From the NCBI RefSeq assembly GCF_040822085.1, contig NZ_CP162006.1:3968001-4032000 (forward strand): a stretch of DNA of 64,000 nt, written 5' to 3'. This stretch comes from Rhodoferax sp. WC2427 (GTDB lineage: Bacteria; Pseudomonadota; Gammaproteobacteria; Burkholderiales; Burkholderiaceae_C). The first letter of the stretch is position 1; every line of letters starts with the position of its first letter. Under the pieces are notes generated by a model, which did not search any database, was not told the DNA's origin, and saw only the letters and a program-made list of their open reading frames with translations. The translations under genes and the position numbers were made by a program. Shown here in pieces: positions 1 to 64,000 of the stretch.

Positions 1-2
1 TG

Positions 3-827
3 CTGTACCTGCTGGCCCTGCCCGCGCTGGTGGTGTGGCAGTGGCGCTATGGCATGCACTGGTGGCTCTATCTGCCGATGCTGTTTTTGACCCTGGGCAT
101 CAGCGTAGTGCACCACAACCACATGCACCTGAAGATGTGGCGCAGCCGGGGCTTGAACCGCGCCACCGATCTGTGGTTGACCCTGCTGCAAGGCCACCCC
201 GGCTTTGTGTTCCACGCCACCCACAACGCCAACCACCACCGCTACCACCACGGCCCGCAGGATGCCGCGCGCACCTACCGGTTTGGCGGCGACCACAACC
301 ACCTGGCGGGCTATCTGCTGCATCCCCTGCAGGCCACCTGGGCGCTGTACCCGCTGTTTGGGCGTTGGCTAGGCCGCCTGCGGCGGCGCGCGCCGGGGGC
401 GTTTGCATACTGCGTGCTGCAGTACCTGCTGGTGGCTGGCTTGTGGCTGGGGCTGGCGCTGCTGGACTGGCAGAAGTGGCTGACGCTGGTGCTGCTGCCG
501 CAACTGCACGGCCTGCACTGGCTGCTGGCCACCAACTACCTGCAGCACGCCCATGCCGATGGCCGTTCCAAGACCGATTTCGCCCGCAATTTCGAGGGCG
601 CGCTGAACCCGCTGCTGTTCAATATCGGCCTGCATACCGCCCACCACCACCATGGCCGCGCACACTGGTCGTCCCTTCCGACCTTGCACGCCCATTACCG
701 CCAGCGGGTCCACCCGCGCCTGAACTGTGGCGGACTGCTGCCCTACATGTTCAGCACCTTTGTACTCGGCCTGCTGCTGCGGCGCTTGCGCAGCCGGCCG
801 CTCATGCCATCCCACAAGATCACCTGA
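3..827 (+). CDS. Membrane fatty acid desaturase/hydroxylase-like protein, 5' end outside the window
   Basis: The frame is open to the window edge, so the true start lies upstream; about 274 residues are visible. Several histidine clusters typical of integral-membrane di-iron desaturases and hydroxylases are present: HHNHMH near residue 38, HATHNANHHRYHH near residue 70, QHAHADG near residue 182 and HTAHHHH near residue 210. Hydrophobic stretches separate them. Members of this family insert double bonds or hydroxyls into acyl chains at the inner membrane. The stop codon overlaps the ATG of the next gene (ATGA), so the two are translationally coupled. The pairing with a ketosynthase suggests a specialised lipid or natural-product pathway. 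Substrate unknown. Confidence 0.75.
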   Translation: MYLLALPALVVWQWRYGMHWWLYLPMLFLTLGISVVHHNHMHLKMWRSRGLNRATDLWLTLLQGHPGFVFHATHNANHHRYHHGPQDAARTYRFGGDHNHLAGYLLHPLQATWALYPLFGRWLGRLRRRAPGAFAYCVLQYLLVAGLWLGLALLDWQKWLTLVLLPQLHGLHWLLATNYLQHAHADGRSKTDFARNFEGALNPLLFNIGLHTAHHHHGRAHWSSLPTLHAHYRQRVHPRLNCGGLLPYMFSTFVLGLLLRRLRSRPLMPSHKIT

Positions 828-2737
828 TGCCTACCCGTTTTAACCACGTCTACATCGAATCCGCAGGCTCCTTTCTGCCCGGCGCCCCCATCGCCAATGC
901 CGAGATGGATGCCTACATTGCCCCGCTGAACCGTATTTCCAGCCGCATCAAGGCCCGCATCCTGGCCGAGAATGGCATCCAGTCGCGCCACTACGCGATA
1001 GACACCGAAGGCCGCACGACCATATCCCACGCCCAGATGGCCGCCGCCGCCGTGCGCGACTGCCTGGGCCAGGCCGGGGCAAACATCGCCGACGTGTCAC
1101 TGCTCAGCATGGGTTCGTCGGGCGGCGACGCACTGATGCCCGGCTTTGCCAACATGGTGCAGGGCGAAATGGGTGCGCCGCCCATGGGCACGCTGTCCAG
1201 CCAGGGCGTGTGTGCGGCGGGGGTCACCGCCATCCTGCATGCCGCACAGGGCATCGAACTGGGCGCGCACCAGAAGGCGCTGGCGGTGGCGGCCGAGATG
1301 CCTTCGCGCATGTTCAAGCGCAGCCGCTTTGGCCCGCGTGGCTACCAGAGCGACTTTGACGCGCATTTTTTGCGCTGGATGCTGTCCGACGGCGCGGGCG
1401 CACTGCTGCTGGTGGACGGACGAAAAAGCACGCAGGGCCTGCACACGCCCACGGGCCGCGCCAAGGTGCGCCTCAAACTCAACTGGGTGCACCAGCAAAG
1501 CTTTGCGGGCGACTACCCGGTGTGCATGCAGCTGGGCCTGAGCGAAGACCGCAGCACCTCCTTCCTCGACTACCCCAGCGCCAGCGAAGCCGAGGCCGCC
1601 GGGGCCTTGTCGCTGCGCCAGGACATCCGCCTGCTGCCGCACTTGTTCGACGTGTGCATCCACGAGTATTTGAAGCTGGTGGACCAAGGCTGGGTGCAGT
1701 CCAGCGAGATCGACCACTTTCTGTGCCACTACTCGTCCGAAAAATTCATGCCGGTGGTGGCCGACCTGCTGGCCAAGGCCGGGCTGACGATCCCGCCCGA
1801 GCGCTGGTACAACAACCTGCGCACCCGGGGCAACACCGGGGCGGCATCCATCTTCATCATGCTGGCCGAGTTCATCGCCACCCGCACCTTGAAGCCGGGC
1901 GAAAAGATCCTCTGCTTCATCCCCAAATCGGGCCGCATCAGCGCCGCCTACATGCTGCTGGAAGTGGAAGCGGCCGATGCGCCTGCCAGCCCTGCAAAAC
2001 CCGCACCAGTGGTTCAAGCCGCGCCCACCATCCCCGCACCGCACGACCCCCAAAAAGCCCCGCCCACGCTGCAGCCGCTGCTCACCGCCCTGGCCAGCAT
2101 CTGGCACGGCTACCGCTCGGACGTGTGGCGCAGCCCGGTCATCCACAAGCTGGTGGCGGGGCAGTTTGGCGTGGTGGATTACCGCAATTGGACGGCGCAA
2201 TGGGTGCCCCAGGTGCGCCAGGGCAGCCAGTGGATGCGCAAGGCCGTGGCCTCGCTCAGTGGCCCGTTTGCCGAGCTGGGCGCACTGATAGAGACCCACG
2301 CCAGCGACGAGCAGGACGACTTCCACATCCTCTACAGCGACTACCAGGCGGCGGGCGGTACATTCGCGCTGGACGATCTGCAGCGCAACCCCGGCGGCGA
2401 GGCGCTCAACAGCTACCTGCACGCCCTGGCCGCCACCGAGAATCCGCTGGGCTTGCTGGGTGCCATCTACATCATCGAAGGCACCGGCCAGCGCATCGTG
2501 CCCGCCCTGTTGCCGCTGCTGCGCCAGCAGGTGAAGCTGCCGCCCAGCGCGTTTCGTTTTCTGGAATACCACGGGGCCAATGACGCACACCACCTGGCCC
2601 GCTGGCTGGCGGCAGTCGAAATCACCCTGGCGCTCGACCCGCGTGCCGCAGATGCCATCCTGCAAACCGCCCGCCATACAGCCCAGCTGTACCTGATGCA
2701 GTTTGAACACATTGCCCAAACTTCACACTCCCAATGA
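827..2737 (+). CDS. KAS III-like ketosynthase fused to a haem-oxygenase-like iron oxidase domain
   Basis: This 636-residue protein has two parts. Residues 1-385 form a beta-ketoacyl-ACP synthase III fold (StlD/DarB-like) with a recognisable Cys-His-Asn set: C129 in GVCAAG, H301 in CHYSSEK and N336 in RGNTGAAS. After a Pro/Ala-rich linker (about 385-415), residues 415-630 look like a haem-oxygenase-like non-haem iron domain (TenA/PqqC/UndA fold), with an acidic residue at E551 and an H582-D586-H589 pattern suited to metal binding. The ATG overlaps the desaturase stop, and its own stop overlaps the next ATG. The fusion suggests that a condensation product is passed directly to an oxidation or C-C cleavage step; this is inference. 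Confidence 0.8.
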   Translation: MPTRFNHVYIESAGSFLPGAPIANAEMDAYIAPLNRISSRIKARILAENGIQSRHYAIDTEGRTTISHAQMAAAAVRDCLGQAGANIADVSLLSMGSSGGDALMPGFANMVQGEMGAPPMGTLSSQGVCAAGVTAILHAAQGIELGAHQKALAVAAEMPSRMFKRSRFGPRGYQSDFDAHFLRWMLSDGAGALLLVDGRKSTQGLHTPTGRAKVRLKLNWVHQQSFAGDYPVCMQLGLSEDRSTSFLDYPSASEAEAAGALSLRQDIRLLPHLFDVCIHEYLKLVDQGWVQSSEIDHFLCHYSSEKFMPVVADLLAKAGLTIPPERWYNNLRTRGNTGAASIFIMLAEFIATRTLKPGEKILCFIPKSGRISAAYMLLEVEAADAPASPAKPAPVVQAAPTIPAPHDPQKAPPTLQPLLTALASIWHGYRSDVWRSPVIHKLVAGQFGVVDYRNWTAQWVPQVRQGSQWMRKAVASLSGPFAELGALIETHASDEQDDFHILYSDYQAAGGTFALDDLQRNPGGEALNSYLHALAATENPLGLLGAIYIIEGTGQRIVPALLPLLRQQVKLPPSAFRFLEYHGANDAHHLARWLAAVEITLALDPRAADAILQTARHTAQLYLMQFEHIAQTSHSQ

Positions 2738-3612
2738 AACGCCTACCCGACCTGCTCGCCCGCGACCACGACCCCTCCGACCCCAGCCCCTGGCTGGCGC
2801 TGTACCTAGACCAAAGCACCCCACTGCCCGACCATGTCAAACAGGCCTGGCTGGAAGATTCGAGTTCGGCGTCCCGCCAATTCCTGCTGCCCTTTGTACG
2901 GCCCCTGGCGCGCACCTGCATCGTGCTGATCCAGGTCGTCAAGGCGTTTATGCCCCGGGGCTGGGCGGCATCCAAGCTGCTGCACCAGCTGCTGGCCGAG
3001 GGGCTCAAGCGTCTGGTCTCGCCCGAGGCCAACTGGCTGGTGATGCGCCACTTCCACATGGGCGGGCAGATCCTGGAATTCATCGCCAAAAACGCCCCCA
3101 CGCCGGTCGCCACCCACCCGCTGCAGCCCCTGACGCTGGACGACCTGAAGGACGAGACCTTCCTCAAGCACGACCTGAACCTGTTCAACTTTGTGATCCG
3201 CCTGAACCAGACCCTGCGCGATGCCGGGCAGCGCCTGCAGTTTGTGGAAAAGCCCGACTTCAGCATGGTGGTGGAGCCGCCACTGACCGTGGAGCAGTTC
3301 CCCCATGGCCGCTGGAACAAGGTGGACTTGCAAACCGCCATCGAGTGCTTCACACCCATCTACCAGCTGTTTTTGACCGACAACGACTTCTGGCGCGCCG
3401 CCAATTCGCTGCAACTGGACGAAACCATTGGCATCTACACCGCCACCATCCTGAACGCACCGCAGCACCTGATCCTGCTGAACAACAAGCATCCTCTCGT
3501 GCCGCTGAGCACGCTGCGGGCCGGGCACCGGCTGGTGGTGCACGGCCTGTCCACCGAGATGCTGCACGCGCTGCTGATGGAGCTGAAGGCAGCGCAGGCC
3601 CGCGGCAACTAA
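2734..3612 (+). CDS. Conserved hypothetical protein coupled to the ketosynthase-oxidase gene
   Basis: A 292-residue protein whose ATG overlaps the stop of the ketosynthase-oxidase gene by four bases, so it is very likely co-translated. I do not recognise a catalytic motif. It is mostly alpha-helical, rich in Leu and His, has no signal peptide, and only one moderately hydrophobic helix around residues 60-75. A His-containing segment (RHFHMGGQILEF) lies near residue 110. Position as the last gene of the cluster suggests an accessory or lipid-handling role in the same pathway, but no function can be assigned from the sequence. Confidence 0.6.
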   Translation: MKRLPDLLARDHDPSDPSPWLALYLDQSTPLPDHVKQAWLEDSSSASRQFLLPFVRPLARTCIVLIQVVKAFMPRGWAASKLLHQLLAEGLKRLVSPEANWLVMRHFHMGGQILEFIAKNAPTPVATHPLQPLTLDDLKDETFLKHDLNLFNFVIRLNQTLRDAGQRLQFVEKPDFSMVVEPPLTVEQFPHGRWNKVDLQTAIECFTPIYQLFLTDNDFWRAANSLQLDETIGIYTATILNAPQHLILLNNKHPLVPLSTLRAGHRLVVHGLSTEMLHALLMELKAAQARGN

Positions 3613-3657
3613 AATCGCCCCTCCCCCAGCCTCTGGATGTTTACCACGGACCGCTGT

Positions 3658-4050
3658 ATGCCAATTCTCTCTCCCCACCGAAACGCTATATTTAGAATAG
3701 CTGCTCTCGCCCTATCCATAAGCGCTGGAGCCACTTTTTCCTTAAATCTACACGCCCAGGAGCGCAACTTCCCGGCCACGGCCCTGCGCGGCACGCTGGA
3801 AGTCACGGTGCCGCCGCAGGTGCTGCTGGATGGCAAGATCGACCAGCTCTCGCCCGGTGCCCGCATCTACAACAGCAACAACATGCTGGTGCTGTCGGGC
3901 AGCTTGGTGGGCCAGCCGACGCTGGCCGTCAACTACACCCGTGAGATCGGTGGCGCGGTCCACCAGGTGTGGCTGTTGACCGAGGCCGAAGCCGAAGTCA
4001 AACGCCCCACCGCCGCCAAGCCCTGGCGCTTCTTTGGCCTTTTCGATTGA
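3658..4050 (+). CDS. Small exported protein of unknown function whose signal peptide is made of a genomic repeat
   Basis: A 130-residue protein with an N-terminal signal peptide and likely cleavage after LHA near residue 33. The mature part has no cysteines and no family I recognise. I chose the ATG at 3658; an in-frame ATG at 3637 would add seven residues before the signal peptide. The hydrophobic core ([18 protein letters not shown]) is encoded by a copy of the palindromic repeat found throughout the window, in the same frame as in the M16 peptidase gene ending at 16836. The gene lies 47 bases before miaB but has no obvious link to it. Confidence 0.65.
3693..3748 (+). repeat. Palindromic repeat copy R1, inside the signal peptide of the 3658-4050 gene
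   Basis: The left arm AATAGCTGCTCTCGC and right arm ATAAGCGCTGGAGCC match the family consensus with a few changes, followed by the usual T-run. It is read in the frame [11 protein letters not shown]. It is more diverged than intergenic copies, as expected if protein function constrains it. Confidence 0.75.
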
Positions 4051-4097
4051 GCGCCAGCGGCTGGCCCGCTGCGCTGTCCTGCACTGAGAGTTCCCCC

Positions 4098-5435
4098 ATG
4101 TCTAAAAAAGTATTTATCAAAACCTTCGGCTGCCAGATGAACGAGTACGACTCGGGCAAGATGGTCGACGTACTGCACGCCGCCCAGGGCTACGAGGCCA
4201 CGTTGAACGTGGACGAGGCCGACCTGATTTTGTTCAACACCTGCTCGGTGCGCGAAAAAGCGCAAGAAAAGGTCTTCAGCGACCTGGGCCGCATCAAGCA
4301 CCTGAAGAAAAAGGGCGTGCAGATCGGCGTGGGCGGCTGCGTGGCCAGCCAGGAAGGCGATGCCATCATCAAACGCGCACCCTATGTGGACGTGGTGTTT
4401 GGCCCGCAAACCCTGCACCGCCTGCCCGAGCTGCTGAACCAGCGCCTGCTGCAGAGCCGCCCGCAGGTGGACATCAGCTTCCCCGAGATCGAGAAGTTCG
4501 ACCACCTGCCGCCCGCCCGGGTGGAGGGCGCATCGGCCTTCGTCAGCATCATGGAAGGTTGCTCCAAATACTGTAGCTACTGCGTGGTGCCGTACACGCG
4601 TGGCGAAGAGGTTTCGCGGCCTTTTGAAGACGTGCTGGTGGAAGTGGCCGGGCTGGCCGACCAGGGCGTGAAAGAGGTAACGTTGCTGGGCCAGAACGTC
4701 AACGCCTACCGCGGTGTGATGGGCGACACAGCCGACATTGCCGACTTCGCCCTCCTGCTGGAATACGTGTCCGACATCCCCGGCATCGAGCGCATCCGCT
4801 ACACCACCAGCCACCCGAACGAGTTCACCCCGCGCCTGATCGCGGCCTACGCCACCCTGCCCAAACTGGTGAGCCACCTGCACCTGCCGGTACAGCACGG
4901 CAGCGACCGCATCCTGATGGCCATGAAGCGCGGCTACACCGCCATGGAATACAAAAGCACCGTGCGCAAGCTGCGCGCCATCCGCCCCGACATGGCCATG
5001 AGCAGCGACTTTATCGTTGGCTTCCCCGGCGAGACGGAAGACGACTTCCAGAAAATGATGAAGCTCATCCATGACGTGGAATACGACAACAGCTTCAGCT
5101 TCATCTTCAGCCCCCGCCCCGGCACCCCCGCCGCCAACCTGGCCGACGACACCCCGCACGCCGTCAAGCTGGCGCGCCTGCAGCACCTGCAAGGCGTGCT
5201 CAACGACAGCGTACGCGCCATTGCCGCCCGCCGTGTCGGCACCGTACAGCGCATTCTGGTCGAAGGCCCGAGCAAACGCCCCAGCGCCGAAGGCCTGGAG
5301 CTGATGGGCCGCACCGAGTGCAACCGCGTGGTCAACTTCCAGGGCCAGCCACGCCAGATCGGCCAGATGGTCGACGTGCGCGTGACCGAGGCGATGTCGT
5401 TCTCGCTGCGGGGTGAGGTGGTGGTGCAGGCCTAA
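4098..5435 (+). CDS. miaB: tRNA-2-methylthio-N6-dimethylallyladenosine synthase MiaB
   Basis: This 445-residue radical-SAM methylthiotransferase adds the 2-methylthio group to i6A37 of tRNAs reading UNN codons. The N-terminal UPF0004 domain has C12 (KTFGCQMN), the NTCSVRE motif near residue 48 and GGCVA near 83, which bind one [4Fe-4S] cluster. The radical-SAM cysteines are C155, C159 and C162 (CSKYCSYC). A TRAM domain ends the protein. Length and motif spacing fit the family. The start at 4098 removes an unlikely upstream extension. The stop overlaps the stop of the convergent TPR gene by a few bases. Confidence 0.97.
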
Positions 5436-6205
5436 CTGTCCAGCTCCGACCGCGCCAGATCCGCATCCAGGTGCTCCATGGCATCCAGGGGCGCGGCGGT
5501 GGCGGCCTGCTCGTACAGGCGAGTGGCTTCGGCCAGGCGCTGCTGGCCGTCCAGCATCAGCAGGGCGTTGGCGTACTCGACCATGGCGATGGCGGCACCG
5601 GGGGTGAGGTTCAGGGCTTCTTGCAGCAGCTTCAGGCCCACGTCTTTGCGCACGCCGTAGGTCATGCTGCCGATCAAGGCCCCCACTTTGTCGATCACCT
5701 CGGCATGGAACGCGCCCAATGCGATGTGCGCCCCGGCATGCTTCGGTTCCAGGCGGATGGTGCGCTCCAGCGACTCCTTGACCTTGCCGCCCAGGCCCTG
5801 GGCCAGCGCCTTGGCCACGCTGATGCCCTGGCTGTAACGGCCCAGCGCGTAGGCGTGCCAGTACCAGGCATTGGCGTTTTGCGGGTCTTCCTGGGCCTGG
5901 GCCTCGGCCCGGGCTGCCACTTCCAGGAACAGATCGAGCCGCAGGCGTTCAAACGGCTCCAAGTAGGTGGCGTAGATACAGGTGGCCTTGTTGGCCAGGG
6001 TCAGCCCGGCACCGCCCAGGGCCAGCCCGGCGGCTGCGGCCTTTTGGAATTCGCCGTTGTGGAACAGCGCCCAGGCATCGAGCAGGGGCGCATCGACCGG
6101 CAAAGGCTCGGAGTCGCCCTGGTGCAGGCGTGCCCAGCCCAGGGCCGTGCTGGCGGCGTCAAACGCATAGGCCCCGGGATGGGGAAAGGCGGTCCATAAG
6201 AACAT
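5432..6205 (-). CDS. TPR-repeat cytoplasmic protein
   Basis: A 257-residue protein with helical repeat units of TPR type; the clearest lie in residues 110-250 (for example [18 protein letters not shown], then [16 protein letters not shown]). It has no signal peptide or transmembrane segment. The family is found in betaproteobacteria without an assigned function and probably acts as a protein-interaction scaffold. It is convergent with miaB and overlaps its stop; the TetR gene lies 36 bases upstream on the same strand, so the two may share a transcript. Confidence 0.7.
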
Positions 6206-6241
6206 GGTGTGTCTCCTCGTGGGCAGGCGTTTAGGAACCGG

Positions 6242-6916
6242 TCAGCCCGCCGCGCCGGCAGCAGGTTGGGAGTAGGCGGACACCAGGTTCAACAAATGCA
6301 GGCGCTGGCCCGGTTCCAGGTAGGGCAACAGCAAATTCAGCACGTGGTGGGCACCGCGCAGCAGCGCCATCTGGGCGCTCTCGGCCTCCAGCGCGTGGCG
6401 GGGGTCGCGCACGTATTCAAAGCTCAGCCAGTAGGTCAGCACCACCACCATGCTGGTCGCGGTGGGCTCGGCTTCGCGGCTGTCGATCTGCAAAGCGCCC
6501 GACTGGGCCATGCCATCGAGCAGCGCACGGATGGCGCGGGTCTTGTGCTTGAGCACCGACTGGAAATGGGTTTCCAGGTGCCTGTTGTTGCTCAGCAGGT
6601 CGTTCAGGTCGCGGTACAAAAACCGGTGTTCCCAGATCAGCTCAAACAGGCTGTGCATGAAGAACCAGGCATCTTCCACGTCGCGTACGCCGTCGCTGGC
6701 GTTGAGCAGTTCGTTCAGGCCGCGCTCATAGCGGTCAAACAGGGCGTTGATCAGCTCTTCTTTGGCGGGGTAGTGGTAGTACAGGTTGCCGGGGCTGATG
6801 GACAGCTCGGCCGAGATCAGGGTGGTGGAGACATTGGGCTCGCCAAACCGGTTGAACAGATCCAGCGTCACTTCCAGAATGCGTTCGGCCGTGCGGCGCG
6901 GCGCTTTTTTCGCCAT
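6242..6916 (-). CDS. TetR/AcrR-family transcriptional regulator
   Basis: A 224-residue protein with an N-terminal TetR helix-turn-helix: residues 9-55 include RILEVTLDLFNRFGEPNVS followed by the recognition segment SPGNLYYHYPAKEELI. The C-terminal 160 residues form the ligand-binding/dimer domain, which resembles TetR proteins linked to PHA or fatty-acid metabolism. It sits just downstream, on the same strand, of a phasin gene but is separated from it by a strong terminator. The ligand is unknown. Confidence 0.88.
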   Translation of the reverse strand: MAKKAPRRTAERILEVTLDLFNRFGEPNVSTTLISAELSISPGNLYYHYPAKEELINALFDRYERGLNELLNASDGVRDVEDAWFFMHSLFELIWEHRFLYRDLNDLLSNNRHLETHFQSVLKHKTRAIRALLDGMAQSGALQIDSREAEPTATSMVVVLTYWLSFEYVRDPRHALEAESAQMALLRGAHHVLNLLLPYLEPGQRLHLLNLVSAYSQPAAGAAG

Positions 6917-7004
6917 GGATGTCTTCCCCCGTTATTGAGCATCCACTCTAACCGACGCGACCCGACACAGGCATTAGGGATGGCGCTAGTGCCCTCAACA
7001 CGGC

Positions 7005-7030
7005 AAAAAGGGTGCCGCAGCACCCTTTTT
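7005..7030 (-). terminator. Intrinsic terminator of the phasin gene
   Basis: Perfect 10-bp inverted repeat AAAAAGGGTG / CACCCTTTTT around a six-base loop, 16 bases past the phasin stop codon. The A/T tails make it usable on both strands, but only the minus strand has a gene immediately upstream. Confidence 0.9.
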
Positions 7031-7045
7031 CCACGCCCGGCCCGC

Positions 7046-7507
7046 TCAAGCGTCGGGCTTGGTCGTGCGCTTGGCTTTGGCTGCAGGCTCCTGCTGGGCC
7101 ACCAGGGTTTGCACCAATTTGCTGAGTTCGTCGACCCGGGCCGTCAGCACCGCCACGTCCTGGGCCGAGGGCACACCGAGGCGTTGAAGGGCTTTGGCGA
7201 CGCGGTCTTCAAAAATATTCTCCAGCTTATCCCACTGGCCGGTGGCCCGCTCGGTGATGCCCTGGGCCATGCTGGTCATCTTGCTGGCGGCCTCGGCCAG
7301 CTTTTCCTCGGCCATGGCCTGCGACTTGGTCTGCATGCCGATGCCGTCCTTCACCAGGGCTTCAAACACCTTGCTGCCCTCTTCCTGCGCCTTGGCAAAA
7401 GCACCCAGACCCGCCAGCCAGATCTGCTGGGCGGAATCTTTGACGCTGGGCTTGGGCGACGCGCCGGACGGGGTGTCATCGTCGGAAGGGTTGGTTTTTT
7501 TGTCCAT
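7046..7507 (-). CDS. Phasin-like polyhydroxyalkanoate granule-associated protein (PhaF/PhaI type)
   Basis: A 153-residue protein of the poly(hydroxyalkanoate) granule-associated family. Phasins coat PHA storage granules. The central part (AQQIWLAGLGAFAKAQEEG) is the typical amphipathic start of the phasin helix. It is followed by a long predicted coiled coil, a leucine-zipper-like segment (VAVLTARVDELSKLVQTLV) and a Lys/Ala-rich tail (AKAKRTTKPDA), which can bind DNA in this family. I chose the ATG at 7507, with AAAGAG upstream; an ATG at 7540 would add 11 residues. The terminator at 7005-7030 ends the transcript. Confidence 0.85.
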   Translation of the reverse strand: MDKKTNPSDDDTPSGASPKPSVKDSAQQIWLAGLGAFAKAQEEGSKVFEALVKDGIGMQTKSQAMAEEKLAEAASKMTSMAQGITERATGQWDKLENIFEDRVAKALQRLGVPSAQDVAVLTARVDELSKLVQTLVAQQEPAAKAKRTTKPDA

Positions 7508-7665
7508 GGCAGTCTCTTTAAAGGGGATTCGGGTCTTCAACTGTACGCAGTCGATGGTGTTGCGTGTAGATGCACACTTCTAAACGGCCTGGGCAGGATC
7601 CCGGGGTGGGCTAAACTTTAGCGGTTTATGCGCTGCCCGCAGCGCTTTGCTCTACAAGGAAAATC

Positions 7666-8733
7666 ATGATTCTGGTGACTGGCGGCGCAGGTTTTATTGG
7701 CGCGAATTTTGTATTGGACTGGATCGCTCAGACGGGTGAAGCGGTCGTCAACCTCGATAAGCTCACCTACGCAGGTAATCTGGAGAACCTGGCCAGCCTG
7801 CAAGCCGATAGCCGCCACACTTTCGCCCAGGGCGACATCGGAGACCACGCGCTGGTGGCAGCCTTGCTGGCCCAGCACCGGCCCCGCGCCGTGGTCAACT
7901 TTGCGGCCGAGTCGCATGTGGACCGTTCCATCCACAGCCCCGAGGCCTTCGTCCAGACCAACGTGATGGGCACCTTCCAGTTGCTGGAAGCGGTACGCAG
8001 CTACTGGGGTGGCTTGCAAGGCGATGCCAAGACCGGCTTCCGTTTCCTGCACGTCTCCACCGACGAAGTCTACGGCTCGCTGGCGGCCACGGACCCCGCC
8101 TTCACCGAAAACCACCCCTACGAGCCCAACAGCCCCTACTCGGCCAGCAAGGCTGCCAGCGACCACCTGGTGCGCGCCTACCACCACACCTATGGCCTGC
8201 CGGTGCTGACCACCAATTGCAGCAACAACTACGGCCCCTACCATTTCCCGGAAAAGCTGATTCCGCTGATGGTGGTCAACGCGCTGGCGGGCAAGCCCCT
8301 GCCCATTTACGGCGACGGCCAGCAAATCCGCGACTGGCTGTATGTCAAGGACCATTGCAGCGCCATCCGCCGCGTGCTCGAAGCCGGGCGCCTGGGCGAG
8401 ACCTACAACGTGGGCGGCTGGAACGAAATGCCCAACCTGGACATCGTGCACACCGTCTGCGGACTGCTCGACACCCTGCGCCCCCGCGCCGACGGCCAGA
8501 GCTACACCTCGCAGATTACCTACGTCACCGACCGGCCCGGCCACGACCGCCGCTACGCCATCGATGCCAGCAAGATCGAGCGCGAACTGGGCTGGAAACC
8601 GGCCGAGACCTTCGCCACCGGCATCGCCAAAACCATCGCCTGGTACCTGGACAACCCCGAGTGGGTGGCCCGCGTGCAAAGCGGGGCCTACCGCGACTGG
8701 GTCGACACCAACTACGCAGCCCGCGCCGCATGA
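7666..8733 (+). CDS. rfbB: dTDP-glucose 4,6-dehydratase RfbB (RmlB)
   Basis: A 355-residue short-chain dehydrogenase-like enzyme that converts dTDP-glucose to dTDP-4-keto-6-deoxyglucose, step two of dTDP-L-rhamnose synthesis. Visible motifs are the NAD-binding TGGAGFIG at residues 5-12, the STDEVYG segment near 130 and the catalytic YxxxK in [10 protein letters not shown] near 160. Full family length. A Shine-Dalgarno AAGGA lies before the ATG. First gene of the rfbBDAC operon; its stop overlaps the rfbD start. Confidence 0.97.
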
Positions 8734-9638
8734 GGCCTCCCTTGAAGATTCTGCTGCTGGGCAAGAATGGGCAAGTGGGCTGGGAGTTGCAGCGCAGCCT
8801 GGCCCCCCTGGGCAGGTTGACCGCACTCGACCGCCACAGCACCCACTACTGCGGCGATCTGGCCAATCTGGAAGGCATCGCCGACACGGTGCGCCGCCTG
8901 CAGCCCGACATCATCGTCAATGCCGCAGCCCACACCGCCGTCGACCGGGCCGAGAGCGAACCCGAACTGGCCCACACGCTGAACGCGCTGGCCCCCGGCG
9001 TGCTGGCCACCGAGGCCGCCCGGCTCGGCGCCTGGCTGGTGCACTACTCGACCGACTACGTATTCGACGGCGGCGGCAGCCAGCCCTGGCGGGAGTCGGA
9101 CGCCACCGGCCCGCTGAGCGTGTATGGCCGCAGCAAGCTCGAAGGCGAACAACGCATCCAGGCCGCCTGTGCCAAACACCTCATCTTCCGCACCAGCTGG
9201 GTTTACGCCGCACGTGGTGGCAACTTCGCCAAAACCATGCTGCGCCTGGCCAAGGAGCGCGACAAGTTGACGGTGATCAACGACCAGTTCGGGGCCCCCA
9301 CCGGAGCCGAACTGCTGGCCGATGTAACCGCCCTGGCTCTGCGCTCGGCCACCGCCACGCCCGCCCTGGCAGGCCTGTACCACCTGGCGGCAGCGGGCGA
9401 GACCTCGTGGCATGGCTATGCGCAGTACGTGCTGGCCCACGCACAGCGGGCCGGTGTGGTGCTCCAAGCCGGGCCCGATGCCGTAGCCACCGTACCGGCC
9501 ACTGACTTTCCCACCATCGCCCAGCGGCCCTACAACAGCCGCCTGGACACCCACAAACTGCAAGCCGCCTTTGGCCTGACCCTGCCCGACTGGCAGATCG
9601 GCGTGGCGCGCATGCTCAACGAGACACTCACCCCATGA
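8730..9638 (+). CDS. rfbD: dTDP-4-dehydrorhamnose reductase RfbD (RmlD)
   Basis: A 302-residue NAD(P)H-dependent reductase that carries out the last step of dTDP-L-rhamnose synthesis. It has the nucleotide-binding GKNGQVG near residue 11, the STDYVFDG motif near residue 110 and YGRSK, with the catalytic Tyr and Lys, near residue 133. The ATG at 8730 overlaps the rfbB stop (ATGA); the stop overlaps the rfbA start. Longer upstream readings of this frame run inside rfbB and are not real. Confidence 0.96.
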
Positions 9639-10534
9639 CCAAGCCCCGTACCCAGCGCAAAGGCATCATCCTGGCGGGCGGCTCAGGCACCCGCCTGCAC
9701 CCCGCCACCCTGGCCATCAGCAAGCAACTGCTGCCGGTGTACGACAAGCCGATGATCTACTACCCGCTGAGCACGCTGATGCTGGCCGGTATCCGCGACA
9801 TTCTGATCATCAGCACGCCGCAAGACACGCCGCGCTTTACCCAGTTGCTGGGCGACGGCTCGCAGTGGGGCCTGAACCTGCAATACGCGGTGCAAGCCAG
9901 CCCCGACGGTCTGGCGCAGGCGTTTCTGATTGGCGAAGACTTCATCGGCAACCACCCCAGCGCGCTGGTACTGGGCGACAACATTTTTTACGGCCACGAC
10001 TTTGCCCACCTGCTGGGCCGGGCCGATGCCCAGACCAGCGGAGCCTCGGTGTTCGCCTACCACGTGCACGACCCCGAGCGCTATGGCGTGGTGGCCTTCG
10101 ATGCCCAGGGCAAGGCCCGCAGCATCGAGGAAAAACCGGCTGTCCCGCAAAGCAGTTATGCCGTCACCGGCCTGTACTTCTACGACAACCAAGTGGTGGA
10201 CATCGCCAAGGCCGTGCAGCCCAGCGCGCGTGGCGAGCTGGAGATCACCGCCGTCAACCAGGCCTACCTGGACCAGGGCACGCTGGACGTGCAAATCATG
10301 CAGCGCGGCTATGCCTGGCTGGACACCGGCACCTTTGAGAGCCTGCTCGAAGCCGGGCAGTTCATCGCCACGCTGGAGCGCCGCCAGGGCCTGAAAATCG
10401 CCTGCCCGGAAGAAATCTCCTGGCGCAACGGCTTCATCACCAGCGAACAGGTGGAGCGCCTGGCCCAGCCGCTGGCCAAGAACGGCTATGGCCAGTACCT
10501 GCTGCGCATGCTCAAGGAGGAACTGCGCAAATGA
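9635..10534 (+). CDS. rfbA: Glucose-1-phosphate thymidylyltransferase RfbA (RmlA)
   Basis: This 299-residue nucleotidyltransferase makes dTDP-glucose from glucose-1-phosphate and dTTP, the committed step of the pathway, and is normally feedback-inhibited by dTDP-rhamnose. The signature [20 protein letters not shown] is at residues 15-34, the metal-binding LGDNIFYG near 113 and the EEKP motif near 165. Its ATG overlaps the rfbD stop and its stop overlaps the rfbC ATG, so all four genes are translationally coupled. Confidence 0.97.
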
Positions 10535-11079
10535 AAGCCACCCCCACCCGCATCCCCGATGTGCTGATCCTGGAGCCCAAGGTCTTTGGCGACGCACGCG
10601 GCTTCTTCTTTGAGAGTTTCAACGCCAACGCGTTCGCCCAGGCCACGGGCCTGGACGTGGCCTTTGTGCAAGACAACCACTCGCGTTCGGCCCAGGGCGT
10701 GCTGCGCGGGCTGCACTACCAGATCCAGAACCCGCAGGGCAAGCTGGTGCGCTGCGTGCGCGGTGCCGTGTTCGATGTGGCGGTGGATATCCGCCGCAGC
10801 TCCGCCACGTTTGGCCAATGGGTCGGAGTGGAGCTGAGCGAAGAAAACAACCTCCAAATGTGGATACCGCCGGGCTTTGCCCACGGATTTATGGTGCTGA
10901 CGGCGACTGCCGACTTTCTGTACAAAACCACCGACTACTACGCCCCGGCCCATGAGCGCTGCATCGCCTGGAACGACCCGGCCATCGGCATCGACTGGCC
11001 CGCAGGCATTGCGCCCCAACTGTCCGCCAAAGATGCGGTAGGCAGCCTGCTGGCCGATGCGGATGTGTTTGAAAGTTGA
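10531..11079 (+). CDS. rfbC: dTDP-4-dehydrorhamnose 3,5-epimerase RfbC (RmlC)
   Basis: A 182-residue cupin that epimerises C3 and C5 of dTDP-4-keto-6-deoxyglucose. The active-site region [17 protein letters not shown] lies around residues 60-76, with the catalytic His in GLHYQ, and the PPGFAHGF motif is near 112. Last gene of rfbBDAC, which supplies dTDP-L-rhamnose for O-antigen, exopolysaccharide or rhamnolipid assembly; no glycosyltransferase is next to it here. Repeat copy R2 follows 20 bases later and can serve as terminator. Confidence 0.96.
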
Positions 11080-11097
11080 AGTAAACGCAGCGCGCAA

Positions 11098-11160
11098 TGC
11101 TACATAAAAAATAGCTGCTCACGCTTATTTTATAAGCGTGAGCAGCTATTTTTGCTTCAA
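11098..11160. repeat. Palindromic repeat copy R2, between rfbC and the convergent PHA-system gene
   Basis: Near-perfect palindrome with inner arms TAGCTGCTCACGCTTAT and ATAAGCGTGAGCAGCTA, an A-run before and a T-run after. Position and tails fit a bidirectional terminator for two convergent genes. The minus strand is stop-free through the core and reads KIAAHAYKISVSS. Confidence 0.9.
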
Positions 11161-11189
11161 TTTTCCACTGCACGCAGTGGCCGGCCGGA

Positions 11190-11486
11190 TCAGGTCACCT
11201 GGGTCAGCATTTTGTCCATGCGGCGGGCGACTTCGGTTTCAATCTTGTCCTTGAATGCGCTCCACAGAAAGCCCAGCTCCGCGTCCAGCACAAAGCGGTC
11301 GTCGGTGATCTGCACCGTGCCGGTCACACCCGCGCGGCGAAAGCTGATCTCGTCACTGGCCACCCCTTCGGTGTATTCGCAGGTCATGCCCAACCGGGTT
11401 TCGGCCTGTTCCAGCCATTCGTTGGCCAGCTTGCGGGCAGCGGGGAGGCCCAGCGCGTGGTCGCGCTGCATGTGGATATCGGTCAC
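11190..11486 (-). CDS. Polyhydroxyalkanoic acid system family protein
   Basis: A 98-residue protein resembling the small family annotated as polyhydroxyalkanoic acid system protein, found near PHA genes in betaproteobacteria; its molecular role is unclear. It is a compact alpha/beta protein with features such as ISFRRAGVTGTVQITDDRFVLDAELG in two adjoining strands. I chose the GTG start at 11486 because AGGAG lies seven bases upstream; the first in-frame ATG is five codons later. It could share regulation with the phasin gene, but is not adjacent to it. Confidence 0.72.
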   Translation of the reverse strand: MTDIHMQRDHALGLPAARKLANEWLEQAETRLGMTCEYTEGVASDEISFRRAGVTGTVQITDDRFVLDAELGFLWSAFKDKIETEVARRMDKMLTQVT

Positions 11487-11586
11487 TCAAAATCTCCTGT
11501 GTGGAATCGGCGAAGAAAGCTGCATCATGCCAGCCTGCACACGCCAGCGCGGGCACAATGGGGACATCATTCTGAAGGGGACAACC

Positions 11587-11895
11587 ATGCTGTACAAATT
11601 CAAATCCAAAGTCGACGGCGATCTCATCCTGCTGGAGGCCAATGGGCGCAAAGTGCTGGAGATTATCGGCAAAACCCCAGGGCCCCAGGGCATCATTCTG
11701 GTTAGCGAAATGGCCGCGGCCATCACCGCGCTGCAAGCCGCCGTGGTGCTGGACGATGCCGCCCGCCAGGCCGCCACCGCCGAGGCCAAGGCCCATGAGA
11801 TGGACACCGTGTCGCTGCACCAGCGCGCCAAACCCTTCATCAACCTGCTGCGCCGCTGCGAAGCAGAAAACGCCGAAGTGACCTGGGGCACGTAG
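11587..11895 (+). CDS. DUF1840 family protein
   Basis: A 102-residue protein of the DUF1840 family common in betaproteobacteria. The N-terminus (MLYKFKSKVDGDLILLE) and the mid-segment IIGKTPGPQGIILVSEM are typical. The C-terminal half is alpha-helical and contains HQRAKPFINLLRRC. No enzymatic motif or signal peptide is visible. It is a single-gene unit followed by a strong terminator hairpin. Function unknown. Confidence 0.8.
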   Translation: MLYKFKSKVDGDLILLEANGRKVLEIIGKTPGPQGIILVSEMAAAITALQAAVVLDDAARQAATAEAKAHEMDTVSLHQRAKPFINLLRRCEAENAEVTWGT

Positions 11896-11904
11896 GTCAA
11901 ATAA

Positions 11905-11938
11905 AAAAGCCGCCGGGCCTTGCGGCGCGGCGGCTTTT
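11905..11938 (+). terminator. Intrinsic terminator after the DUF1840 gene
   Basis: Inverted repeat AAAAGCCGCCG / CGGCGGCTTTT (11 bp) with a GC-rich loop, ten bases past the stop. It lies between convergent genes and can work in both directions. Confidence 0.88.
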
Positions 11939-11955
11939 GGCATCTTGGAAAAGGA

Positions 11956-12930
11956 TCAGTCGGCGTAGACGTTGGCAGCCTTGATGATCGGGCTCCACTT
12001 GGCGATTTCGGCCAGCACAAACTTCTTGTGTTCGGCGGGCTCCATGCGCTTGTCGGTCACCACCACGGCGCCCAGGCCTTCTTGCTTCTTGATGAAGTCG
12101 GGGTCTTTCAGGGCGGCCTTCAAAGCCGTATTCAGCTTGGCCAGCACATCGGCTGGCGTGCCCTTCGGGGCATACAGGCCGTGCCAGATGGTGACTTCAA
12201 AGTCCTTCAAACCCGACTCTTGCAAGGTGGGCAGGTCTTTCAGCGACGGCGTGGTCAGGCGCTTGGCCGTGGTGACGGCCAGGGCCTTCACTTTCTTGGC
12301 TTCGATCTGGCTGGTGGTGTTGGTGGTCTGGTCGCACATCAGGTCGATCTGGCCGCCAATCAGGTCGGTCATGGCGGGTGCCGTGCCCTTGTAGGGCACG
12401 GTGGTCATGTCGATCTGCACAGCATTCTGGAATAGCAGGCCGCACAGGTGCGAGGCGGAGCCCACACCGGCATTGCCCAGGTTGACCTTGCCCTTGTTTT
12501 GCACCAGCCAGGCCGACAACTCTTTGTAGTTGTTGGCCGGCAAGCTGGGCTTGGTCACCAGCGTCATGGGCACTTCGTTGACCAAGCCCAGGTATTCAAA
12601 ATCGCTCTCCACCTTGAACGGCAGGTTGCGCACCAGCACCGGCATGGTCGCCATGCCGATATGGTTCAACAACAAGACGTAGCCATCGGGCGTGGCGCGT
12701 GCCGCTTTGGCCGAGCCGATGGAACTGCCCGCACCGGCCACATTGTCGACCACCACACTCACCCCGCCCAGTTGCTTGCGCATGGCTTCGGCCAAGTCGC
12801 GGGCTACGCGGTCGGTGGGGCCTCCCGCCGTGAAGGGCACGATGATGCTGATGGGTTTGGTCGGGTAGTCAGCAGCATGGCTTGCCAAGGCAACGGCGGC
12901 GAGGGCCAACAACGTAACAAGTTTCTTCAT
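11956..12930 (-). CDS. Bug/TctC-family periplasmic tricarboxylate-type binding protein
   Basis: A 324-residue exported solute receptor of the Bug family (tripartite tricarboxylate transport), which binds carboxylates such as citrate, aromatic acids or nicotinate. Signal peptide residues 1-20 (MKKLVTLLALAAVALASHA, cleaved before ADYPTKPI). The family segment PISIIVPFTAGGPTDRVAR follows, then the usual DNVAGAGSSIGS loop. The ATG at 12930 has AGGAG upstream; a longer frame is not needed. No TctA/TctB partners are nearby, as is usual for orphan Bug receptors in Comamonadaceae. Confidence 0.93.
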   Translation of the reverse strand: MKKLVTLLALAAVALASHAADYPTKPISIIVPFTAGGPTDRVARDLAEAMRKQLGGVSVVVDNVAGAGSSIGSAKAARATPDGYVLLLNHIGMATMPVLVRNLPFKVESDFEYLGLVNEVPMTLVTKPSLPANNYKELSAWLVQNKGKVNLGNAGVGSASHLCGLLFQNAVQIDMTTVPYKGTAPAMTDLIGGQIDLMCDQTTNTTSQIEAKKVKALAVTTAKRLTTPSLKDLPTLQESGLKDFEVTIWHGLYAPKGTPADVLAKLNTALKAALKDPDFIKKQEGLGAVVVTDKRMEPAEHKKFVLAEIAKWSPIIKAANVYAD

Positions 12931-13033
12931 CAAAGCTCCTGTGGAATTGGGGCCGATCATAGCCATACCACCGTGGTCCGATGTATGGGGAACCACGTAG
13001 ACCCTGGCGAAACCGCCTCAACGGTGCAGAAGC

Positions 13034-13507
13034 CTATTCAGCTTCTGCATCTGCGTTCCCTTCGGACTCTTCGGGTTCTTCGCTGGGTTTGATCAACATC
13101 ACGGGCACCTGCGCGGCGTGCAGCACCTCGTGCGACACCGAGCCCAGCAAGGCGCTGCGCAGGCTGCCTTTGTCGCGCGCGCCCATCACCACCATGTCGC
13201 AGCCATAGCGCTCCAGAATGTCGATCAGCGTGTGCGCCGGGTCGCCCACCGCCACCTCGGTGGCGTAGGCAATGCCCGCGTGCCGCATCAAGGCTTCGCC
13301 CGCCTTCAGCGCCTTGGCACCGGCCTGGGCGCTGGCCCGGGCAATCAGTGCCGGGTCGGCGGCCATCACCATCTCGTACAGGTGGGCGGGCTCCTGCACA
13401 TTGGCCAGCACCACCTCGGCCTGCAGGCCCTGGCGCACCAGACGGATCACCTGCCGCACGGCTTGCAGCGACACCTCAGAGCCATCCAAAGGCAACAAAA
13501 TCTTCAT
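13034..13507 (-). CDS. Universal stress protein, UspA family
   Basis: A 157-residue single-domain Usp. The N-terminal MKILLPLDGSE is the family start, and the ATP-binding loop G-x2-G-x9-G-S is present as GARDKGSLRSALLGS near residues 118-132, so this is probably an ATP-binding member. A short acidic tail ends the protein. It is divergent from the alpha/beta hydrolase gene, with 24 bases between the two starts, so their promoters must overlap. Confidence 0.93.
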   Translation of the reverse strand: MKILLPLDGSEVSLQAVRQVIRLVRQGLQAEVVLANVQEPAHLYEMVMAADPALIARASAQAGAKALKAGEALMRHAGIAYATEVAVGDPAHTLIDILERYGCDMVVMGARDKGSLRSALLGSVSHEVLHAAQVPVMLIKPSEEPEESEGNADAEAE

Positions 13508-13531
13508 CGCGTATTCTCCCGAGGTTTAAAC

Positions 13532-14278
13532 ATGGCCAGCATAGGCGCAATTTGCGCCCCGCAAGATCCCGACATGCCCCAACTCGTATTTATTCCCGGC
13601 CTGGCCACCGATGCCCACATGTGGCAGGACCAACTTGCCGCCGTCGCCCCCTTCTGGCAGGCCACGGTGGCCGACGTGCTGGTGCACTACACCCGCATCG
13701 AAGACATGGCCCAAGCTGTGCTGCGGGAGCACCCGGGCGACCTGGTGCTGTGCGGCGCCTCCATGGGCGGCATCATCGCCATGGAGGCCGTGCGCCAGGC
13801 CCCCGCGCGCGTCCGCGCCCTGGCCCTGCTGGGCACCAGCGCCCGGCCGGAACTTCCACACCACCGTGCGCAGCGCGAAACCGCGATCAAGATGGTGGAA
13901 GCGGGTCGCCTGGCCGAATTTGTGCGGGCCACGGCCGCCATGGCGTTCTCGCCCACCCACCCCAGCGACAAGGCCGACCTGCAGCGCTACAAAGACATGG
14001 TGCTGCGCACGCCGCCCGCCCTGTGGGTGCAGCAAAACCGCGCCCTGGCCGACCGGCCCGACGCGCGCCTGCACCTGGGCGCGGTGCGCTGCCCGACCCT
14101 GGTGCTGTGCGGTGACAAGGACCTGCTGACCCCGCCCAAACTGTCGGAAGAAATCGCCAGCCTGGTGCCCGGCGCAGAGCTGCACCTGCTGCCCCGCTGC
14201 GGCCACATGCTGACCATGGAGCAACCCGACGAAGTGAACGCCGTGCTGCTGGACTGGCTGGGTCGGCTGCAACCGTAG
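13532..14278 (+). CDS. Alpha/beta-fold hydrolase
   Basis: A hydrolase of about 248 residues with the nucleophile elbow GASMGG (Ser near residue 84), a catalytic Asp in CGDKDLLTP near 204 and a His in RCGHMLTMEQP near 232. The substrate cannot be told; the family includes esterases, lactonases and acyl-carrier hydrolases. I took the ATG at 13532, with GAGG eight bases upstream; an ATG at 13574 would remove 14 residues and start at MPQLVFIPG, which is also plausible. The stop runs into repeat copy R3. Confidence 0.85.
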   Translation: MASIGAICAPQDPDMPQLVFIPGLATDAHMWQDQLAAVAPFWQATVADVLVHYTRIEDMAQAVLREHPGDLVLCGASMGGIIAMEAVRQAPARVRALALLGTSARPELPHHRAQRETAIKMVEAGRLAEFVRATAAMAFSPTHPSDKADLQRYKDMVLRTPPALWVQQNRALADRPDARLHLGAVRCPTLVLCGDKDLLTPPKLSEEIASLVPGAELHLLPRCGHMLTMEQPDEVNAVLLDWLGRLQP

Positions 14279-14279
14279 T

Positions 14280-14344
14280 TGCTACAGTTTAAATAGCTTG
14301 TCACGCTGATGGAATAAGCGTGAGAGGCCTATTTTCCTTAAATG
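14280..14344. repeat. Palindromic repeat copy R3, between the hydrolase gene and convergent coaD
   Basis: Diverged copy: left outer TTGCTACAG, inner arms TAGCTTGTCACGC and AATAAGCGTGAGAGGCC, ending in TATTTTCCTTAAA as in R1. It fills the whole space between two convergent genes. Confidence 0.8.
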
Positions 14345-14345
14345 C

Positions 14346-14840
14346 TCAAGCCCGCTCGCGTACCTTCTCGGCCAGCTTTTCCAGCACAAACGGCGAGACG
14401 AACTTGTGCACCTCGCCACCCAGCAGGGCAATCTCGCGCACAAAGGTGCTGGAGACAAACTGGAAGCCGTCGCTGGGCGTGAGGAAGACGGTTTCCACGT
14501 CCGGCATCAGGCTGCGGTTCATGCCGGCCAGCTGGAATTCGTAGTCAAAGTCGGTCACCGCGCGCAGGCCGCGCACCATGGCCTTGCCGCCCTTGGACAC
14601 CACAAAGTCGCGCAGCAGGCCGCTGAAGCTTTCTACCTGCACCTGTGGGTAGGCTTTGACCGACTCGCGCACCATCTCCAGGCGCTGCTCCAGGCTGAAC
14701 AGCGTTTTTTTATGGTGCCCGGCGGCCACGGCCACGATGACCTGGTCGAACAGCTGCGTGGCGCGGCGCACCACGTCTTCGTGGCCCAGGGTCATGGGGT
14801 CGAAGGTGCCGGGGTAGACCGCAACCACCGGGGGATTCAT
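14346..14840 (-). CDS. coaD: Pantetheine-phosphate adenylyltransferase CoaD
   Basis: A 164-residue nucleotidyltransferase that makes dephospho-CoA from 4'-phosphopantetheine and ATP, the penultimate step of CoA synthesis. Motifs are YPGTFDPMTLGHEDVV near the N-terminus (T/HxGH type), KAMVRGLR near residue 88 and SSTFVRE near 128. The start at 14840 matches family length; a longer frame reads through rsmD. It overlaps the rsmD stop by four bases, the rsmD-coaD pairing common in proteobacteria. Confidence 0.97.
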   Translation of the reverse strand: MNPPVVAVYPGTFDPMTLGHEDVVRRATQLFDQVIVAVAAGHHKKTLFSLEQRLEMVRESVKAYPQVQVESFSGLLRDFVVSKGGKAMVRGLRAVTDFDYEFQLAGMNRSLMPDVETVFLTPSDGFQFVSSTFVREIALLGGEVHKFVSPFVLEKLAEKVRERA

Positions 14841-15487
14841 GGCGCTTCGGCTGCCGTCAGCAATTGCAGCAAATGGGCGTGGACCGCGCCCGCCTTCAGG
14901 TAGCGGTGCACGCGCAAGCCCAGCGGGGCCAGCAGTTCGTCGGTCCACTTGGCGGGCGCTTCCAGGTAGACAAAGCCGTTGGCCTGCACGGCCTTGGCGG
15001 CGGCGTTCATGGCGGGCTCGTACAGGCCGGATTCAAACGGCGGATCCAGAAACACCAGGTCCAGGCTGCCCGCTGCCAACTGGCGCAGCGCCGCCACGCC
15101 GTCGCCACGCTGGACTTGGGTGGCCGTCGCCTGCAGCTTGGTTTGCGTGGTCTTGAGCTGGGCCACCAGGGCCGGGTCTTGCTCGAACAGGTGCACGGTG
15201 GCGGCGCCACGCGAGGCGGCCTCGAAGCCCAGCACGCCGGTGCCGGCAAACACGTCCACGCAGCGCCAGCCGGTCAGGTCCTGGCCCAGCCAGTTGAACA
15301 GGGTTTCGCGCACGCGGTCGGGCGTGGGGCGCAGGCCGGGCTTGCTGGCCACGGTGAGGCGGGTGCGCTTCCAGGCGCCGCCGATGATGCGGATCTCGCC
15401 GGGCTTGCCGCCCACCGGATGCGGGTCGGACGGGCGGGGCTTGGTCTTCTTGGCGGCTTTTTTAGGGGGGCGTTGCAACGTAGACAT
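14837..15487 (-). CDS. rsmD: 16S rRNA (guanine(966)-N2)-methyltransferase RsmD
   Basis: A 216-residue SAM-dependent methyltransferase for m2G966 of 16S rRNA. The N-terminal Lys/Pro-rich extension is followed by the RIIGGAWKRTRL start of the domain near residue 35, the SAM-binding VFAGTGVLGFEAASRGA near 80 and the catalytic DPPF near 150. The ATG at 15487 is five bases from the M16 peptidase stop, and the stop overlaps the coaD ATG, so the M16 pair, rsmD and coaD can form one transcript. Confidence 0.95.
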   Translation of the reverse strand: MSTLQRPPKKAAKKTKPRPSDPHPVGGKPGEIRIIGGAWKRTRLTVASKPGLRPTPDRVRETLFNWLGQDLTGWRCVDVFAGTGVLGFEAASRGAATVHLFEQDPALVAQLKTTQTKLQATATQVQRGDGVAALRQLAAGSLDLVFLDPPFESGLYEPAMNAAAKAVQANGFVYLEAPAKWTDELLAPLGLRVHRYLKAGAVHAHLLQLLTAAEAP

Positions 15488-15492
15488 AGGAT

Positions 15493-16836
15493 TTAGGGGG
15501 TTTCTCCGACCACCACGGTGGCCATTTTCTCGGGTTGCAGGATACGGGCAAAAGCCGTTCGGATGTCGGCTTGCGTGACGCGGGCGATCTGTGCGGTCCA
15601 GTGGTCCAGGTAGTCCAGCGGCAGATGGTTCCACGCGATGTTAGCCACGTTGTCGAGCAGTTTGCGGTTGCTGTCGATGCGCAGGGCAAATCCGCCCTGC
15701 AGATTGTCCTTGGCGGCCTGCAGTTCGGCGGCGGTGGGGCCGTCGGCCACGAAGCGGGCCAGCACATCCTTGGCCACCTGGATGGCCTGCTTGGCCTGGT
15801 CGGGCCGGGTCTGCAGGCCGATGGTGAAGGCCCCGGCGTGCAGGGCGGGCATAAAGCTGCTGTAGACGCTGTAGCTCAAGCCGCGCTTTTCGCGCACCTC
15901 GGTGGTCAGGCGCGAGCCAAAGCCGCCGCCGCCCAGGATGTGGTTGCCCACCAGCAGGGCGAAGAAGGCCGGGTCGCTGCGCGCATAGCCGACCTGGCCG
16001 ATCAGCACCTGCGCCTGGGCAGCATCAAACGGGATTCGCTGCTCGCTGCTGCGCCCCAACGGCTGCACCTCCGCCACGGCGGGCAGGGGCAGGCAGCCGG
16101 TGGCGGGCAGGCGGGCCAGCAGCCGGGTCACCAGCGCATCGGCCTGCGCCCGGTCCACCGCGCCCACCAGGCTGACGGTGGCCCGGCAGGGCAGGATGCT
16201 GCGGGTGTAGAAGGCGCGCATGTCGGCGGTCTGGATGCGGGCCAGCGTCTCGGCGGTCAGCTCGTAACCGTAAGGGTGCGTGCCGTACACGGCGGCGGCA
16301 AACGCGCGCCCGGCCACCGTGGCGGGCCGGGTGGCGGATTCCTTGAGCTGGGCCGCCACCCGCTGGCGTTCGCGCTGCCACAGGCTGTCGCTGAAGGCGG
16401 GCTCGCCGATCTGGCGGGCCGCCAGGGCGGTGGCCTTCTCCAACAGGTCAGGATAGGTCAGGGTACGCAGCGAAAAGCTGAAGCGGTCGCTGCTGGCGCT
16501 GCTGTCCAGCGACGCGCCCAGATCGGCCCAGGCTTCGCCCAGGGCGTTTTCGTCCAGCGCGGGCGCTGTGCCCACGGCCAGTACGCCTTCCGAGGCCATG
16601 CCTGCGGTCAGGCTGGCCAACCCGGCCTGCGCAGCCGGGTCGCGGCGGCTGCCCGCGTCGAAGTCGATCTGCACGTCCAGCATGGGGATGGCCGGGCTGG
16701 GCACCAGGTAGACCTGCGCGCCGCTGGGCTGGGTCCAGTGCTGGATGGGAATGCCCGCCCATGCGAAATTTAAGCCAAACAGGCCGCTAGCGCTTATGGC
16801 AAGAGCGTGAGCAGCTATTTTTTTGATAGTAAACAT
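15493..16836 (-). CDS. M16 family peptidase-like subunit without the zinc motif, exported
   Basis: A 447-residue periplasmic M16 (pitrilysin/MPP-like) protein that lacks the HxxEH zinc site; the matching region reads AGLASLTAGMASEG. It keeps the C-terminal R-Y segment (EVREKRGLSYSVYSSF) that helps bind substrate. Such subunits pair with an active partner, here the gene just upstream, whose stop overlaps this ATG (TGATG). The signal peptide (cleaved after FAWA, residue 27) is encoded almost wholly by repeat copy R4 (KIAAHALAISASGLFGLN). The pair resembles PqqL/YhjJ-type periplasmic peptidases. Confidence 0.9.
   Translation of the reverse strand: MFTIKKIAAHALAISASGLFGLNFAWAGIPIQHWTQPSGAQVYLVPSPAIPMLDVQIDFDAGSRRDPAAQAGLASLTAGMASEGVLAVGTAPALDENALGEAWADLGASLDSSASSDRFSFSLRTLTYPDLLEKATALAARQIGEPAFSDSLWQRERQRVAAQLKESATRPATVAGRAFAAAVYGTHPYGYELTAETLARIQTADMRAFYTRSILPCRATVSLVGAVDRAQADALVTRLLARLPATGCLPLPAVAEVQPLGRSSEQRIPFDAAQAQVLIGQVGYARSDPAFFALLVGNHILGGGGFGSRLTTEVREKRGLSYSVYSSFMPALHAGAFTIGLQTRPDQAKQAIQVAKDVLARFVADGPTAAELQAAKDNLQGGFALRIDSNRKLLDNVANIAWNHLPLDYLDHWTAQIARVTQADIRTAFARILQPEKMATVVVGETP
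16766..16834 (-). repeat. Palindromic repeat copy R4, inside the signal peptide of the M16 subunit
   Basis: On the minus strand it begins with the outer box TTTACTATCAAA, then ATAGCTGCTCACGCTCT and ATAAGCGCTAGCGGCC. It is read as KIAAHALAISASGL, the same frame as copies R1, R12 and R13. Little diverged, so probably a recent arrival or recently converted copy. Confidence 0.88.
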
Positions 16837-18230
16837 CAGCGCAGCTCTCCCTGGGGAATGGCACGGGGCTTCTGGCGGTTCGGGTCCAGCGGCTGGGGCA
16901 GCAGCGTCGCCACGGTGAGCTGGTCGTCGCCAAAGTATTTCGCGGCCACGGCCTGCACCTGGTCGGCGCGGATGCCACGCAGCCGGGCAATCAGGCGGTC
17001 GTTGGCATCCAGCGGCAGGCCTTGCACCCAGTGGCTGCCCAGTTCGCGGGCCTGGTTCATCACCGAATCGAGCTTGTAGACGGCGCTGGACACCCACTGG
17101 GTCTTGACGCGGCCCAGCTCGGCCTCGGTCACGCCCTGTTGCGCCACCAGGGCCACCTGGGCGCGCAAGGCGGCCTCTACCTGCGCGGCGCTGTGGCCTG
17201 CGGCAGGCACGCCGTCCAGCACAAACAGCTGCGGGCCGCGCCCGGACAGGCCGTTGTACGCCCCCGCGCTGTCGGCCAGCGGACCACCGGCCTGGCCGTG
17301 GTCTTGCGTCAGCGCGCGCTCCAGCCGGGCACCGGTGTAGCCGTCCAGCACGGCGGCCAGCACGGTCAGGGCCAGCGCGTCGTCGCTGTCGGGCCCCATG
17401 TCCATGGTCAAACTGGGCACCTTGAAGGCCAGGGTCACCAGCGCCTGCTCGGCCGGGGCTTTGAAGTCCAGGCGCTTGGTGCCTGCCTGCGCGGGCTCCA
17501 GCCGGGGCTTACGCAGGGGCACGGGCCGCGCCGCAATGCTGCCGTAGGTCTTCTGCGCCAGCGCGCAGACCTGCACCGGGTCTACATCGCCTGCCACCAC
17601 CACGGCGGCATTGGCTGGCACGTACCAGCGCTGGTAGAAAGCGCGGGCATCGTCCGGGGCCATGGCCTCCAGGTCGCTCATCCAGCCCACCACCGGGCGG
17701 CGGTAGGGCGATGCGGTGAAGGCGGTGGCCATCAGGGCCTCGTTCACCAGGGCCCGCGGGGCATCCTCGGTGCGCATGCGGCGCTCTTCTTTCACCACTT
17801 CCAGTTCGCGCTTGAATTCTTCGTCAGACCACTGGTTGTGCGCGAAACGGTCGGCTTCCAGCTGCATCACGGCCTCCAGCTGCGTCGCCGGGATTTGCTG
17901 GTAGTAGCCGGTGTAGTCCTTGGTGGTGAAGGCGTTTTCCCGCCCGCCCAGGGCCGCTACCCGGCGCGAAAATTCACCCGGCGCCAGGCTGGGCGTGCCC
18001 TTGAACAGCATGTGCTCCAGGATGTGGGCCACGCCGGACGTGCCGTCCACCTCGTCCAGCGAGCCCACCCGCACCCACAGCATCTGCACCGCCGTGGGGG
18101 CGCGGTGGTCGGGCTGGACGATGACCGCCATGCCGTTGGGCAGATCGCATTGCGTGGGTTGGGTGGTGGGTGTTTGGGCGCATGCCAAGGTGCTGCACAG
18201 GGCGAAAACCGGAAGTATTTGGCGTTTCAT
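16836..18230 (-). CDS. M16 family zinc metallopeptidase, exported, active subunit
   Basis: A 464-residue periplasmic zinc protease. The signal peptide is about 18 residues (MKRQILPVFALCSTLACA). The inverted zinc motif H69-x-x-E72-H73 (HILEH) and the third ligand E149 in KEERRMR have canonical spacing. It therefore supplies catalysis, while the downstream zinc-less subunit supplies the other half of the cavity. The start at 18230 is divergent from ftsY, with 28 bases between. A much longer minus-strand frame continuing over ftsY is a shadow. Confidence 0.93.
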   Translation of the reverse strand: MKRQILPVFALCSTLACAQTPTTQPTQCDLPNGMAVIVQPDHRAPTAVQMLWVRVGSLDEVDGTSGVAHILEHMLFKGTPSLAPGEFSRRVAALGGRENAFTTKDYTGYYQQIPATQLEAVMQLEADRFAHNQWSDEEFKRELEVVKEERRMRTEDAPRALVNEALMATAFTASPYRRPVVGWMSDLEAMAPDDARAFYQRWYVPANAAVVVAGDVDPVQVCALAQKTYGSIAARPVPLRKPRLEPAQAGTKRLDFKAPAEQALVTLAFKVPSLTMDMGPDSDDALALTVLAAVLDGYTGARLERALTQDHGQAGGPLADSAGAYNGLSGRGPQLFVLDGVPAAGHSAAQVEAALRAQVALVAQQGVTEAELGRVKTQWVSSAVYKLDSVMNQARELGSHWVQGLPLDANDRLIARLRGIRADQVQAVAAKYFGDDQLTVATLLPQPLDPNRQKPRAIPQGELR

Positions 18231-18258
18231 AGAATGGCTGATTCTAAGAACCCACCAA

Positions 18259-19311
18259 ATGTTCAGCTTTTTCAAGAAAAAACCTCCTGCCCCCGAAATT
18301 GCGGCCCCTGCACCGGCAGTCGTTGCCCCCGCCTCGGGCTGGCTGCGCAACCCGTTTGCGGCCAAGCCTGCCGAGGTTGACGTCCCCAAAGAGCCCGAAG
18401 CCCCCGCCGCCCCCCGCGCGGGCTGGATGGACAAGCTCAAGAACGGCCTGCGCAAAACCGGCTCCGGCATCGCCACCGTGTTCACCGGCACGCAGATCGA
18501 CGACGCGCTGTACGAGGAACTGGAAGAAGCCCTGCTGATGGCCGACACCGGCGTCAAGGCCACGCAGTTTCTGCTGGCCGACCTGAAGCAGCGCGTCAAA
18601 GCCGCCAAGGCCACCGAACCCCAGGCCGTGAAGGCGCTGCTGGTCGAGTCCATCACCACCCTGCTGGCGCCGCTGGAAAAAGCCCTGGTGATCGGCCAGT
18701 ACACGCCCACGGTGATCATGGTGACCGGTGTGAACGGCGCTGGAAAAACCACATCGATTGGCAAGCTCACGCGCCACCTGTCTGCATCAGGCGCTAGTGT
18801 TTTACTAGCAGCAGCGGACACCTTCCGCGCCGCCGCCCGCGAACAGCTGGGCATCTGGGCCGACCGCAATACGGTTGAAATCGTCAGCCAGGAAGGCGGC
18901 GACCCGGCCTCGGTGGCGTTCGACTCGGTCAGCGCAGGCAAGGCGCGCGGCAAGGACGTGGTGCTGGTCGACACCGCGGGCCGCCTGCCCACCCAGTTGC
19001 ACCTGATGGAAGAGCTCAAGAAGATCCGCCGCGTGGTCAACAAGGCCGATGCCAGCGCGCCCCACGAGGTGCTGCTGGTGATCGACGGCAACACCGGCCA
19101 GAACGCGGTCAGCCAGGTGAAGATTTTTGACGATGCCATCCAACTCACCGGCCTGATCGTCACCAAGCTGGACGGCACGGCCAAGGGCGGTGTGCTGGCG
19201 GCGATTGCCCAGGAGCGGCCGATTCCGGTGTACTTCATCGGCGTGGGCGAGCAACTGGAAGATCTGGAAACCTTCAACGCACGGGAATTTGCCCAGGCCC
19301 TGCTGGCCTGA
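18259..19311 (+). CDS. ftsY: Signal recognition particle receptor FtsY
   Basis: A 350-residue SRP GTPase that docks ribosome-SRP complexes at the membrane for co-translational insertion. The N-terminus starts with FSFFKKK, a membrane-binding basic segment, followed by an Ala/Pro-rich linker shorter than in E. coli. The NG domain has G1 GVNGAGKTTS near residue 160, DTFRAAA near 193, G3 DTAGR and G4 TKLD. One AT-rich stretch with a small inverted repeat (GCTAGT / ACTAGC) at 18791-18811 has codons unlike its surroundings, but the protein has no length change there. Confidence 0.97.
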   Translation: MFSFFKKKPPAPEIAAPAPAVVAPASGWLRNPFAAKPAEVDVPKEPEAPAAPRAGWMDKLKNGLRKTGSGIATVFTGTQIDDALYEELEEALLMADTGVKATQFLLADLKQRVKAAKATEPQAVKALLVESITTLLAPLEKALVIGQYTPTVIMVTGVNGAGKTTSIGKLTRHLSASGASVLLAAADTFRAAAREQLGIWADRNTVEIVSQEGGDPASVAFDSVSAGKARGKDVVLVDTAGRLPTQLHLMEELKKIRRVVNKADASAPHEVLLVIDGNTGQNAVSQVKIFDDAIQLTGLIVTKLDGTAKGGVLAAIAQERPIPVYFIGVGEQLEDLETFNAREFAQALLA

Positions 19312-19375
19312 CCGCGCCAAGCATACGAATAGTGGTGCAAATTAGTTAACAGATTCGCTAGTTTCCTGCACAAGT

Positions 19376-19392
19376 GGGGCCACCCGTTGCAT
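19376..19392 (+). promoter_or_regulatory. Possible sigma-54-type promoter before the PEP-CTERM gene
   Basis: A GG (19377-19378) and GC (19389-19390) are separated by exactly ten bases, and the downstream half TTGCAT matches the -12 consensus well; the -24 half (GGGGCCA) is weak. In several PEP-CTERM bacteria, sigma-54 with the PrsR activator controls such genes, which is why this match is worth listing. No activator gene is nearby. Confidence 0.3.
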
Positions 19393-19480
19393 ACAGGGGA
19401 ACTAGTTCACAAGCGCTTTGAGGGCCCAGCCCTAGCATCCAGGTCACCGGGTTCACGCCCCTACCCTGACCTCAAACGCT

Positions 19481-20197
19481 ATGCAAAAAACTGCTTTTCC
19501 CCGCACCCAAATGGCCAGCCGCATCGCCGGCGTACTCGCTGCAGGTTGGCTGGCTGCCTCCAACCCCGCCCAAGCCACCGCCCTGACCTTCCAAAACTAC
19601 GTCCAGGGCTCCCAGTCGGTCAGTTTCAGCAACGCCGCGCCCGCCGCCAGTGGCTCATTCGGTGCGGGTGAAATGTTGTTTGGCATGAACGACGATGGTG
19701 TTGCCAGCGTTTTGCGGGCCTATTGCGTAGACATCTTCCAAAGCGCCTCCTCGACCGCCCAGAATTACACCCTGGTCGACGGTATCACCCACTTCGGTGC
19801 CGAAAAAGCCGCCGACCTGGGCCGTTTGTTCACCTCCTTCGATGCCTGGAACGGCAGCACCTCCGTCACCGCACAGGAAACGGCGGCCTTGCAAATCGCG
19901 GTGTGGGAGATCGTCAACGAAACCGCCCGCAGCGCATCGCGCCTGCAGTTGGACCTGGCTTCCGGCAACTTCAAAATCACCGCTGCCGCCACCGGCACCG
20001 TGGCGCTGGCCCAGGGTTGGCTCAATGGCCTGGCCGGCGCCAACAACTGGTACCAGGTCAGCGCCTATGAAAACGCTTCCTACCAGGACTACCTGGTACT
20101 GAACAAAGTACCCGAGCCCGGCAGCCTGGCCCTGGTGCTGGGTGCCTTGGGCAGCATGGGCCTGGTGGCCCGCCGCCGCAAGACCCAAGCCGTCTAG
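19481..20197 (+). CDS. PEP-CTERM sorting-domain protein
   Basis: A 238-residue exported protein with a signal peptide (about 36 residues, ending AQATA) and a C-terminal PEP-CTERM anchor: VPEPGSLALVLGALGSMG then the basic tail ARRRK. Exosortase cleaves such anchors and links the protein to the outer surface or exopolysaccharide. In the middle, AYCVDIFQS (near residue 82) and AALQIAVWEIVNE (near 135) place a Cys and a Gln in the pattern of thioester (TQxA-type) adhesion domains. An in-frame ATG at 19511 would shorten the signal peptide. Confidence 0.85.
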   Translation: MQKTAFPRTQMASRIAGVLAAGWLAASNPAQATALTFQNYVQGSQSVSFSNAAPAASGSFGAGEMLFGMNDDGVASVLRAYCVDIFQSASSTAQNYTLVDGITHFGAEKAADLGRLFTSFDAWNGSTSVTAQETAALQIAVWEIVNETARSASRLQLDLASGNFKITAAATGTVALAQGWLNGLAGANNWYQVSAYENASYQDYLVLNKVPEPGSLALVLGALGSMGLVARRRKTQAV

Positions 20198-20200
20198 ATA

Positions 20201-20953
20201 TTACGGACGGGGCGGCACGCTGCTGCAGGCCCCGGCAAACAGCAGCGCCCCACCCGCCCCCAGCAGCCGCGCCCGGCCGGCCTGGCGGTCCACGATCCAC
20301 TGGGCACCGCTGCCAAACACCACTTCGGTGTCGCTCACAAAACCCGAACTCAGCCACTGCGTCTGCACCGCCACCGCATCGTCGGACGCGCTGTAGCGCA
20401 CTTCGGCATTACGCCGCGTCTGCGTACTGCCGTCGGCCTGCAGGTCGCACCACAGGCGCAGCATGTCCGGCGGGCCGCCTTTTTCCAGCAGATCCTGGGC
20501 GATCTGGCGGGCCCGGCCCGGCTGGCTGGTGCTGCGGCAGGCAAATTCGGCCACCATCCAGCTACCGTCCAGCATGTGCACCGGGTTGAAGGTGAGGCTG
20601 GCTATGTCCAAGGCCGTGGCGCGGCGCTGCAACAGCGGTGTTTCCGGCTTGATCGACCCCGAAGGCAGGCTGGATGCCAGCGTGGCCAGGCGCAGCGGAC
20701 CCTGGCAGTCGGCCACAAACTCGGCCGTACCCGCCACCGGGCTGGGCCGGTGCAGGTTGATCAGAAAATAGCTGCCCGCCACATGGCGGCGGTCGATGAT
20801 GGCCAGCGACACCGCGTCCACGCCCACCAGCACATCGTCGATGCGCTGCACGATCTGCATGTCTTTGCTGGCGGGCGCCTCGGGCGCAGCCCCGGCGACA
20901 CTGCAAAAACCCAGGTAAAGCGATAGCAACAGGGTTCTACGGAATGGCAACAT
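20201..20953 (-). CDS. Exported hypothetical protein
   Basis: A 250-residue protein with a signal peptide (about 22 residues, ending VAGAA). No catalytic motif is recognised. The mature part contains four cysteines (C84, C139, C169 and C243, approximate numbering), which could make disulphides in the periplasm. The C-terminal LLFAGACSSVPPRP looks lipobox-like but is at the wrong end. It is convergent with the PEP-CTERM gene (three bases between stops) and divergent from the carboxylesterase gene. Confidence 0.55.
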   Translation of the reverse strand: MLPFRRTLLLSLYLGFCSVAGAAPEAPASKDMQIVQRIDDVLVGVDAVSLAIIDRRHVAGSYFLINLHRPSPVAGTAEFVADCQGPLRLATLASSLPSGSIKPETPLLQRRATALDIASLTFNPVHMLDGSWMVAEFACRSTSQPGRARQIAQDLLEKGGPPDMLRLWCDLQADGSTQTRRNAEVRYSASDDAVAVQTQWLSSGFVSDTEVVFGSGAQWIVDRQAGRARLLGAGGALLFAGACSSVPPRP

Positions 20954-21044
20954 GCGGGCGATTTTGCCCGGGTTGGCCCGACCTCCTTAGAATCACGTTC
21001 CTCTCCAGACCGCAATATCCGGGTAAACCCCAATTCCGACCACC

Positions 21045-21725
21045 ATGACACCCCTTTTGCAACGCATCGAAATCGAAAGCGCCCCCCACCCCACGGCGGC
21101 CGTCATCTGGCTGCACGGCCTGGGGGCCAGCGGTGACGATTTCGCGGCCATCGTGCCCGAGCTGGACCTGGCCGGTTGCGCGCCCATCCGCTTCGTCTTT
21201 CCCCATGCGCCAACCATGCCAGTCAGTATCAACAACGGCTACGTGATGCCCGCGTGGTACGACATCAAGAATGCCGACCTGGTGCGCCAGGAAGACCCGG
21301 TCGGCATCCACGCCTCGGCGCGCGCCATCGATGCGCTGATCGCCCATGAGGTGGCCCGGGGTATCGCCCCCGACCACATCGTGCTGGCCGGTTTCTCGCA
21401 AGGCTGCGCCATGGCTCTGCACACCGGGCTGCGGCACAGCGCGCGGCTGGCGGGCATCATGGCCTTGTCGGGCTACCTGCCCTTGGCCGACACCCTGGCC
21501 ACCGAGCGGCACCCGGCCAACTTCGCCACGCCCATCTACATGGCCCATGGCACGGCCGACCCGGTGGTGCCCCTGGCCCGCGCCGAAGCCTCGCGCCAGG
21601 CGCTGCTGGCGCTAGGCCACCCGGTGCAATGGCACACCTACCCGATGCCGCACAGCGTGCATCCGCAAGAGGTGGCCGACATCAGCGCGTTTCTGCAATC
21701 GGTACTGGGAGCGACCCAGGGATGA
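21045..21725 (+). CDS. Carboxylesterase/phospholipase family serine hydrolase (PF02230 type)
   Basis: A 226-residue esterase of the alpha/beta hydrolase fold. Motifs are the oxyanion segment WLHGLGASGDDF near residue 22, the nucleophile elbow GFSQG (Ser near 122), Asp in GTADPVVPL near 173 and His in MPHSVHPQE near 205. Length and motifs are typical of bacterial carboxylesterase 2 enzymes, which cleave short-chain esters. The stop overlaps the ATG of the YegD-like gene, so the two are coupled. Confidence 0.93.
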   Translation: MTPLLQRIEIESAPHPTAAVIWLHGLGASGDDFAAIVPELDLAGCAPIRFVFPHAPTMPVSINNGYVMPAWYDIKNADLVRQEDPVGIHASARAIDALIAHEVARGIAPDHIVLAGFSQGCAMALHTGLRHSARLAGIMALSGYLPLADTLATERHPANFATPIYMAHGTADPVVPLARAEASRQALLALGHPVQWHTYPMPHSVHPQEVADISAFLQSVLGATQG

Positions 21726-22978
21726 TGCTCGGTATTGATTTCGGCACCTCGAACACGGTGGCCGCACTGGTGCGTGCTGACGGCAGCCTGGAGACGATTG
21801 CGCTGGACGCGGGCAAGCCCACGCTGCCCACCGCGCTGTTCTTTTCGCACGAAGACCAGCACACCAGCTATGGCAGCGCGGCCATGCAGGCCTACCTGGC
21901 GGGCACCGAGGGGCGGCTGATGCGCTCTATCAAAAGCCTGCTGGGCAGCGGCCTGATGGACGAAAAAACCGTGGTCAACGGCCAGATGGTCAGTTTCACC
22001 GACATCCTGGGCATGTTTTTCAAAGAGCTGAAAAAGCGCTCGGAAGCCCACCTGGGCCACGCGGTGCAGCACGCCATGCTGGGCCGCCCGGTGCATTTTG
22101 TCGATGGCGATGCACAGCGCGATGCGCTGGCACAGGCCACGCTGGAACAGGCGGCCCGCGCCGCGGGCTTTGACGAGGTGCAGTTCCAGCTGGAACCGAT
22201 TGCCGCAGCCTTCGACTTCGAACGCCGCGTGACCACCGACACCACCGTGCTGGTGGTAGACATTGGCGGCGGCACCTCCGACTTCACCGTGGTGCGCGTC
22301 GGCCCCGGCCGGCAAGCCCTGGGCGACCGCAGCGGCGATATTCTGGCCACCACCGGCGTACACATCGGCGGCACCGACTTTGACCAACTGCTCAACCTGC
22401 GCCACGCCATGCCGCTATTGGGCCTGGGCCATGTGGGGCCGAGCGGGCGTGAAGTGCCGTCGGGCGTATTTTTTGATTTGAGCACCTGGCATTTGATCCA
22501 CCAGTCGTATTCGCGCAAGAGCCTGGCCCAGGCGGTGGATTTACGCGATGCCTATACCGACCGCGTCCTGCACCAGCGCCTGCTGCAGGTACTGCAGGAG
22601 CGGGTGGGGCACCACATCCTGGCCAACGTGGAGGCGGCCAAGATCGCCTGCTCGTTGTCTGGCGCCGCAGGCACCATCGACCTGGACTGCATCGCCCGCG
22701 ACCTGAGCGCCCAGCTCACGCCCGAAGGCCTGGCCCAGGCGCTCCAAGGCCACCTGGCCCGGGTGGTGCAGTGCGCGCAGGAATGTGTGGCGCTGGCCGG
22801 GGTGGCACTGCCCGATGCCGTGTACCTGACCGGTGGCTCATCGGCGCTGGCCCCCTTGCAAGCGGCCCTGAAAGCCCTGTTTCCGCAGGCCCGCATGGTG
22901 GCAGGCGACCGCTTTGGCAGCGTGGCAGCGGGACTGGCGTATGCGGGTTCGGTGGCGATGGAAGCGGCTGTCGCTTAA
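21722..22978 (+). CDS. yegD: Hsp70-family chaperone-like ATPase, YegD type
   Basis: A 418-residue actin/Hsp70-fold ATPase with only the nucleotide-binding half: phosphate 1 GIDFGTSNTVAAL near residue 5, phosphate 2 VVDIGGGTSDF near 180, and the adenosine motif LTGGSSALAPL near 370. It matches E. coli YegD along its length and lacks the DnaK substrate domain. Client and function are unknown. The ATG at 21722 overlaps the esterase stop; a second ATG follows at once. Confidence 0.93.
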   Translation: MMLGIDFGTSNTVAALVRADGSLETIALDAGKPTLPTALFFSHEDQHTSYGSAAMQAYLAGTEGRLMRSIKSLLGSGLMDEKTVVNGQMVSFTDILGMFFKELKKRSEAHLGHAVQHAMLGRPVHFVDGDAQRDALAQATLEQAARAAGFDEVQFQLEPIAAAFDFERRVTTDTTVLVVDIGGGTSDFTVVRVGPGRQALGDRSGDILATTGVHIGGTDFDQLLNLRHAMPLLGLGHVGPSGREVPSGVFFDLSTWHLIHQSYSRKSLAQAVDLRDAYTDRVLHQRLLQVLQERVGHHILANVEAAKIACSLSGAAGTIDLDCIARDLSAQLTPEGLAQALQGHLARVVQCAQECVALAGVALPDAVYLTGGSSALAPLQAALKALFPQARMVAGDRFGSVAAGLAYAGSVAMEAAVA

Positions 22979-23031
22979 AAATGATAGCTCCTCCCGCCCA
23001 TGGATATTGGGCTGGAGGCCATTTTCGTTGG
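22977..23031. repeat. Palindromic repeat copy R11, between yegD and the convergent DUF2059 gene
   Basis: Diverged copy: ATAGCTCCTCCCGCCCAT and ATTGGGCTGGAGGCCATTTT. The two arms still pair although most bases differ from consensus, so both sides have changed together. This points to selection on the hairpin. Confidence 0.7.
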
Positions 23032-23040
23032 GAGTTCGGC

Positions 23041-23604
23041 TTATTTACTGGCCGGTTTGGCGGGAACGGATGCCTGGATGGCGGTGTTCAGGCGCTTTTC
23101 CACCGCCTGCCCCAGGGCTTTGAACCTGGGTTCGAGCTGTGCCTTGGACTCTGCCATCACCTTGTCGGTCAGCGCCTTTTGCATCTCTGCATTGAGCTGC
23201 GAATATTTGCGCAGCACTGGCGACTCCATCACGGTAATGAGTTGGCGCAACTCATCTTCGCTGAACTTGGCGTCCAGCATCGCACCAATCGTGCCCGGCG
23301 CAGCCTTGTTGGCGCGTTCGCGCAGCACGGGGCCAATGTCGTCCAGGTATTTCTTGACCTCAGCCTGGATGTCCTTGCCCAGGGCTTCGCGGTTTTCAGG
23401 GGCCACCCGGAACTGGATGGCTGCACCGACTTGCTGCAACAGAGGTGCCAGCGACAGTTCGGCCCATTGGCGGGCGGTCAGGTCCAGATTGGGCTGTTGC
23501 AGTTGTGCAATCTTGTTGAGCAGCTCTTTTTTGGCTGGGCTGGTTTCAGCCTGCGCCAGGAACGCAACAGACAGCAGTGCAATGGCAAGAAGTTTGTTTT
23601 TCAT
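23041..23604 (-). CDS. DUF2059 domain exported protein
   Basis: A 187-residue protein with a signal peptide (MKNKLLAIALLSVAFLAQA, 19 residues) and the DUF2059 core (TIGAMLDAKFSEDELRQLI, then VMESPVLRKYSQL) in residues 100-150. The family is periplasmic and of unknown function. The C-terminus is Lys/Ala-rich. I chose the ATG at 23604 because it opens directly on the signal peptide; 30 upstream residues are not plausible. Convergent with yegD across R11. Confidence 0.85.
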   Translation of the reverse strand: MKNKLLAIALLSVAFLAQAETSPAKKELLNKIAQLQQPNLDLTARQWAELSLAPLLQQVGAAIQFRVAPENREALGKDIQAEVKKYLDDIGPVLRERANKAAPGTIGAMLDAKFSEDELRQLITVMESPVLRKYSQLNAEMQKALTDKVMAESKAQLEPRFKALGQAVEKRLNTAIQASVPAKPASK

Positions 23605-23660
23605 GGTCGGATCTCTGGTTGAAAAAAGGGCAACTGCGCCGCATGGGTGATTATCACCAG

Positions 23661-24404
23661 CTACGGCTTCGGCAAGGTAAACCGCAGAGTGCACCCACCG
23701 TCCACTGCCCCCTGCGCGCTGATGCTGCCGCCGTGGCGCAGCACGATCTGGCGCGCCAGGGCCAGGCCCACACCCGCGCCCTCGAACGCCGAGGCGGCAT
23801 GCAGGCGCTGGAACAGGTCGAACATGCCAGCGCTGGCAGCGGGGTTGAAGCCCACGCCGTTGTCACGCAGCCAAAACGTAATGCCTCCCGCTACGGGCTC
23901 CCAGCCCAGAGCGATCTGCGCCAAGGGCCGGGTCCGGGTGAACTTGACGGCGTTGGACAGCGCGTACTCCCACACCTGGCGCAACAGCGCGGCATCGCCC
24001 TGCACGGCGGGCCAGTCGGCAGGCAATTGCCAATCGATGCTGCGCCCGGCGGTATCGGCCGACAGCGCGCGTTGCGCCTCCGCCACGAGCGCAGCCATGG
24101 GTACGGCGGTGGTCTGCAGCGGTATGCGCGACAGGCGCGACAGCTCCAGCAGTGCGTCAACCATGCGGGCCATGCTGCGGGCCGACTGCTCCAGGGTGTC
24201 CAGGCAAGGCGCGGGGTCTTCACCCTCGGCCAGCATTTCGCGCACCAGCGGGGCGTAGGCCGTGATGTGGCGCAGCGGGGCGCGCAGGTCGTGCGAGACG
24301 TTGCGCACAAAGTGCTCCAGCTCGGCCTGCAGTGCCAGGTTGTGGGCCTCGCTCTGCTGCAGACGGGCCTCTACATCGGCCAGACGGATATCCAGATCGC
24401 TCAA
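23661..24404 (-). CDS. Histidine kinase without sensor domain
   Basis: A 247-residue soluble kinase: a short coiled coil (residues 1-32), the HisKA H-box FVRNVSHDLRAPLRHI with the phosphoacceptor His near residue 38, then HATPase N-box ALSNAVKF near 150, G1 DNGVGFNP near 176 and G2 GAGVGLALARQIV near 208. There is no PAS, HAMP or membrane segment and no response regulator nearby. It starts with TTG at 24404, overlapping the glmU stop, so it is coupled to cell-wall precursor synthesis; no in-frame ATG is near. It could be the end of a phytochrome-like kinase or a true soluble kinase. Confidence 0.85.
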   Translation of the reverse strand: MSDLDIRLADVEARLQQSEAHNLALQAELEHFVRNVSHDLRAPLRHITAYAPLVREMLAEGEDPAPCLDTLEQSARSMARMVDALLELSRLSRIPLQTTAVPMAALVAEAQRALSADTAGRSIDWQLPADWPAVQGDAALLRQVWEYALSNAVKFTRTRPLAQIALGWEPVAGGITFWLRDNGVGFNPAASAGMFDLFQRLHAASAFEGAGVGLALARQIVLRHGGSISAQGAVDGGCTLRFTLPKP

Positions 24405-25804
24405 AGCGGGGCTTTCTTGACGGCGCGTTTCCAGTGGGGGATGGCCACCTGGCGGCCACGGGCCACGCTGAGTACGCCCTCGGGGGCATCCTTGGTGAGC
24501 GTGGAGCCGCCGCCTACGGTGCCGCCCGCGCCCACGGTGATGGGGGCCACCAGCACGCAGTTGCTGCCCACATGCACGTCATCGCCGATCACGGTGCGGT
24601 GCTTGTTGACCCCGTCGTAGTTGGCGGTGATGCTGCCCGCGCCAAAGTTGACGCGAGCGCCCACCGTGGCGTCTCCCAGGTAGGCCAGGTGGTTGGCCTT
24701 GGCACCCGGGCCCAGGGTGGAGTTCTTGACTTCGACAAAGTTGCCAATGTGCACATCGGCACCCAGCACCGCGCCAGGGCGCAGTCGGGCAAACGGGCCG
24801 ATGCGCGCATCTACACCCACGGTGACACCGGCTTTTTCACCGTCGATGTGGCTGAACGGGTGGACGATGGCACCCGCAGCGATGCGGGCGTTGGCGATGA
24901 TGCAGTTGGCACCAATTTTTACACCCTCGCCCAGCGTCACCGCGCCTTCAAACACGCAGTTCACGTCGATGGACACGTCTTGCCCGCAGACCAGGCTGCC
25001 GCGCACATCCAGCCGGGCCGGGTCGGCCAGGCGCACGCCCTGCTCCATCAGGGCCACGGCCTGCTGGCGCTGGTAGGCGCGCTCCAGTTCGGCCAGTTGC
25101 ACGGGGCTGTTGACACCGGCCACCTGCACCTCGTCGGTGATCTTGTGGGCCACCACGGGCACACCGTCGGCCACGGCCATCTTGACGATGTCGGTCAGGT
25201 AGTACTCGGACTGGGCATTGCGGTTGTCCAGCCGGGCCAGCCAGGTGCGCAGACGGGTGGCGGGTGCCGCCATGATGCCGCTGTAGATTTCGCGGATGGC
25301 GCGCTGGGCCTCGGTGGCGTCTTTGTGTTCCACGATGGCCTGTACCGCATCGCCGCTGCGCTCGATACGGCCGTAGCCGGTCGGGTCGGGCAATTCCAGC
25401 GTCAGCAGGGCCAGCTTGTCGCCGCCACTGGCCGCCACCAGCTGGCGCAAGGTGTCCACCTGGGTCAGCGGCACGTCGCCCGACAGTACCAGCACCACAC
25501 CGTCGTCGGCCAGAAAAGGCAGTGCCTGCTGTACCGCGTGGCCGGTTCCCAGTTGCGGTTCCTGGCGTGCAAAATTTACAGAATATTCGGCCCCATCGCA
25601 GATGTAGCCTGGCACAGCCGCTTCCACTTCTGTAGCACCGTGCCCGGTGATCACCACCACATTGCGGGGCAGAAGGCTGCTGGCGGTGTCAACCACATGG
25701 GCCAACAATGCGCGCCCGGCCAGCGTGTGCAACACTTTGGGCAACTTGCTTTTCATGCGGGTACCCTTACCTGCCGCCATGATGACTACATCGACTTCTG
25801 CCAT
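24401..25804 (-). CDS. glmU: Bifunctional UDP-N-acetylglucosamine pyrophosphorylase / glucosamine-1-phosphate acetyltransferase GlmU
   Basis: A 467-residue enzyme making UDP-GlcNAc for peptidoglycan and LPS. The N-terminal uridylyltransferase has AAGKGTRMKSKLPK at residues 9-22, LSGDVPL near 108 and GTGHAVQQAL. The C-terminal acetyltransferase has the left-handed beta-helix hexapeptides and the KNSTLGPGAKANHLAYLGD segment near 362. The ATG at 25804 gives the usual family length. Its start is 34 bases from the divergent lipoprotein start. Confidence 0.97.
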   Translation of the reverse strand: MAEVDVVIMAAGKGTRMKSKLPKVLHTLAGRALLAHVVDTASSLLPRNVVVITGHGATEVEAAVPGYICDGAEYSVNFARQEPQLGTGHAVQQALPFLADDGVVLVLSGDVPLTQVDTLRQLVAASGGDKLALLTLELPDPTGYGRIERSGDAVQAIVEHKDATEAQRAIREIYSGIMAAPATRLRTWLARLDNRNAQSEYYLTDIVKMAVADGVPVVAHKITDEVQVAGVNSPVQLAELERAYQRQQAVALMEQGVRLADPARLDVRGSLVCGQDVSIDVNCVFEGAVTLGEGVKIGANCIIANARIAAGAIVHPFSHIDGEKAGVTVGVDARIGPFARLRPGAVLGADVHIGNFVEVKNSTLGPGAKANHLAYLGDATVGARVNFGAGSITANYDGVNKHRTVIGDDVHVGSNCVLVAPITVGAGGTVGGGSTLTKDAPEGVLSVARGRQVAIPHWKRAVKKAPL

Positions 25805-25838
25805 AGCTTGCAACTTTTTAGTTAAATGGACCCGAATT

Positions 25839-26681
25839 ATGGGACTGTTGCTGCTGGTGGGCGCGCTGCAGGCCTGCACCGGCATCAAGCTTGGTTACAA
25901 CAATGGCGTGAACCTGGCGGCCTGGTGGCTGGACGGGCATATCGACTTCAGCAAAGCCCAGTCGCAGCAAGTGCGCGAAGACCTGCGCCAACTCCAGGTG
26001 CGCCACCGCCAGCACGACCTGCCCGACTACGCCCAAACCCTGCGCCAGGCACAAGCCCTGGTAACCCACGACCTGGACGCCGAGCAGGTCTGCGCCGTGG
26101 GCACCACCCTGCGCGGCTACTTCGAAGCCCTGCTGGTGGAGGCCGAACCCGCGGCGACCAACCTGTTGCAGACGCTGACCCCGGCACAAATCACGCATTT
26201 GGAGGGCAAATACGCCAAGACCAATGCCGAGTACCGCAGCGACTGGCTGGCATTGACCCCCGCCGCGATGCACCAGAAGCGCTATGACAAAGCCCTGGAC
26301 CGGGCCGAGATGGTCTATGGCCGCATAGACGCCGCGCAAAAAGCGCTGATCCGCCAGCAGGTGGAGCAGTCCCGCTTCGACCCGCAGCTGGTGCAAACCG
26401 AACGCCTGCGCCGCCAAACCGACACCTTGGAGACCCTGCGCCAGCTCCAGCACGACACGGCCACGGTGGCCGACACCCGCAACGCGGTACGGGGACTGAT
26501 GGAGCGCTCCGTGCACTCGCCCCAGCCCGGCTACCGCACCTACGCCCAAGCCCTGGCCCTGCAGGACTGCCAGGGCATCGCGGTGGTGCACAACAGCACC
26601 ACCGCCAAACAGCGCGAGGCGGCGGTGCGCTGGCTGGCCGGGTACGAGCAGACGCTGCGCGAGCTGTCGGCGCAGCGGTAA
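25839..26681 (+). CDS. DUF6279-like lipoprotein
   Basis: A 280-residue lipoprotein: short signal peptide MGLLLLVGALQAC with a lipobox LQAC (lipidated C13). It continues GIKLGYNNGVNLAAWWLDGH, then long, highly charged alpha-helices. The family is widespread in gammaproteobacteria and betaproteobacteria and has no assigned function. The only in-frame ATG that places the lipobox correctly is at 25839; the Shine-Dalgarno is poor (GGA). It shares a 34-bp divergent region with glmU. Confidence 0.75.
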   Translation: MGLLLLVGALQACTGIKLGYNNGVNLAAWWLDGHIDFSKAQSQQVREDLRQLQVRHRQHDLPDYAQTLRQAQALVTHDLDAEQVCAVGTTLRGYFEALLVEAEPAATNLLQTLTPAQITHLEGKYAKTNAEYRSDWLALTPAAMHQKRYDKALDRAEMVYGRIDAAQKALIRQQVEQSRFDPQLVQTERLRRQTDTLETLRQLQHDTATVADTRNAVRGLMERSVHSPQPGYRTYAQALALQDCQGIAVVHNSTTAKQREAAVRWLAGYEQTLRELSAQR

Positions 26682-27005
26682 GCAAAAGTAAGAACGCCCC
26701 GCCACGGCGGGAACCTGCCGAACGCATCGTCCCAGCGCCCGCGGCAGGCGCAGGGCCTGGTCCTATGGCCGTGGACCAACGACACGCGTGGTTGGGGTTT
26801 GCCGATGGGGCGTTGAAAGATGACAGTCCCCGGCTCTACCCTGTTTTTGGTGCATACGTCACAAATTCGAGTGGTCCGAATACCAGCCCAAACTCAATCC
26901 AAATGCCTATGCTTGTTTCAGCCTTGCTGCAAATCGTTTCTTTTTTGTATCTTCTCGCTCCAGCCTGCACGTCGCAGGACCAGCAGGCACCCTTGGGACT
27001 CCGCC
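26682..27005. other. Gene-free stretch (324 bases) before the LuxR-type regulator
   Basis: A GC-rich inverted repeat CCCGC / GCGGG sits at about 26698-26711 without a T-run. The second half (26900-26960) is AT-rich with a run of TTTCTTTTTTG and probably holds the promoter of the LuxR-type gene. I see no convincing ORF, RNA gene or operator. Confidence 0.5.
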
Positions 27006-27674
27006 ATGCTGAACACTGCCCCATCCTCTTTCTCCGCCGATGCCATCAACTACATCGACGAACCCGAACTGTCCGACACCCTGGTCCTCATGCAGTGCGT
27101 GCTGGAGCAAATGGACTACGGTCTGGCCCTGGTGCACATGGCCACGCGCCAGATCCGGTTTGCCAACCGCCTGGCGCTCGACGGGCTGAACGGCCCCGGC
27201 AGCATGCGCAGTGGCCTGTGCGTGGTGGACGGGCGGCTCAGCACGCTGTTGCGCACCGACGTCCCGCAACTGGACCACGCTTTAGTGCGCGCCCAAACCG
27301 GGGTGCGGGCGCTGATCAGCCTGGGCGGTGAAGACTGCACCACCAGCGTGGCCCTGGTGCCGCTGAATGCCCCTGGCGCGGCCCCATACGCCCTGCTGGT
27401 GTTTGCCAAACAGCAACTGTGCGACAGCTCGACCATGGCGCTGTTTGCCCGCGAACGCGGCCTGACCAGCGCCGAAAGCAATGTGCTGGCCTCGGTGTGC
27501 AGCGGCATGCGCCCCACCGAAATTGCCACCCACCACGGGGTGCAGATCTCCACGGTGCGCAGCCAGTTGCGCAGCATCCGCATCAAAACCCGCTGCGACA
27601 CCATCCGCCAACTGGTAGAGACGGTGTCTATCCTGCCGCCCATGGCCCGGCATATGGCAGCGGTGCAGCATTAA
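27006..27674 (+). CDS. LuxR/FixJ-type helix-turn-helix regulator
   Basis: A 222-residue protein with a C-terminal LuxR-type HTH (RGLTSAESNVLASVCSGM, then EIATHHGVQISTVRSQLRS, residues 153-205). The N-terminal 140 residues resemble a PAS-like sensor (MDYGLALVHMATRQIRFANR) typical of orphan regulators in Burkholderiales. No receiver phospho-Asp site is evident. I chose ATG 27006 rather than a 62-residue upstream extension, which has non-coding composition. The next gene is a Crp-type regulator 84 bases downstream. Confidence 0.85.
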   Translation: MLNTAPSSFSADAINYIDEPELSDTLVLMQCVLEQMDYGLALVHMATRQIRFANRLALDGLNGPGSMRSGLCVVDGRLSTLLRTDVPQLDHALVRAQTGVRALISLGGEDCTTSVALVPLNAPGAAPYALLVFAKQQLCDSSTMALFARERGLTSAESNVLASVCSGMRPTEIATHHGVQISTVRSQLRSIRIKTRCDTIRQLVETVSILPPMARHMAAVQH

Positions 27675-27758
27675 TAGCCGCCCGGATCTGTCGAAAATGT
27701 AAAGATGGGTCGGCGAATGGCATAGACTGCGTGCGCGCGACGTGCGCCCACCTATGCC

Positions 27759-28421
27759 ATGCAGTCACCCATCAACGCACTCACCCACGCTTTTTGCAAC
27801 GATCCGGTCCAGCCCCAGCTATTGCGCGAGTTGGTGCACCTGGGCGAATCACGGCGCTACCGCAAGGGCACGGTACTGATCCACGAATCCGACCCCGGCG
27901 ACACGCTGTTTGTGGTGGTGGAAGGCCGGGTCAAGGTGTACTGCACCGACGACTTCGACAAGGAAATCACCTTTGGCGTGATCGGCCCGGGCGACTATTT
28001 TGGCGAAATGGCCCTGGACGGCGGGCCACGCTCGGCCAACGTGGTGACCCTGGAGTCCACCGTTTGCACACTGCTGACGCGCACCACCCTGCTGGGCTTT
28101 ATTGGCCGCCACCCCGAGTTTGCGCTGGACCTGCTGGCCAAGGTGATCCGCCGCGCCCGCATGGCCACCAACAGCGCCCGCAACCTGGCGTTTGTGGACG
28201 TGTATGGCCGTCTGAGCCAGTGCCTGCAAAATCTGGCCACGCCGCAGCCTGACGGCACCCAGCGCATTACCGAACGCATCACCCACCAGGAAATCGCCAG
28301 CCGCACCGGTTGTAGCCGGGAGATGGTCAGCCGGATTCTGAAAGACCTGGAAAACGGCGGCTACGTGCAAATCGAGAAGCGCCAGATCGTGCTGGTGCAG
28401 CCCCTACCGGCCCGCTGGTAA
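27759..28421 (+). CDS. Crp/Fnr-family transcriptional regulator
   Basis: A 220-residue regulator with an N-terminal cyclic-nucleotide-binding fold (residues 25-120, including FGVIGPGDYFGEMALDGGPR, the phosphate-binding-cassette region) and a C-terminal Crp HTH (HQEIASRTGCSREMVSRILK, residues 170-190). It lacks the N-terminal cysteine cluster of FNR, so it probably senses a nucleotide. The GEMALDGGPRSA cassette is close to the cAMP-binding RSA motif. It could respond to a cyclase product; the class III cyclase-like protein at 29479 is 1 kb away. Confidence 0.93.
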   Translation: MQSPINALTHAFCNDPVQPQLLRELVHLGESRRYRKGTVLIHESDPGDTLFVVVEGRVKVYCTDDFDKEITFGVIGPGDYFGEMALDGGPRSANVVTLESTVCTLLTRTTLLGFIGRHPEFALDLLAKVIRRARMATNSARNLAFVDVYGRLSQCLQNLATPQPDGTQRITERITHQEIASRTGCSREMVSRILKDLENGGYVQIEKRQIVLVQPLPARW

Positions 28422-28439
28422 CAGAATTTGCCGGAGCTT

Positions 28440-28505
28440 CTATATACCTTTTAGGCCGCTAGCGCTTATGAAATAAGCGTGAGCAGCTCCTAAAGGCATA
28501 GCAAA
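28440..28505. repeat. Palindromic repeat copy R5, between the Crp-type and GNAT genes
   Basis: Inner arms TAGGCCGCTAGCGCTTATG and AATAAGCGTGAGCAGCTCCTA, with the outer box CATAGCAAA on the right. It lies between convergent genes and ends against the GNAT stop codon. Confidence 0.88.
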
Positions 28506-29033
28506 TCAATCCAGCGCGCGTTTCAGGCGGATTTCTTCGATCTTGATGTCGCCCATGGGCACGGTCTTGGCGGTATTGAGTTCGCGCTTGAAACCGGCCA
28601 GATCGAAGAAACGCAGCGCGCGTTCATTGCGCAAGGGAATCCACACGGTCACGGTGGTGCAGCCTTCTTCGACCAGGGCTTCGCGGGCGGCATCCCACAG
28701 GGCCAGGCCTACGCCTTTGTCCCAGTGGCTCTCGGCCACGTAGATCGACCAGATTTCGCCCACGGTGTTCTTGGTGCCCTTGTCGCGCGAGCGGTCGAAA
28801 CCGACAAAGCCGACGATTTGGCCACCGTCCACCGCCACCTGCACCTGCGGGTCACCGTATTCGATGGCATCGCGCCACATGCCCAGGCGCTTGCCAGCGG
28901 GCATCAGGTTGAGATGTTCGTCGGGCACCAGGCCCCGGTAGGCGGACGCGGTGGCGCTGACATGCAGGTCGGCAATCGCCTGCGCCTCTTTCAGAACAGC
29001 GGGGCGGACATCGACGGTAAAAGAACTGGTCAT
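28506..29033 (-). CDS. GNAT-family N-acetyltransferase
   Basis: A 175-residue acetyltransferase with the GNAT core: IWSIYVAESHWDKGVGLALWDAAREALVE (the acetyl-CoA-binding V-x2-x-WDKGVG loop, residues 90-118) and the C-terminal LRNERALRFFDLAGF motif typical of the family. The substrate (protein N-terminus, amine or antibiotic) cannot be inferred. It is divergent from the ferredoxin-CHAT operon, with about 107 bases between starts. Confidence 0.9.
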   Translation of the reverse strand: MTSSFTVDVRPAVLKEAQAIADLHVSATASAYRGLVPDEHLNLMPAGKRLGMWRDAIEYGDPQVQVAVDGGQIVGFVGFDRSRDKGTKNTVGEIWSIYVAESHWDKGVGLALWDAAREALVEEGCTTVTVWIPLRNERALRFFDLAGFKRELNTAKTVPMGDIKIEEIRLKRALD

Positions 29034-29140
29034 GGAAAAGTAAGGCCTGAGCGGGAAAATATTTGGGGGACCGGGATTGTCGCCGCAAATCGCGATGGCC
29101 TTGGCACCCCATGGGCCTCCGACTAAACTCAGCTCTACCT

Positions 29141-29464
29141 ATGCGATACGAAACCGCCTGTTACACAGCCCAGATCGCACCCGAAGATTCGCACTTTGGT
29201 GCGCCACCTGACCTGCCCCTGCTGGTGTCGGCAGAGCACGCGGGTCGGCTAATGGCCAGTTCCTGCCGCAATGGCACCTGCCGCACCTGCATCTGCCTGC
29301 TGGTCAGCGGCCAGGTCCGCTACAGCATCGCCTGGCCAGGGCTGAGCGCCGAAGAAAAGGCCGAGGGCTTCATCCTGCCCTGTGTGGCCTACCCGTTGTC
29401 TGATGTGGTGGTCCGGCTGCCCGCGCAGGCCGGAACGACCACGTTAGACCCCTTGCCCCTTTGA
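29141..29464 (+). CDS. Plant-type [2Fe-2S] ferredoxin
   Basis: A 107-residue ferredoxin with four cysteines in the C-x4-C-x2-C pattern (SSCRNGTCRTCICLL, near residues 44-52) and the fourth in LPCVAYP near residue 86. It is a small soluble electron carrier. First gene of the operon with the CHAT/cyclase protein, P450 and DyP peroxidase, so it is the natural electron donor for the P450. The ATG at 29141 follows an AT-rich region; its stop lies 14 bases before the next ATG. Confidence 0.88.
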   Translation: MRYETACYTAQIAPEDSHFGAPPDLPLLVSAEHAGRLMASSCRNGTCRTCICLLVSGQVRYSIAWPGLSAEEKAEGFILPCVAYPLSDVVVRLPAQAGTTTLDPLPL

Positions 29465-29478
29465 CCCTGCACATCCGC

Positions 29479-32400
29479 ATGGACCCGCTTGTGCACACCC
29501 CCGACACGCCGGCGCTGACGCTGACCGTCTTGCTGGAGGACGCGGTGCTGTCCATGGCCCTGAGCGATGGGCGTGCCATCGGCCACATCGACCGGGTGGC
29601 GCTGCCCGGCGGTTGCCTGCACAGCTTGCTGGCACCCCCCCTGGACAACCCGAAGGTTCTGGGGGCCCGGCTCACCACCCGGCTGTTTCCCGAAAAAATC
29701 CACCAGTTCCTCAAACGCAGCCCGCCGCGCGACCTGTGCCTGCAGCTGGGTGACAACCTGCTCGACATCCCCTGGGAAATAGCCTTTGATGGCAGCCACT
29801 ACCTGGGCGAGAAGTTCCAGACCACGCGGCGCATCCTGTCCGATGTGGAGGTGCCGCCCAGCGTGCGCCTCGGAGCGCACCGTGAAACCGTGCGCGTGCT
29901 GCTGCTGCAAGGCCTGGGTAGCACCCCGACCCACAGCGCCTACGGTGCCGAGCTGGCCAGCCGCATCCTGCCCACCGAAGGCCTGGCGCTGACCCGCATG
30001 GAGGTGGAGCACGCGCATGCCCTGGACCGCGCCACGCTGCTGCGCCTGGCCGACGACCACGACGTGGTGCACTGCATCGGCCCGATGGAATCCGACCCGG
30101 CCCGCATGGAGGCCATGCCCGGCGGGATGGTCGGCTGGACCGACATCGCCCGGCAGTCCAAATCCTCCCAGTTGCTGGTGTTCGACCACGCCGCCAGCGA
30201 AACCGCCCCGGCCCAGACCCACACCCCCTGGTTGCACATGGCCTGCCGCCGCGGTGCCCCAGTGCTGGTCCACAACGGCCACTGCGGCGCGCCGGGCCAC
30301 CTGGACTTCATGCACCAGATGTACCGGGGCCTGGCCCTGGGGCTGCCACTGGGCGAAGCCGTGCGCCAGGCCCGGGGCGACAGTGTCCGCCAAACCGGCC
30401 ACGGCGGCACCGGCACACCGCCCTGGACGGCAGCGCTGTATGGGGATGCCGCGCTGGTACTGCTGCCCAGCACAGACCGGCCCGGCATGGGCGACAACCT
30501 GCGCCAGGTCACCGCCATGTCCTGCGACCTGGTGAACTCCACCCAGCTGCTGGGTGCCTGGGGTGCCGAGCGCTACAGCGACATGCTCGACAGCTACCAC
30601 GCCGCCTGTGCAGGCATCGTGGCCCGCTGGGGCGGCATGTCGGACGACCCGCAGGGCGACGACGGCATCATGTGCTACTTCGGCGTGCCGCTGGCCTACG
30701 AAGACTCGGTCGCCCGGGCGCTGCGGGCCGGGCTGGAGATTTTGCAGGCTGTGGCCCAGCTGGGCGTGCAGGTGCGGGTGGGCGTCGTCACCGGGCATGT
30801 GGTGGTCAAGGCTGGCCAGCCGATTGGCGTGTCGCTGCACCTGGCCGCACGCCTGCAGTCGATCGCCCTGCCCGGCACGCTGGTGGCCAGCGACTCGACC
30901 CGGCAGATCGTTCGGGACAAATTCGTCTTCGAGCCGCTTACCGACCTGCCGCAGCTCAAAGGCTTTCCCCTCGCCACCAGTGCCTACCGGGTGCTAGGCG
31001 AGGTGCGCGACCACACCCGCTACCCCGCCGAAGCCAGCCCCCGGCGCACGCCGTTTGTGGGCCGCGACAGCGAGCTGCAACTGATGGAATCGCATTGGGC
31101 CACGGTAACCACCAGCGGCTTGCGCACGGTGCTGGTGTCGGGTGAGGCGGGCATGGGCAAGTCGCGCCTGACCAGCGAATTCCGCCGCGCCCTGGGCGCA
31201 CGCGGCCACCGCACCATCGAATGCCGCTGCACCCCTGAGCACGCCCACAGCGCCTTCCACCCGCTGATCTACCTGCTGCGCCGCCGCCTGCGCCTGTTTG
31301 AAGACGACAGCACCGAAGCCAAGCTGGCCCGCATCCGGGCCCGCATGCCCGCTTCGCTGCCCGACAGCGACCTGGCCCTGGTGGCCGGGCTGCTGTCGGT
31401 GCCTACCGAAGGCTACTTGCCGCCCCTGCCCCTGTCGCCGGAAAAGCAACGCCAGCGCACCCTGGAGGTGCTGGTGGCCTGGCTGGTGCATGAAACCCGC
31501 AGCGGCCCGGTGTGCCTGGTGGTGGAAGACCTGCAGTGGATTGACCCATCCACCCGCGAATGCGTGCACCGCCTGATCACCGAGGGCGCGCAGGCACCGC
31601 TGCTGGTGGTGCTGACCCTGCGCTCCGAGCTGCCACCGCCGCACGACCCCGGCTTTGCGGTCTTCGAAGTGCCCCTCAAAGGCCTGTCGGCCGCCTCCAC
31701 CCGGGCCATGATCCTGACCGCCTGCGGCCCCAACACCGTACCCGGCGACATGGTCCAGCTGCTGGCCGACAAGGCCGACGGCGTGCCGCTGTTCATCGAA
31801 GAGTCGGCCCGCATGCTGATCGACCTGGGCGTGCAGCCCAACAGCATGGACGCCACCCTGGCCGCCCGTTTCAGCGTGCCCACCACCATCCAGGACCTGC
31901 TGATGGCCCGGCTCGACCGGCTGGGCAGCGCCAAGCAAGTGGCCCAGGTGGGCGCCACCATGGGGCGCGAATTCTCCCTGCCGCTGCTGCAGGCCGTGCT
32001 GTCCCACGAAACCTCGCCGATCGGCCTGAACCACCTGAGCGCCCAGCTGGCGGCGCTGGTGCGTTCGGGGCTGGTGGTCGAAAAGGGCGACACCAGCAGC
32101 CCGCGCTATTTCTTCAAGCACGCACTGGTGCGCGACGCGGCCTACGAGTCGCTGTGGGAACGCGACCGCAAACGCCTGCACCGCACCATCGCCAACGTGG
32201 TGCGCGAGCAGTTCCCCGATGTCGCGCAAAGCCAGCCCGAGCTGCTGGCCACCCACTTTGCCCAGTCAGGCAACGATGCCCAGGCGCTGGAATACTGGGA
32301 GCGCGCCGCCCGCCGCGCCGCCAGCCGCTGGGCCCACGTCGAAGCCATCAACCACCTGCGCAGCGGCCTGGCGCTGCTGGCGCGGCTGCCCCCGGTGTCG

Positions 32401-33600
32401 GAGCGTGACCGCACCGAACTGCGCCTGCAGCTGATGCTGGCCGGGCAGCTCATCACCACCCACGGCTACGGTGCCGACCCGGTGGGTCACGCCTACGAGC
32501 GCGCCGCCGAACTCTGCCAGCGCGCGGGGGACGAAGCCGCGCAGATGAAAACCCTGCTCGGGCTCGAGGGCTACCACTTCATGCGCGCCGACTTTGGCCG
32601 CGCCCACGTCATCGCCCGGCAGGCCGCCGCGGTGGTGGCCGACTCGGCCGACCCGATGCGCAAGATCCAGCTGCAATGGGCGGTGGGCAACATCCTGTTC
32701 CACCAGGGTGAATTTGTGGAAACCGTGGCCCACCTGGACGCCTGCCTGGTCCTGTACGACCAACTCGTGCACCGGCCCCGCATGGTGCAAGACCCTGGCG
32801 TGATGTGTATGTGCTATTCGGCCTGGGCGCTGTGGGAAATGGGCCTGGCCGACCAGGCCCTGGAGCGGGCGCACCGGGTGGTGGCCTTGGCCGAGCTGCT
32901 GGACCACAAATTCAGCATGGCCGAAGCCTACGCGTTTTGCGCCTCGGTGCACCTGTTCCGCGGCGAGCACACCGAGGCCCTGCGCTGCGCCAAGCGCTCG
33001 CGCGACATCTGCACCGAAGGCGGCTTTGCGGTGTGGCTGTCGTACGCCCAGCTGTTGCATGGCCGCCTGGAGGCCGAGCTGGGGGACCCGGAGGCCGGCG
33101 TGGCCGAGATGCGCCAGGCCTACGCCCAGTGGATCGCCACCGGGGCCATCGTCACCCGCCCGCTGTACCTGGCCATGCAGGCCGAAGGCCTGGCCCTGGC
33201 CGGACGGCCCGACGACGGCCTGGTCTTGCTGGCCGACGCCTTTGAACTGCTCAGCCACACCCGCGAGCACTACCACGAGGCCGAGGTGCGCCGCCTCACG
33301 GGGGAACTCATACTGCAGTCGTCCCGCTTAACGGGCGAGGACCGGCAGCACGAAGCCCAAGAGTGGCTACAGGGCGCACTGGAATTTGCCCACAGCCACC
33401 GGCACACCGCTGCCGCCCTGCGCAGTGCCACCAGCCTGGCCCAGCTGTGGGTGGCCCAGGGCCGCCATGCCGAGGCCCGGCACATCCTCAAAATAGAGTA
33501 TGACGGCGTAACAGAAGGTTTCTACACTCGCGACGTGCAGGCTGCCAGCGCTTTGCTGCAGTCCCTAACGCACGCCAGCAGCCTGCCCACCACCGCCTGA
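29479..33600 (+). CDS. Giant multidomain signalling ATPase: CHAT-like, class III cyclase-like, AAA ATPase and TPR
   Basis: A 1373-residue protein. Residues 1-330 are CHAT-like (IPWEIAF near 97, D195-P202), but the catalytic His and Cys are missing: the GHG site reads HCIGP and the AC site reads FDHAAS. Residues 340-510 are a class III nucleotide cyclase homology domain with metal aspartates D350 and D394, but the ribose/transition-state Asn is H454 (GVSLHLAARLQ); R458 is kept. An AAA/STAND ATPase follows, with Walker A GEAGMGKS at 555-562 and VEDLQWID near 685. TPR-like helices fill 900-1373. The start could be TTG 29461, overlapping the ferredoxin stop. Probable sensor or scaffold of the operon. 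Confidence 0.85.
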   Translation: MDPLVHTPDTPALTLTVLLEDAVLSMALSDGRAIGHIDRVALPGGCLHSLLAPPLDNPKVLGARLTTRLFPEKIHQFLKRSPPRDLCLQLGDNLLDIPWEIAFDGSHYLGEKFQTTRRILSDVEVPPSVRLGAHRETVRVLLLQGLGSTPTHSAYGAELASRILPTEGLALTRMEVEHAHALDRATLLRLADDHDVVHCIGPMESDPARMEAMPGGMVGWTDIARQSKSSQLLVFDHAASETAPAQTHTPWLHMACRRGAPVLVHNGHCGAPGHLDFMHQMYRGLALGLPLGEAVRQARGDSVRQTGHGGTGTPPWTAALYGDAALVLLPSTDRPGMGDNLRQVTAMSCDLVNSTQLLGAWGAERYSDMLDSYHAACAGIVARWGGMSDDPQGDDGIMCYFGVPLAYEDSVARALRAGLEILQAVAQLGVQVRVGVVTGHVVVKAGQPIGVSLHLAARLQSIALPGTLVASDSTRQIVRDKFVFEPLTDLPQLKGFPLATSAYRVLGEVRDHTRYPAEASPRRTPFVGRDSELQLMESHWATVTTSGLRTVLVSGEAGMGKSRLTSEFRRALGARGHRTIECRCTPEHAHSAFHPLIYLLRRRLRLFEDDSTEAKLARIRARMPASLPDSDLALVAGLLSVPTEGYLPPLPLSPEKQRQRTLEVLVAWLVHETRSGPVCLVVEDLQWIDPSTRECVHRLITEGAQAPLLVVLTLRSELPPPHDPGFAVFEVPLKGLSAASTRAMILTACGPNTVPGDMVQLLADKADGVPLFIEESARMLIDLGVQPNSMDATLAARFSVPTTIQDLLMARLDRLGSAKQVAQVGATMGREFSLPLLQAVLSHETSPIGLNHLSAQLAALVRSGLVVEKGDTSSPRYFFKHALVRDAAYESLWERDRKRLHRTIANVVREQFPDVAQSQPELLATHFAQSGNDAQALEYWERAARRAASRWAHVEAINHLRSGLALLARLPPVSERDRTELRLQLMLAGQLITTHGYGADPVGHAYERAAELCQRAGDEAAQMKTLLGLEGYHFMRADFGRAHVIARQAAAVVADSADPMRKIQLQWAVGNILFHQGEFVETVAHLDACLVLYDQLVHRPRMVQDPGVMCMCYSAWALWEMGLADQALERAHRVVALAELLDHKFSMAEAYAFCASVHLFRGEHTEALRCAKRSRDICTEGGFAVWLSYAQLLHGRLEAELGDPEAGVAEMRQAYAQWIATGAIVTRPLYLAMQAEGLALAGRPDDGLVLLADAFELLSHTREHYHEAEVRRLTGELILQSSRLTGEDRQHEAQEWLQGALEFAHSHRHTAAALRSATSLAQLWVAQGRHAEARHILKIEYDGVTEGFYTRDVQAASALLQSLTHASSLPTTA

Positions 33601-33636
33601 CAACCGCGACCTGCTGGCCCACCCGATGGAGCCACC

Positions 33637-35472
33637 ATGCCTGCCCCGTACCTTCCCACCCTGACCTCAGGCCCCCAAGACTCCACCCACAACCACCGGC
33701 TTTTCAGCATCCTGTGCGACAACACCCAGCGCAGCCAGCTCTACCAGGAGCTGCTGGCCCAGCCGCAGGTGCTGTCCTTTACCAGCCGCGCCGACACCAA
33801 GTTCCGCCCCAGCGACGACGGCAACTCCCGCTACCACCAGACCGCCCACCTGCTGACCCAGCGCGCGCACATCGAGCAGGCGCTGACCGATACCGCCTGC
33901 TTCAGCAACGCCCCCTACCTGGCGCTGGGCAGCGGCACCTTCATGCTGGGGCTGGACAAGCAGCCCGATCCGGCTGCCGACGAGCACCAGCAACAGCGCG
34001 CCCTGGCCATGCAGGCCTTCCGCTTCGACCCGGCCACCATCGCCGTGCTGTCGGGCGTGGCCTGGCAGGCGGCCGCTACCCTGCCGCTGAAATCGCGCTT
34101 CTTCGACCTGGCCCTGCTGGCCGAGCAGGCCGCGCTGCGCTTTGTGGGCTTTATGTTTGGCTTTGCCCAGGCCGACATTGCCCTGCTGGAACGCACCGCA
34201 CGCCTGGCCTACGCGGGCATGGGCTACCAGATGTTTGCCCGGCACTTTGTCAGCTCGCCCGGCACCCTGCTGGAGGCCTCGGGCGGCATGGGCGCGCTGC
34301 TGGTGCGGGTGGCGCAGCTGATCGACCAGTACCAGAACCCTATTGGCCGCACCGCCATCGACGAGGCCAACACCATCGCCGGTGAACTGGCCGAGCTGCA
34401 GGCCTTTCACCCGACACTCGCCAAGTTCCAGCCGGTGCTGCAAGGCCTGGCCAAGAACCCCGGCAGCTTTTCCGGCACCGAACTGGCCGCCATCGTGGTG
34501 GGATCGATTGCCGGCATCATCGGCAACGTGCAGGCCAGCGTGTCGATTGCCGTCAGCCAGTTTTTTGAGCTCAGGCTGCTGGCCGCCGCGCGGGATGCCG
34601 CCGACAGCGCGGCCTTGCAACGGATGGTGATGGAGGCCCTGCGCCTGCAACCGCCCGCGCCATTTCTGCCCCGCAAGGTGCTGTGCAACAACCCCTTTGG
34701 TAACGCGCCCGGCCTGCAGATCAAGGCGGGCGACATCGTGGTGCTGGCCATCGGCGCGGCCACCCGCCAGGGTGCGGGCGGGCCGCTGCACAGCTTTCGC
34801 AAAGAAGCCCCCACCGACGACCCGCTGGTCTTCGGCGGCCCCACCGGGGCCACGCCCGACTACCTGCACCAGTGCCTGGGCAAGCACATCGCCCTGCCCC
34901 TCATCACGTACGTGGTGCAGCAGGTGCTGCGCCTGCCCGGCCTGGACCGGGTACTGGACCCGCGCACCGGCGACCCCCAACCGCTGGTCAAGCGCTGGGG
35001 CTTCAACTGCGACAGCTTTCCGCTGCAGTACACGGTGGACAAGGCCCTGATCCAGCAGTCGCTGAACGTGGTCATGCCCATCAAGACCCCGCTGTCCGAG
35101 CACGCCGAGATGGTGAAAAAAATCATTGCCTACGGCGCGCCGCGCATCCAGCACCGGTTGGACCAGTCGCGCCACGTGCACTTTGCCTGGTTCAACCTGC
35201 AAAACAACGACAGCGAACTGGCCCTGCACACCGTGTTCGACGGCGACTTCGATGCCTACATCGAGCACTTTGCGCTGCACGTCGGCCCGCTGTTCGACCA
35301 GCTGCTGGAGCACATCCAGCACGCCCCGCCCCTGCCGGTGGCCGAGTTCCCCAAGGAATTTGTGGACACCATCCGCCGTTTCCACCAGGCCCCGGTGGGC
35401 GGCTATTTCTACAGCGCGCACCCGCTGCGCACCGTGGACAAAACCATTCCCGCGCCCCGGGCCCTGCCATGA
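33637..35472 (+). CDS. Cytochrome P450 with a fused C-terminal domain
   Basis: A 611-residue protein. Residues 1-470 are P450-like: I-helix AAIVVGSIAGIIGNVQAS near 290, ExxR at E333-R336 (MEALRLQP) and the haem thiolate C413 in DYLHQCLGKHI. Residues 480-611 form a separate domain with HFAWFNLQNNDS, then FDGDFDAYIEHFA (F534-F538) and a conserved-looking FHQAPVGGYF end. The usual I-helix acid-alcohol pair is not clear, so it may use peroxide or act as an isomerase rather than a monooxygenase. GGAG precedes the ATG. The stop overlaps the DyP ATG. Confidence 0.82.
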   Translation: MPAPYLPTLTSGPQDSTHNHRLFSILCDNTQRSQLYQELLAQPQVLSFTSRADTKFRPSDDGNSRYHQTAHLLTQRAHIEQALTDTACFSNAPYLALGSGTFMLGLDKQPDPAADEHQQQRALAMQAFRFDPATIAVLSGVAWQAAATLPLKSRFFDLALLAEQAALRFVGFMFGFAQADIALLERTARLAYAGMGYQMFARHFVSSPGTLLEASGGMGALLVRVAQLIDQYQNPIGRTAIDEANTIAGELAELQAFHPTLAKFQPVLQGLAKNPGSFSGTELAAIVVGSIAGIIGNVQASVSIAVSQFFELRLLAAARDAADSAALQRMVMEALRLQPPAPFLPRKVLCNNPFGNAPGLQIKAGDIVVLAIGAATRQGAGGPLHSFRKEAPTDDPLVFGGPTGATPDYLHQCLGKHIALPLITYVVQQVLRLPGLDRVLDPRTGDPQPLVKRWGFNCDSFPLQYTVDKALIQQSLNVVMPIKTPLSEHAEMVKKIIAYGAPRIQHRLDQSRHVHFAWFNLQNNDSELALHTVFDGDFDAYIEHFALHVGPLFDQLLEHIQHAPPLPVAEFPKEFVDTIRRFHQAPVGGYFYSAHPLRTVDKTIPAPRALP

Positions 35473-36830
35473 CGCTGCGCCCGCACATCCAGAACCTGGT
35501 GGCAAACGGCTTCGACACCGACCGCAGCCGCTACTTTTTGCTCCATGTCGCGCAGCCCGCCGCGGCCCGGCTGTTCTTGCGCACCCTGCTGGCCCAGGGC
35601 TGGGTGCTCCATGCCCATGAAGCGCGCCAACAGGCCAAGGCCCTGCACGAGCAGCACCGCTGCCCCGCCGGCATCGGCTTCACCTATGCCGGCCTGCAAG
35701 CCCTGGCGCTGCCCACGCGCTTTCTGCGCCTAGTGGCGGAGCAGGCACCGGCCTTTGCCGAAGGTGCCCCGCTGCGCGCCGCGCACCGCCTGGCCGACAC
35801 CGGCCCCAGCGCCGCCGCGCTCTGGGAGGAGCCGTTCCGCCACCGGCACGCCCACGTGTTTTTGACCCTGCACGCCGACGACCCCGCCACCCTGGACCGC
35901 TGCAGCCAGACGCTGCAGACAATAGCGGGCGAGGCCTTTGCCCCGGCAGGCTGGGCCACGCCCTTGGACGGTGCCCACCTGGGCAGCAACAAAAAGCAGC
36001 GCCGCGAACACTTTGGCCACCTGGACGGCCTGACCAATCCCTTGATCGACGGCCTGCACACCCTGCGGGAGACCCAAGCCGCCCTGGCCGTGCCACCCAC
36101 ATTGCAGGCCCCTGGCGAATTCTTGCTGGGCCACCGCAACGCCGACGGCTACAACCCCTGGCTCAACGCCGCCGAGCCCGCCACGGTGCGGCAGTTTTTT
36201 ACCAACGGCAGCTTCTCGGCCCTGCGCAAAATGGCGCAAGACGTGGAGCGCTTCAACCACTTTGTGCACAGCCAGCCCCTGCCCGCAGCCACCGTGCGCG
36301 CCAAGCTGCTGGGCCGCTGGGACGACGGCCAGGTGGTCAGCCCCGTGCCCGTGGCCGGGCCCAAACCCACCACCCGCGCCGGGCTGAACAGCTTCGACTT
36401 CAAAAACGACCCGCAGGGCCTGGGCTGCCCCTATGGCGCGCACATACGCCGCATGAACCCGCGCGAGGACGCGGTGGTGCCGGTGCGCAAACGCCCGCTG
36501 ATCCGCCGCGGCATTCCGTACACCACAGACAGTGAGCGCGGCCTGCTGGGCCTGTTCTTTTGCGCCAGCCTGGAAGACCAGTTTGAACACCTGCTGGCCG
36601 AATGGGGCAACAAAAACCCCTTTGGCGTGCCCAACGCCAGCACCGCCAAGGACCCGATGGTGGGCAACCACGAGGCCGACGGTGGCGTCTTCTGCATCCC
36701 CAACGCCACCGGGCCCGACACGCAGCTCAGCGGCTTTACCCCGTTTGTCACTACCAAGGGCACGCTGTACAGCTTCTTTCCGAGCCTGGATGCCTTGCAC
36801 ATGCTGGCGGATGGCTTAGGCACGGAATAG
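35469..36830 (+). CDS. DyP-type haem peroxidase
   Basis: A 453-residue dye-decolorising peroxidase. The distal catalytic Asp is D186 in FGHLDGLTNP (GxxDG motif), the proximal haem His is H325 in CPYGAHIRRMNP, and the distal Arg is likely in RRGIPY near 352. There is no Tat or Sec signal, so it is cytoplasmic. Its ATG overlaps the P450 stop (ATGA), giving tight coupling. DyPs oxidise dyes, phenols and perhaps lipids; together with the P450 it suggests a two-haem oxidation route. Repeat R6 follows the stop. Confidence 0.93.
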   Translation: MTLRPHIQNLVANGFDTDRSRYFLLHVAQPAAARLFLRTLLAQGWVLHAHEARQQAKALHEQHRCPAGIGFTYAGLQALALPTRFLRLVAEQAPAFAEGAPLRAAHRLADTGPSAAALWEEPFRHRHAHVFLTLHADDPATLDRCSQTLQTIAGEAFAPAGWATPLDGAHLGSNKKQRREHFGHLDGLTNPLIDGLHTLRETQAALAVPPTLQAPGEFLLGHRNADGYNPWLNAAEPATVRQFFTNGSFSALRKMAQDVERFNHFVHSQPLPAATVRAKLLGRWDDGQVVSPVPVAGPKPTTRAGLNSFDFKNDPQGLGCPYGAHIRRMNPREDAVVPVRKRPLIRRGIPYTTDSERGLLGLFFCASLEDQFEHLLAEWGNKNPFGVPNASTAKDPMVGNHEADGGVFCIPNATGPDTQLSGFTPFVTTKGTLYSFFPSLDALHMLADGLGTE

Positions 36831-36891
36831 GCCTCTTGCGCTTATGGAATGGGCGTGAGCAGCTATTTTTACAATAGCAAACAGATTGGCG
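36829..36891. repeat. Palindromic repeat copy R6, after the DyP gene
   Basis: Inner arms AGGCCTCTTGCGCTTATG and GGGCGTGAGCAGCTATTTTT, with right outer box CAATAGCAAAC. It separates two genes on the same strand. The minus strand reads KIAAHAHSISARGLF without a stop. Likely terminator of the P450-DyP operon. Confidence 0.85.
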
Positions 36892-36950
36892 GCTGCAAAG
36901 CGTGGATGAACCGGGTGTAATACAGCATCGTTCCTTCTCCACCACGATCC

Positions 36951-37757
36951 ATGACCACCACCCTCCCCACCTATTTCATCTCCCACGGCGGCGGGCCGTG
37001 GCCCTACATGGACAGCATGCGCGAGGCCATGCGTGGCCTGGCCACCGCGCTGGCCGACATGCCGCGCCAGTACCCAGCGCCCAAGGCGATTCTGGTGATC
37101 TCGGCGCACTGGGAAGAAAACGCCTTCAGCGTCATGTCCAACCCCCACCCCGGCATGCTGTACGACTACGGCGGCTTTCCGCCGCACACCTACAAGGTGG
37201 TCTACCCGGCCCCCGGCGCGCCGGAGCTGGCCGTGCGCGTCCAGGGCCTGCTGGCTGCTGCCGGGCTGCCGGTGCGGCTGGACCCGCAGCGCGGCTTCGA
37301 CCACGGCACCTTTTCACCGCTGGTGGTGATGTACCCGGATGCGGATGTGCCCCTGCTGCAGGTGTCGCTGAAAACCGGGCTCGACCCGGCGGTGCACATT
37401 GCCCTGGGCCGGGCGCTGGCCCCGCTACGCGACGAGGGCGTGCTGATTGTGGGCAGCGGCCTGAGCTACCACAACCTGCGCCAGTTCGGCCCGCCGGGCA
37501 AGGCCCCGTCCATGGCTTTTGACCAGTGGCTGCAAGACACCGTGGTGGCCGCCAGCCCGGCCGAGCGCGAAGCCCGCCTGCTGGACTGGGCCGCCGCCCC
37601 CGCCGCCCGCATCGCCCACCCGCGCGAAGAGCACCTGCTGCCGCTGATGGTGGCGATGGGCGCGGCCGAAAACGACGCTGCCACCTGCGTGTACCACGAG
37701 GACAACGTCTTCGGCGGCATCACCGTGTCCAGCTTCCGGTTCGACGCCTCCCAATAA
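36951..37757 (+). CDS. Class III extradiol ring-cleavage dioxygenase (LigB/YgiD, DODA type)
   Basis: A 268-residue non-haem iron or zinc dioxygenase with the family N-terminus FISHGGGPWPYMD, conserved SAHWEE near 53, FDHGTFSPL near 122, GSGLSYHNLR near 168 and the C-terminal VFGGITVSSFRF. Homologues cleave DOPA or other catechols. Full length for the YgiD group. It follows the peroxidase operon after R6, so it may be a separate unit; a link to aromatic oxidation is possible but unproven. Confidence 0.93.
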   Translation: MTTTLPTYFISHGGGPWPYMDSMREAMRGLATALADMPRQYPAPKAILVISAHWEENAFSVMSNPHPGMLYDYGGFPPHTYKVVYPAPGAPELAVRVQGLLAAAGLPVRLDPQRGFDHGTFSPLVVMYPDADVPLLQVSLKTGLDPAVHIALGRALAPLRDEGVLIVGSGLSYHNLRQFGPPGKAPSMAFDQWLQDTVVAASPAEREARLLDWAAAPAARIAHPREEHLLPLMVAMGAAENDAATCVYHEDNVFGGITVSSFRFDASQ

Positions 37758-37813
37758 AAAGAGCTGCTCACGCTTATGGAATAAGCGTGAGCAGCTCTTA
37801 ATTAGATAGCAAC
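37754..37813. repeat. Palindromic repeat copy R7, between the LigB and DUF2917 genes
   Basis: Almost perfect: AAAGAGCTGCTCACGCTTAT and ATAAGCGTGAGCAGCTCTTA, outer box GATAGCAAC on the right. Between convergent genes; the LigB stop codon lies within its left edge. Confidence 0.92.
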
Positions 37814-37817
37814 AGGT

Positions 37818-38309
37818 TTACACGGCCCGGCCACGTCCCACCACCAGGTAGTCGCCCAGGCCGACCAGGCCCAGCACCAGGCGGCTGGCCGCGGCGCCCG
37901 CCGAGCGCAGGGCCTGGGCCAGGTCGCGGCTGGGTTGCACCACGCCGCCGCGCCACTGGGCACCGACGCTGGCGGCCTCATGGCGGCCATCCCAGACCAC
38001 CTCGGCCACCGGCTCCCAGCTGAAGTACACCGGTGCGCGGGCCGCCGGGTTCCATGGCTCCACCACCAGGCGCTGACCGGGTTGCAAGGCCAGGCTGTCG
38101 CCCGCCTTGAGCAGGCGGTCGCCCGGCAGCTCGGGTTCGCCGTGCTGCATACCGTTGACCGTGGCCCACACGGCCCCCTGGGTTACGCGGAACACGCCCG
38201 GCTGGCGCGGCTGGAAGGTGGTGGCCTCGCCCGCGTCCAGCTTCCAGCATGCCGTCAATGCCGCTGCGGACAGAGGGGAGGACGATGAGAAAGTACGGAA
38301 GTGGACCAT
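37818..38309 (-). CDS. DUF2917 domain protein
   Basis: A 163-residue cupin-like protein of the DUF2917 family (betaproteobacteria). The core WKLDAGEATTFQPRQPGVF then RVTQGAVWATV resembles a beta-barrel entry (residues 22-50), followed by GDRLLKAGDSLALQPGQRLVVEPW. No metal-binding histidines stand out and no function is known. It is divergent from the LysR gene with about 109 bases between, the classic arrangement in which LysR controls its neighbour. Confidence 0.82.
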   Translation of the reverse strand: MVHFRTFSSSSPLSAAALTACWKLDAGEATTFQPRQPGVFRVTQGAVWATVNGMQHGEPELPGDRLLKAGDSLALQPGQRLVVEPWNPAARAPVYFSWEPVAEVVWDGRHEAASVGAQWRGGVVQPSRDLAQALRSAGAAASRLVLGLVGLGDYLVVGRGRAV

Positions 38310-38418
38310 GGAATACTCCTTGAAAAATAACTGCTTGGGTGTGAATCATCGGCGCGATGGGCTAGAGGGTCCAATGAAAACGCGGTAGGCTATTGATTCC
38401 CAAACCGCATGAATCGCT

Positions 38419-39405
38419 ATGCAGACCACCCAGACCCATTTGCGCACCCGCCCCATCGGTGTCGGCCAGTTGCGCGCCTTTGCCGCGGTAGCGCGGCTGC
38501 TGAACTTCAGGGCGGCCTCCGAAGAGCTGTCGCTCACGCAATCGGCCGTCAGCCGCCAGATCCAGGCGCTGGAAGACGAGGTGGGCGTGCCCCTGTTTCT
38601 GCGCCACACCCGGGCCGTGGAGCTGACCGGCGCAGGCGCCCAATTGATGCGTACCGTGGGCCAAACCCTGGAGCAGCTCGACAGCACGGTGCGCATGATC
38701 CGGCGCAGCGCCGGGCGCAAAAGCGTGGCCATCAGCACCTGGGCTTCGTTTGCGTCGATGTGGCTGATCACCCGGCTGGAGGCCTTCCAGACCGAGTTCC
38801 CCGACATCGACATCCGCATCGATGCCACCGACAACCTGGTGGACATGGACACCGCCGACGTGGACCTGGCCCTGCGCTATGCGATGCCCGACACCGTGCC
38901 TGCGGGCGCGGTACGCCTGTTTGGCGAGCAGCTCACCGCCGTGGCCAGCCCCTGGCTGCTGAAAACCGGTAAAAAGCTGCTGCGCGGTGAGGACCTGGCG
39001 CATTTCGCGCTGCTGGAAGCAGGCGACTCGCACCGCACCCAGCACCTGGAATGGCTCACCTGGCGGCGCTGGTTCGAAATGCACCATCTGGCAAAGGTGG
39101 AGCCCAAGCGCTGGATGCACTTCAACTACGCCCACCAGATCGCCCAGGCCGCCCTGACCGGCCAAGGCGTGGCCCTGGCCCGCATGCCGCTGATTGCCGA
39201 CAGCCTGGCCAGCGGCGACCTGGTGGAAATCCTGCCCCACATGCGGCTGGACTCGCCCATGGCCTACTGGCTGGTGGTGGGCCCGCGCAGCGCCGCCCGG
39301 CCCGAGATCAAGGCCTTTTGCGCCTGGCTGCTGCTACAGGCCCAGGCCACCCGCACCGCGATCGGCGACGCGCCCGACCCGGACACGGTGGACAATCTTG
39401 ATTGA
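38419..39405 (+). CDS. LysR-family transcriptional regulator, GcvA-like
   Basis: A 328-residue regulator with an N-terminal winged HTH (residues 17-75, FRAASEELSLTQSAVSRQIQ) and a co-inducer domain similar to the GcvA group (MWLITRLEAFQTEFPDIDIR near 115). It is divergent from the DUF2917 gene, the most likely target. The effector is unknown. R8 follows the stop. Confidence 0.92.
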   Translation: MQTTQTHLRTRPIGVGQLRAFAAVARLLNFRAASEELSLTQSAVSRQIQALEDEVGVPLFLRHTRAVELTGAGAQLMRTVGQTLEQLDSTVRMIRRSAGRKSVAISTWASFASMWLITRLEAFQTEFPDIDIRIDATDNLVDMDTADVDLALRYAMPDTVPAGAVRLFGEQLTAVASPWLLKTGKKLLRGEDLAHFALLEAGDSHRTQHLEWLTWRRWFEMHHLAKVEPKRWMHFNYAHQIAQAALTGQGVALARMPLIADSLASGDLVEILPHMRLDSPMAYWLVVGPRSAARPEIKAFCAWLLLQAQATRTAIGDAPDPDTVDNLD

Positions 39406-39412
39406 AAGCAAG

Positions 39413-39470
39413 TTTGCTATCTTAAAAAGAGCTACTCACGCCCATCTAATAAGCGCTAGCAGCCATTTTC
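39413..39470. repeat. Palindromic repeat copy R8, between the LysR and cyclo-ligase genes
   Basis: Left outer box TTTGCTATCTTAAAA, inner arms GAGCTACTCACGCCCAT and AATAAGCGCTAGCAGCC. Between convergent genes. The plus strand reads ILKRATHAHLISASS without a stop. Confidence 0.88.
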
Positions 39471-39474
39471 ATGC

Positions 39475-40077
39475 CTAACCTACCGGCCAGACGACGCCGT
39501 TATCGTTCAGGATGGCGTCCAGCGGCACGTCGTGCGGCTCGGGCTCGAAGTCGTCCAGGTAGCCCTGGGTGAAGCCCAGGCCCACGGTGAAGGGCTTGGG
39601 CTCCAGCGTGGCCAGCATGCGGTCGTAGAAACCGCCACCGTAGCCCAGCCGGTAGCCGCCCGCCGCGTAACCCACGCAGGGCACGAACAGCAGGGTGGGC
39701 TGCACCATCTCGGTGGCCTTGGGCTTGAGGATGCCGTAGGCATCTTCTTCCATGGGGCAGCCGGGGTACCAGGCGTGGAAGGTCATGGTTTTGTGCAGCT
39801 TGTTGACCACCGGCAGACCGATGCGCTTGAGCTGGGGGCCATCGAGCAGTTCGCCGTCTTCCTTCCAGCGGTGCAGGGCGGGCAGCGGGTCGAACTCGCC
39901 TTTGATGGGCCAGTAGGCACCGATCACGGTATCGGGCCGCCCCACCAGCCAGATGCGCATCACGCGCTGCAGCAAATCGGCCCGCTCCAGGCGGTCGGGC
40001 AGCTCCAGACGTTGCGCAACCAGGGCCTCGCGCAGGGCTTTTTTGTCCTGGGCTTTGTCGTTGTTTGAGTTGTCCAT
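39475..40077 (-). CDS. 5-formyltetrahydrofolate cyclo-ligase
   Basis: A 200-residue enzyme that converts 5-formyl-THF to 5,10-methenyl-THF with ATP, salvaging the folate storage form. The N-terminal KKALREALVAQR motif is present, and the C-terminal signature LGYGGGFYDRMLA (near residue 148) binds phosphate and folate. An ATG at 40092 would add five residues and then overlap the opposite-strand transglycosylase gene starting at 40087; 40077 leaves a nine-base divergent gap. Usual symbols are ygfA or fau. Confidence 0.92.
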   Translation of the reverse strand: MDNSNNDKAQDKKALREALVAQRLELPDRLERADLLQRVMRIWLVGRPDTVIGAYWPIKGEFDPLPALHRWKEDGELLDGPQLKRIGLPVVNKLHKTMTFHAWYPGCPMEEDAYGILKPKATEMVQPTLLFVPCVGYAAGGYRLGYGGGFYDRMLATLEPKPFTVGLGFTQGYLDDFEPEPHDVPLDAILNDNGVVWPVG

Positions 40078-40086
40078 AATCCCCAC

Positions 40087-42084
40087 ATGCAAGTTCCCGC
40101 CATTCTGACATCCTTAACGCTGGCCCTGAGCCTCATCTTCTCAGGCGCTGCCTGCAGCCAATCCAGATCCGATCCTGCCGGGGATGCCACCATCCTGGAC
40201 ATGGCCCAGGCCTTCAAAAAGGGCGACCGCAAGCGCCTGGCGGCCCTGCTGCCCCAGGCGCGCGGCCATATTTTGGAACCCTGGGCGGCCTACTGGGAGC
40301 AGCGCCTGCGCCTGGACGAGATGACCGCGCTCGACCTGCAGGCCTTCGGCGCCCGCTTCCCCAACACCTACCAGGAAGACCGGCTGCGCAACGACTGGCT
40401 GCTGCTGCTGGGCCAGCGCCGCGACTGGGCCACCTTTGCCGACGAATACAGCCGCTACCGCATGGCCGACGACCGCGAAGTGCGCTGCTACGCCCTCGGC
40501 ATCGAACAAATCGAGCAAGGCGCCCGCAGCAGCCCGGCCCTGGCCGAGGAGGTGCGCAAGAACTGGTACGCCCTGCGCGAGGCCGACGACGGCTGCACCC
40601 AGGCCGCCAGCCAGCTGTTTGCCGCCAAAAAGCTCACGCCGCTGGACATCTGGCGCAAGGCCCGCCTGGCCGCAGAAGCCAACCGCCCGCGCATGGCCGC
40701 CAAGGCGGTGGAAATTGTCGCCCCCGAATCGTTGCCGCTGCTGGCCGAGCTCAACGACAGCCCGACCAAGTTCCTGCTCAGCAAGGTCACCGCCCTGTCC
40801 CGGGCGCGCCGCGAAGTGGTGCTGCTGGCCCTGGTCAAGATGGCCAGCACCGACCCCGACAACGCCGCCGCACTGCTCGACAACAAGTGGAGCAGCCAGC
40901 TCAACGCCGAAGAACGCAACTGGGTCTGGGGCGTGGTTGGCAAGCAGTCGGCCATGCGGCTGTCGCCCTTGGCGGTGGATTACTACGCCCACGTCACCGA
41001 AGACGCGGACCTGAACGACGAGATGCTGGCCTGGAAGGTACGCAGCGCGCTGCGCGTGGGCCGCTGGAAAGAGGTGGTCAGCGCCGCCAGCGCCATGGGC
41101 AAGGACGCGCAGGCCGACCCCACCTGGGTGTACTGGAAGGCGCGGGCCCTGCAGGCGCAGGTCAAGTCCGACCTGGACCGGGTGGAGCCCAAGCGTTTGT
41201 TTGAAAGCATTGCCGGGGTGCGCGGCTTCTACGAGCAGCTGGCACTGGAAGAACTGGGCCAGAAAATCACCGTGCCACCGCGCCCGCTGCCCGTCACCCC
41301 CGAAGAAAAAGACGCGGCCCGCGCCAACATCGGCCTGCAGCGCGGCCTGGCCGCCATCCAGCTGGGCCTGCGCAGCGAGGGCAACCGCGAGTGGAACTAC
41401 AGCACCAACCTGCACGAGCGCGGCGGCATGGGCGACCGCGAGCTGCTGGCCGCTGCCGACCTGGCCTGCCAGCGCGAGGTGTGGGACCGCTGCATCAACA
41501 CCAGCGAACGCACCCGCACGGTGATGGACTTCGAGCAGCGCTTTCCCACGCCCTACCGCGATACCGTGGTGCAGCGCAGCCGCGCCATCAACCTGGACCC
41601 GGCCTACGTGTACGGCCTGATCCGCCAGGAGTCGCGCTTCATCATGGACGCGCGCTCGGGCGTGGGCGCCTCGGGCCTGATGCAGGTCATGCCCGCCACC
41701 GCCCGCTGGACGGCCAAGAAAATCGGCCTGAACGGATTCACCCCCGACCAGCTCAGTGACCGCGACACCAACATCACCATTGGCACGGGCTACCTGAAGC
41801 TGGTGCTGGACGACTTTGCGGGCTCCATGCCCATGGCCGCCGCCGCCTACAACGCCGGGCCGGGCCGCCCGCGCGTGTGGCGCAACGGGCCGGTGCTGGA
41901 GGCGGCGATTTGGGCCGAGAATGTGCCGTTTACCGAAACCCGCGACTACGTCAAAAAAGTGCTCTCCAACACCACCAACTACGCCGCCCTGTTGACCGGC
42001 CAGCCGCAGTCGCTGAAAACCCGGCTCGGCCTGGTGGGCCCACTCGACGCGAACGCGGTGGAACTGATCAAGGACCTGCCATGA
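40087..42084 (+). CDS. slt: Soluble lytic murein transglycosylase (Slt70-like)
   Basis: A 665-residue periplasmic muramidase with a signal peptide (residues 1-24, [15 protein letters not shown]), a long superhelical U/L-domain of paired helices (30-500), and a C-terminal SLT domain. The catalytic Glu lies in [10 protein letters not shown] near residue 515; [13 protein letters not shown] and [14 protein letters not shown] follow. It cleaves peptidoglycan, leaving 1,6-anhydro-muropeptides. The stop overlaps the panB ATG. The cleavage site ends at Ala-Ala-Cys, so a lipoprotein cannot be fully ruled out. Confidence 0.94.
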
Positions 42085-42980
42085 ACTCCCCCGACACCGC
42101 CCCAGCCAACACCACACTGCACGCGTCACCCTACGGCACCCTGCCGCCCACCAGCACCCCGGCGCAGCGCCGCCCCATCAGCCTGCCGCGCCTGGCCGAA
42201 ATGCACCAGCGGGGCGAAAAAATCACCATGCTGACCGCCTACGACGCCACCTTTGCCGCCGTGGCCGATGCCGCTGGCGTGGAGTGCATTCTGGTGGGCG
42301 ACTCGCTGGGGATGGTCTGCCAGGGCCTACACAGCACCGTGGGCGTCAGCCTGGAGGCCATGCGCTACCACACCGAAAGCGTGGTGCGCGGCATGCTGCG
42401 CAGCCAGTCCACCGCCTGGGTGATTGCCGACCTGCCGTTTGGCAGCTACCAGGAAAGCCGCGAGCAGGCCATCCGCAGCGCGGGCGTGCTGATGCAGGCG
42501 GGCGCGCACATGGTCAAGCTCGAAGGCGGCGGCTGGACCACCGAGGTGGTGCAATTCCTGGTGGAGCGCGGCATTCCGGTGTGCGCCCACCTGGGGCTGA
42601 CCCCGCAAACCGTGCATTCCCTGGGTGGCTACCGGGTGCAGGGCAAATCCGACGCGGCAGCCAGCACCCTGCGCCAGAACGCCCACGCCCTGCAGGACGC
42701 CGGTGCCGCCATGGTGGTGCTGGAGATGGTGCCCGCCCCGCTGGCGGCCGAGCTCACCACCGCCCTGCCCCACTGCGCCACCATCGGCATCGGCGCGGGC
42801 AAGGACACCGCCGGCCAGGTGCTGGTGATGCACGACATGCTGGGCATCAACTTGGGTAAGATGCCGCGCTTTGTGCGCAATTTCATGCTGGACGCGTCCA
42901 GCGTGCGGGGCGCCATGGAAGCGTATGTGCGCGCCGTGAAAGACGGCAGCTTTCCCGACAACAGCCAGCACGCCTGGTAA
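42081..42980 (+). CDS. panB: 3-methyl-2-oxobutanoate hydroxymethyltransferase PanB
   Basis: A 299-residue (beta/alpha)8 enzyme that makes ketopantoate from 2-ketoisovalerate and methylene-THF, the first committed step to pantothenate. Motifs are [13 protein letters not shown] near residue 50, GDSLGMV near 73 and the metal/active-site EGGG segment near 150, with [15 protein letters not shown] near 235. A 30-residue Ala/Thr/Pro-rich N-terminal tail precedes the domain. The ATG overlaps the slt stop. panC follows 38 bases later. Confidence 0.97.
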
Positions 42981-43018
42981 GTAACCCACGCTGCGACAGA
43001 CAACGCAGCACCCCACCG

Positions 43019-43873
43019 ATGCGCATCGCCCACACCCTCGAAGAACTCCGCGCCCACCTCAGCGGCCACCAGCACCCGGCTTTCGTGCCCACCATGGGCA
43101 ATCTGCACGCCGGCCACCTGGCCCTGGTGCGCCAGGCCAAGCCCTTGGGCGATGTGACGGTGGCCAGCATCTTCGTGAACCGGTTGCAGTTTTTGCCGCA
43201 CGAAGACTTCGACAGCTACCCGCGCACCTGGGAGCGCGACTGCACCTTACTCAAAGATGCCGGTTGCGACGTGCTGTTTGCACCAAAGGAAAAAGTGCTC
43301 TACCCCGAGCCGCAGACCTTCAAGATCCAGCCCAACCCCGCGCTGGCCGACCTGCTGGAGGGCCAGTTCCGCCCCGGCTTCTTTGTGGGCGTGGCCACGG
43401 TGGTGATGAAGCTGTTTGGCTGCGTGTTCTCCGAGTCCAAGGGCCAGCGCACCGCCCTGTTTGGCCAGAAGGACTACCAGCAGCTGATGGTGATCCGCCG
43501 CCTGGTGCAGCAGTTTGCCCTGCCCATCGACATCGTGGCGGGCCCCACCCAGCGCGACGCCGACGGCCTGGCCCTGTCGTCGCGCAACGGCTACCTGAGC
43601 CCCAGCGAGCGGGCCGAAGCGGTGCAGTTGTCCAAGACCCTGCAGTCCATGGCCGCCGCCCTACGTGCAGGTGCGGGTACAGGTGCCACCGACATCCCCG
43701 CCCTGGAAGCCCAGGCCATGGACAGCCTGCGCGCGCGCGGCTGGGCCCCCGACTACCTGGTGGCCCGCCGCCGCAGCGACCTGCTGCCACCCACCGCCTC
43801 CGACGAGCCCCTGGTGGTGCTGGGCGCAGCCCGGCTGGGCAGCACGCGCCTGATCGACAACCTGGAAGTCTGA
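43019..43873 (+). CDS. panC: Pantothenate synthetase PanC
   Basis: A 284-residue ATP-dependent ligase joining pantoate and beta-alanine. The HIGH-like motif is [12 protein letters not shown] near residue 22, [13 protein letters not shown] near 145 is the pantoate/ATP site, and SSRNGYLSP near 178 is the KMSKS-like loop. With panB it makes pantothenate, and coaD in this window acts later in the same CoA route. The repeat R9 follows. Confidence 0.97.
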
Positions 43874-43878
43874 GGCGT

Positions 43879-43945
43879 CTTGCTATTTAATCAGTAGCTT
43901 CTTACGCTGATTGGATAAGCGCTAGAGGCTGTTTTCATCTATAAA
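43879..43945. repeat. Palindromic repeat copy R9, between panC and the GGDEF gene
   Basis: Left outer box TTGCTATTTAATC, arms AGTAGCTTCTTACGCTGAT and ATAAGCGCTAGAGGCTGTTTT, right outer ATCTATAAAA. Between convergent genes. Confidence 0.85.
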
Positions 43946-43952
43946 AACTGGT

Positions 43953-45149
<1,197 letters not shown>

Positions 45150-45259
45150 GACAGAAGTAGCCCATTTATTGCCATGCAACCCACCTGTTTATGTACCCAG
45201 ATGTAGCAAGCATAAGCCAAACAGGCCACCTGGGGATAGCCAGAAAACGACACAACATA

Positions 45260-45318
45260 CGCTACAAATAAAAGAGCTGCTAGCGCCTATTGAATAAGCG
45301 CTAGCAGCTCTTTTTACA
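45260..45318. repeat. Palindromic repeat copy R10, after the ABC-transporter operon
   Basis: Near-perfect: AAAGAGCTGCTAGCGCCTAT and AATAAGCGCTAGCAGCTCTTT. It lies 27 bases beyond the stop of the ATPase gene and before the GGDEF gene on the same strand; on the minus strand it is placed as the terminator of the sugar-transport operon. Confidence 0.9.
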
Positions 45319-45344
45319 CTGAACTTTGGCCCCAGGCCAGGTGC

Positions 45345-46535
45345 TTAGGCCGCGTGTGTGGCGGCCCGCGAAATCGACACGCCTGCCACCAGCGGCTGAC
45401 CCAGTATTTCCTGGGGTGCGGTGCGCTTGGTGGCCACACCATTGTCGTCAAACAAGTGCATGCAGTGCGGTGGGAAATACAGGTGGACCGGGTTGCCCAC
45501 ACTGCAACTGGACTGGCCGCTTTCGCGCACCGTGACCAGCTCGCCGCCGGTCAAACGCACATAGATGTAGCTGGCTTCGCCAAGTTGCTCCAGGAAAGCA
45601 ACCAGGCCGGTCACCACATTGGGGCCACCGGGCGGCACGATCTGCACGTGCTCGGGGCGCACGCCAATCGTGACATCGGCGTTGGCGGCGATACGGGTGG
45701 CATCCACCTCGGCGTGCACTTCCACGTCAGCCACGGTCGCCACGGCGCTTTTGCCATTGGCGCGGGTCAGGCGGGCGGCGATGAAGTTCATCTTCGGGCT
45801 GCCGATGAAGCCCGCTACAAACTTGTTCACCGGGTGGTGGTACAGCTGCAAGGGGGCGCCGCACTGGGCCACGCTGCCGTCGCGCTGCACGGCTTCACCG
45901 GCGTTGAGCAAGACGATCTTGTCGGCCAGGGTCATGGCTTCGACCTGGTCATGGGTCACGTAGATCATGCTGGCGGTGCCGATGTCTTTGTGCAGCTTGG
46001 CGATTTCCAGCCGGGTTTGCACCCGCAGCGAGGCATCCAGGTTGGACAGGGGTTCGTCGAACAGGAACACGTCAGGTTCGCGCACGATGGCGCGGCCAAT
46101 GGCCACGCGCTGGCGCTGGCCGCCGGAGAGTTCCTTGGGCAGGCGCTTGAGCAGCGGGTCGAGCTGCAAAATCTTGGAGGCTTTTTGCACCCGCTGCTCC
46201 ACCGTGTTGGCATCGGTCTTGGCTTGCTTCAGGCCAAAGGCCATGTTGTCAAACACGGTCATGTGCGGGTACAGCGCGTAGCTCTGGAACACCATGGCCA
46301 CGCCGCGGCGCGATGGCGGAGTTTCGTTCATGCGCTGGCCGTTGATGCTCAGCTCACCGCTGGTGATGTCTTCCAGGCCTGCGACCATGCGCAAAAGTGT
46401 GGACTTGCCGCAGCCCGATGGGCCCACGAACACGACGAACTCGCCTTTTTCAATGTCCAGATCGACCTTGCGGATGGTGTCGGGCAGGTGGCTGGCGTAG
46501 CGCTTGTGTACATCACGGAATCGGATTTCAGACAT
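45345..46535 (-). CDS. ABC sugar-transporter ATP-binding protein (MalK/UgpC/ThuK type)
   Basis: A 396-residue ATPase. Walker A GPSGCGKSTLLR at residues 38-49, Q-loop FQSYALYPHMTV near 83, signature LSGGQRQRVAIGRA near 136, Walker B VFLFDEPLSNLD near 155 and H-loop THDQVEA near 195. The C-terminal 150 residues are the MalK-type OB-fold regulatory domain (TIGVRPEHVQIV). Last gene of the binding protein-permease-permease-ATPase operon. It powers uptake of an unknown carbohydrate. Confidence 0.96.
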   Translation of the reverse strand: MSEIRFRDVHKRYASHLPDTIRKVDLDIEKGEFVVFVGPSGCGKSTLLRMVAGLEDITSGELSINGQRMNETPPSRRGVAMVFQSYALYPHMTVFDNMAFGLKQAKTDANTVEQRVQKASKILQLDPLLKRLPKELSGGQRQRVAIGRAIVREPDVFLFDEPLSNLDASLRVQTRLEIAKLHKDIGTASMIYVTHDQVEAMTLADKIVLLNAGEAVQRDGSVAQCGAPLQLYHHPVNKFVAGFIGSPKMNFIAARLTRANGKSAVATVADVEVHAEVDATRIAANADVTIGVRPEHVQIVPPGGPNVVTGLVAFLEQLGEASYIYVRLTGGELVTVRESGQSSCSVGNPVHLYFPPHCMHLFDDNGVATKRTAPQEILGQPLVAGVSISRAATHAA

Positions 46536-46584
46536 GGAGGTCTCCTAATGTTTTTAAGGTGTGCTGGGGAGGACGGGCTGGCGC

Positions 46585-47430
46585 TCAGCCCTTGACGGCA
46601 CCTGCCGTCAGGCCGCCCACAATCTTGCGTTGGAATATCAACACCAGCGCGATCAATGGCAGAGTGACCAGTACCGAAGCGGCCATGATCTTGCCCCATG
46701 GGATTTCATATTTGTCGGCACCGCTGATGAGCGAAATCGACACCGGGACCGTACGGTCGGCGTTGTTCAGCACAAAGGTCAGGGCGAACATGAACTCGTT
46801 CCAGGCGGCGATAAAAGCCAGCAGGCCGGTGGTCACCAGCGCAGGCCACATCACCGGCAGAAACACCTTGGTGATGATGCCCCAGGGGGTGCAACCGTCC
46901 ATGATGGCGGCCTCTTCCAGCTCTTTGGGCAGGTCGCGCACAAAGGTGGTCAGCACCCACACGGTGAATGGCAGGGTGAACACCATGTACGGCAGGGTCA
47001 GGCCCCACCAGTGGTTGTAGAAGCCGATGGCCTGCATCAGCTCGAACATGCCCGACAGCACCGCCACCTGCGGGAACATGGACACCGCCAGCACCGTCAG
47101 CAGCAGCAGGCCCCGGCCCCGGAACTGGATGCGGCCCAGCGCGTAGGAGGCGGTAACCCCCAGAAACAGCGAGGCAATCACCACCAGGGTGGAGACCATC
47201 AGCGAGTTCAGGATGTGGCGGCCAAACGGGTGCTCGGCCACGGTGAACATGGCGATGTAGTTCTTGATCGACGGTGAGGCCGGCCACAGCGAGGAGCTGA
47301 ACAGTTCGGTGCCCGACTTGAGCGAAGTGACGATCGCAAAGTAGAACGGAAACAGGCAAAACAGCGCGATGACGGCCACCAGCAGGTACAGGCCAATGGC
47401 ACCGAGTATTTTTTGTTGTTGGTAATTCAT
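46585..47430 (-). CDS. ABC sugar-transporter permease, MalG type
   Basis: A 281-residue inner-membrane permease with six hydrophobic helices and the EAA loop EEAAIMDGCTPWGIITKVFLP around residue 190, which docks on the ATPase. The C-terminal end AGAVKG is typical of MalG-like subunits. It follows the MalF-like gene by ten bases and precedes the ATPase gene by 49 bases. Confidence 0.95.
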   Translation of the reverse strand: MNYQQQKILGAIGLYLLVAVIALFCLFPFYFAIVTSLKSGTELFSSSLWPASPSIKNYIAMFTVAEHPFGRHILNSLMVSTLVVIASLFLGVTASYALGRIQFRGRGLLLLTVLAVSMFPQVAVLSGMFELMQAIGFYNHWWGLTLPYMVFTLPFTVWVLTTFVRDLPKELEEAAIMDGCTPWGIITKVFLPVMWPALVTTGLLAFIAAWNEFMFALTFVLNNADRTVPVSISLISGADKYEIPWGKIMAASVLVTLPLIALVLIFQRKIVGGLTAGAVKG

Positions 47431-47440
47431 GGCGCGGTCC

Positions 47441-48373
47441 TTATTTCGACATATCCACTTTGGCCAGCTTCAGGTACAGCACCGTGCAGGCCCCGATGAT
47501 CAGGAACAGCACCGTGGAGGCCGCTGAGCCATAGCCCACATAGTTGTTGTCCACAATTTCACGCCGGACAAAACCCGACATGCTGATGGTGTCCACACTG
47601 TTGGAGGTCATTACGTAGATGATGTCGAACACCCGCAATGCATCCAGCAAGCGGAAGATCACTGCCACCATCAAGGCGGGCCAGATCAGCGGCACGGTGA
47701 CCTTGAAGAACACCCGCACCGGGTGGATACCGTCCACGTGGGCCGCTTCGTAGCAGTCGGTGGGCAGCATTTGCAGCGCCGCCAGGATCAGCAGGGCCAT
47801 GAAGGGCGTGGTTTTCCACACGTCCACCAGCACCACCGACCACAGCGCGAAATGGGGGTCCGCGGTCCAGGCGATGTTGTGGTCAATGATGCCGGCACTG
47901 CGCAGCAGCGCGTTCATCACGCCAAACTGGTCATTCATGATCCAGGCCCACATCTTGGCCGACACGATGGTCGGGATAGCCCAAGGCACCAGCACCGCAG
48001 CACGGATGAAAGAGCGGCCCTTGAAGTTGGCATTCAGCACCAGGGCAAAGATCACGCCCAACAGCGTCTCGGTCACCACCGAGAAGAATGAGAACTTAAA
48101 GGTATTACGAATGGCCATACCCCAGTCGGTGCTCCAGAAGCCCTCTACCGCGTTCAAATTGAACACCCCGTATTCGCCAAAATAATTTTGGAAACCCACC
48201 ATGTTGTAGGTAGAGTCGCCAATCGCTTCCAACGAAGCATCGGTGAAACTGAAAAAGATGGTGCGGCCCAGGGGCCAGCCTGCCACCAGTGCCAAAACGA
48301 GCAGCGTGGGGGCCAGAAATATCCACGCGCTTCGGGTGCGCTCGCGGGTCAGTTCGGATGTTTTAGTGCTCAT
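47441..48373 (-). CDS. ABC sugar-transporter permease, MalF type
   Basis: A 310-residue permease with six hydrophobic segments (for example SAWIFLAPTLLVLALVAGWP near residue 16) and an EAA loop YEAAHVDGIHPVRVFFKVTVP near 215. The ATG at 48373 was chosen over an upstream start because the leader there is not membrane-like. Second gene of the operon, 80 bases after the binding-protein gene. Confidence 0.95.
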   Translation of the reverse strand: MSTKTSELTRERTRSAWIFLAPTLLVLALVAGWPLGRTIFFSFTDASLEAIGDSTYNMVGFQNYFGEYGVFNLNAVEGFWSTDWGMAIRNTFKFSFFSVVTETLLGVIFALVLNANFKGRSFIRAAVLVPWAIPTIVSAKMWAWIMNDQFGVMNALLRSAGIIDHNIAWTADPHFALWSVVLVDVWKTTPFMALLILAALQMLPTDCYEAAHVDGIHPVRVFFKVTVPLIWPALMVAVIFRLLDALRVFDIIYVMTSNSVDTISMSGFVRREIVDNNYVGYGSAASTVLFLIIGACTVLYLKLAKVDMSK

Positions 48374-48453
48374 GGAGACTCCAAGGGGATCTAGTGGCTG
48401 AACGGGCCGCTGCACGGCAAGCATGCAACGGCCCGAGGCTCAACGGAAGCGGC

Positions 48454-49734
48454 TTAGTTCCACTTAGGGCCGCGACGGATACCGTTCAGCTTGCCTTCCA
48501 GCTTCTTGACGCTTTCTGCGCCCGTGGCCTTCTTGGACAGCACTTCGTGGGTGGCATTCCAGAATGCGGCCGACACTTCGTTGTACTTGGCACCGGTGAC
48601 GGTGGCAGGGCGTGGCACGGCACCGACAAAGGTCTCATACAGGTCGCCGAAGAATGGGTTGGCGGAGAGCACTTCCTTGTCTTTGTACAAAGCCGCAATC
48701 GTGGGGTTGTACGAACCGCGGATAGCGCGGTCTTTTTGTACCGCCGCGCTGGTCAGGTACATCACCAGATCAGCCGACTCTTTGGGGTGGGCCGAATACT
48801 TGCTGACCGCCAACTGCCAGCCGCCCAGGGTGGCAGCAGTCTTGCCGCCATCGCCCTTGGGCAAAGCCACCACACCGACCTTGCCCTTGACGGGGCTGTC
48901 TGCGCCCTGGCTCAGCGACCAGGCGTAAGGCCAGTTGCGCATGAACACCGCATTGCCCTTCTGGAACACGCCACGGGCTTCTTCTTCGCCGTAGTTCAGC
49001 ACGCCGGTGGGGGCGATGGTGCCGATCCAGCTGGCTGCGGTGTCCAGTGCCTTGGCAGCCTGGGGGTTATTGATGGTGATCTTGCCGGTGCTGTCCACAA
49101 TGTTGCCGCCGCCGAAGCTGGAGACCCACTCGACGCCGTCGCAGGTCAGGCCTTCGTAGGCCTTGGCCTGGAACACAAAACCTTGCATGTCGGCCATACC
49201 TGCCTTGCGCTCGCCGTCCATCACCTTGGTGGCGGTAGCGGTCAGCTCAGCCCAGGTGGTGGGGGCTTTTTCGTTGTACTTGGCCAGCAAGTCCTTGCGG
49301 TAGTACAGCACACCGGCATCGGTGAACCAGGGCATGGCCAGCAGCTTGCCGCCGACGGTGTTGTTGGCCACGATGGCAGGGAAATGCTCTTTTTCTGCGC
49401 CCTTGGCGTAAGAGGTCAAGTCCAGCAAGTGTTCCTTCAGCAGGCCGGGCCAGACCACGTCGACAGACAGCACGTCGAGTTCGGTGGCCTTGGCGGCAAA
49501 CATTTGGCGGAACAGGCCCAGGATGTCGCTGGACGACTGGGGAATGCTCAGGTGCTTGACGGTATTGCCGGTCTTAGCGCTCCACTCGTCGCCCGCCTTT
49601 TTGCAGAACTCGAAATCCTGGCCTACGGAACCGCACGAAATAGTGACGGTGACACCCGCTGCCTGTGCGCCAACGGCGCCCAATGCGCCGAAGCTGATCA
49701 GCACGGCGGCTGCGGTTTTGGTCATGACTGTCAT
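48454..49734 (-). CDS. ABC sugar-transporter periplasmic binding protein (family 1)
   Basis: A 426-residue extracellular solute-binding protein similar to trehalose/maltose/alpha-glucoside receptors (ThuE/AglE group). The signal peptide covers about 25 residues (TKTAAAVLISFGALGAVGAQA). The family features SVDVVWPGLLKEHLLDLT near 95 and MPWFTDAGVLYYRKDLLAKY near 135 are clear. The ATG at 49734 has AGGAGA upstream. First gene of the operon, directly under the palindromic operator at 49838-49857. A disaccharide ligand is inferred from similarity only. Confidence 0.94.
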   Translation of the reverse strand: MTVMTKTAAAVLISFGALGAVGAQAAGVTVTISCGSVGQDFEFCKKAGDEWSAKTGNTVKHLSIPQSSSDILGLFRQMFAAKATELDVLSVDVVWPGLLKEHLLDLTSYAKGAEKEHFPAIVANNTVGGKLLAMPWFTDAGVLYYRKDLLAKYNEKAPTTWAELTATATKVMDGERKAGMADMQGFVFQAKAYEGLTCDGVEWVSSFGGGNIVDSTGKITINNPQAAKALDTAASWIGTIAPTGVLNYGEEEARGVFQKGNAVFMRNWPYAWSLSQGADSPVKGKVGVVALPKGDGGKTAATLGGWQLAVSKYSAHPKESADLVMYLTSAAVQKDRAIRGSYNPTIAALYKDKEVLSANPFFGDLYETFVGAVPRPATVTGAKYNEVSAAFWNATHEVLSKKATGAESVKKLEGKLNGIRRGPKWN

Positions 49735-49831
49735 GGAATGTCTCCTGTTGTGTTCGGTGTCGGCCCAGATAGAAGACGTAGTGAATGCCGCTCCCAAAGG
49801 CCGAAGTTTTGTTGCTGTTTAGTGCCAACGC

Positions 49832-49837
49832 AGTATA
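49832..49837 (-). promoter_or_regulatory. Probable -10 box of the sugar-transport operon
   Basis: The minus strand reads TATACT, 95 bases upstream of the binding-protein ATG. A weak -35 (TTCAAT, 49855-49860) is 17 bases away, so the palindromic operator fills the spacer between the two boxes. Confidence 0.5.
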
Positions 49838-49857
49838 AATTCAAAGCGCTTTGAATT
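49838..49857. promoter_or_regulatory. Perfect 20-bp palindrome, probable LacI-family operator
   Basis: AATTCAAAGCGCTTTGAATT is fully symmetric with the central GCGC-type core (AAAGCGCTTT) typical of LacI/GalR-family operators. It overlies the promoter spacer of the ABC operon, so binding would block RNA polymerase. The LacI-type gene at 51496 is the obvious regulator. No second copy was seen before the porin gene. Confidence 0.75.
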
Positions 49858-49934
49858 GAACACTGGGTTTACCCGAGGACGCCGCTGACAGCGTCGATAA
49901 TTTTTTGCAACCACCCAAAAAACGTCCCATGCAA

Positions 49935-49972
49935 AAAGCCCCTCATGGTCAAACTGACCATGAGGGGCTTTT
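49935..49972 (-). terminator. Strong terminator after the porin gene
   Basis: An uninterrupted 18-bp inverted repeat (AAAAGCCCCTCATGGTCA / TGACCATGAGGGGCTTTT) with a two- or three-base loop, 60 bases past the porin stop. It separates the porin transcript from the ABC operon promoter on the same strand. Confidence 0.93.
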
Positions 49973-50031
49973 CAATGTTCAACACCCTCGCCTCCTGCAG
50001 GCAGGGGGCTCAGGTGCATGAGCGCTGCAAA

Positions 50032-50988
50032 TTAGAACGCGTAGTTCACACGGACGCTTGCACCAGACGAATCCTTGGCGGTGTTGGTGCCGCTACCCTG
50101 CGAGAACGACACTGCGGGGGTGACGGTGGCACCCTTCACGTCGAAGAATGGAATTGCGTAAGCAGCCCAGAAAGTGGTGACCTTGTCGTCGGCGTTGGTG
50201 GTAGAGCCCTTGCCAAACACGCTGGCAACGGTCAGCTGGCCAAATTTGGCCATCAGTGCAAAGGTGTTTTGCTTCACACCGATATCGCTCTTCACGGCCG
50301 CATAGTTTGCAAACAAAGTGAAATCGCCGAAGTTGTAGTCACCGGTCAGGCCCAAGCCCGTTTCACGCTTCATGTTGCCCGTGTGGTACTGCATTGCTTC
50401 CAAGCCAGCAGCGATGTGCAAGGGGCCGTTGGCGTAGGACAGTACGGGACGCAAGCCATTGACTTGGCCAGTTCCTTTGGTGGAGACACCGCTCAACACG
50501 AACGACAGGCCACCGCCCAATTGCACGGTTCCCTCTGCGTGGAACACGGCTGTGCCATAAGAACCACCGCTATTTGGAACAATGGTTACGCCGCCTTGGC
50601 GACCACGCAGCACATTGGCTTGGTAAGGCGAAAAGCCTGCGTATTCCACAATCACGTCGCCAGGGGTTTGGAACAGGTTGTAGGCTTCAAAACGGCCCAG
50701 CTTGATGTCGGAGGTATCGCCACCCATCTGAACCCACAAGTCATCCGTACCAACGGAGCCATCTGGTTTGGCCAAAAAGCTGGCCTTGCCCGCGATGAAA
50801 TACTTGGATCCGGCTTTCTTGCTGGCATTGAACTCAACCCGACCGGCTTGGGAAGCGCCACGGGCATTGTTTTCGATCTTGTTGTCAAACTCGATGTTGG
50901 CATCAAAGTCTGCAAAAGCGGAAGCGGACACCATGGCGAATGCGGCAAGAGCGGTAGCGCGAAGGGCCAGTTTGGTAGTAGAAGTCAA
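50032..50988 (-). CDS. Outer-membrane carbohydrate porin
   Basis: A 318-residue beta-barrel porin with a signal peptide (LALRATALAAFAMVSASAFA, then DFDANIEFDN) and the terminal Phe (VNYAF) that outer-membrane proteins use for assembly. It resembles the raffinose-type/carbohydrate porins. The start is a TTG at 50988: AGGAGA stands at correct distance, and no ATG is available. Between the ABC operon and the LacI-type gene, it probably lets the same sugar cross the outer membrane. Confidence 0.88.
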   Translation of the reverse strand: MTSTTKLALRATALAAFAMVSASAFADFDANIEFDNKIENNARGASQAGRVEFNASKKAGSKYFIAGKASFLAKPDGSVGTDDLWVQMGGDTSDIKLGRFEAYNLFQTPGDVIVEYAGFSPYQANVLRGRQGGVTIVPNSGGSYGTAVFHAEGTVQLGGGLSFVLSGVSTKGTGQVNGLRPVLSYANGPLHIAAGLEAMQYHTGNMKRETGLGLTGDYNFGDFTLFANYAAVKSDIGVKQNTFALMAKFGQLTVASVFGKGSTTNADDKVTTFWAAYAIPFFDVKGATVTPAVSFSQGSGTNTAKDSSGASVRVNYAF

Positions 50989-51495
50989 AAAAATCTCCTG
51001 TGTTTAAGTTTTGCGAGGGATTTGCGTCAGTGTTCAGGCCAGGCCTTGCGGAGCCCATCGTTGCCACCAAAGATTGCAAACCTGCTGCATTTTTGGCTAC
51101 CTGTGTTTGGGCCGGGATAAGGAAGAACCCGAATAGTCATACAAATGAGCAGGCCATAACTTACTTCACATTTCTTTTCGAGCGCGCTGCATATGCAAGA
51201 GTTACATACAAGGAACATGCCCTGCCAAAAAACCCATTTCTCCTGTGACAACCTCTTTTTTCCGCCGCCGTTTCCGGCCTTCCACAATGCGGATTTTTTT
51301 CTCCATGTAACAGACTTGTAACCAAAAAAATAGTCCACCCAAAAAGGAACTTTTTATTTTCTCCAAAAGCTGTTGCATGTTGCAGAATTACTACATTCAC
51401 CGTGCTGCCTTGGGCGCAAGCACCGTTGACAAGCCGTTACATTTGAATCCCACAGGCTACTATTGCATGCTTGCCCTACGCACTACCCTTCTTAA
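50989..51495. other. Gene-free stretch (507 bases) between the divergent porin and LacI genes
   Basis: AT-rich compared with its surroundings, especially 51130-51400, with no credible ORF. It must contain both divergent promoters. TGTAAC occurs twice 11 bases apart (51306-51311 and 51317-51322), and its complement GTTACA occurs at 51201-51206 and 51436-51441. I see no copy of the 49838 operator and no clear sigma-70 promoter with both boxes at good spacing. Confidence 0.55.
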
Positions 51496-52515
51496 ATGTC
51501 ACTGAAACGGATCGCCGAAGAACTCGGCCTGTCGCTCACCACCGTGAGCCGCGCCATGAACGGCTATCCCGAAGTGGCGGCAGCAACACGCCGGGACGTT
51601 CTGGAAGCGGCGGCGCGCATGGACTACCGGGCCGATTCCCGCGCCCGGGGCTTGGCGCTGGGGCGGGCCGATGCCGTAGGTATCGTGTTTCCTATCACCA
51701 CGGGCGATCTGGGTGACCAGCAGTTTTTGCAGGTGGCTTCGTCGATGAGTGAGCGCTTTGCGCTGGCCGGGCTGGACTTGCTGATCGTGTCGGCCTCGGC
51801 CGACGACGAATTGACGGCGTACGAACGGGCCATCACCAGCCGCCATATTGGGGTGTTCGTGGTGCCCCGCACCCGCGTGCACGACCGGCGGCTGGAGCTG
51901 CTGCAGGCCCGCAACGTGGCATTTGTGGCCTACGGACGCAGCGCGTCGCTCACCTCCGAATACGCCTGGTTTGACTTCGACAACCTGGCCGGTGCCCGCA
52001 TGGCCACCGACCGCCTGCTGCGCCTGGGCCACCGCCGCCTGGCCTATCTGGGCGCATCGCCTGAATACAACTTTGCCGACCAGCGCTACGCCGGGTTTTG
52101 CGCCAGCCTGAAAGCGGCGGGCGTGCCGCTCAAACCCCAGGCGGTGCAGCGCAATGCGCTGGAGCGCCGCTCCGGCTATGCGGCCATGCAGAAGCTGCTG
52201 GCCCTGCCGCAGCGGCCCACTGCGGTGCTGGTGGACAACAATTTGGCCGGTATTGGCGCGGTCCATGCTGTGCTGCACTCCGGCCTGGTGCTGGGACGGG
52301 ATCTGTCGGTCATCGTGTACGACGGACTGGGCTCGGATTCGGTGGTGCGGACCTCGGTCACCGCGGTGCTGCAGCCGACGCCCGCCACCACGGGTGTGGC
52401 GCTGGCCGAAATGACGTTGGCACGCCTGCGCGGCGAGCCGCTGCAGACGCTGCAGAAACTGTGCATGCCAGAGCTGGAAATCGGCGACAGCGACGGCCCG
52501 CCGTTGGCCAGTTAA
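51496..52515 (+). CDS. LacI/GalR-family transcriptional repressor
   Basis: A 339-residue regulator. The HTH is at the very N-terminus (LKRIAEELGLSLTTVSRAMN, residues 3-22), followed by a hinge and a periplasmic-binding-protein-like effector domain (GIVFPITTGDLGDQQFL near 62, VLVDNNLAGIGAVHAVL near 235). It is divergent from the porin and close to the sugar ABC operon, whose promoter holds a matching palindrome, so it is probably their repressor with the transported sugar as inducer. Its stop overlaps the stop of cca. Confidence 0.94.
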   Translation: MSLKRIAEELGLSLTTVSRAMNGYPEVAAATRRDVLEAAARMDYRADSRARGLALGRADAVGIVFPITTGDLGDQQFLQVASSMSERFALAGLDLLIVSASADDELTAYERAITSRHIGVFVVPRTRVHDRRLELLQARNVAFVAYGRSASLTSEYAWFDFDNLAGARMATDRLLRLGHRRLAYLGASPEYNFADQRYAGFCASLKAAGVPLKPQAVQRNALERRSGYAAMQKLLALPQRPTAVLVDNNLAGIGAVHAVLHSGLVLGRDLSVIVYDGLGSDSVVRTSVTAVLQPTPATTGVALAEMTLARLRGEPLQTLQKLCMPELEIGDSDGPPLAS

Positions 52516-53777
52516 TCGGCCAACCCGGCCGCGTGGATGGCCGCCACCCGCGCGGCGTGGACCAGTCCCCCAATGTCTTTGCCTTGCACGCCCTTTTCCT
52601 GGGCCATCTTGGCGATCGGCTCGGTGGCCACCGACTGTGCCGCCTGTAGCACGGCCAGCCAGTGGGGACGTTGCGGGTAGGGTTGCCCGTCCAGGCCCAG
52701 TCTTCCGCGCGCATCGCACTCGCAGGCCAGCAAGGCATCGGCGAAGCGCTGGGGTTTGCGAAAGGCATCGGCCCGCTCCAGCAGACGCAAGGCGGCGGCG
52801 CTGCTGATGTCCAAGCCGCGGTGGATATTGCCGTGCTCGCGGGCCACCACGTCGGCCAGGTCACGGCAGTCCGTGGGCACGCGCAGGCGCTGGCACAGGC
52901 CTTTCAATAGATCCGCACTGCGCATTTCGTGGCCAATATGGCGGGGCAAGATGTCGGCGGGCGTGGTGGCTTTGCCCAGATCGTGCGTCAGGCACGCAAA
53001 GCGCACCGGCAGCGGCGCCTGCAGCCGCGCCGCCATGTCGAGCACCATCATCACGTGGATACCGGTGTCGATCTCGGGGTGGTAGTCGGCGCGCTGGGGC
53101 ACGCCCCACAGGGCCGCCACCTCGGGCAGCAGCCGGGCCAGGGCACCGCAGTCGCGCAGCACCGCAAACATGCGCGAGGGCTGCGGCTCCATCAGACCGC
53201 GGGCCAGTTCCTGCCACACCCGCTCGGGCACCAGGGCATCGACCTCGCCTGCGGCCACCATCTCGCGCATCAGTTCCAGGGTCTCGGGGGCCACGGTGAA
53301 GTCGGTGAAGCGGGCGGCAAAGCGGGCCACACGCAGGATGCGCACCGGGTCTTCGCGGAACGCATCGGTGACGTGGCGCAGCAGCTTGGCCTGCAGGTCG
53401 CGCTGGCCGCCAAAGGGGTCGGTCAAGGCTTCAAAATCTACGTCAAATTGGCCGTCAGCGCTTATAGGACCAGCACGAGCAGCTATTGCATTGATAGTGA
53501 GATCGCGCCGGGCCAGGTCTTGCTCCAGCGTCACATCGATGGCCGCGTGGACCGCAAAGCCACGGTAGCCGGGGGCTGTCTTGCGCTCGGTGCGGGCCAG
53601 GGCGTATTCCTCGTGGGTGCGCGGGTGCAGGAAGACGGGGAAGTCCTTGCCCACCGGCAGGAAGCCCTGGGCCACCAGCGCCTCGGGCGTCGCCCCCACT
53701 ACCACCCAATCCCGGTCGCCGCCGGTGCGGCCCAACAGGGTATCGCGGACTGCGCCGCCGACTAGATAGATTTGCAT
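52512..53777 (-). CDS. cca: CCA-adding enzyme (multifunctional CCA tRNA nucleotidyltransferase/phosphohydrolase)
   Basis: A 421-residue enzyme that adds or repairs the 3' CCA of tRNAs. It has YLVGGAVRDTLLGRTGGDRDWV at the start (strand-loop-DxD in GDRDWV), RRDLTIN near residue 92, RILRVARFAARF near 152 and an HD phosphohydrolase domain (HDLGKATTP near 265). Between LTINAI and DPFGG there are 21 residues against 9 in E. coli Cca; the extra part is encoded by repeat copy R12 (AARAGPISADGQFDVDF region). The insertion lies in a loop before the DLQ helix and may be tolerated. Confidence 0.95.
   Translation of the reverse strand: MQIYLVGGAVRDTLLGRTGGDRDWVVVGATPEALVAQGFLPVGKDFPVFLHPRTHEEYALARTERKTAPGYRGFAVHAAIDVTLEQDLARRDLTINAIAARAGPISADGQFDVDFEALTDPFGGQRDLQAKLLRHVTDAFREDPVRILRVARFAARFTDFTVAPETLELMREMVAAGEVDALVPERVWQELARGLMEPQPSRMFAVLRDCGALARLLPEVAALWGVPQRADYHPEIDTGIHVMMVLDMAARLQAPLPVRFACLTHDLGKATTPADILPRHIGHEMRSADLLKGLCQRLRVPTDCRDLADVVAREHGNIHRGLDISSAAALRLLERADAFRKPQRFADALLACECDARGRLGLDGQPYPQRPHWLAVLQAAQSVATEPIAKMAQEKGVQGKDIGGLVHAARVAAIHAAGLAD
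53444..53500 (-). repeat. Palindromic repeat copy R12, inserted in-frame in cca
   Basis: On the minus strand: outer box TCACTATCAATG, AATAGCTGCTCGTGC, ATAAGCGCTGACGGCCAATTT. It is read as AIAARAGPISADGQF, the same frame as R1, R4 and R13. Confidence 0.85.
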
Positions 53778-53852
53778 CCGCCCAGTTTAGGCGACCCTGA
53801 ATAAGTCCCCGCGAGCGCCGACCGCAGAGGGCTTGTTCGGCGTTGCCTTTAG

Positions 53853-54536
53853 CTAGCGCGCGACCCGGTAGGGCTCCTCGAAGTCGAGGAAGTCGTGCTC
53901 GGCCAGGGCCTCCTGGACCCAGGCTTGCACGCCCGGCAAGGCGGTTACCCGGTCCACATAGGCCTGGGCGGCAGCGGGCAGTGGCAGGGCATAGGTGTTC
54001 AAGCGCATGCAGACGGGTGCAAAAAACGCGTCGGCAATGCTGAAGTTGCCAAACAGCATGGGGCCGCCATGGGTTTGCAGCAGCTCGGACCACAGGGCCA
54101 CCAGGCGGGCGATATCGGCGCGCACCCCGGGCTGGTCGCGCCAGACCAGTTGCCCGACCACCGGCAACTGGGCTTCGATGTTCATCGGGCAGTGGCTGCG
54201 CAAGGCTCCAAAGCCGGAATGCATTTCGGCGCACACGCTGCGGGCCCGGGCCCGGGCATGTGGGTCACGCGGCCAGAGCTGCTTGTCGGGATATTGCTCG
54301 GCCAGGGTTTCGGCAATAGCCAGTGTGTCCCATACTGCCAGATCGCCATCTACCCATACCGGTACTTTGCCGACCGGATTCACCGCATTCACCGTGGCTT
54401 TGAAGTGAGAATCAGGGTCGAAGGAATCAAACCGCACATAAATCTCTTCAAATGCAATACCAGCCTGCTTTAACAGCACCCATGGGCGCATGGACCAGGA
54501 AGAATAGTTTTTATTGCCAATGTAAAGCTTTTGCAT
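53853..54536 (-). CDS. Glutathione S-transferase family protein
   Basis: A 227-residue GST: N-terminal thioredoxin-like domain starting LYIGNKNYSSWSMRPW (possible catalytic Ser in SSWSMRP) with cis-Pro in NPVGKVPVW near residue 56, and a helical C-terminal domain with SIADAFFAPVC near 170. It belongs to the bacterial YfcF-like group. Single gene; the ATG at 54536 is preceded by AGGAGA. Confidence 0.92.
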   Translation of the reverse strand: MQKLYIGNKNYSSWSMRPWVLLKQAGIAFEEIYVRFDSFDPDSHFKATVNAVNPVGKVPVWVDGDLAVWDTLAIAETLAEQYPDKQLWPRDPHARARARSVCAEMHSGFGALRSHCPMNIEAQLPVVGQLVWRDQPGVRADIARLVALWSELLQTHGGPMLFGNFSIADAFFAPVCMRLNTYALPLPAAAQAYVDRVTALPGVQAWVQEALAEHDFLDFEEPYRVAR

Positions 54537-54705
54537 CAGATCTCCTGAAAATAGAAGGGGTTTTGGTTGAAACCGCCGCCAGATGGCAGCCTGGTGCCAG
54601 CTTATCGCAAGCCAGGCTGGCTATTGATGCCAAAACAGGCCTCGATTGATGCGCTACCGCTGTGTGTCGGCCTGACCCTATTTTCCCAAGCCAGCCGCAC
54701 AACGC

Positions 54706-54735
54706 AAAAAGCCCAGTCAAGTGACCGGGCCTTTT
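54706..54735 (-). terminator. Terminator after the H-NS-type gene
   Basis: Minus strand reads AAAAGGCCCGGTCA then TGACTGGGCTTTTT, one mismatch in a 13-bp stem, followed by the T-run. 46 bases beyond the gene's stop. Confidence 0.88.
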
Positions 54736-54781
54736 GAATATCTACCCGGGCCTGCGCAATGCAGGTGGTAGAGAATGGGAT

Positions 54782-55069
54782 TTAGGCAATCAGAAACTGG
54801 TCGCGGTCCAGGTTTTGAATCCACTTTGGTGGTTTGCCACGGCCGGTCCAGGTATCGCCCGTGAGGGGATTGCGGAACTTGGGGGCCACTTTGGCAACGG
54901 CTTTGGTGCGGGCTTTGCCTGCGCCGAAAATATCGTCGGCAGTCAAACCAAAATCAGCTACCAGCGCCTTAACCTTTTCGATGGCATCGGCATTTTCCAG
55001 CGTATGGGCTTGCTTGATTTGCTGCTCCAGGAGTGCGCGCTGTTCGAGAAGTTCTTTGTAGGTTGGCAT
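54782..55069 (-). CDS. H-NS-family nucleoid-associated protein (BpH3 type)
   Basis: A 95-residue short H-NS protein. An N-terminal coiled coil (KELLEQRALLEQQIKQA) mediates oligomers, and the C-terminal DNA-binding motif is FRNPLTGDTWTGRGKPPKW (residues 68-86), with the GRGKPP minor-groove hook. It would silence AT-rich DNA. ATG 55069 is taken as start because it matches the compact family; an upstream in-frame codon at 55123 would add 18 residues. Confidence 0.93.
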   Translation of the reverse strand: MPTYKELLEQRALLEQQIKQAHTLENADAIEKVKALVADFGLTADDIFGAGKARTKAVAKVAPKFRNPLTGDTWTGRGKPPKWIQNLDRDQFLIA

Positions 55070-55150
55070 TTTGGTGTCCGGATTGTCTATAAATTGGCTG
55101 AGAGATAATATTATAGACCCCAAAATAAACAGTTACTAGCTTGGTACATT

Positions 55151-55185
55151 AAAAAAAGGCTCCGCACACCTTTTATGCGAGAGCC
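55151..55185 (-). terminator. Terminator after the ROK kinase gene
   Basis: Minus strand: GGCTCTCGCA pairs with TGCGGAGCC around a nine-base loop with one bulge, followed by seven T. About 70 bases beyond the ROK kinase stop. Confidence 0.85.
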
Positions 55186-55253
55186 CTGGCACTTGCAACC
55201 AAAAATGATCCATTTAAATCCGTAAGTAGGCCGTTTTTCGAGCCTATCCGGAT

Positions 55254-56180
55254 TCAGGCCAGTGCCACGGCCGCGTAATCCCCGACCTTGTCGGCCAGGC
55301 CGGCGGGTACCAGCAAAGCGCCGGTGGTTAATGCGGGCAAATGGGCATCAATATGCGCCTGCAAACGGGGCAGCAGAAAGTCGCGGTTATGCCAAAACAC
55401 GCTGCCACCCATACTAATGCGCTGCAAATCCAGGATGGCCACCAGGTTGTACAAGGTGCGCCCCATCACGCGGCACAGGTCATCGACGATTTTCAAGGCG
55501 GCAGCATCGCCCGCGCGGGCCGCCTGGAACAGCACCGGCGCCTCCTGGCCAAAGCGGCGGGCGATCGAGTTGCCCGCTACCAGGCCCTCCACGTCGCCCA
55601 CGTTGCCGCAGCCGCACAGGGCGTCGTCGTTGTCGCTCACAAACATATGCCCCGCGTGGCCGGCATTGCCGTTTTTGCCGCGCAGCACATGGCCGTCCAC
55701 GCACAGGCCGACGCCGATGCCGGTACTCCAGGTGACGTAGGCACAGTGGTCAAAGCCTTTCAAGGCGCCCCAGTGGCGTTCGGCCTCCAGCGCGGCGACG
55801 CAGTCGTTTTCGATACGCACGCGGGCGAAGCGGGCTCCCAGCGGGGCTTCCAGCAAGGCGGTGGTCCAGTCGTTGGGCAGGCCACGCGCCGGGCCGGCCA
55901 TGCCGCCGCAGATATTGGGACCGGCCAGTTCGATGAGGCCGTCGTTGATGATGAACGGGCCGGCCGACGAGACACCGGCGTTTTGCACCGATGCGGGGTC
56001 TACGCCGAGCTCGGCACAGGTTTCATCGACCATGCGGATGATCTGCACCGCCAGCGCGTCGTTTTTGCCGGTTTTGGCAGTGGGTTCGGTGCGGCGGCCT
56101 TGCAGCACCGGCAGGTCGTCGTTACCGCTGGCCAGGCTCACGGCAACCTTGGTGCCGCCGACGTCGATACATGCTTTCAT
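55254..56180 (-). CDS. ROK-family sugar kinase
   Basis: A 308-residue kinase of the ROK group (glucokinase or N-acetylhexosamine kinase type). The ATP-binding DVGGTKVAVSLA is at residues 5-16; GxGxG-like SAGPFIINDG near 95, the sugar-binding ENDCVAALEAE near 130, and the zinc-binding CGCGNVGDVEGLVAG near 190 (ROK signature with H and three Cys) are present. The sugar is unknown. It is not linked to the ABC transporter by an operon, although it might use the same sugar. Confidence 0.92.
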   Translation of the reverse strand: MKACIDVGGTKVAVSLASGNDDLPVLQGRRTEPTAKTGKNDALAVQIIRMVDETCAELGVDPASVQNAGVSSAGPFIINDGLIELAGPNICGGMAGPARGLPNDWTTALLEAPLGARFARVRIENDCVAALEAERHWGALKGFDHCAYVTWSTGIGVGLCVDGHVLRGKNGNAGHAGHMFVSDNDDALCGCGNVGDVEGLVAGNSIARRFGQEAPVLFQAARAGDAAALKIVDDLCRVMGRTLYNLVAILDLQRISMGGSVFWHNRDFLLPRLQAHIDAHLPALTTGALLVPAGLADKVGDYAAVALA

Positions 56181-56193
56181 GGAGCTCTTTTCA

Positions 56194-56388
56194 TTAGATA
56201 AATTTAGCGACCAGGCCTGCAACCAGGCTGAGGACGAGGGTGGTGGTGATTGGAATGAACCAGGGCCGGCCGAAGAGCCGAAAGCGCAAGTCGCCCGGCA
56301 GTCTGCCAAAACCCAGCTTCTGCAGCAACGGGGAAAACCAGTCTATGAGTAACAAGGCGAAAAAGATGACCAGCAGCCAACGGAACAT
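56194..56388 (-). CDS. DUF2905 small membrane protein
   Basis: A 64-residue protein with two transmembrane segments (FRWLLVIFFALLLIDWF at residues 2-18 and ITTTLVLSLVAGLVAKF at 47-63) joined by a loop with GRLPGDLRFR, the DUF2905 signature. Function unknown. It sits between the methyltransferase and ROK genes on the same strand, spaced by 2 and 13 bases, so the three form an operon. Confidence 0.85.
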   Translation of the reverse strand: MFRWLLVIFFALLLIDWFSPLLQKLGFGRLPGDLRFRLFGRPWFIPITTTLVLSLVAGLVAKFI

Positions 56389-56390
56389 GG

Positions 56391-57485
56391 CTAAAGGGTG
56401 TGGCTGCGGTCGCCCTGGGTGAAGCCCAGCGGCTCCCACTCCTGGCCAGCGCCAAACGCCACCACCTTGAACAATTCGCCCATTTCGTGTTCCGTGATCA
56501 ATTTAAGGGCTTGCGCCCGTTCCATATGCGTAGCGTGCTCCATTTTAGATAGCAAACCACAGTTCATCAGAAACCGCGCCTGGCTGGTGTAGCCCAGCAC
56601 GTTGAGGCCCGCGTCCTGCCCGGCCAGGGCGATGCCGCTGAAGTTGACGTGGGCGGTGATGTCCTTCAGCCCCACCAGGGCCAGCGGGTCGGGGTCGGCG
56701 CGGTGCTGGTAGTGGCACATCACCGTGCCGGTGCTGCGCTGCGGGTGGTAGTACTCGGCCTCGGGGAAGCCATAGTCCAGAAAGAAGGCCGCGCCCTGGG
56801 TGAGCCGGTCGGCCAGGGTGCGGATGAAGGACTCGGCCTGGGGGTGGATTTCGGTCAGGTAGTCGTGCGGGCCGTCGATGCCACAGGGCGGACGCAGGGC
56901 GGTGGGGCGGTCTTGCCAGGTGAACTCTTCGCCAGACCACGCCACGCCGCGCTCATGCCACACGCCGCCGACCCGGGCCAGCAGCTGCACCGGCATCGCG
57001 TCCAGCACCTCGTTGCCCACCACCACTGCCTGCAGCGTGGCGGGCAGCTCGGTCACCCACTGCACCTTGTCGGCAAAGCGGGCCAGGCGCAGCTGCTGGC
57101 GGGCCCGCAACGTGCCCGACAGGTCGACGATGCAATAGCGCTGCACCTGGTCGCCCAGGGCTTCGAGCAGCTGCAGCGCCAGCGCACCCGAACCCGCGCC
57201 GAACTCCCACACCTCGGTGGTACCGGTGGCTTGCAGCGCCTGGGCCACCTGCGTGGCCAGGGCCTGGCCAAACAGGCCGGACAGCTCGGGCGCGGTGACA
57301 AAGTCGCTGCCGTCGGCATCCTGGCTGCCGAACTTGGGGCGCTCGTTGGCGTAGTAGCCCAAACCGGGGTGGTACAGGGCCTGGGCCATGAACTGGTCAA
57401 AGGGGATCCAGCCGTCGGCGGCTGCAATAGCCCCCCGAATCTCGGTCTGGAGCGCGATCGTTAAACTGGGCGATGTTTTTTCCAC
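56391..57485 (-). CDS. SAM-dependent methyltransferase of the MidA/NDUFAF7 family
   Basis: About 364 residues. The start follows the family (GWIPFDQFMAQALYHPGLGYYA near 30), then SAM-binding VWEFGAGSGALALQLLEAL near 95 and the VVGNEVLDAMPVQLL motif near 150. The mitochondrial relative methylates a complex I subunit; the bacterial substrate is uncertain. The start is unclear: I used the GTG at 57485, which leaves a short gap to the divergent SDR gene at 57503; an ATG at 57545 would overlap that gene by 43 bases. Confidence 0.85.
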   Translation of the reverse strand: MEKTSPSLTIALQTEIRGAIAAADGWIPFDQFMAQALYHPGLGYYANERPKFGSQDADGSDFVTAPELSGLFGQALATQVAQALQATGTTEVWEFGAGSGALALQLLEALGDQVQRYCIVDLSGTLRARQQLRLARFADKVQWVTELPATLQAVVVGNEVLDAMPVQLLARVGGVWHERGVAWSGEEFTWQDRPTALRPPCGIDGPHDYLTEIHPQAESFIRTLADRLTQGAAFFLDYGFPEAEYYHPQRSTGTVMCHYQHRADPDPLALVGLKDITAHVNFSGIALAGQDAGLNVLGYTSQARFLMNCGLLSKMEHATHMERAQALKLITEHEMGELFKVVAFGAGQEWEPLGFTQGDRSHTL

Positions 57486-57502
57486 CCACGGATTGTCTCT
57501 GA

Positions 57503-58303
57503 ATGTTGCCACCAAACCCGCCCGTCCCCCCAGCCCGTACTGCATTGGTAACTGGTGCGGGCAAACGGCTGGGCCGCGAAATTGCCCTGGCCCTGGCGGC
57601 AGGCGGCTGGCAGGTAGCGGTGCACTACCGACACTCCGAGCACGATGCTATTCAAACTGTAGCTGACTGCGCCGATATTACAAGCGCTAGCGGCCTAAAA
57701 CACCATATGTTTCAGGCCGATCTGGCCGACGAAGCCGCCGTACGCGCCCTGCTGCCCCGCGTGGTGGCGCACTTTGGCGCGGTAGACGCGGTGGTGAATT
57801 GCGCCTCCACTTTTGAGCACGACAACGCCGCCACCTTTGGCTTTGCCGCACTGGAGCAGCATCTGCGCAGCAATACCGGCGCACCGATTTTGCTGGCCCA
57901 GGCCCTGCACAGCCACCTGCAAGCGCGCAATGCGGGGGGTGCGGTGGTCAATCTGCTGGACCAGAAGCTGTGGAACCTGAACCCTGACTTTTTCAGCTAC
58001 ACCCTGTCCAAAGCCGCGCTGGAGGTGGCCAACACCATGCTGGCGCAGGCCCTGGCGCCGCATGTGCGGGTGGTGGGCGTAGCCCCCGGCCTGACGCTCA
58101 AGAGCCACATGCTCAGTGACGAACAGTTTGCCGTGCTGCACCAGATCTCGCCGCTGGGCCGCTCGTCCACCGCGGTCGATGTGGCGGCCACGGTGAAGTT
58201 TGCACTGGAAAATGGCTCCATCACCGGCACCACCCTGCTGGTGGACGGCGGCCAACACCTGATGCAATTCGAGCGGGACTTTTCCCTCATGGACCTTACC
58301 TAA
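57503..58303 (+). CDS. Short-chain dehydrogenase, pteridine reductase/FolM-like
   Basis: A 266-residue SDR. NADP-binding TGAGKRLGREIA near residue 17 (the R of FolM-type proteins), NCAS near 98, and catalytic YTLSKAAL near 166. It is followed within ten bases by folB, which supports dihydropteridine reduction (FolM/PTR1). Residues 50-63 (VADCADITSASGLK) come from repeat copy R13 inside the gene and make the loop before QADLADE about four residues longer than usual. Confidence 0.88.
   Translation: MLPPNPPVPPARTALVTGAGKRLGREIALALAAGGWQVAVHYRHSEHDAIQTVADCADITSASGLKHHMFQADLADEAAVRALLPRVVAHFGAVDAVVNCASTFEHDNAATFGFAALEQHLRSNTGAPILLAQALHSHLQARNAGGAVVNLLDQKLWNLNPDFFSYTLSKAALEVANTMLAQALAPHVRVVGVAPGLTLKSHMLSDEQFAVLHQISPLGRSSTAVDVAATVKFALENGSITGTTLLVDGGQHLMQFERDFSLMDLT
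57645..57701 (+). repeat. Palindromic repeat copy R13, inserted in-frame in the SDR gene
   Basis: Outer box TGCTATTCAAA, diverged arms GTAGCTGACTGCGCC and ACAAGCGCTAGCGGCCTAA. It is read as VADCADITSASGL, the same frame as R1, R4 and R12. It is the most diverged intragenic copy in its left half. Confidence 0.7.
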
Positions 58304-58312
58304 AAAAACACT

Positions 58313-58684
58313 ATGTCCCACATTTCCGGCAACCAAACCCTGCAACTCTCCGGCCTGCGCTTCAACGCCAACCTGGGGATCCTGGAATCCGAAAAAACCA
58401 CGCCGCAGCCCATCCTGGTGGATGCCGAACTCAACCTGGGGCCCCAGCCGCTGGAGCCCAGCGACGACGACATCCACCACGTGCTCGACTACCGCAAGGT
58501 GCGCCAGATCATCATCGACGACTGCACCGCCCAGCATGTGAACCTGCTGGAGAGCATGATCGGCAAGCTGGCCCAGCGCCTGATGCAGCTGCCCGGCGTG
58601 TTGGGTGTGCGCGTCAAAATCGCCAAGCTGGAGATTTTTGACGACTGCGAAGTGGCCATCCGGGTCGAAACAGGGCAGTGGTGA
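58313..58684 (+). CDS. folB: Dihydroneopterin aldolase FolB
   Basis: A 123-residue enzyme of folate synthesis, splitting dihydroneopterin to hydroxymethyl-dihydropterin and glycolaldehyde. The family features are GLRFNANLGILESEK near residue 14, DIHHVLDYRKVRQII near 52 (acid base region) and the Glu in LLESMIGKLAQRL near 79. The gene follows the pteridine-reductase-like SDR by nine bases, so they form a folate unit. Confidence 0.93.
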   Translation: MSHISGNQTLQLSGLRFNANLGILESEKTTPQPILVDAELNLGPQPLEPSDDDIHHVLDYRKVRQIIIDDCTAQHVNLLESMIGKLAQRLMQLPGVLGVRVKIAKLEIFDDCEVAIRVETGQW

Positions 58685-58774
58685 GCCTGAAATACGCATA
58701 GCATGCACTACGCGTAATAATATGTATCCGCCATCCTCTTCACAGGGTGCACAGAGCCCCCCTTGGAGAGCTGA

Positions 58775-59551
58775 ATGACACTGTTGGCTTCCCGCGCAAT
58801 TCACCGCCGCACTGTATTGCGCATCGCAGCCCTGGGCCTGTGGGCCTGCGCTGTATCGGCCCAGGCTGTCGAAACCATCCGCATCCTGACGGAAGAGTAC
58901 CCACCCTTCAATTTCACCGACAAAGGCCGCATCACCGGCCTGGGGACCGAAGTGGTGCAGGCGGTGCTCAGGGAAATCAACGTCGAAGGCCAGTTCCAAT
59001 CGGTACCGTGGGCCCGCGCCTACGAGACCACGCAAACCAACGCCAACGTGCTGATCTACTCGATCAACCGGTCCAAGGAACGCGAAAAACTCTTCAAATG
59101 GGTGGGTCCGATCACCCCTACCGACTTCTATCTGTTCTCGCTGAAATCCCGCAACGTGCACCTGGGCAGCCTGGAGGACGCCAAAGCCCTGCAAATCGGC
59201 ACCGTCAACCAGGACATTGGCGAGCAGTATCTGGTGTCCCAGGGGTTTGCGCTGGGCCACAACCTGCAGTCCAGCACCCGGTATGAGCTGAACTACGAAA
59301 AGCTCAAACTCGGCCGGGTCGATTTGTGGGTGATGAACGAGCTGGGGGCCTACTATATGGTGCGCCAGGCCGGGGATGACCCCGCCGAGATGCTGAACAA
59401 GGTACTGCGCATCGCCGACATCAGCGGCAGCGGCAACTACATGGCTTTTGGCCTGAAAACCCCGGATGCCGTGGTGGAGCGCTTCCGCAAAGGCCTGGAC
59501 GCCATCAAAAAGAACGGCATCTACGACGCGCTGCAGAAAAAATGGCTCTAA
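58775..59551 (+). CDS. Periplasmic binding protein, family 3 type, linked to a diguanylate cyclase
   Basis: A 258-residue exported protein with a signal peptide (about 31 residues, ending VSAQA, with a twin-Arg-like HRRTVLR start) and a solute-binding fold (TEEYPPFNFTDKGRITGLGT, typical of polar amino-acid receptors). The segment WARAYETTQTNANVLIYSI is very similar to the second receptor at 60927. There is no permease or ATPase. Its stop overlaps the diguanylate cyclase start by ten bases, so it probably feeds ligand status to that protein. Confidence 0.88.
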   Translation: MTLLASRAIHRRTVLRIAALGLWACAVSAQAVETIRILTEEYPPFNFTDKGRITGLGTEVVQAVLREINVEGQFQSVPWARAYETTQTNANVLIYSINRSKEREKLFKWVGPITPTDFYLFSLKSRNVHLGSLEDAKALQIGTVNQDIGEQYLVSQGFALGHNLQSSTRYELNYEKLKLGRVDLWVMNELGAYYMVRQAGDDPAEMLNKVLRIADISGSGNYMAFGLKTPDAVVERFRKGLDAIKKNGIYDALQKKWL

Positions 59552-60894
59552 AAGCCGCCAAGCCCACCACCCTGGGCGGACGCATTGTGTGGGCCACACT
59601 GATGTTTTGCCTGCTGTTCACCCTGGTGGTGGTGGCCGTGCGCACCTGGTCGGCCTGGCAAAGCAATGTGGCCCGCATGTCGGGCGAAATAGCGCTGATC
59701 GCGCAGGTCTACCAGCAGACCGTGTCCAAATCCATCTGGGAGATGGACCGCGACACCCTGCAGACCCACATCAACAGCATGGCCAATGCAGCCTCGGTGG
59801 GCCAGGTGGTGGTGACGCTGCAGTCTGCCAACCACACCCCTGAAGTGTTCCGGCGGGTGCGCGACGGGTGGAAGCCTTCCACCCAGGCGCCGACGCTGGA
59901 CCGCACGCTGGACTACGAATTGTTTGCGGGCAACCACGAGACTGTGGGCCATCTGGTGTTGTATGGCGACGAGCGGGTACTGTGGATACGCTTGCGCGGC
60001 GAGGTGGCGGAAATCGTCGCCACCCAGATCGCCCAGTCCTTGTTGCTGGCCAGCCTGATCATGCTGCTGCTGAACCGCCTGGTCACGGTGCATGTGCGCC
60101 GCATCGCCCAGCACCTGGGCCAATTGACCCCCGCCAACCTGCGCCAGCGGCTGGCCCTGGACCGCGCGCCCACCCGGCAGGACGAACTGACGCAACTGGT
60201 GGACGGGGTCAACCACCTGCAAACCACGCTGTCCGACTACCTGGAGAAGCAACAGCGCGATGAAGCAGAACTGCTGATCCACCGCGATAACCTGACCGCG
60301 CTGGTGCGCGAACGCACTGCCGCACTGGAAAGCGCCAACAGCCAACTGGAAGACACCAACACCCGGTTGGACGGCCTGGCACGCACCGATCCACTGACCG
60401 GCCTGGCCAACCGCCGCCAATTTGACGAAATGAAGCAGATCGAGTTTCGCCGGGCCCTGCGCACCGGCCACCCGCTGACCTTGCTGGTCTGCGACATTGA
60501 TTGCTTCAAGCGCTACAACGACACCTATGGCCACGCCAGCGGCGACCAGTGCCTGCGCGCCGTAGCCGCGGCCCTTGGAGCGGGCAGCGCACGGGCCGGA
60601 GACCTGGTGGCCCGCATCGGCGGCGAAGAATTTGCCGTGCTCCTGCCCGCCACCGATGCCACCCAGGGCACGCTGCTGGCCAACCAGCTGCTGCGCGCGG
60701 TGGCCGATCTGGGCATCGCCCACAGCAACTCCGATGCCGCGTCGGTGGTCACCATCAGCGTTGGCCTGGCCCAACTCGACCCCAAACAGGTGGACCAGTT
60801 CGAGACCCTGTTCGACCAGGCCGACAAAGCCCTCTACCAGGCCAAAAGCGCCGGCCGCAACCGGGTGGTGGCGCACGGGCAGGGCCCGGCATGA
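59542..60894 (+). CDS. Membrane diguanylate cyclase with periplasmic sensor region and HAMP
   Basis: A 450-residue protein: TM1 (residues 12-34, IVWATLMFCLLFTLVVVAVR), a periplasmic sensor region (35-150), TM2 near 165, HAMP-like linker with coiled coil to 280, and GGDEF. The active-site motif is GGEEF in ARIGGEEFAVLL near residue 355; LARTDPLTGLANRRQFDE precedes it. It overlaps the first receptor gene and its stop overlaps an ATG of the second, so all three are co-translated. It makes c-di-GMP in response to a periplasmic signal. Confidence 0.93.
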   Translation: MALKAAKPTTLGGRIVWATLMFCLLFTLVVVAVRTWSAWQSNVARMSGEIALIAQVYQQTVSKSIWEMDRDTLQTHINSMANAASVGQVVVTLQSANHTPEVFRRVRDGWKPSTQAPTLDRTLDYELFAGNHETVGHLVLYGDERVLWIRLRGEVAEIVATQIAQSLLLASLIMLLLNRLVTVHVRRIAQHLGQLTPANLRQRLALDRAPTRQDELTQLVDGVNHLQTTLSDYLEKQQRDEAELLIHRDNLTALVRERTAALESANSQLEDTNTRLDGLARTDPLTGLANRRQFDEMKQIEFRRALRTGHPLTLLVCDIDCFKRYNDTYGHASGDQCLRAVAAALGAGSARAGDLVARIGGEEFAVLLPATDATQGTLLANQLLRAVADLGIAHSNSDAASVVTISVGLAQLDPKQVDQFETLFDQADKALYQAKSAGRNRVVAHGQGPA

Positions 60895-60926
60895 CCCCGT
60901 TCCCTTCCACTCCGCAGGAACTCCGC

Positions 60927-61679
60927 ATGACAACTGCACGGCGCGCCGCCCTCCTCGCCTGGGCCCTGCTGCTACCGCTGAGCCCTTGGGCGCAGACGGT
61001 GCAGGTGGTGACCGAAACCACACCCTTCGTCTACATGCAAGATGGCAAGATTGCCGGCCCGGCCACCGAGGTGCTGGAAAAAACCCTGCAACTGGCGGGC
61101 ATCAAAGACTACCGCCTCAACGTATACCCCTGGGCCCGTGCCTACGACATGGCGCAAAACGAGCCCAATGTGCTGATCTACCTGGTGGCCCGCACCCCCG
61201 AGCGCGAGGCCAAATTCCAGTGGGTCGGCGAATTCATGCAAACCCGCTACCACCTGTACAAACTGCGCGAGCGAGCCGACATCCGCGCCAGCAATCTGGA
61301 TGCGGCGCGCCAGTTCACCATCGGCGTGATGCGCGACGACCTGCGCCACCAGTTCCTGCAGCAGCAGGGCTTTACCCGGCTGGTGATGTCGGCGCAAACC
61401 AGCGAAAACTTTGGCCAGTTGCTCAAACACAAGGTGGACATGGTGCCGCTCAGCGAAGCCGGTGCCGAAGCCCAGTGCCGCAGCACCGCGTTCGACTGCG
61501 CCGGGCTGGAGCGGGTGCTGCCCCTGGACGCGCTGACCACCGGCCTCTACATGGCCTACAGCCTGGGCACCCCGCCCGCCTTGGTGCAACGCACCCAGGC
61601 CGCGTTCAAGCAACTCAAGGCCAACGGCACCGTGCAACGCACCATGGAACCCAAGACCACGGTCAGCAAAGCACCCTGA
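60927..61679 (+). CDS. Second periplasmic binding protein of the diguanylate-cyclase module
   Basis: A 250-residue exported receptor paralogous to the one at 58775 (WARAYDMAQNEPNVLIYLV against WARAYETTQTNANVLIYSI). Signal peptide about 22 residues (LLAWALLLPLSPWAQ). The ATG at 60927 has AGGA at good distance; an ATG at 60891 overlapping the cyclase stop would add 12 residues. It has two cysteines (AQCRSTAFDCAG) that could pair. Without a transporter it probably acts in sensing. Confidence 0.87.
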   Translation: MTTARRAALLAWALLLPLSPWAQTVQVVTETTPFVYMQDGKIAGPATEVLEKTLQLAGIKDYRLNVYPWARAYDMAQNEPNVLIYLVARTPEREAKFQWVGEFMQTRYHLYKLRERADIRASNLDAARQFTIGVMRDDLRHQFLQQQGFTRLVMSAQTSENFGQLLKHKVDMVPLSEAGAEAQCRSTAFDCAGLERVLPLDALTTGLYMAYSLGTPPALVQRTQAAFKQLKANGTVQRTMEPKTTVSKAP

Positions 61680-61740
61680 TCTGGCACAGAAAACAGACGA
61701 CGCGGGATAATCGGCATTTTTCAGCACCGATTGCCCCCCT

Positions 61741-62670
61741 ATGAGCGCCGTATGGACCACCGACGAGGTGATTGCCCCCACCTCTCCAGCCGCCCCCGAT
61801 TTCAAGATCGAGCGCGAAACGCATAAATTAGAGAAACGCCTGTGCCGCGAGATGGGCAAGGCCATCGTGGACTACAACATGGTGGAAGAAGGCGACAAGG
61901 TGATGGTGTGCGTGAGCGGCGGCAAGGACAGCTACGCCATGCTGGACATCCTGCTCAAGCTCAAGGCCCGCGCGCCCATCCACTTCGACATCATCGCCGT
62001 CAACCTCGACCAGAAGCAGCCCGGCTTCCCCGCCGACGTGCTGCCCACCTACCTCACCGCCCTGGGTGTGCCCTTTCACATCGAGAACCAGGACACCTAC
62101 AGCATCGTCAAGCGCGTGATCCCCGAGGGCAAGACCACCTGCGGCCTGTGCAGCCGCCTGCGCCGCGGCATTCTGTACCGCGTGGCCGACGAGCTGGGGG
62201 CCACCAAGATTGCGCTGGGCCACCACCGCGACGACATGCTGCAGACCTTCTTCTTGAACATGTTCTTCGGCGGCAAGCTCAAGGGCATGCCGCCCAAGCT
62301 GGTCAGCGACGATGGCCGCCACATCGTCATCCGTCCCCTGGCCTACGTGACGGAGAAAGACCTGACCCGCTGGGCCGCGCACAAGCAGTTCCCCATCATC
62401 CCCTGCACCCTGTGCGGCAGCCAGGAAAACCTGCAGCGCAAGCAGATCGCCCAGATGCTGCAAGAGTGGGAAAAGAAACACCCCGGCCGCATCGAAAGCA
62501 TGTTCAGCGCGCTGCAAAACGTGGTGCCCTCGCACCTGATGGACCGCAGCCGCTACGACTTCGAAGGCCTGCAAACCACCGGCATGCCCAGCGATGACGG
62601 CGACCAGGCGTTTGATGCGCCGACCTTTCCACCCGCAGGTTTGCCCGGTCTGCAGGTCGTGCACCTATGA
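61741..62670 (+). CDS. ttcA: tRNA 2-thiocytidine synthetase TtcA
   Basis: A 309-residue PP-loop enzyme that thiolates C32 of some tRNAs. The ATP pyrophosphatase loop SGGKDS is at residues 59-64; the two CxxC pairs, C134-C137 (TTCGLCSRL) and C222-C225 (PCTLCGS), bind the [4Fe-4S] cluster. Full length. The next gene starts within its last codons (ATGA). miaB, another tRNA-thiolating enzyme, is in this window but far away. Confidence 0.96.
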
Positions 62671-63269
62671 CCGCCTGGCGCACCCTGCTCTTGGCCGCCG
62701 CCGTGCTGCTGGGCGGCTGCGCCACCACCACCCGGGTGGACAGCGACGTGCAAAGTTTTGCCAACTGGACCAGCGCCGTACCCCGCCCTGTGGGTTTCCG
62801 CTTCGAGCGCCTGCCCTCCCAGCAGACCGATGCCGCGCAGCAAACCGCCGTCGAGCAACTGGCCCTGCCTGCCCTGGCGCAGGCCGGGCTGGTGCTGGAT
62901 GGGCCCAACGCCCGCTTCAGCCTGCAGATCAACACCCAGATGGTCACCGAAAGCACCTGGAGCAACCCCTATGGTCCCTGGGGGCCACGGGGTCCCTGGC
63001 TGGCCGGTGGCCGGGGCCTGCACGGCCCCTTCATGGGCCCGCTGATGCCTCCCATGGAAGTGCGCAGCTACCAGCGCCTGCTCAGCCTGGTGCTGCGCGA
63101 CCTCACCACCGGCCAGGTGGTCTACGAAACCCAGGCCCGCATGGACAGCCGCTGGCCCATCGGCAACGATCTCCTCCCCGCCATGGTCACGGCGGCTCTG
63201 CACGGATTTCCAAACCCTCCCCAGGGCCTGCAGCGCATCACCGTCGACCTGCCCCCCGCCACCCCGTGA
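62667..63269 (+). CDS. DUF4136 lipoprotein
   Basis: A 200-residue lipoprotein with signal peptide [18 protein letters not shown] (lipobox LLGGC, lipidated C18). The DUF4136 fold follows: FANWTSAV...[12 protein letters not shown] near residue 45. The middle is unusually Gly/Pro/Trp-rich ([18 protein letters not shown], residues 103-120). Function unknown. The ATG overlaps the ttcA stop and the gene is followed directly by a phosphatase gene. Confidence 0.85.
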
Positions 63270-63280
63270 AAGCCCCCTTG

Positions 63281-63922
63281 ATGGACGCCACCCGCATCAT
63301 CGCCATCCGCCACGGCGAAACCGCCTGGAACGTCGACACCCGCCTCCAGGGCCAACTGGACATTCCCCTCAACGACACCGGCCGCTGGCAGGCCCACCAA
63401 CTGGCGCTGGCGCTGGCCGGAGAACCCATCACCGCCGTCTACGCCAGCGACCTGTGGCGGGCCTATGAAACCGCGCTGTCGGTGGCCGGGGCGGTCGACC
63501 TGAACATCACCACCGACGAGGGCCTGCGCGAACGCGGCTTTGGCAGCTTCCAGGGCCGCACCTTTACCGAAATTGAAGCCGAACTGCCCGAGCAGGCCTT
63601 GCGCTGGCGCAAGCGCGACCCGACCTTTGCCCCCGAAGGCGGCGAGTGCCTGAACGACTTCCGCGACCGCGTGCTGGCCTGTGTCGACACCCTGGCCGCC
63701 CGCCACCCCGGCGAGCTGATCACCGTGGTGGCCCATGGCGGCGTGATGGACGTGCTGTACCGCGCCGCCACCGGCCAGGGCCTGCAAGCCCCGCGCACCT
63801 GGGACCTGGGCAACGCCGCCATCAACCGCCTGCTGTGGACCCCCGAGGGCTTCACGCTGGTGGGTTGGGCCGACACCAACCACCTGGAGCAGCAGGGCGC
63901 GTTGGACGAAAATTCGGCGTAG
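63281..63922 (+). CDS. Histidine phosphatase family protein
   Basis: A 213-residue phosphatase of the phosphoglycerate-mutase-like family. The phospho-acceptor RHGETAWN is at residues 8-15, the second His in VVAHGGVMDVL near 155, and LRERGFGSFQGRTFTEIE near 82 is typical of GpmB/CobC relatives. The ATG at 63281 is used; a GTG at 63266 overlapping the lipoprotein stop (GTGA) is an alternative. The substrate could be a phosphorylated sugar, nucleotide or cobalamin intermediate. Confidence 0.93.
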   Translation: MDATRIIAIRHGETAWNVDTRLQGQLDIPLNDTGRWQAHQLALALAGEPITAVYASDLWRAYETALSVAGAVDLNITTDEGLRERGFGSFQGRTFTEIEAELPEQALRWRKRDPTFAPEGGECLNDFRDRVLACVDTLAARHPGELITVVAHGGVMDVLYRAATGQGLQAPRTWDLGNAAINRLLWTPEGFTLVGWADTNHLEQQGALDENSA

Positions 63923-63985
63923 TGCTATTTATTTAGGAGCTTCTCACGCCCATTCCATCAGCGTAAGAGCCCGATTTAATCTACA
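63921..63985. repeat. Palindromic repeat copy R14, after the phosphatase gene
   Basis: Left outer box GTGCTATTTATTT, arms AGGAGCTTCTCACGCCCAT and ATCAGCGTAAGAGCCCGATTT. It begins at the stop codon. Whether the next gene is convergent is outside the window. Confidence 0.85.
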
Positions 63986-64000
63986 GAAAACAGCCCACCC

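Follow-up and report, generated by a model that had tools for sequence, protein, structure and literature searches.

A dispersed palindromic repeat of ~65 nt has very probably been captured, in a single reading frame (frame 0), as the export signal of unrelated proteins in a genome of the Rhodoferax lineage (4.78 Mb, one contig), and would then have been tuned by selection, as far as sequence comparison can tell. At least eight unrelated proteins of exported type in this genome have a signal-peptide core encoded by the repeat, all in the same frame: an M16 metallopeptidase subunit, a small protein, a chalcone-isomerase-like protein (Chalcone_3), SCO1-SenC, an HlyD/RND adaptor, GspD, a TPS exoprotein with an extended signal region (ESPR), and PCuAC. 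Pfam assigns seven of them to seven different families and the small protein to none. The initial annotation had named two recipients, the M16 subunit and the small protein; both are, but their number was set too low.

The repeat is oriented and of fixed length, with a left end of TTTGCTAT, a palindrome in the center, and a right end near TTTAAA; its mean G+C content is 41%. Thirteen copies lie in the window, i.e., the whole 64-kb stretch of DNA that was analyzed. These copies and the genes of interest are as follows:

3637 to 4050, + strand: small putative exported protein, no Pfam family; likely start at 3637, otherwise at 3658
3682 to 3746, + strand: repeat copy, signal-peptide core of the small protein
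11096 to 11160, + strand: noncoding repeat copy, palindrome near-perfect
14278 to 14342, + strand: repeat copy where a gene ends; no copy at the corresponding site of G003 (Rhodoferax sp. OV413)
15493 to 16836, − strand: M16 family metallopeptidase subunit gene (Pfam PF05193 and PF00675)
16756 to 16836, − strand: putative M16 signal peptide, MFTIKKIAAHALAISASGLFGLNFAWA (translation; cleavage placed after AWA by eye)
16769 to 16833, − strand: repeat copy, encodes M16 signal-peptide residues 2 to 22/23; 84 bits with the independent profile described below
28441 to 28505, − strand: noncoding repeat copy
36817 to 36881, − strand: noncoding repeat copy
37749 to 37813, − strand: noncoding repeat copy, terminator-like stem and T-rich tail
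39413 to 39477, + strand: noncoding repeat copy
43879 to 43943, + strand: noncoding repeat copy
45258 to 45322, + strand: noncoding repeat copy, terminator-like stem
52512 to 53777, − strand: presumed CCA-adding enzyme gene (Pfam domains PolyA_pol, PolyA_pol_RNAbd, and HD)
53437 to 53501, − strand: repeat copy inside the CCA tRNA nucleotidyltransferase gene, in the same frame; loop of 20 residues
57644 to 57708, + strand: diverged repeat copy inside a short-chain dehydrogenase gene, in the same frame
63921 to 63985, + strand: repeat copy close to the window end

A covariance model built from the 13 window copies matched every one of the 150 candidates scored, out of 3027 from a first look, and 170 distinct copies were identified, a number that is a minimum for the genome. 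With an in-sample profile, the window copies scored 55 to 90 bits, and 20 mononucleotide shuffles of the window all stayed at or below 0. An independent DNA profile of 65 columns came from 99 copies whose frame 0 contains a stop; its best score in 200,000 shuffled bases was −34. The 170 copies lie between convergent (44), tandem (72), or divergent (28) genes, overlap a gene call (22), or have an unknown context (4). These mixed contexts rule out a pure terminator at convergent genes, although several window copies resemble bidirectional terminators and an A-rich left and a T-rich right flank are both present in 54 of 157 copies. The 150 scored copies are evenly distributed along the chromosome (p 0.21), which, together with a strand bias of only p 0.035, rules out a replicore-orientation element. 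No window sequence matched an Rfam family above the gathering score, so the repeat is not a known Rfam family. A stop inside the repeat closes a coding-like frame of 100 codons 74 times over the 170 copies; these frames are unproven as genes, but the copies thus seem often to supply stop codons. One copy (L364, positions 40155 to 41911 of the genome) lies next to a CRISPR-like array whose short direct repeats translate as VHCRIGSSE units.

The M16 protein starts with MFTIKKIAAHALAISASGLFGLNFAWAGIP, and residues 2 to 23 lie in or at the edge of the repeat copy at 16769 to 16833 (−), confirming that its putative signal peptide is encoded by the repeat. The homology is evident at the DNA level: The M16 N-terminus scores 84 bits with the independent profile of stop-containing copies against a null maximum of −34. 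The copy at 3682 to 3746 (+) encodes ...NAIFRIAALALSISAGATFSLNLHAQ of the small protein and has the same orientation and frame relative to its gene as the M16 copy, as had been claimed. The repeat-encoded signal core of the small protein thus stands, but its start, given earlier as 3658, is probably 3637 (MFTTDRC...), since M-x-T-x-N-R-C or MNRC is retained in many homologues. Among the 70 homologues inspected of 120 listed, some of them with truncated sequences, NRC and AQxREFPxxALRG flanks are conserved around the swapped segment; the segment between them is repeat-coded in Rhodoferax-like homologues and different in those of Pseudorhodoferax, Hydrogenophaga, and Curvibacter.

Among 80 named M16 loci, 45 have a repeat-coded signal, a list that leans toward such signals since repeat-coded MFTIKKIA was one of its six search patterns; the other 35 score negative, 17 of them at −41 to −1. 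Since the repeat-like M16 peptide is so widespread in the family and grades into decayed forms, M16 alone leaves the direction of transfer unproven. The M16 capture is thus old, and the direction rests on the other genes. In the M16 gene of G016 (L200), the repeat precedes a seemingly intact native signal peptide, a possible capture intermediate.

The chalcone-isomerase-like protein and the lipoprotein SCO1 were found by scanning repeat copies for coding frames, the RND adaptor and GspD with a peptide profile of such cases, and the TPS exoprotein and the PCuAC copper chaperone with a second peptide profile. Because peptide profiles favor hydrophobic copies, four of the eight recipients were found with a bias, while the four found at the DNA level stand without it. 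The TPS exoprotein is an open frame of 3996 residues in which the repeat comes after the ESPR; in PCuAC, the ATG lies inside a weak copy (16 bits). In the relative G003, a DUF1223 protein likewise has a repeat-coded signal. By eye, an A-x-A–like site lies in host sequence 3 to 6 residues past the repeat in seven of the eight recipients, and the repeat alignment of SCO1 ends at the lipobox Cys; the putative cleavage sites of the eight sequences are AWA/G, LHA/Q, AWA/A, FVA/C, SQA/A, VLA/Q, VSA/Q, and SYA/Q. The n-regions of the RND adaptor and GspD, also judged by eye, have few basic residues. At one copy (L060/L146, genome positions 46755 to 46820), the repeat appears to encode the last residues and the stop of an upstream frame (...QYTLLKK*), presumably that of a cyclopropane-fatty-acid synthase, and, in another frame, the putative signal peptide for the gene that follows.

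Translated in frame 0, the repeat gives AI..IAA.A..ISA.GLF, a peptide rich in alanine and weakly hydrophobic. Its properties were assessed in 157 background copies called noncoding beforehand, among which the PBP1C-like (L087) and Ada/AlkA (L142) copies were later found inside genes. Stops occur in frame 0 of 85 of the 157 copies, leaving 72 open, and in 112 to 157 copies in the other five frames. Frames +2 and −2 are also stop-free in 45 and 35 copies, respectively, so openness alone does not force frame 0. The median apolar score is highest, narrowly, in frame 0 (1.04 versus 0.92 or less), and a stop-free, uncharged, apolar stretch of 12 residues is found there in 18 of 157 copies, compared to 0 to 3 in the other frames. 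Frame 0 is the likeliest to be open and the most signal-like.

The captured copies differ from the background in the residues they encode. At residue 11, which lies at the palindrome loop, 139 of 157 background copies encode Asp, Tyr, or His. Leu is found there in seven of the eight captured signals and in 7 of 157 background copies (p 4.5e-8); since the later cases came from a peptide profile, the test was repeated with the four DNA-found signals alone (4 of 4 versus 7 of 157; p 1.2e-5). Some relatives have Gly at residue 11 in signals too, so Leu 11 is a feature of the type found in our genome. The median hydropathy of residues 6 to 19 is 1.97 in signals (n = 8) versus 0.69 in the background (n = 135), and charged or His residues at positions 9 to 19 occur in one of eight signals versus 123 of the 135 background copies open there. 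In copies within cytosolic proteins, residue 11 stays polar or small (Gly, Tyr, Ser, or Asp in the CCA enzyme; Asp in the dehydrogenase and Ada/AlkA). The differences of the captured copies are as expected under selection for export, to judge by the encoded residues.

To follow the signals across relatives, orthologues of M16, MFP, SCO1, and GspD were searched for in 60 relatives each, giving matches in 41, 34, 55, and 42 genomes, respectively; the best 30 loci per gene yielded 120 N-termini from 44 genomes. The repeat (score above 0 with the independent profile) was present in 48 of the 120 and was in frame 0 and open in all 48. The reverse strand of the 120 segments scored above 0 in only two, both at strong copies. 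In six genomes of the genus (G000, which is our genome, G002, G003, and G005 to G007), all four genes scored 13 to 84 bits; G002 matches Rhodoferax sp. MAG 338R_concoct_194, and G003 matches Rhodoferax sp. OV413.

The distribution among clades follows that of the repeat family. In the 26 genomes with both a repeat search and a scored N-terminus (G040, without one, was dropped), the repeat family and repeat-coded signals were both present in 12 and both absent in 12; 2 had the repeat only (G010, six hits; G034, one hit), and none had the signal only (Fisher p 9.5e-6). The compared genomes are related, so neither the 48 N-termini nor the counts in this comparison are independent events, and the three repeat searches used different E-value limits (1e-3, 1e-7, and 1e-5) with a model tuned to the type of our own genome. 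MFP is the cleanest case: It scores above 0 in seven of eight members of the genus and, outside it, in G026 alone (score 8), and its scores in the repeat-bearing G011, G016, G017, and G022 are −67 to −92. In SCO1, the sequence is conserved on both sides of the swapped segment (KR ... C). Orthologues from other families of the order (G036, G037, G039, G042, G044, G046, G047, and G059) score −47 to −88.

According to the initial annotation, different, nonrepeat signals in orthologues that lack the repeat would support donation; different signals are found in orthologues from genomes without a detected repeat, with conserved flanks in the small protein and SCO1. It had also held that the same peptide in lineages without the repeat would mean that the protein sequence came first. 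At the DNA level, none of the 12 genomes without a detected repeat had an N-terminus above 0; however, one of them, G027, has decayed repeat-like peptides in three of the four genes (scores −11 to −30). Because of these look-alikes and the 17 of 35 negative M16 loci at −41 to −1, there is no clear-cut border. G001, of the same genus and 73% complete, scores below 0 in all four genes and has similar-looking peptides in GC-rich codons. The proposed donation to nonhomologous exported proteins is supported by the eight recipients that share one repeat and one frame in one genome, by the different signals where no repeat was detected, and by the many copies outside genes.

Copies are also captured in frame inside the CCA, short-chain dehydrogenase (SDR), PBP1C-like, Ada/AlkA, UbiA, and OEP genes, mostly in frame 0 (the CCA enzyme, dehydrogenase, PBP1C-like, and Ada/AlkA). 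The other strand is read in an apolar stretch inside the UbiA prenyltransferase (L006:1541-2491) and in a stretch between two domains of the outer membrane efflux protein (L069:1773-3065). For the CCA enzyme, we compared the segment between RRDLTINAIA and a DPFGG-like motif, which was matched in 29 of 30 loci. In the 13 loci with a repeat score above 0, the segment has 18 to 20 residues in 10 and 12 residues in 3 (G010, G011, and G017); in the 16 scoring below 0, it has 8 to 9 residues in 12, and 20 in G001, 15 in G015, 24 in G008, and 4 in G023, where the match is doubtful. Thus, the repeat enters proteins in general, with signal peptides as a permissive niche. Many open frame-0 stretches beside copies have a coding-like codon score yet read as the antisense of GC-rich genes; frames such as L154 and L172 were dropped by eye on this account, and most longer frames in relatives were likewise left out of the count. 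Among nine long frames over copies, Pfam gave no family for five and indicated real genes for four.

A protein-coding palindrome of this kind would work in the manner of Rickettsia palindromic elements (RPE) or REP repeats. A copy would land at, or replace, the 5′ end of a gene whose product is exported and supply the n- and h-regions, and the host gene would keep its own cleavage site (A-x-A–like, 3 to 6 residues past the repeat, or the lipobox) and often its own start. Selection would then make polar residues (His/Tyr 9, Asp/Tyr/His 11, and Arg 16) apolar or small. The sequences show homology of the DNA, a common frame, a restriction to certain clades, other signals where the repeat was not detected, and a shift in the encoded residues. 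From these we infer that the repeat-coded peptides direct export, that the swap arose by insertion or conversion instead of gradual change, and what kind of machinery moved the repeat.

Window copies mostly keep their sites in relatives. A phylogenetic tree places G000 and G007 as sisters with G002 next (support 0.99 and 1.0), and protein identity between G000 and G002 is 94% over five proteins. A copy is held at 12 of 13 sites in G007, at 10 sites with both flanks in G002, and, in G003, which is more distant, at 6 of the 8 sites where both flanks matched. The palindrome changes fast, both arms together: At all 12 orthologous sites available for this compensatory test, coding ones included, pairing within a species' own stem is higher than pairing across species. 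At 14 matching sites, column 40 of the repeat, whose partner is column 30, is always A in G000 (14 of 14) and nearly always T in G002 (13 of 14), where T is found at 6 of 7 intergenic sites, both internal coding sites, and all 5 signal peptides. G007 has A at 12 sites and G at 2, and G003 is mixed. Orthology is less firm for the copies at 14278, 28441, 39413 (extra DNA beside the copy in G002), and 45258 (one flank matched); without these four, the switch is seen at 10 of 10 sites. This site-by-site comparison supersedes a D-score test that is weak alone, its 13 G003 copies having been chosen with the model of our own genome.

Independent mutation can hardly be the source of the pattern at column 40. 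The flip of a base pair at 13 of 14 sites, coding and noncoding, points to some genome-wide process. We lean slightly toward the view that signal peptides of unrelated proteins here evolve in concert, with such a process rewriting many export signals at once. Gene conversion, re-insertion into old copies, and co-evolution with a binding protein are the candidates. The dehydrogenase copy, in which few bases differ and the pair still changed, speaks for site recognition; larger blocks of change at other sites speak for gene conversion.

The same data bear on the possibility, which we hold to be real but unlikely, that the palindrome is a recognized DNA or RNA site, either protein-bound or a terminator-like hairpin, that is kept by selection and merely tolerated by the signals. 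The base-pair switch between species would then follow a change in the recognizing protein, consistent with the joint change of both arms at 12 of 12 sites and with the A/T difference between species at column 40; the bidirectional-terminator look of some window copies and the A-rich and T-rich sides in 54 of 157 copies also fit. However, copies are not confined to convergent genes (44 of 170) and are evenly spread along the chromosome, and the stems of signal-peptide copies in four genes pair less well than those of 85 copies of our genome with a stop (median 0.73 versus 0.91). The lower pairing and the apolar residues gained at the loop suggest that the peptide is selected in signal copies.

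Another order of events, with an ancestral signal-peptide gene giving rise to the repeat, which then spread, is improbable. It would agree with the widespread and old repeat-like M16 peptide and with the peptide-like frame 0, but the other seven proteins would still have received their signals from the repeat, Leu 11 occurs in just 7 of 157 other copies, frame-0 stops occur in 85 of them, and in other families of the order, the orthologues that were examined have scores far below 0 (−47 to −88). As for chance, signal peptides generally resemble each other in composition, and AT-rich 5′ ends and hydrophobic signal peptides might converge on the repeat; scores of 13 to 84 bits in four genes of six genomes with a profile of stop-containing copies, against the shuffled maximum of −34, and the near absence of reverse-strand matches (2 of 120) make this so unlikely that we consider it ruled out. 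Capture of the repeat in frame 0 would make dispersed repeats a traceable source of new signal peptides, the origin of which is an open question: Donor copies, captured copies, and uncaptured orthologues are all present in related genomes. It suggests that one frame of the palindrome preadapts the repeat as an export signal, that selection finishes the work, and that repetitive DNA may serve as a reusable protein address label. The concerted switch, if true, would tie protein evolution to the evolution of a repeat family.

The closest known systems include RPE and, grouped with them, the Wolbachia palindromic elements. Like RPE, the Rhodoferax repeat is a short palindrome that occurs in intergenic DNA as well as in frame within unrelated genes, where it does the protein little harm; the in-frame copies here are in eight signal peptides and six other genes. 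RPE are described as 105 to 146 bp long (PMC2229807) and as ending in CGTC (PMC3733652); the Rhodoferax repeat, of ~65 nt, with no CGTC in its consensus, in Betaproteobacteria and recurrent in signal peptides, is not one of them. In the account by Delihas (2007, PMC2759123), the YPAL/RU-2 and ERIC/RU-1 repeats of Yersinia occur in open reading frames, the signal peptide predicted for YPO1552 consists in part of RU-2, a signal is predicted for YPO2495 as well, and related sequences in other genera carry unrelated signals. As described there, the RU-2 case is a direct precedent for a repeat-derived signal peptide. The Yersinia repeat is 168 bp long and concerns one or two signal-peptide loci of putative exported proteins (PMC2759123), whereas the Rhodoferax repeat is found in eight unrelated proteins, including parts of secretion and respiration systems, four of which were followed across species and genera. 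In-frame palindromes and one Yersinia signal peptide are thus already known from these sources, and the Rhodoferax case is more extensive. In the open-licence literature, we found no account of the Rhodoferax repeat, of its kind of recurrent signal-peptide capture in a large number of unrelated exported proteins, or of signal peptides changing in concert.

BRE, a dispersed betaproteobacterial repeat described as present in Rhodoferax and Polaromonas with some copies within coding sequences, is ~90 bp long with 69% G+C in Bordetella and often tandem (PMC3110155); by this description, length and G+C (~65 nt, mean 0.41) rule out identity. With respect to the terminal inverted repeats and target-site duplications of MITEs, the repeat has a palindrome, and no duplication was seen at the single empty site examined (14278 in G003). 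REP/REPIN are described as small multicopy palindromes near or overlapping coding regions that supply stop codons and are sometimes inside genes (PMC3733652). Columns 16 to 19 of the Rhodoferax repeat recall them, being ATAG or GTAG in 126 of 157 copies, but the tag is not a fixed GTAG (GTAG in 57, ATAG in 69 of 157), the conserved unit of ~65 nt is longer than a GTAG-ended palindrome of 20 to 40 bp, and its ends are asymmetric. One Y1_Tnp match (RAYT-like, PF01797) is present in our genome at about 719515 (L413); a repeat copy lies ~325 nt beyond the end of the domain match, and none was seen on the other side of the 3.3-kb locus.
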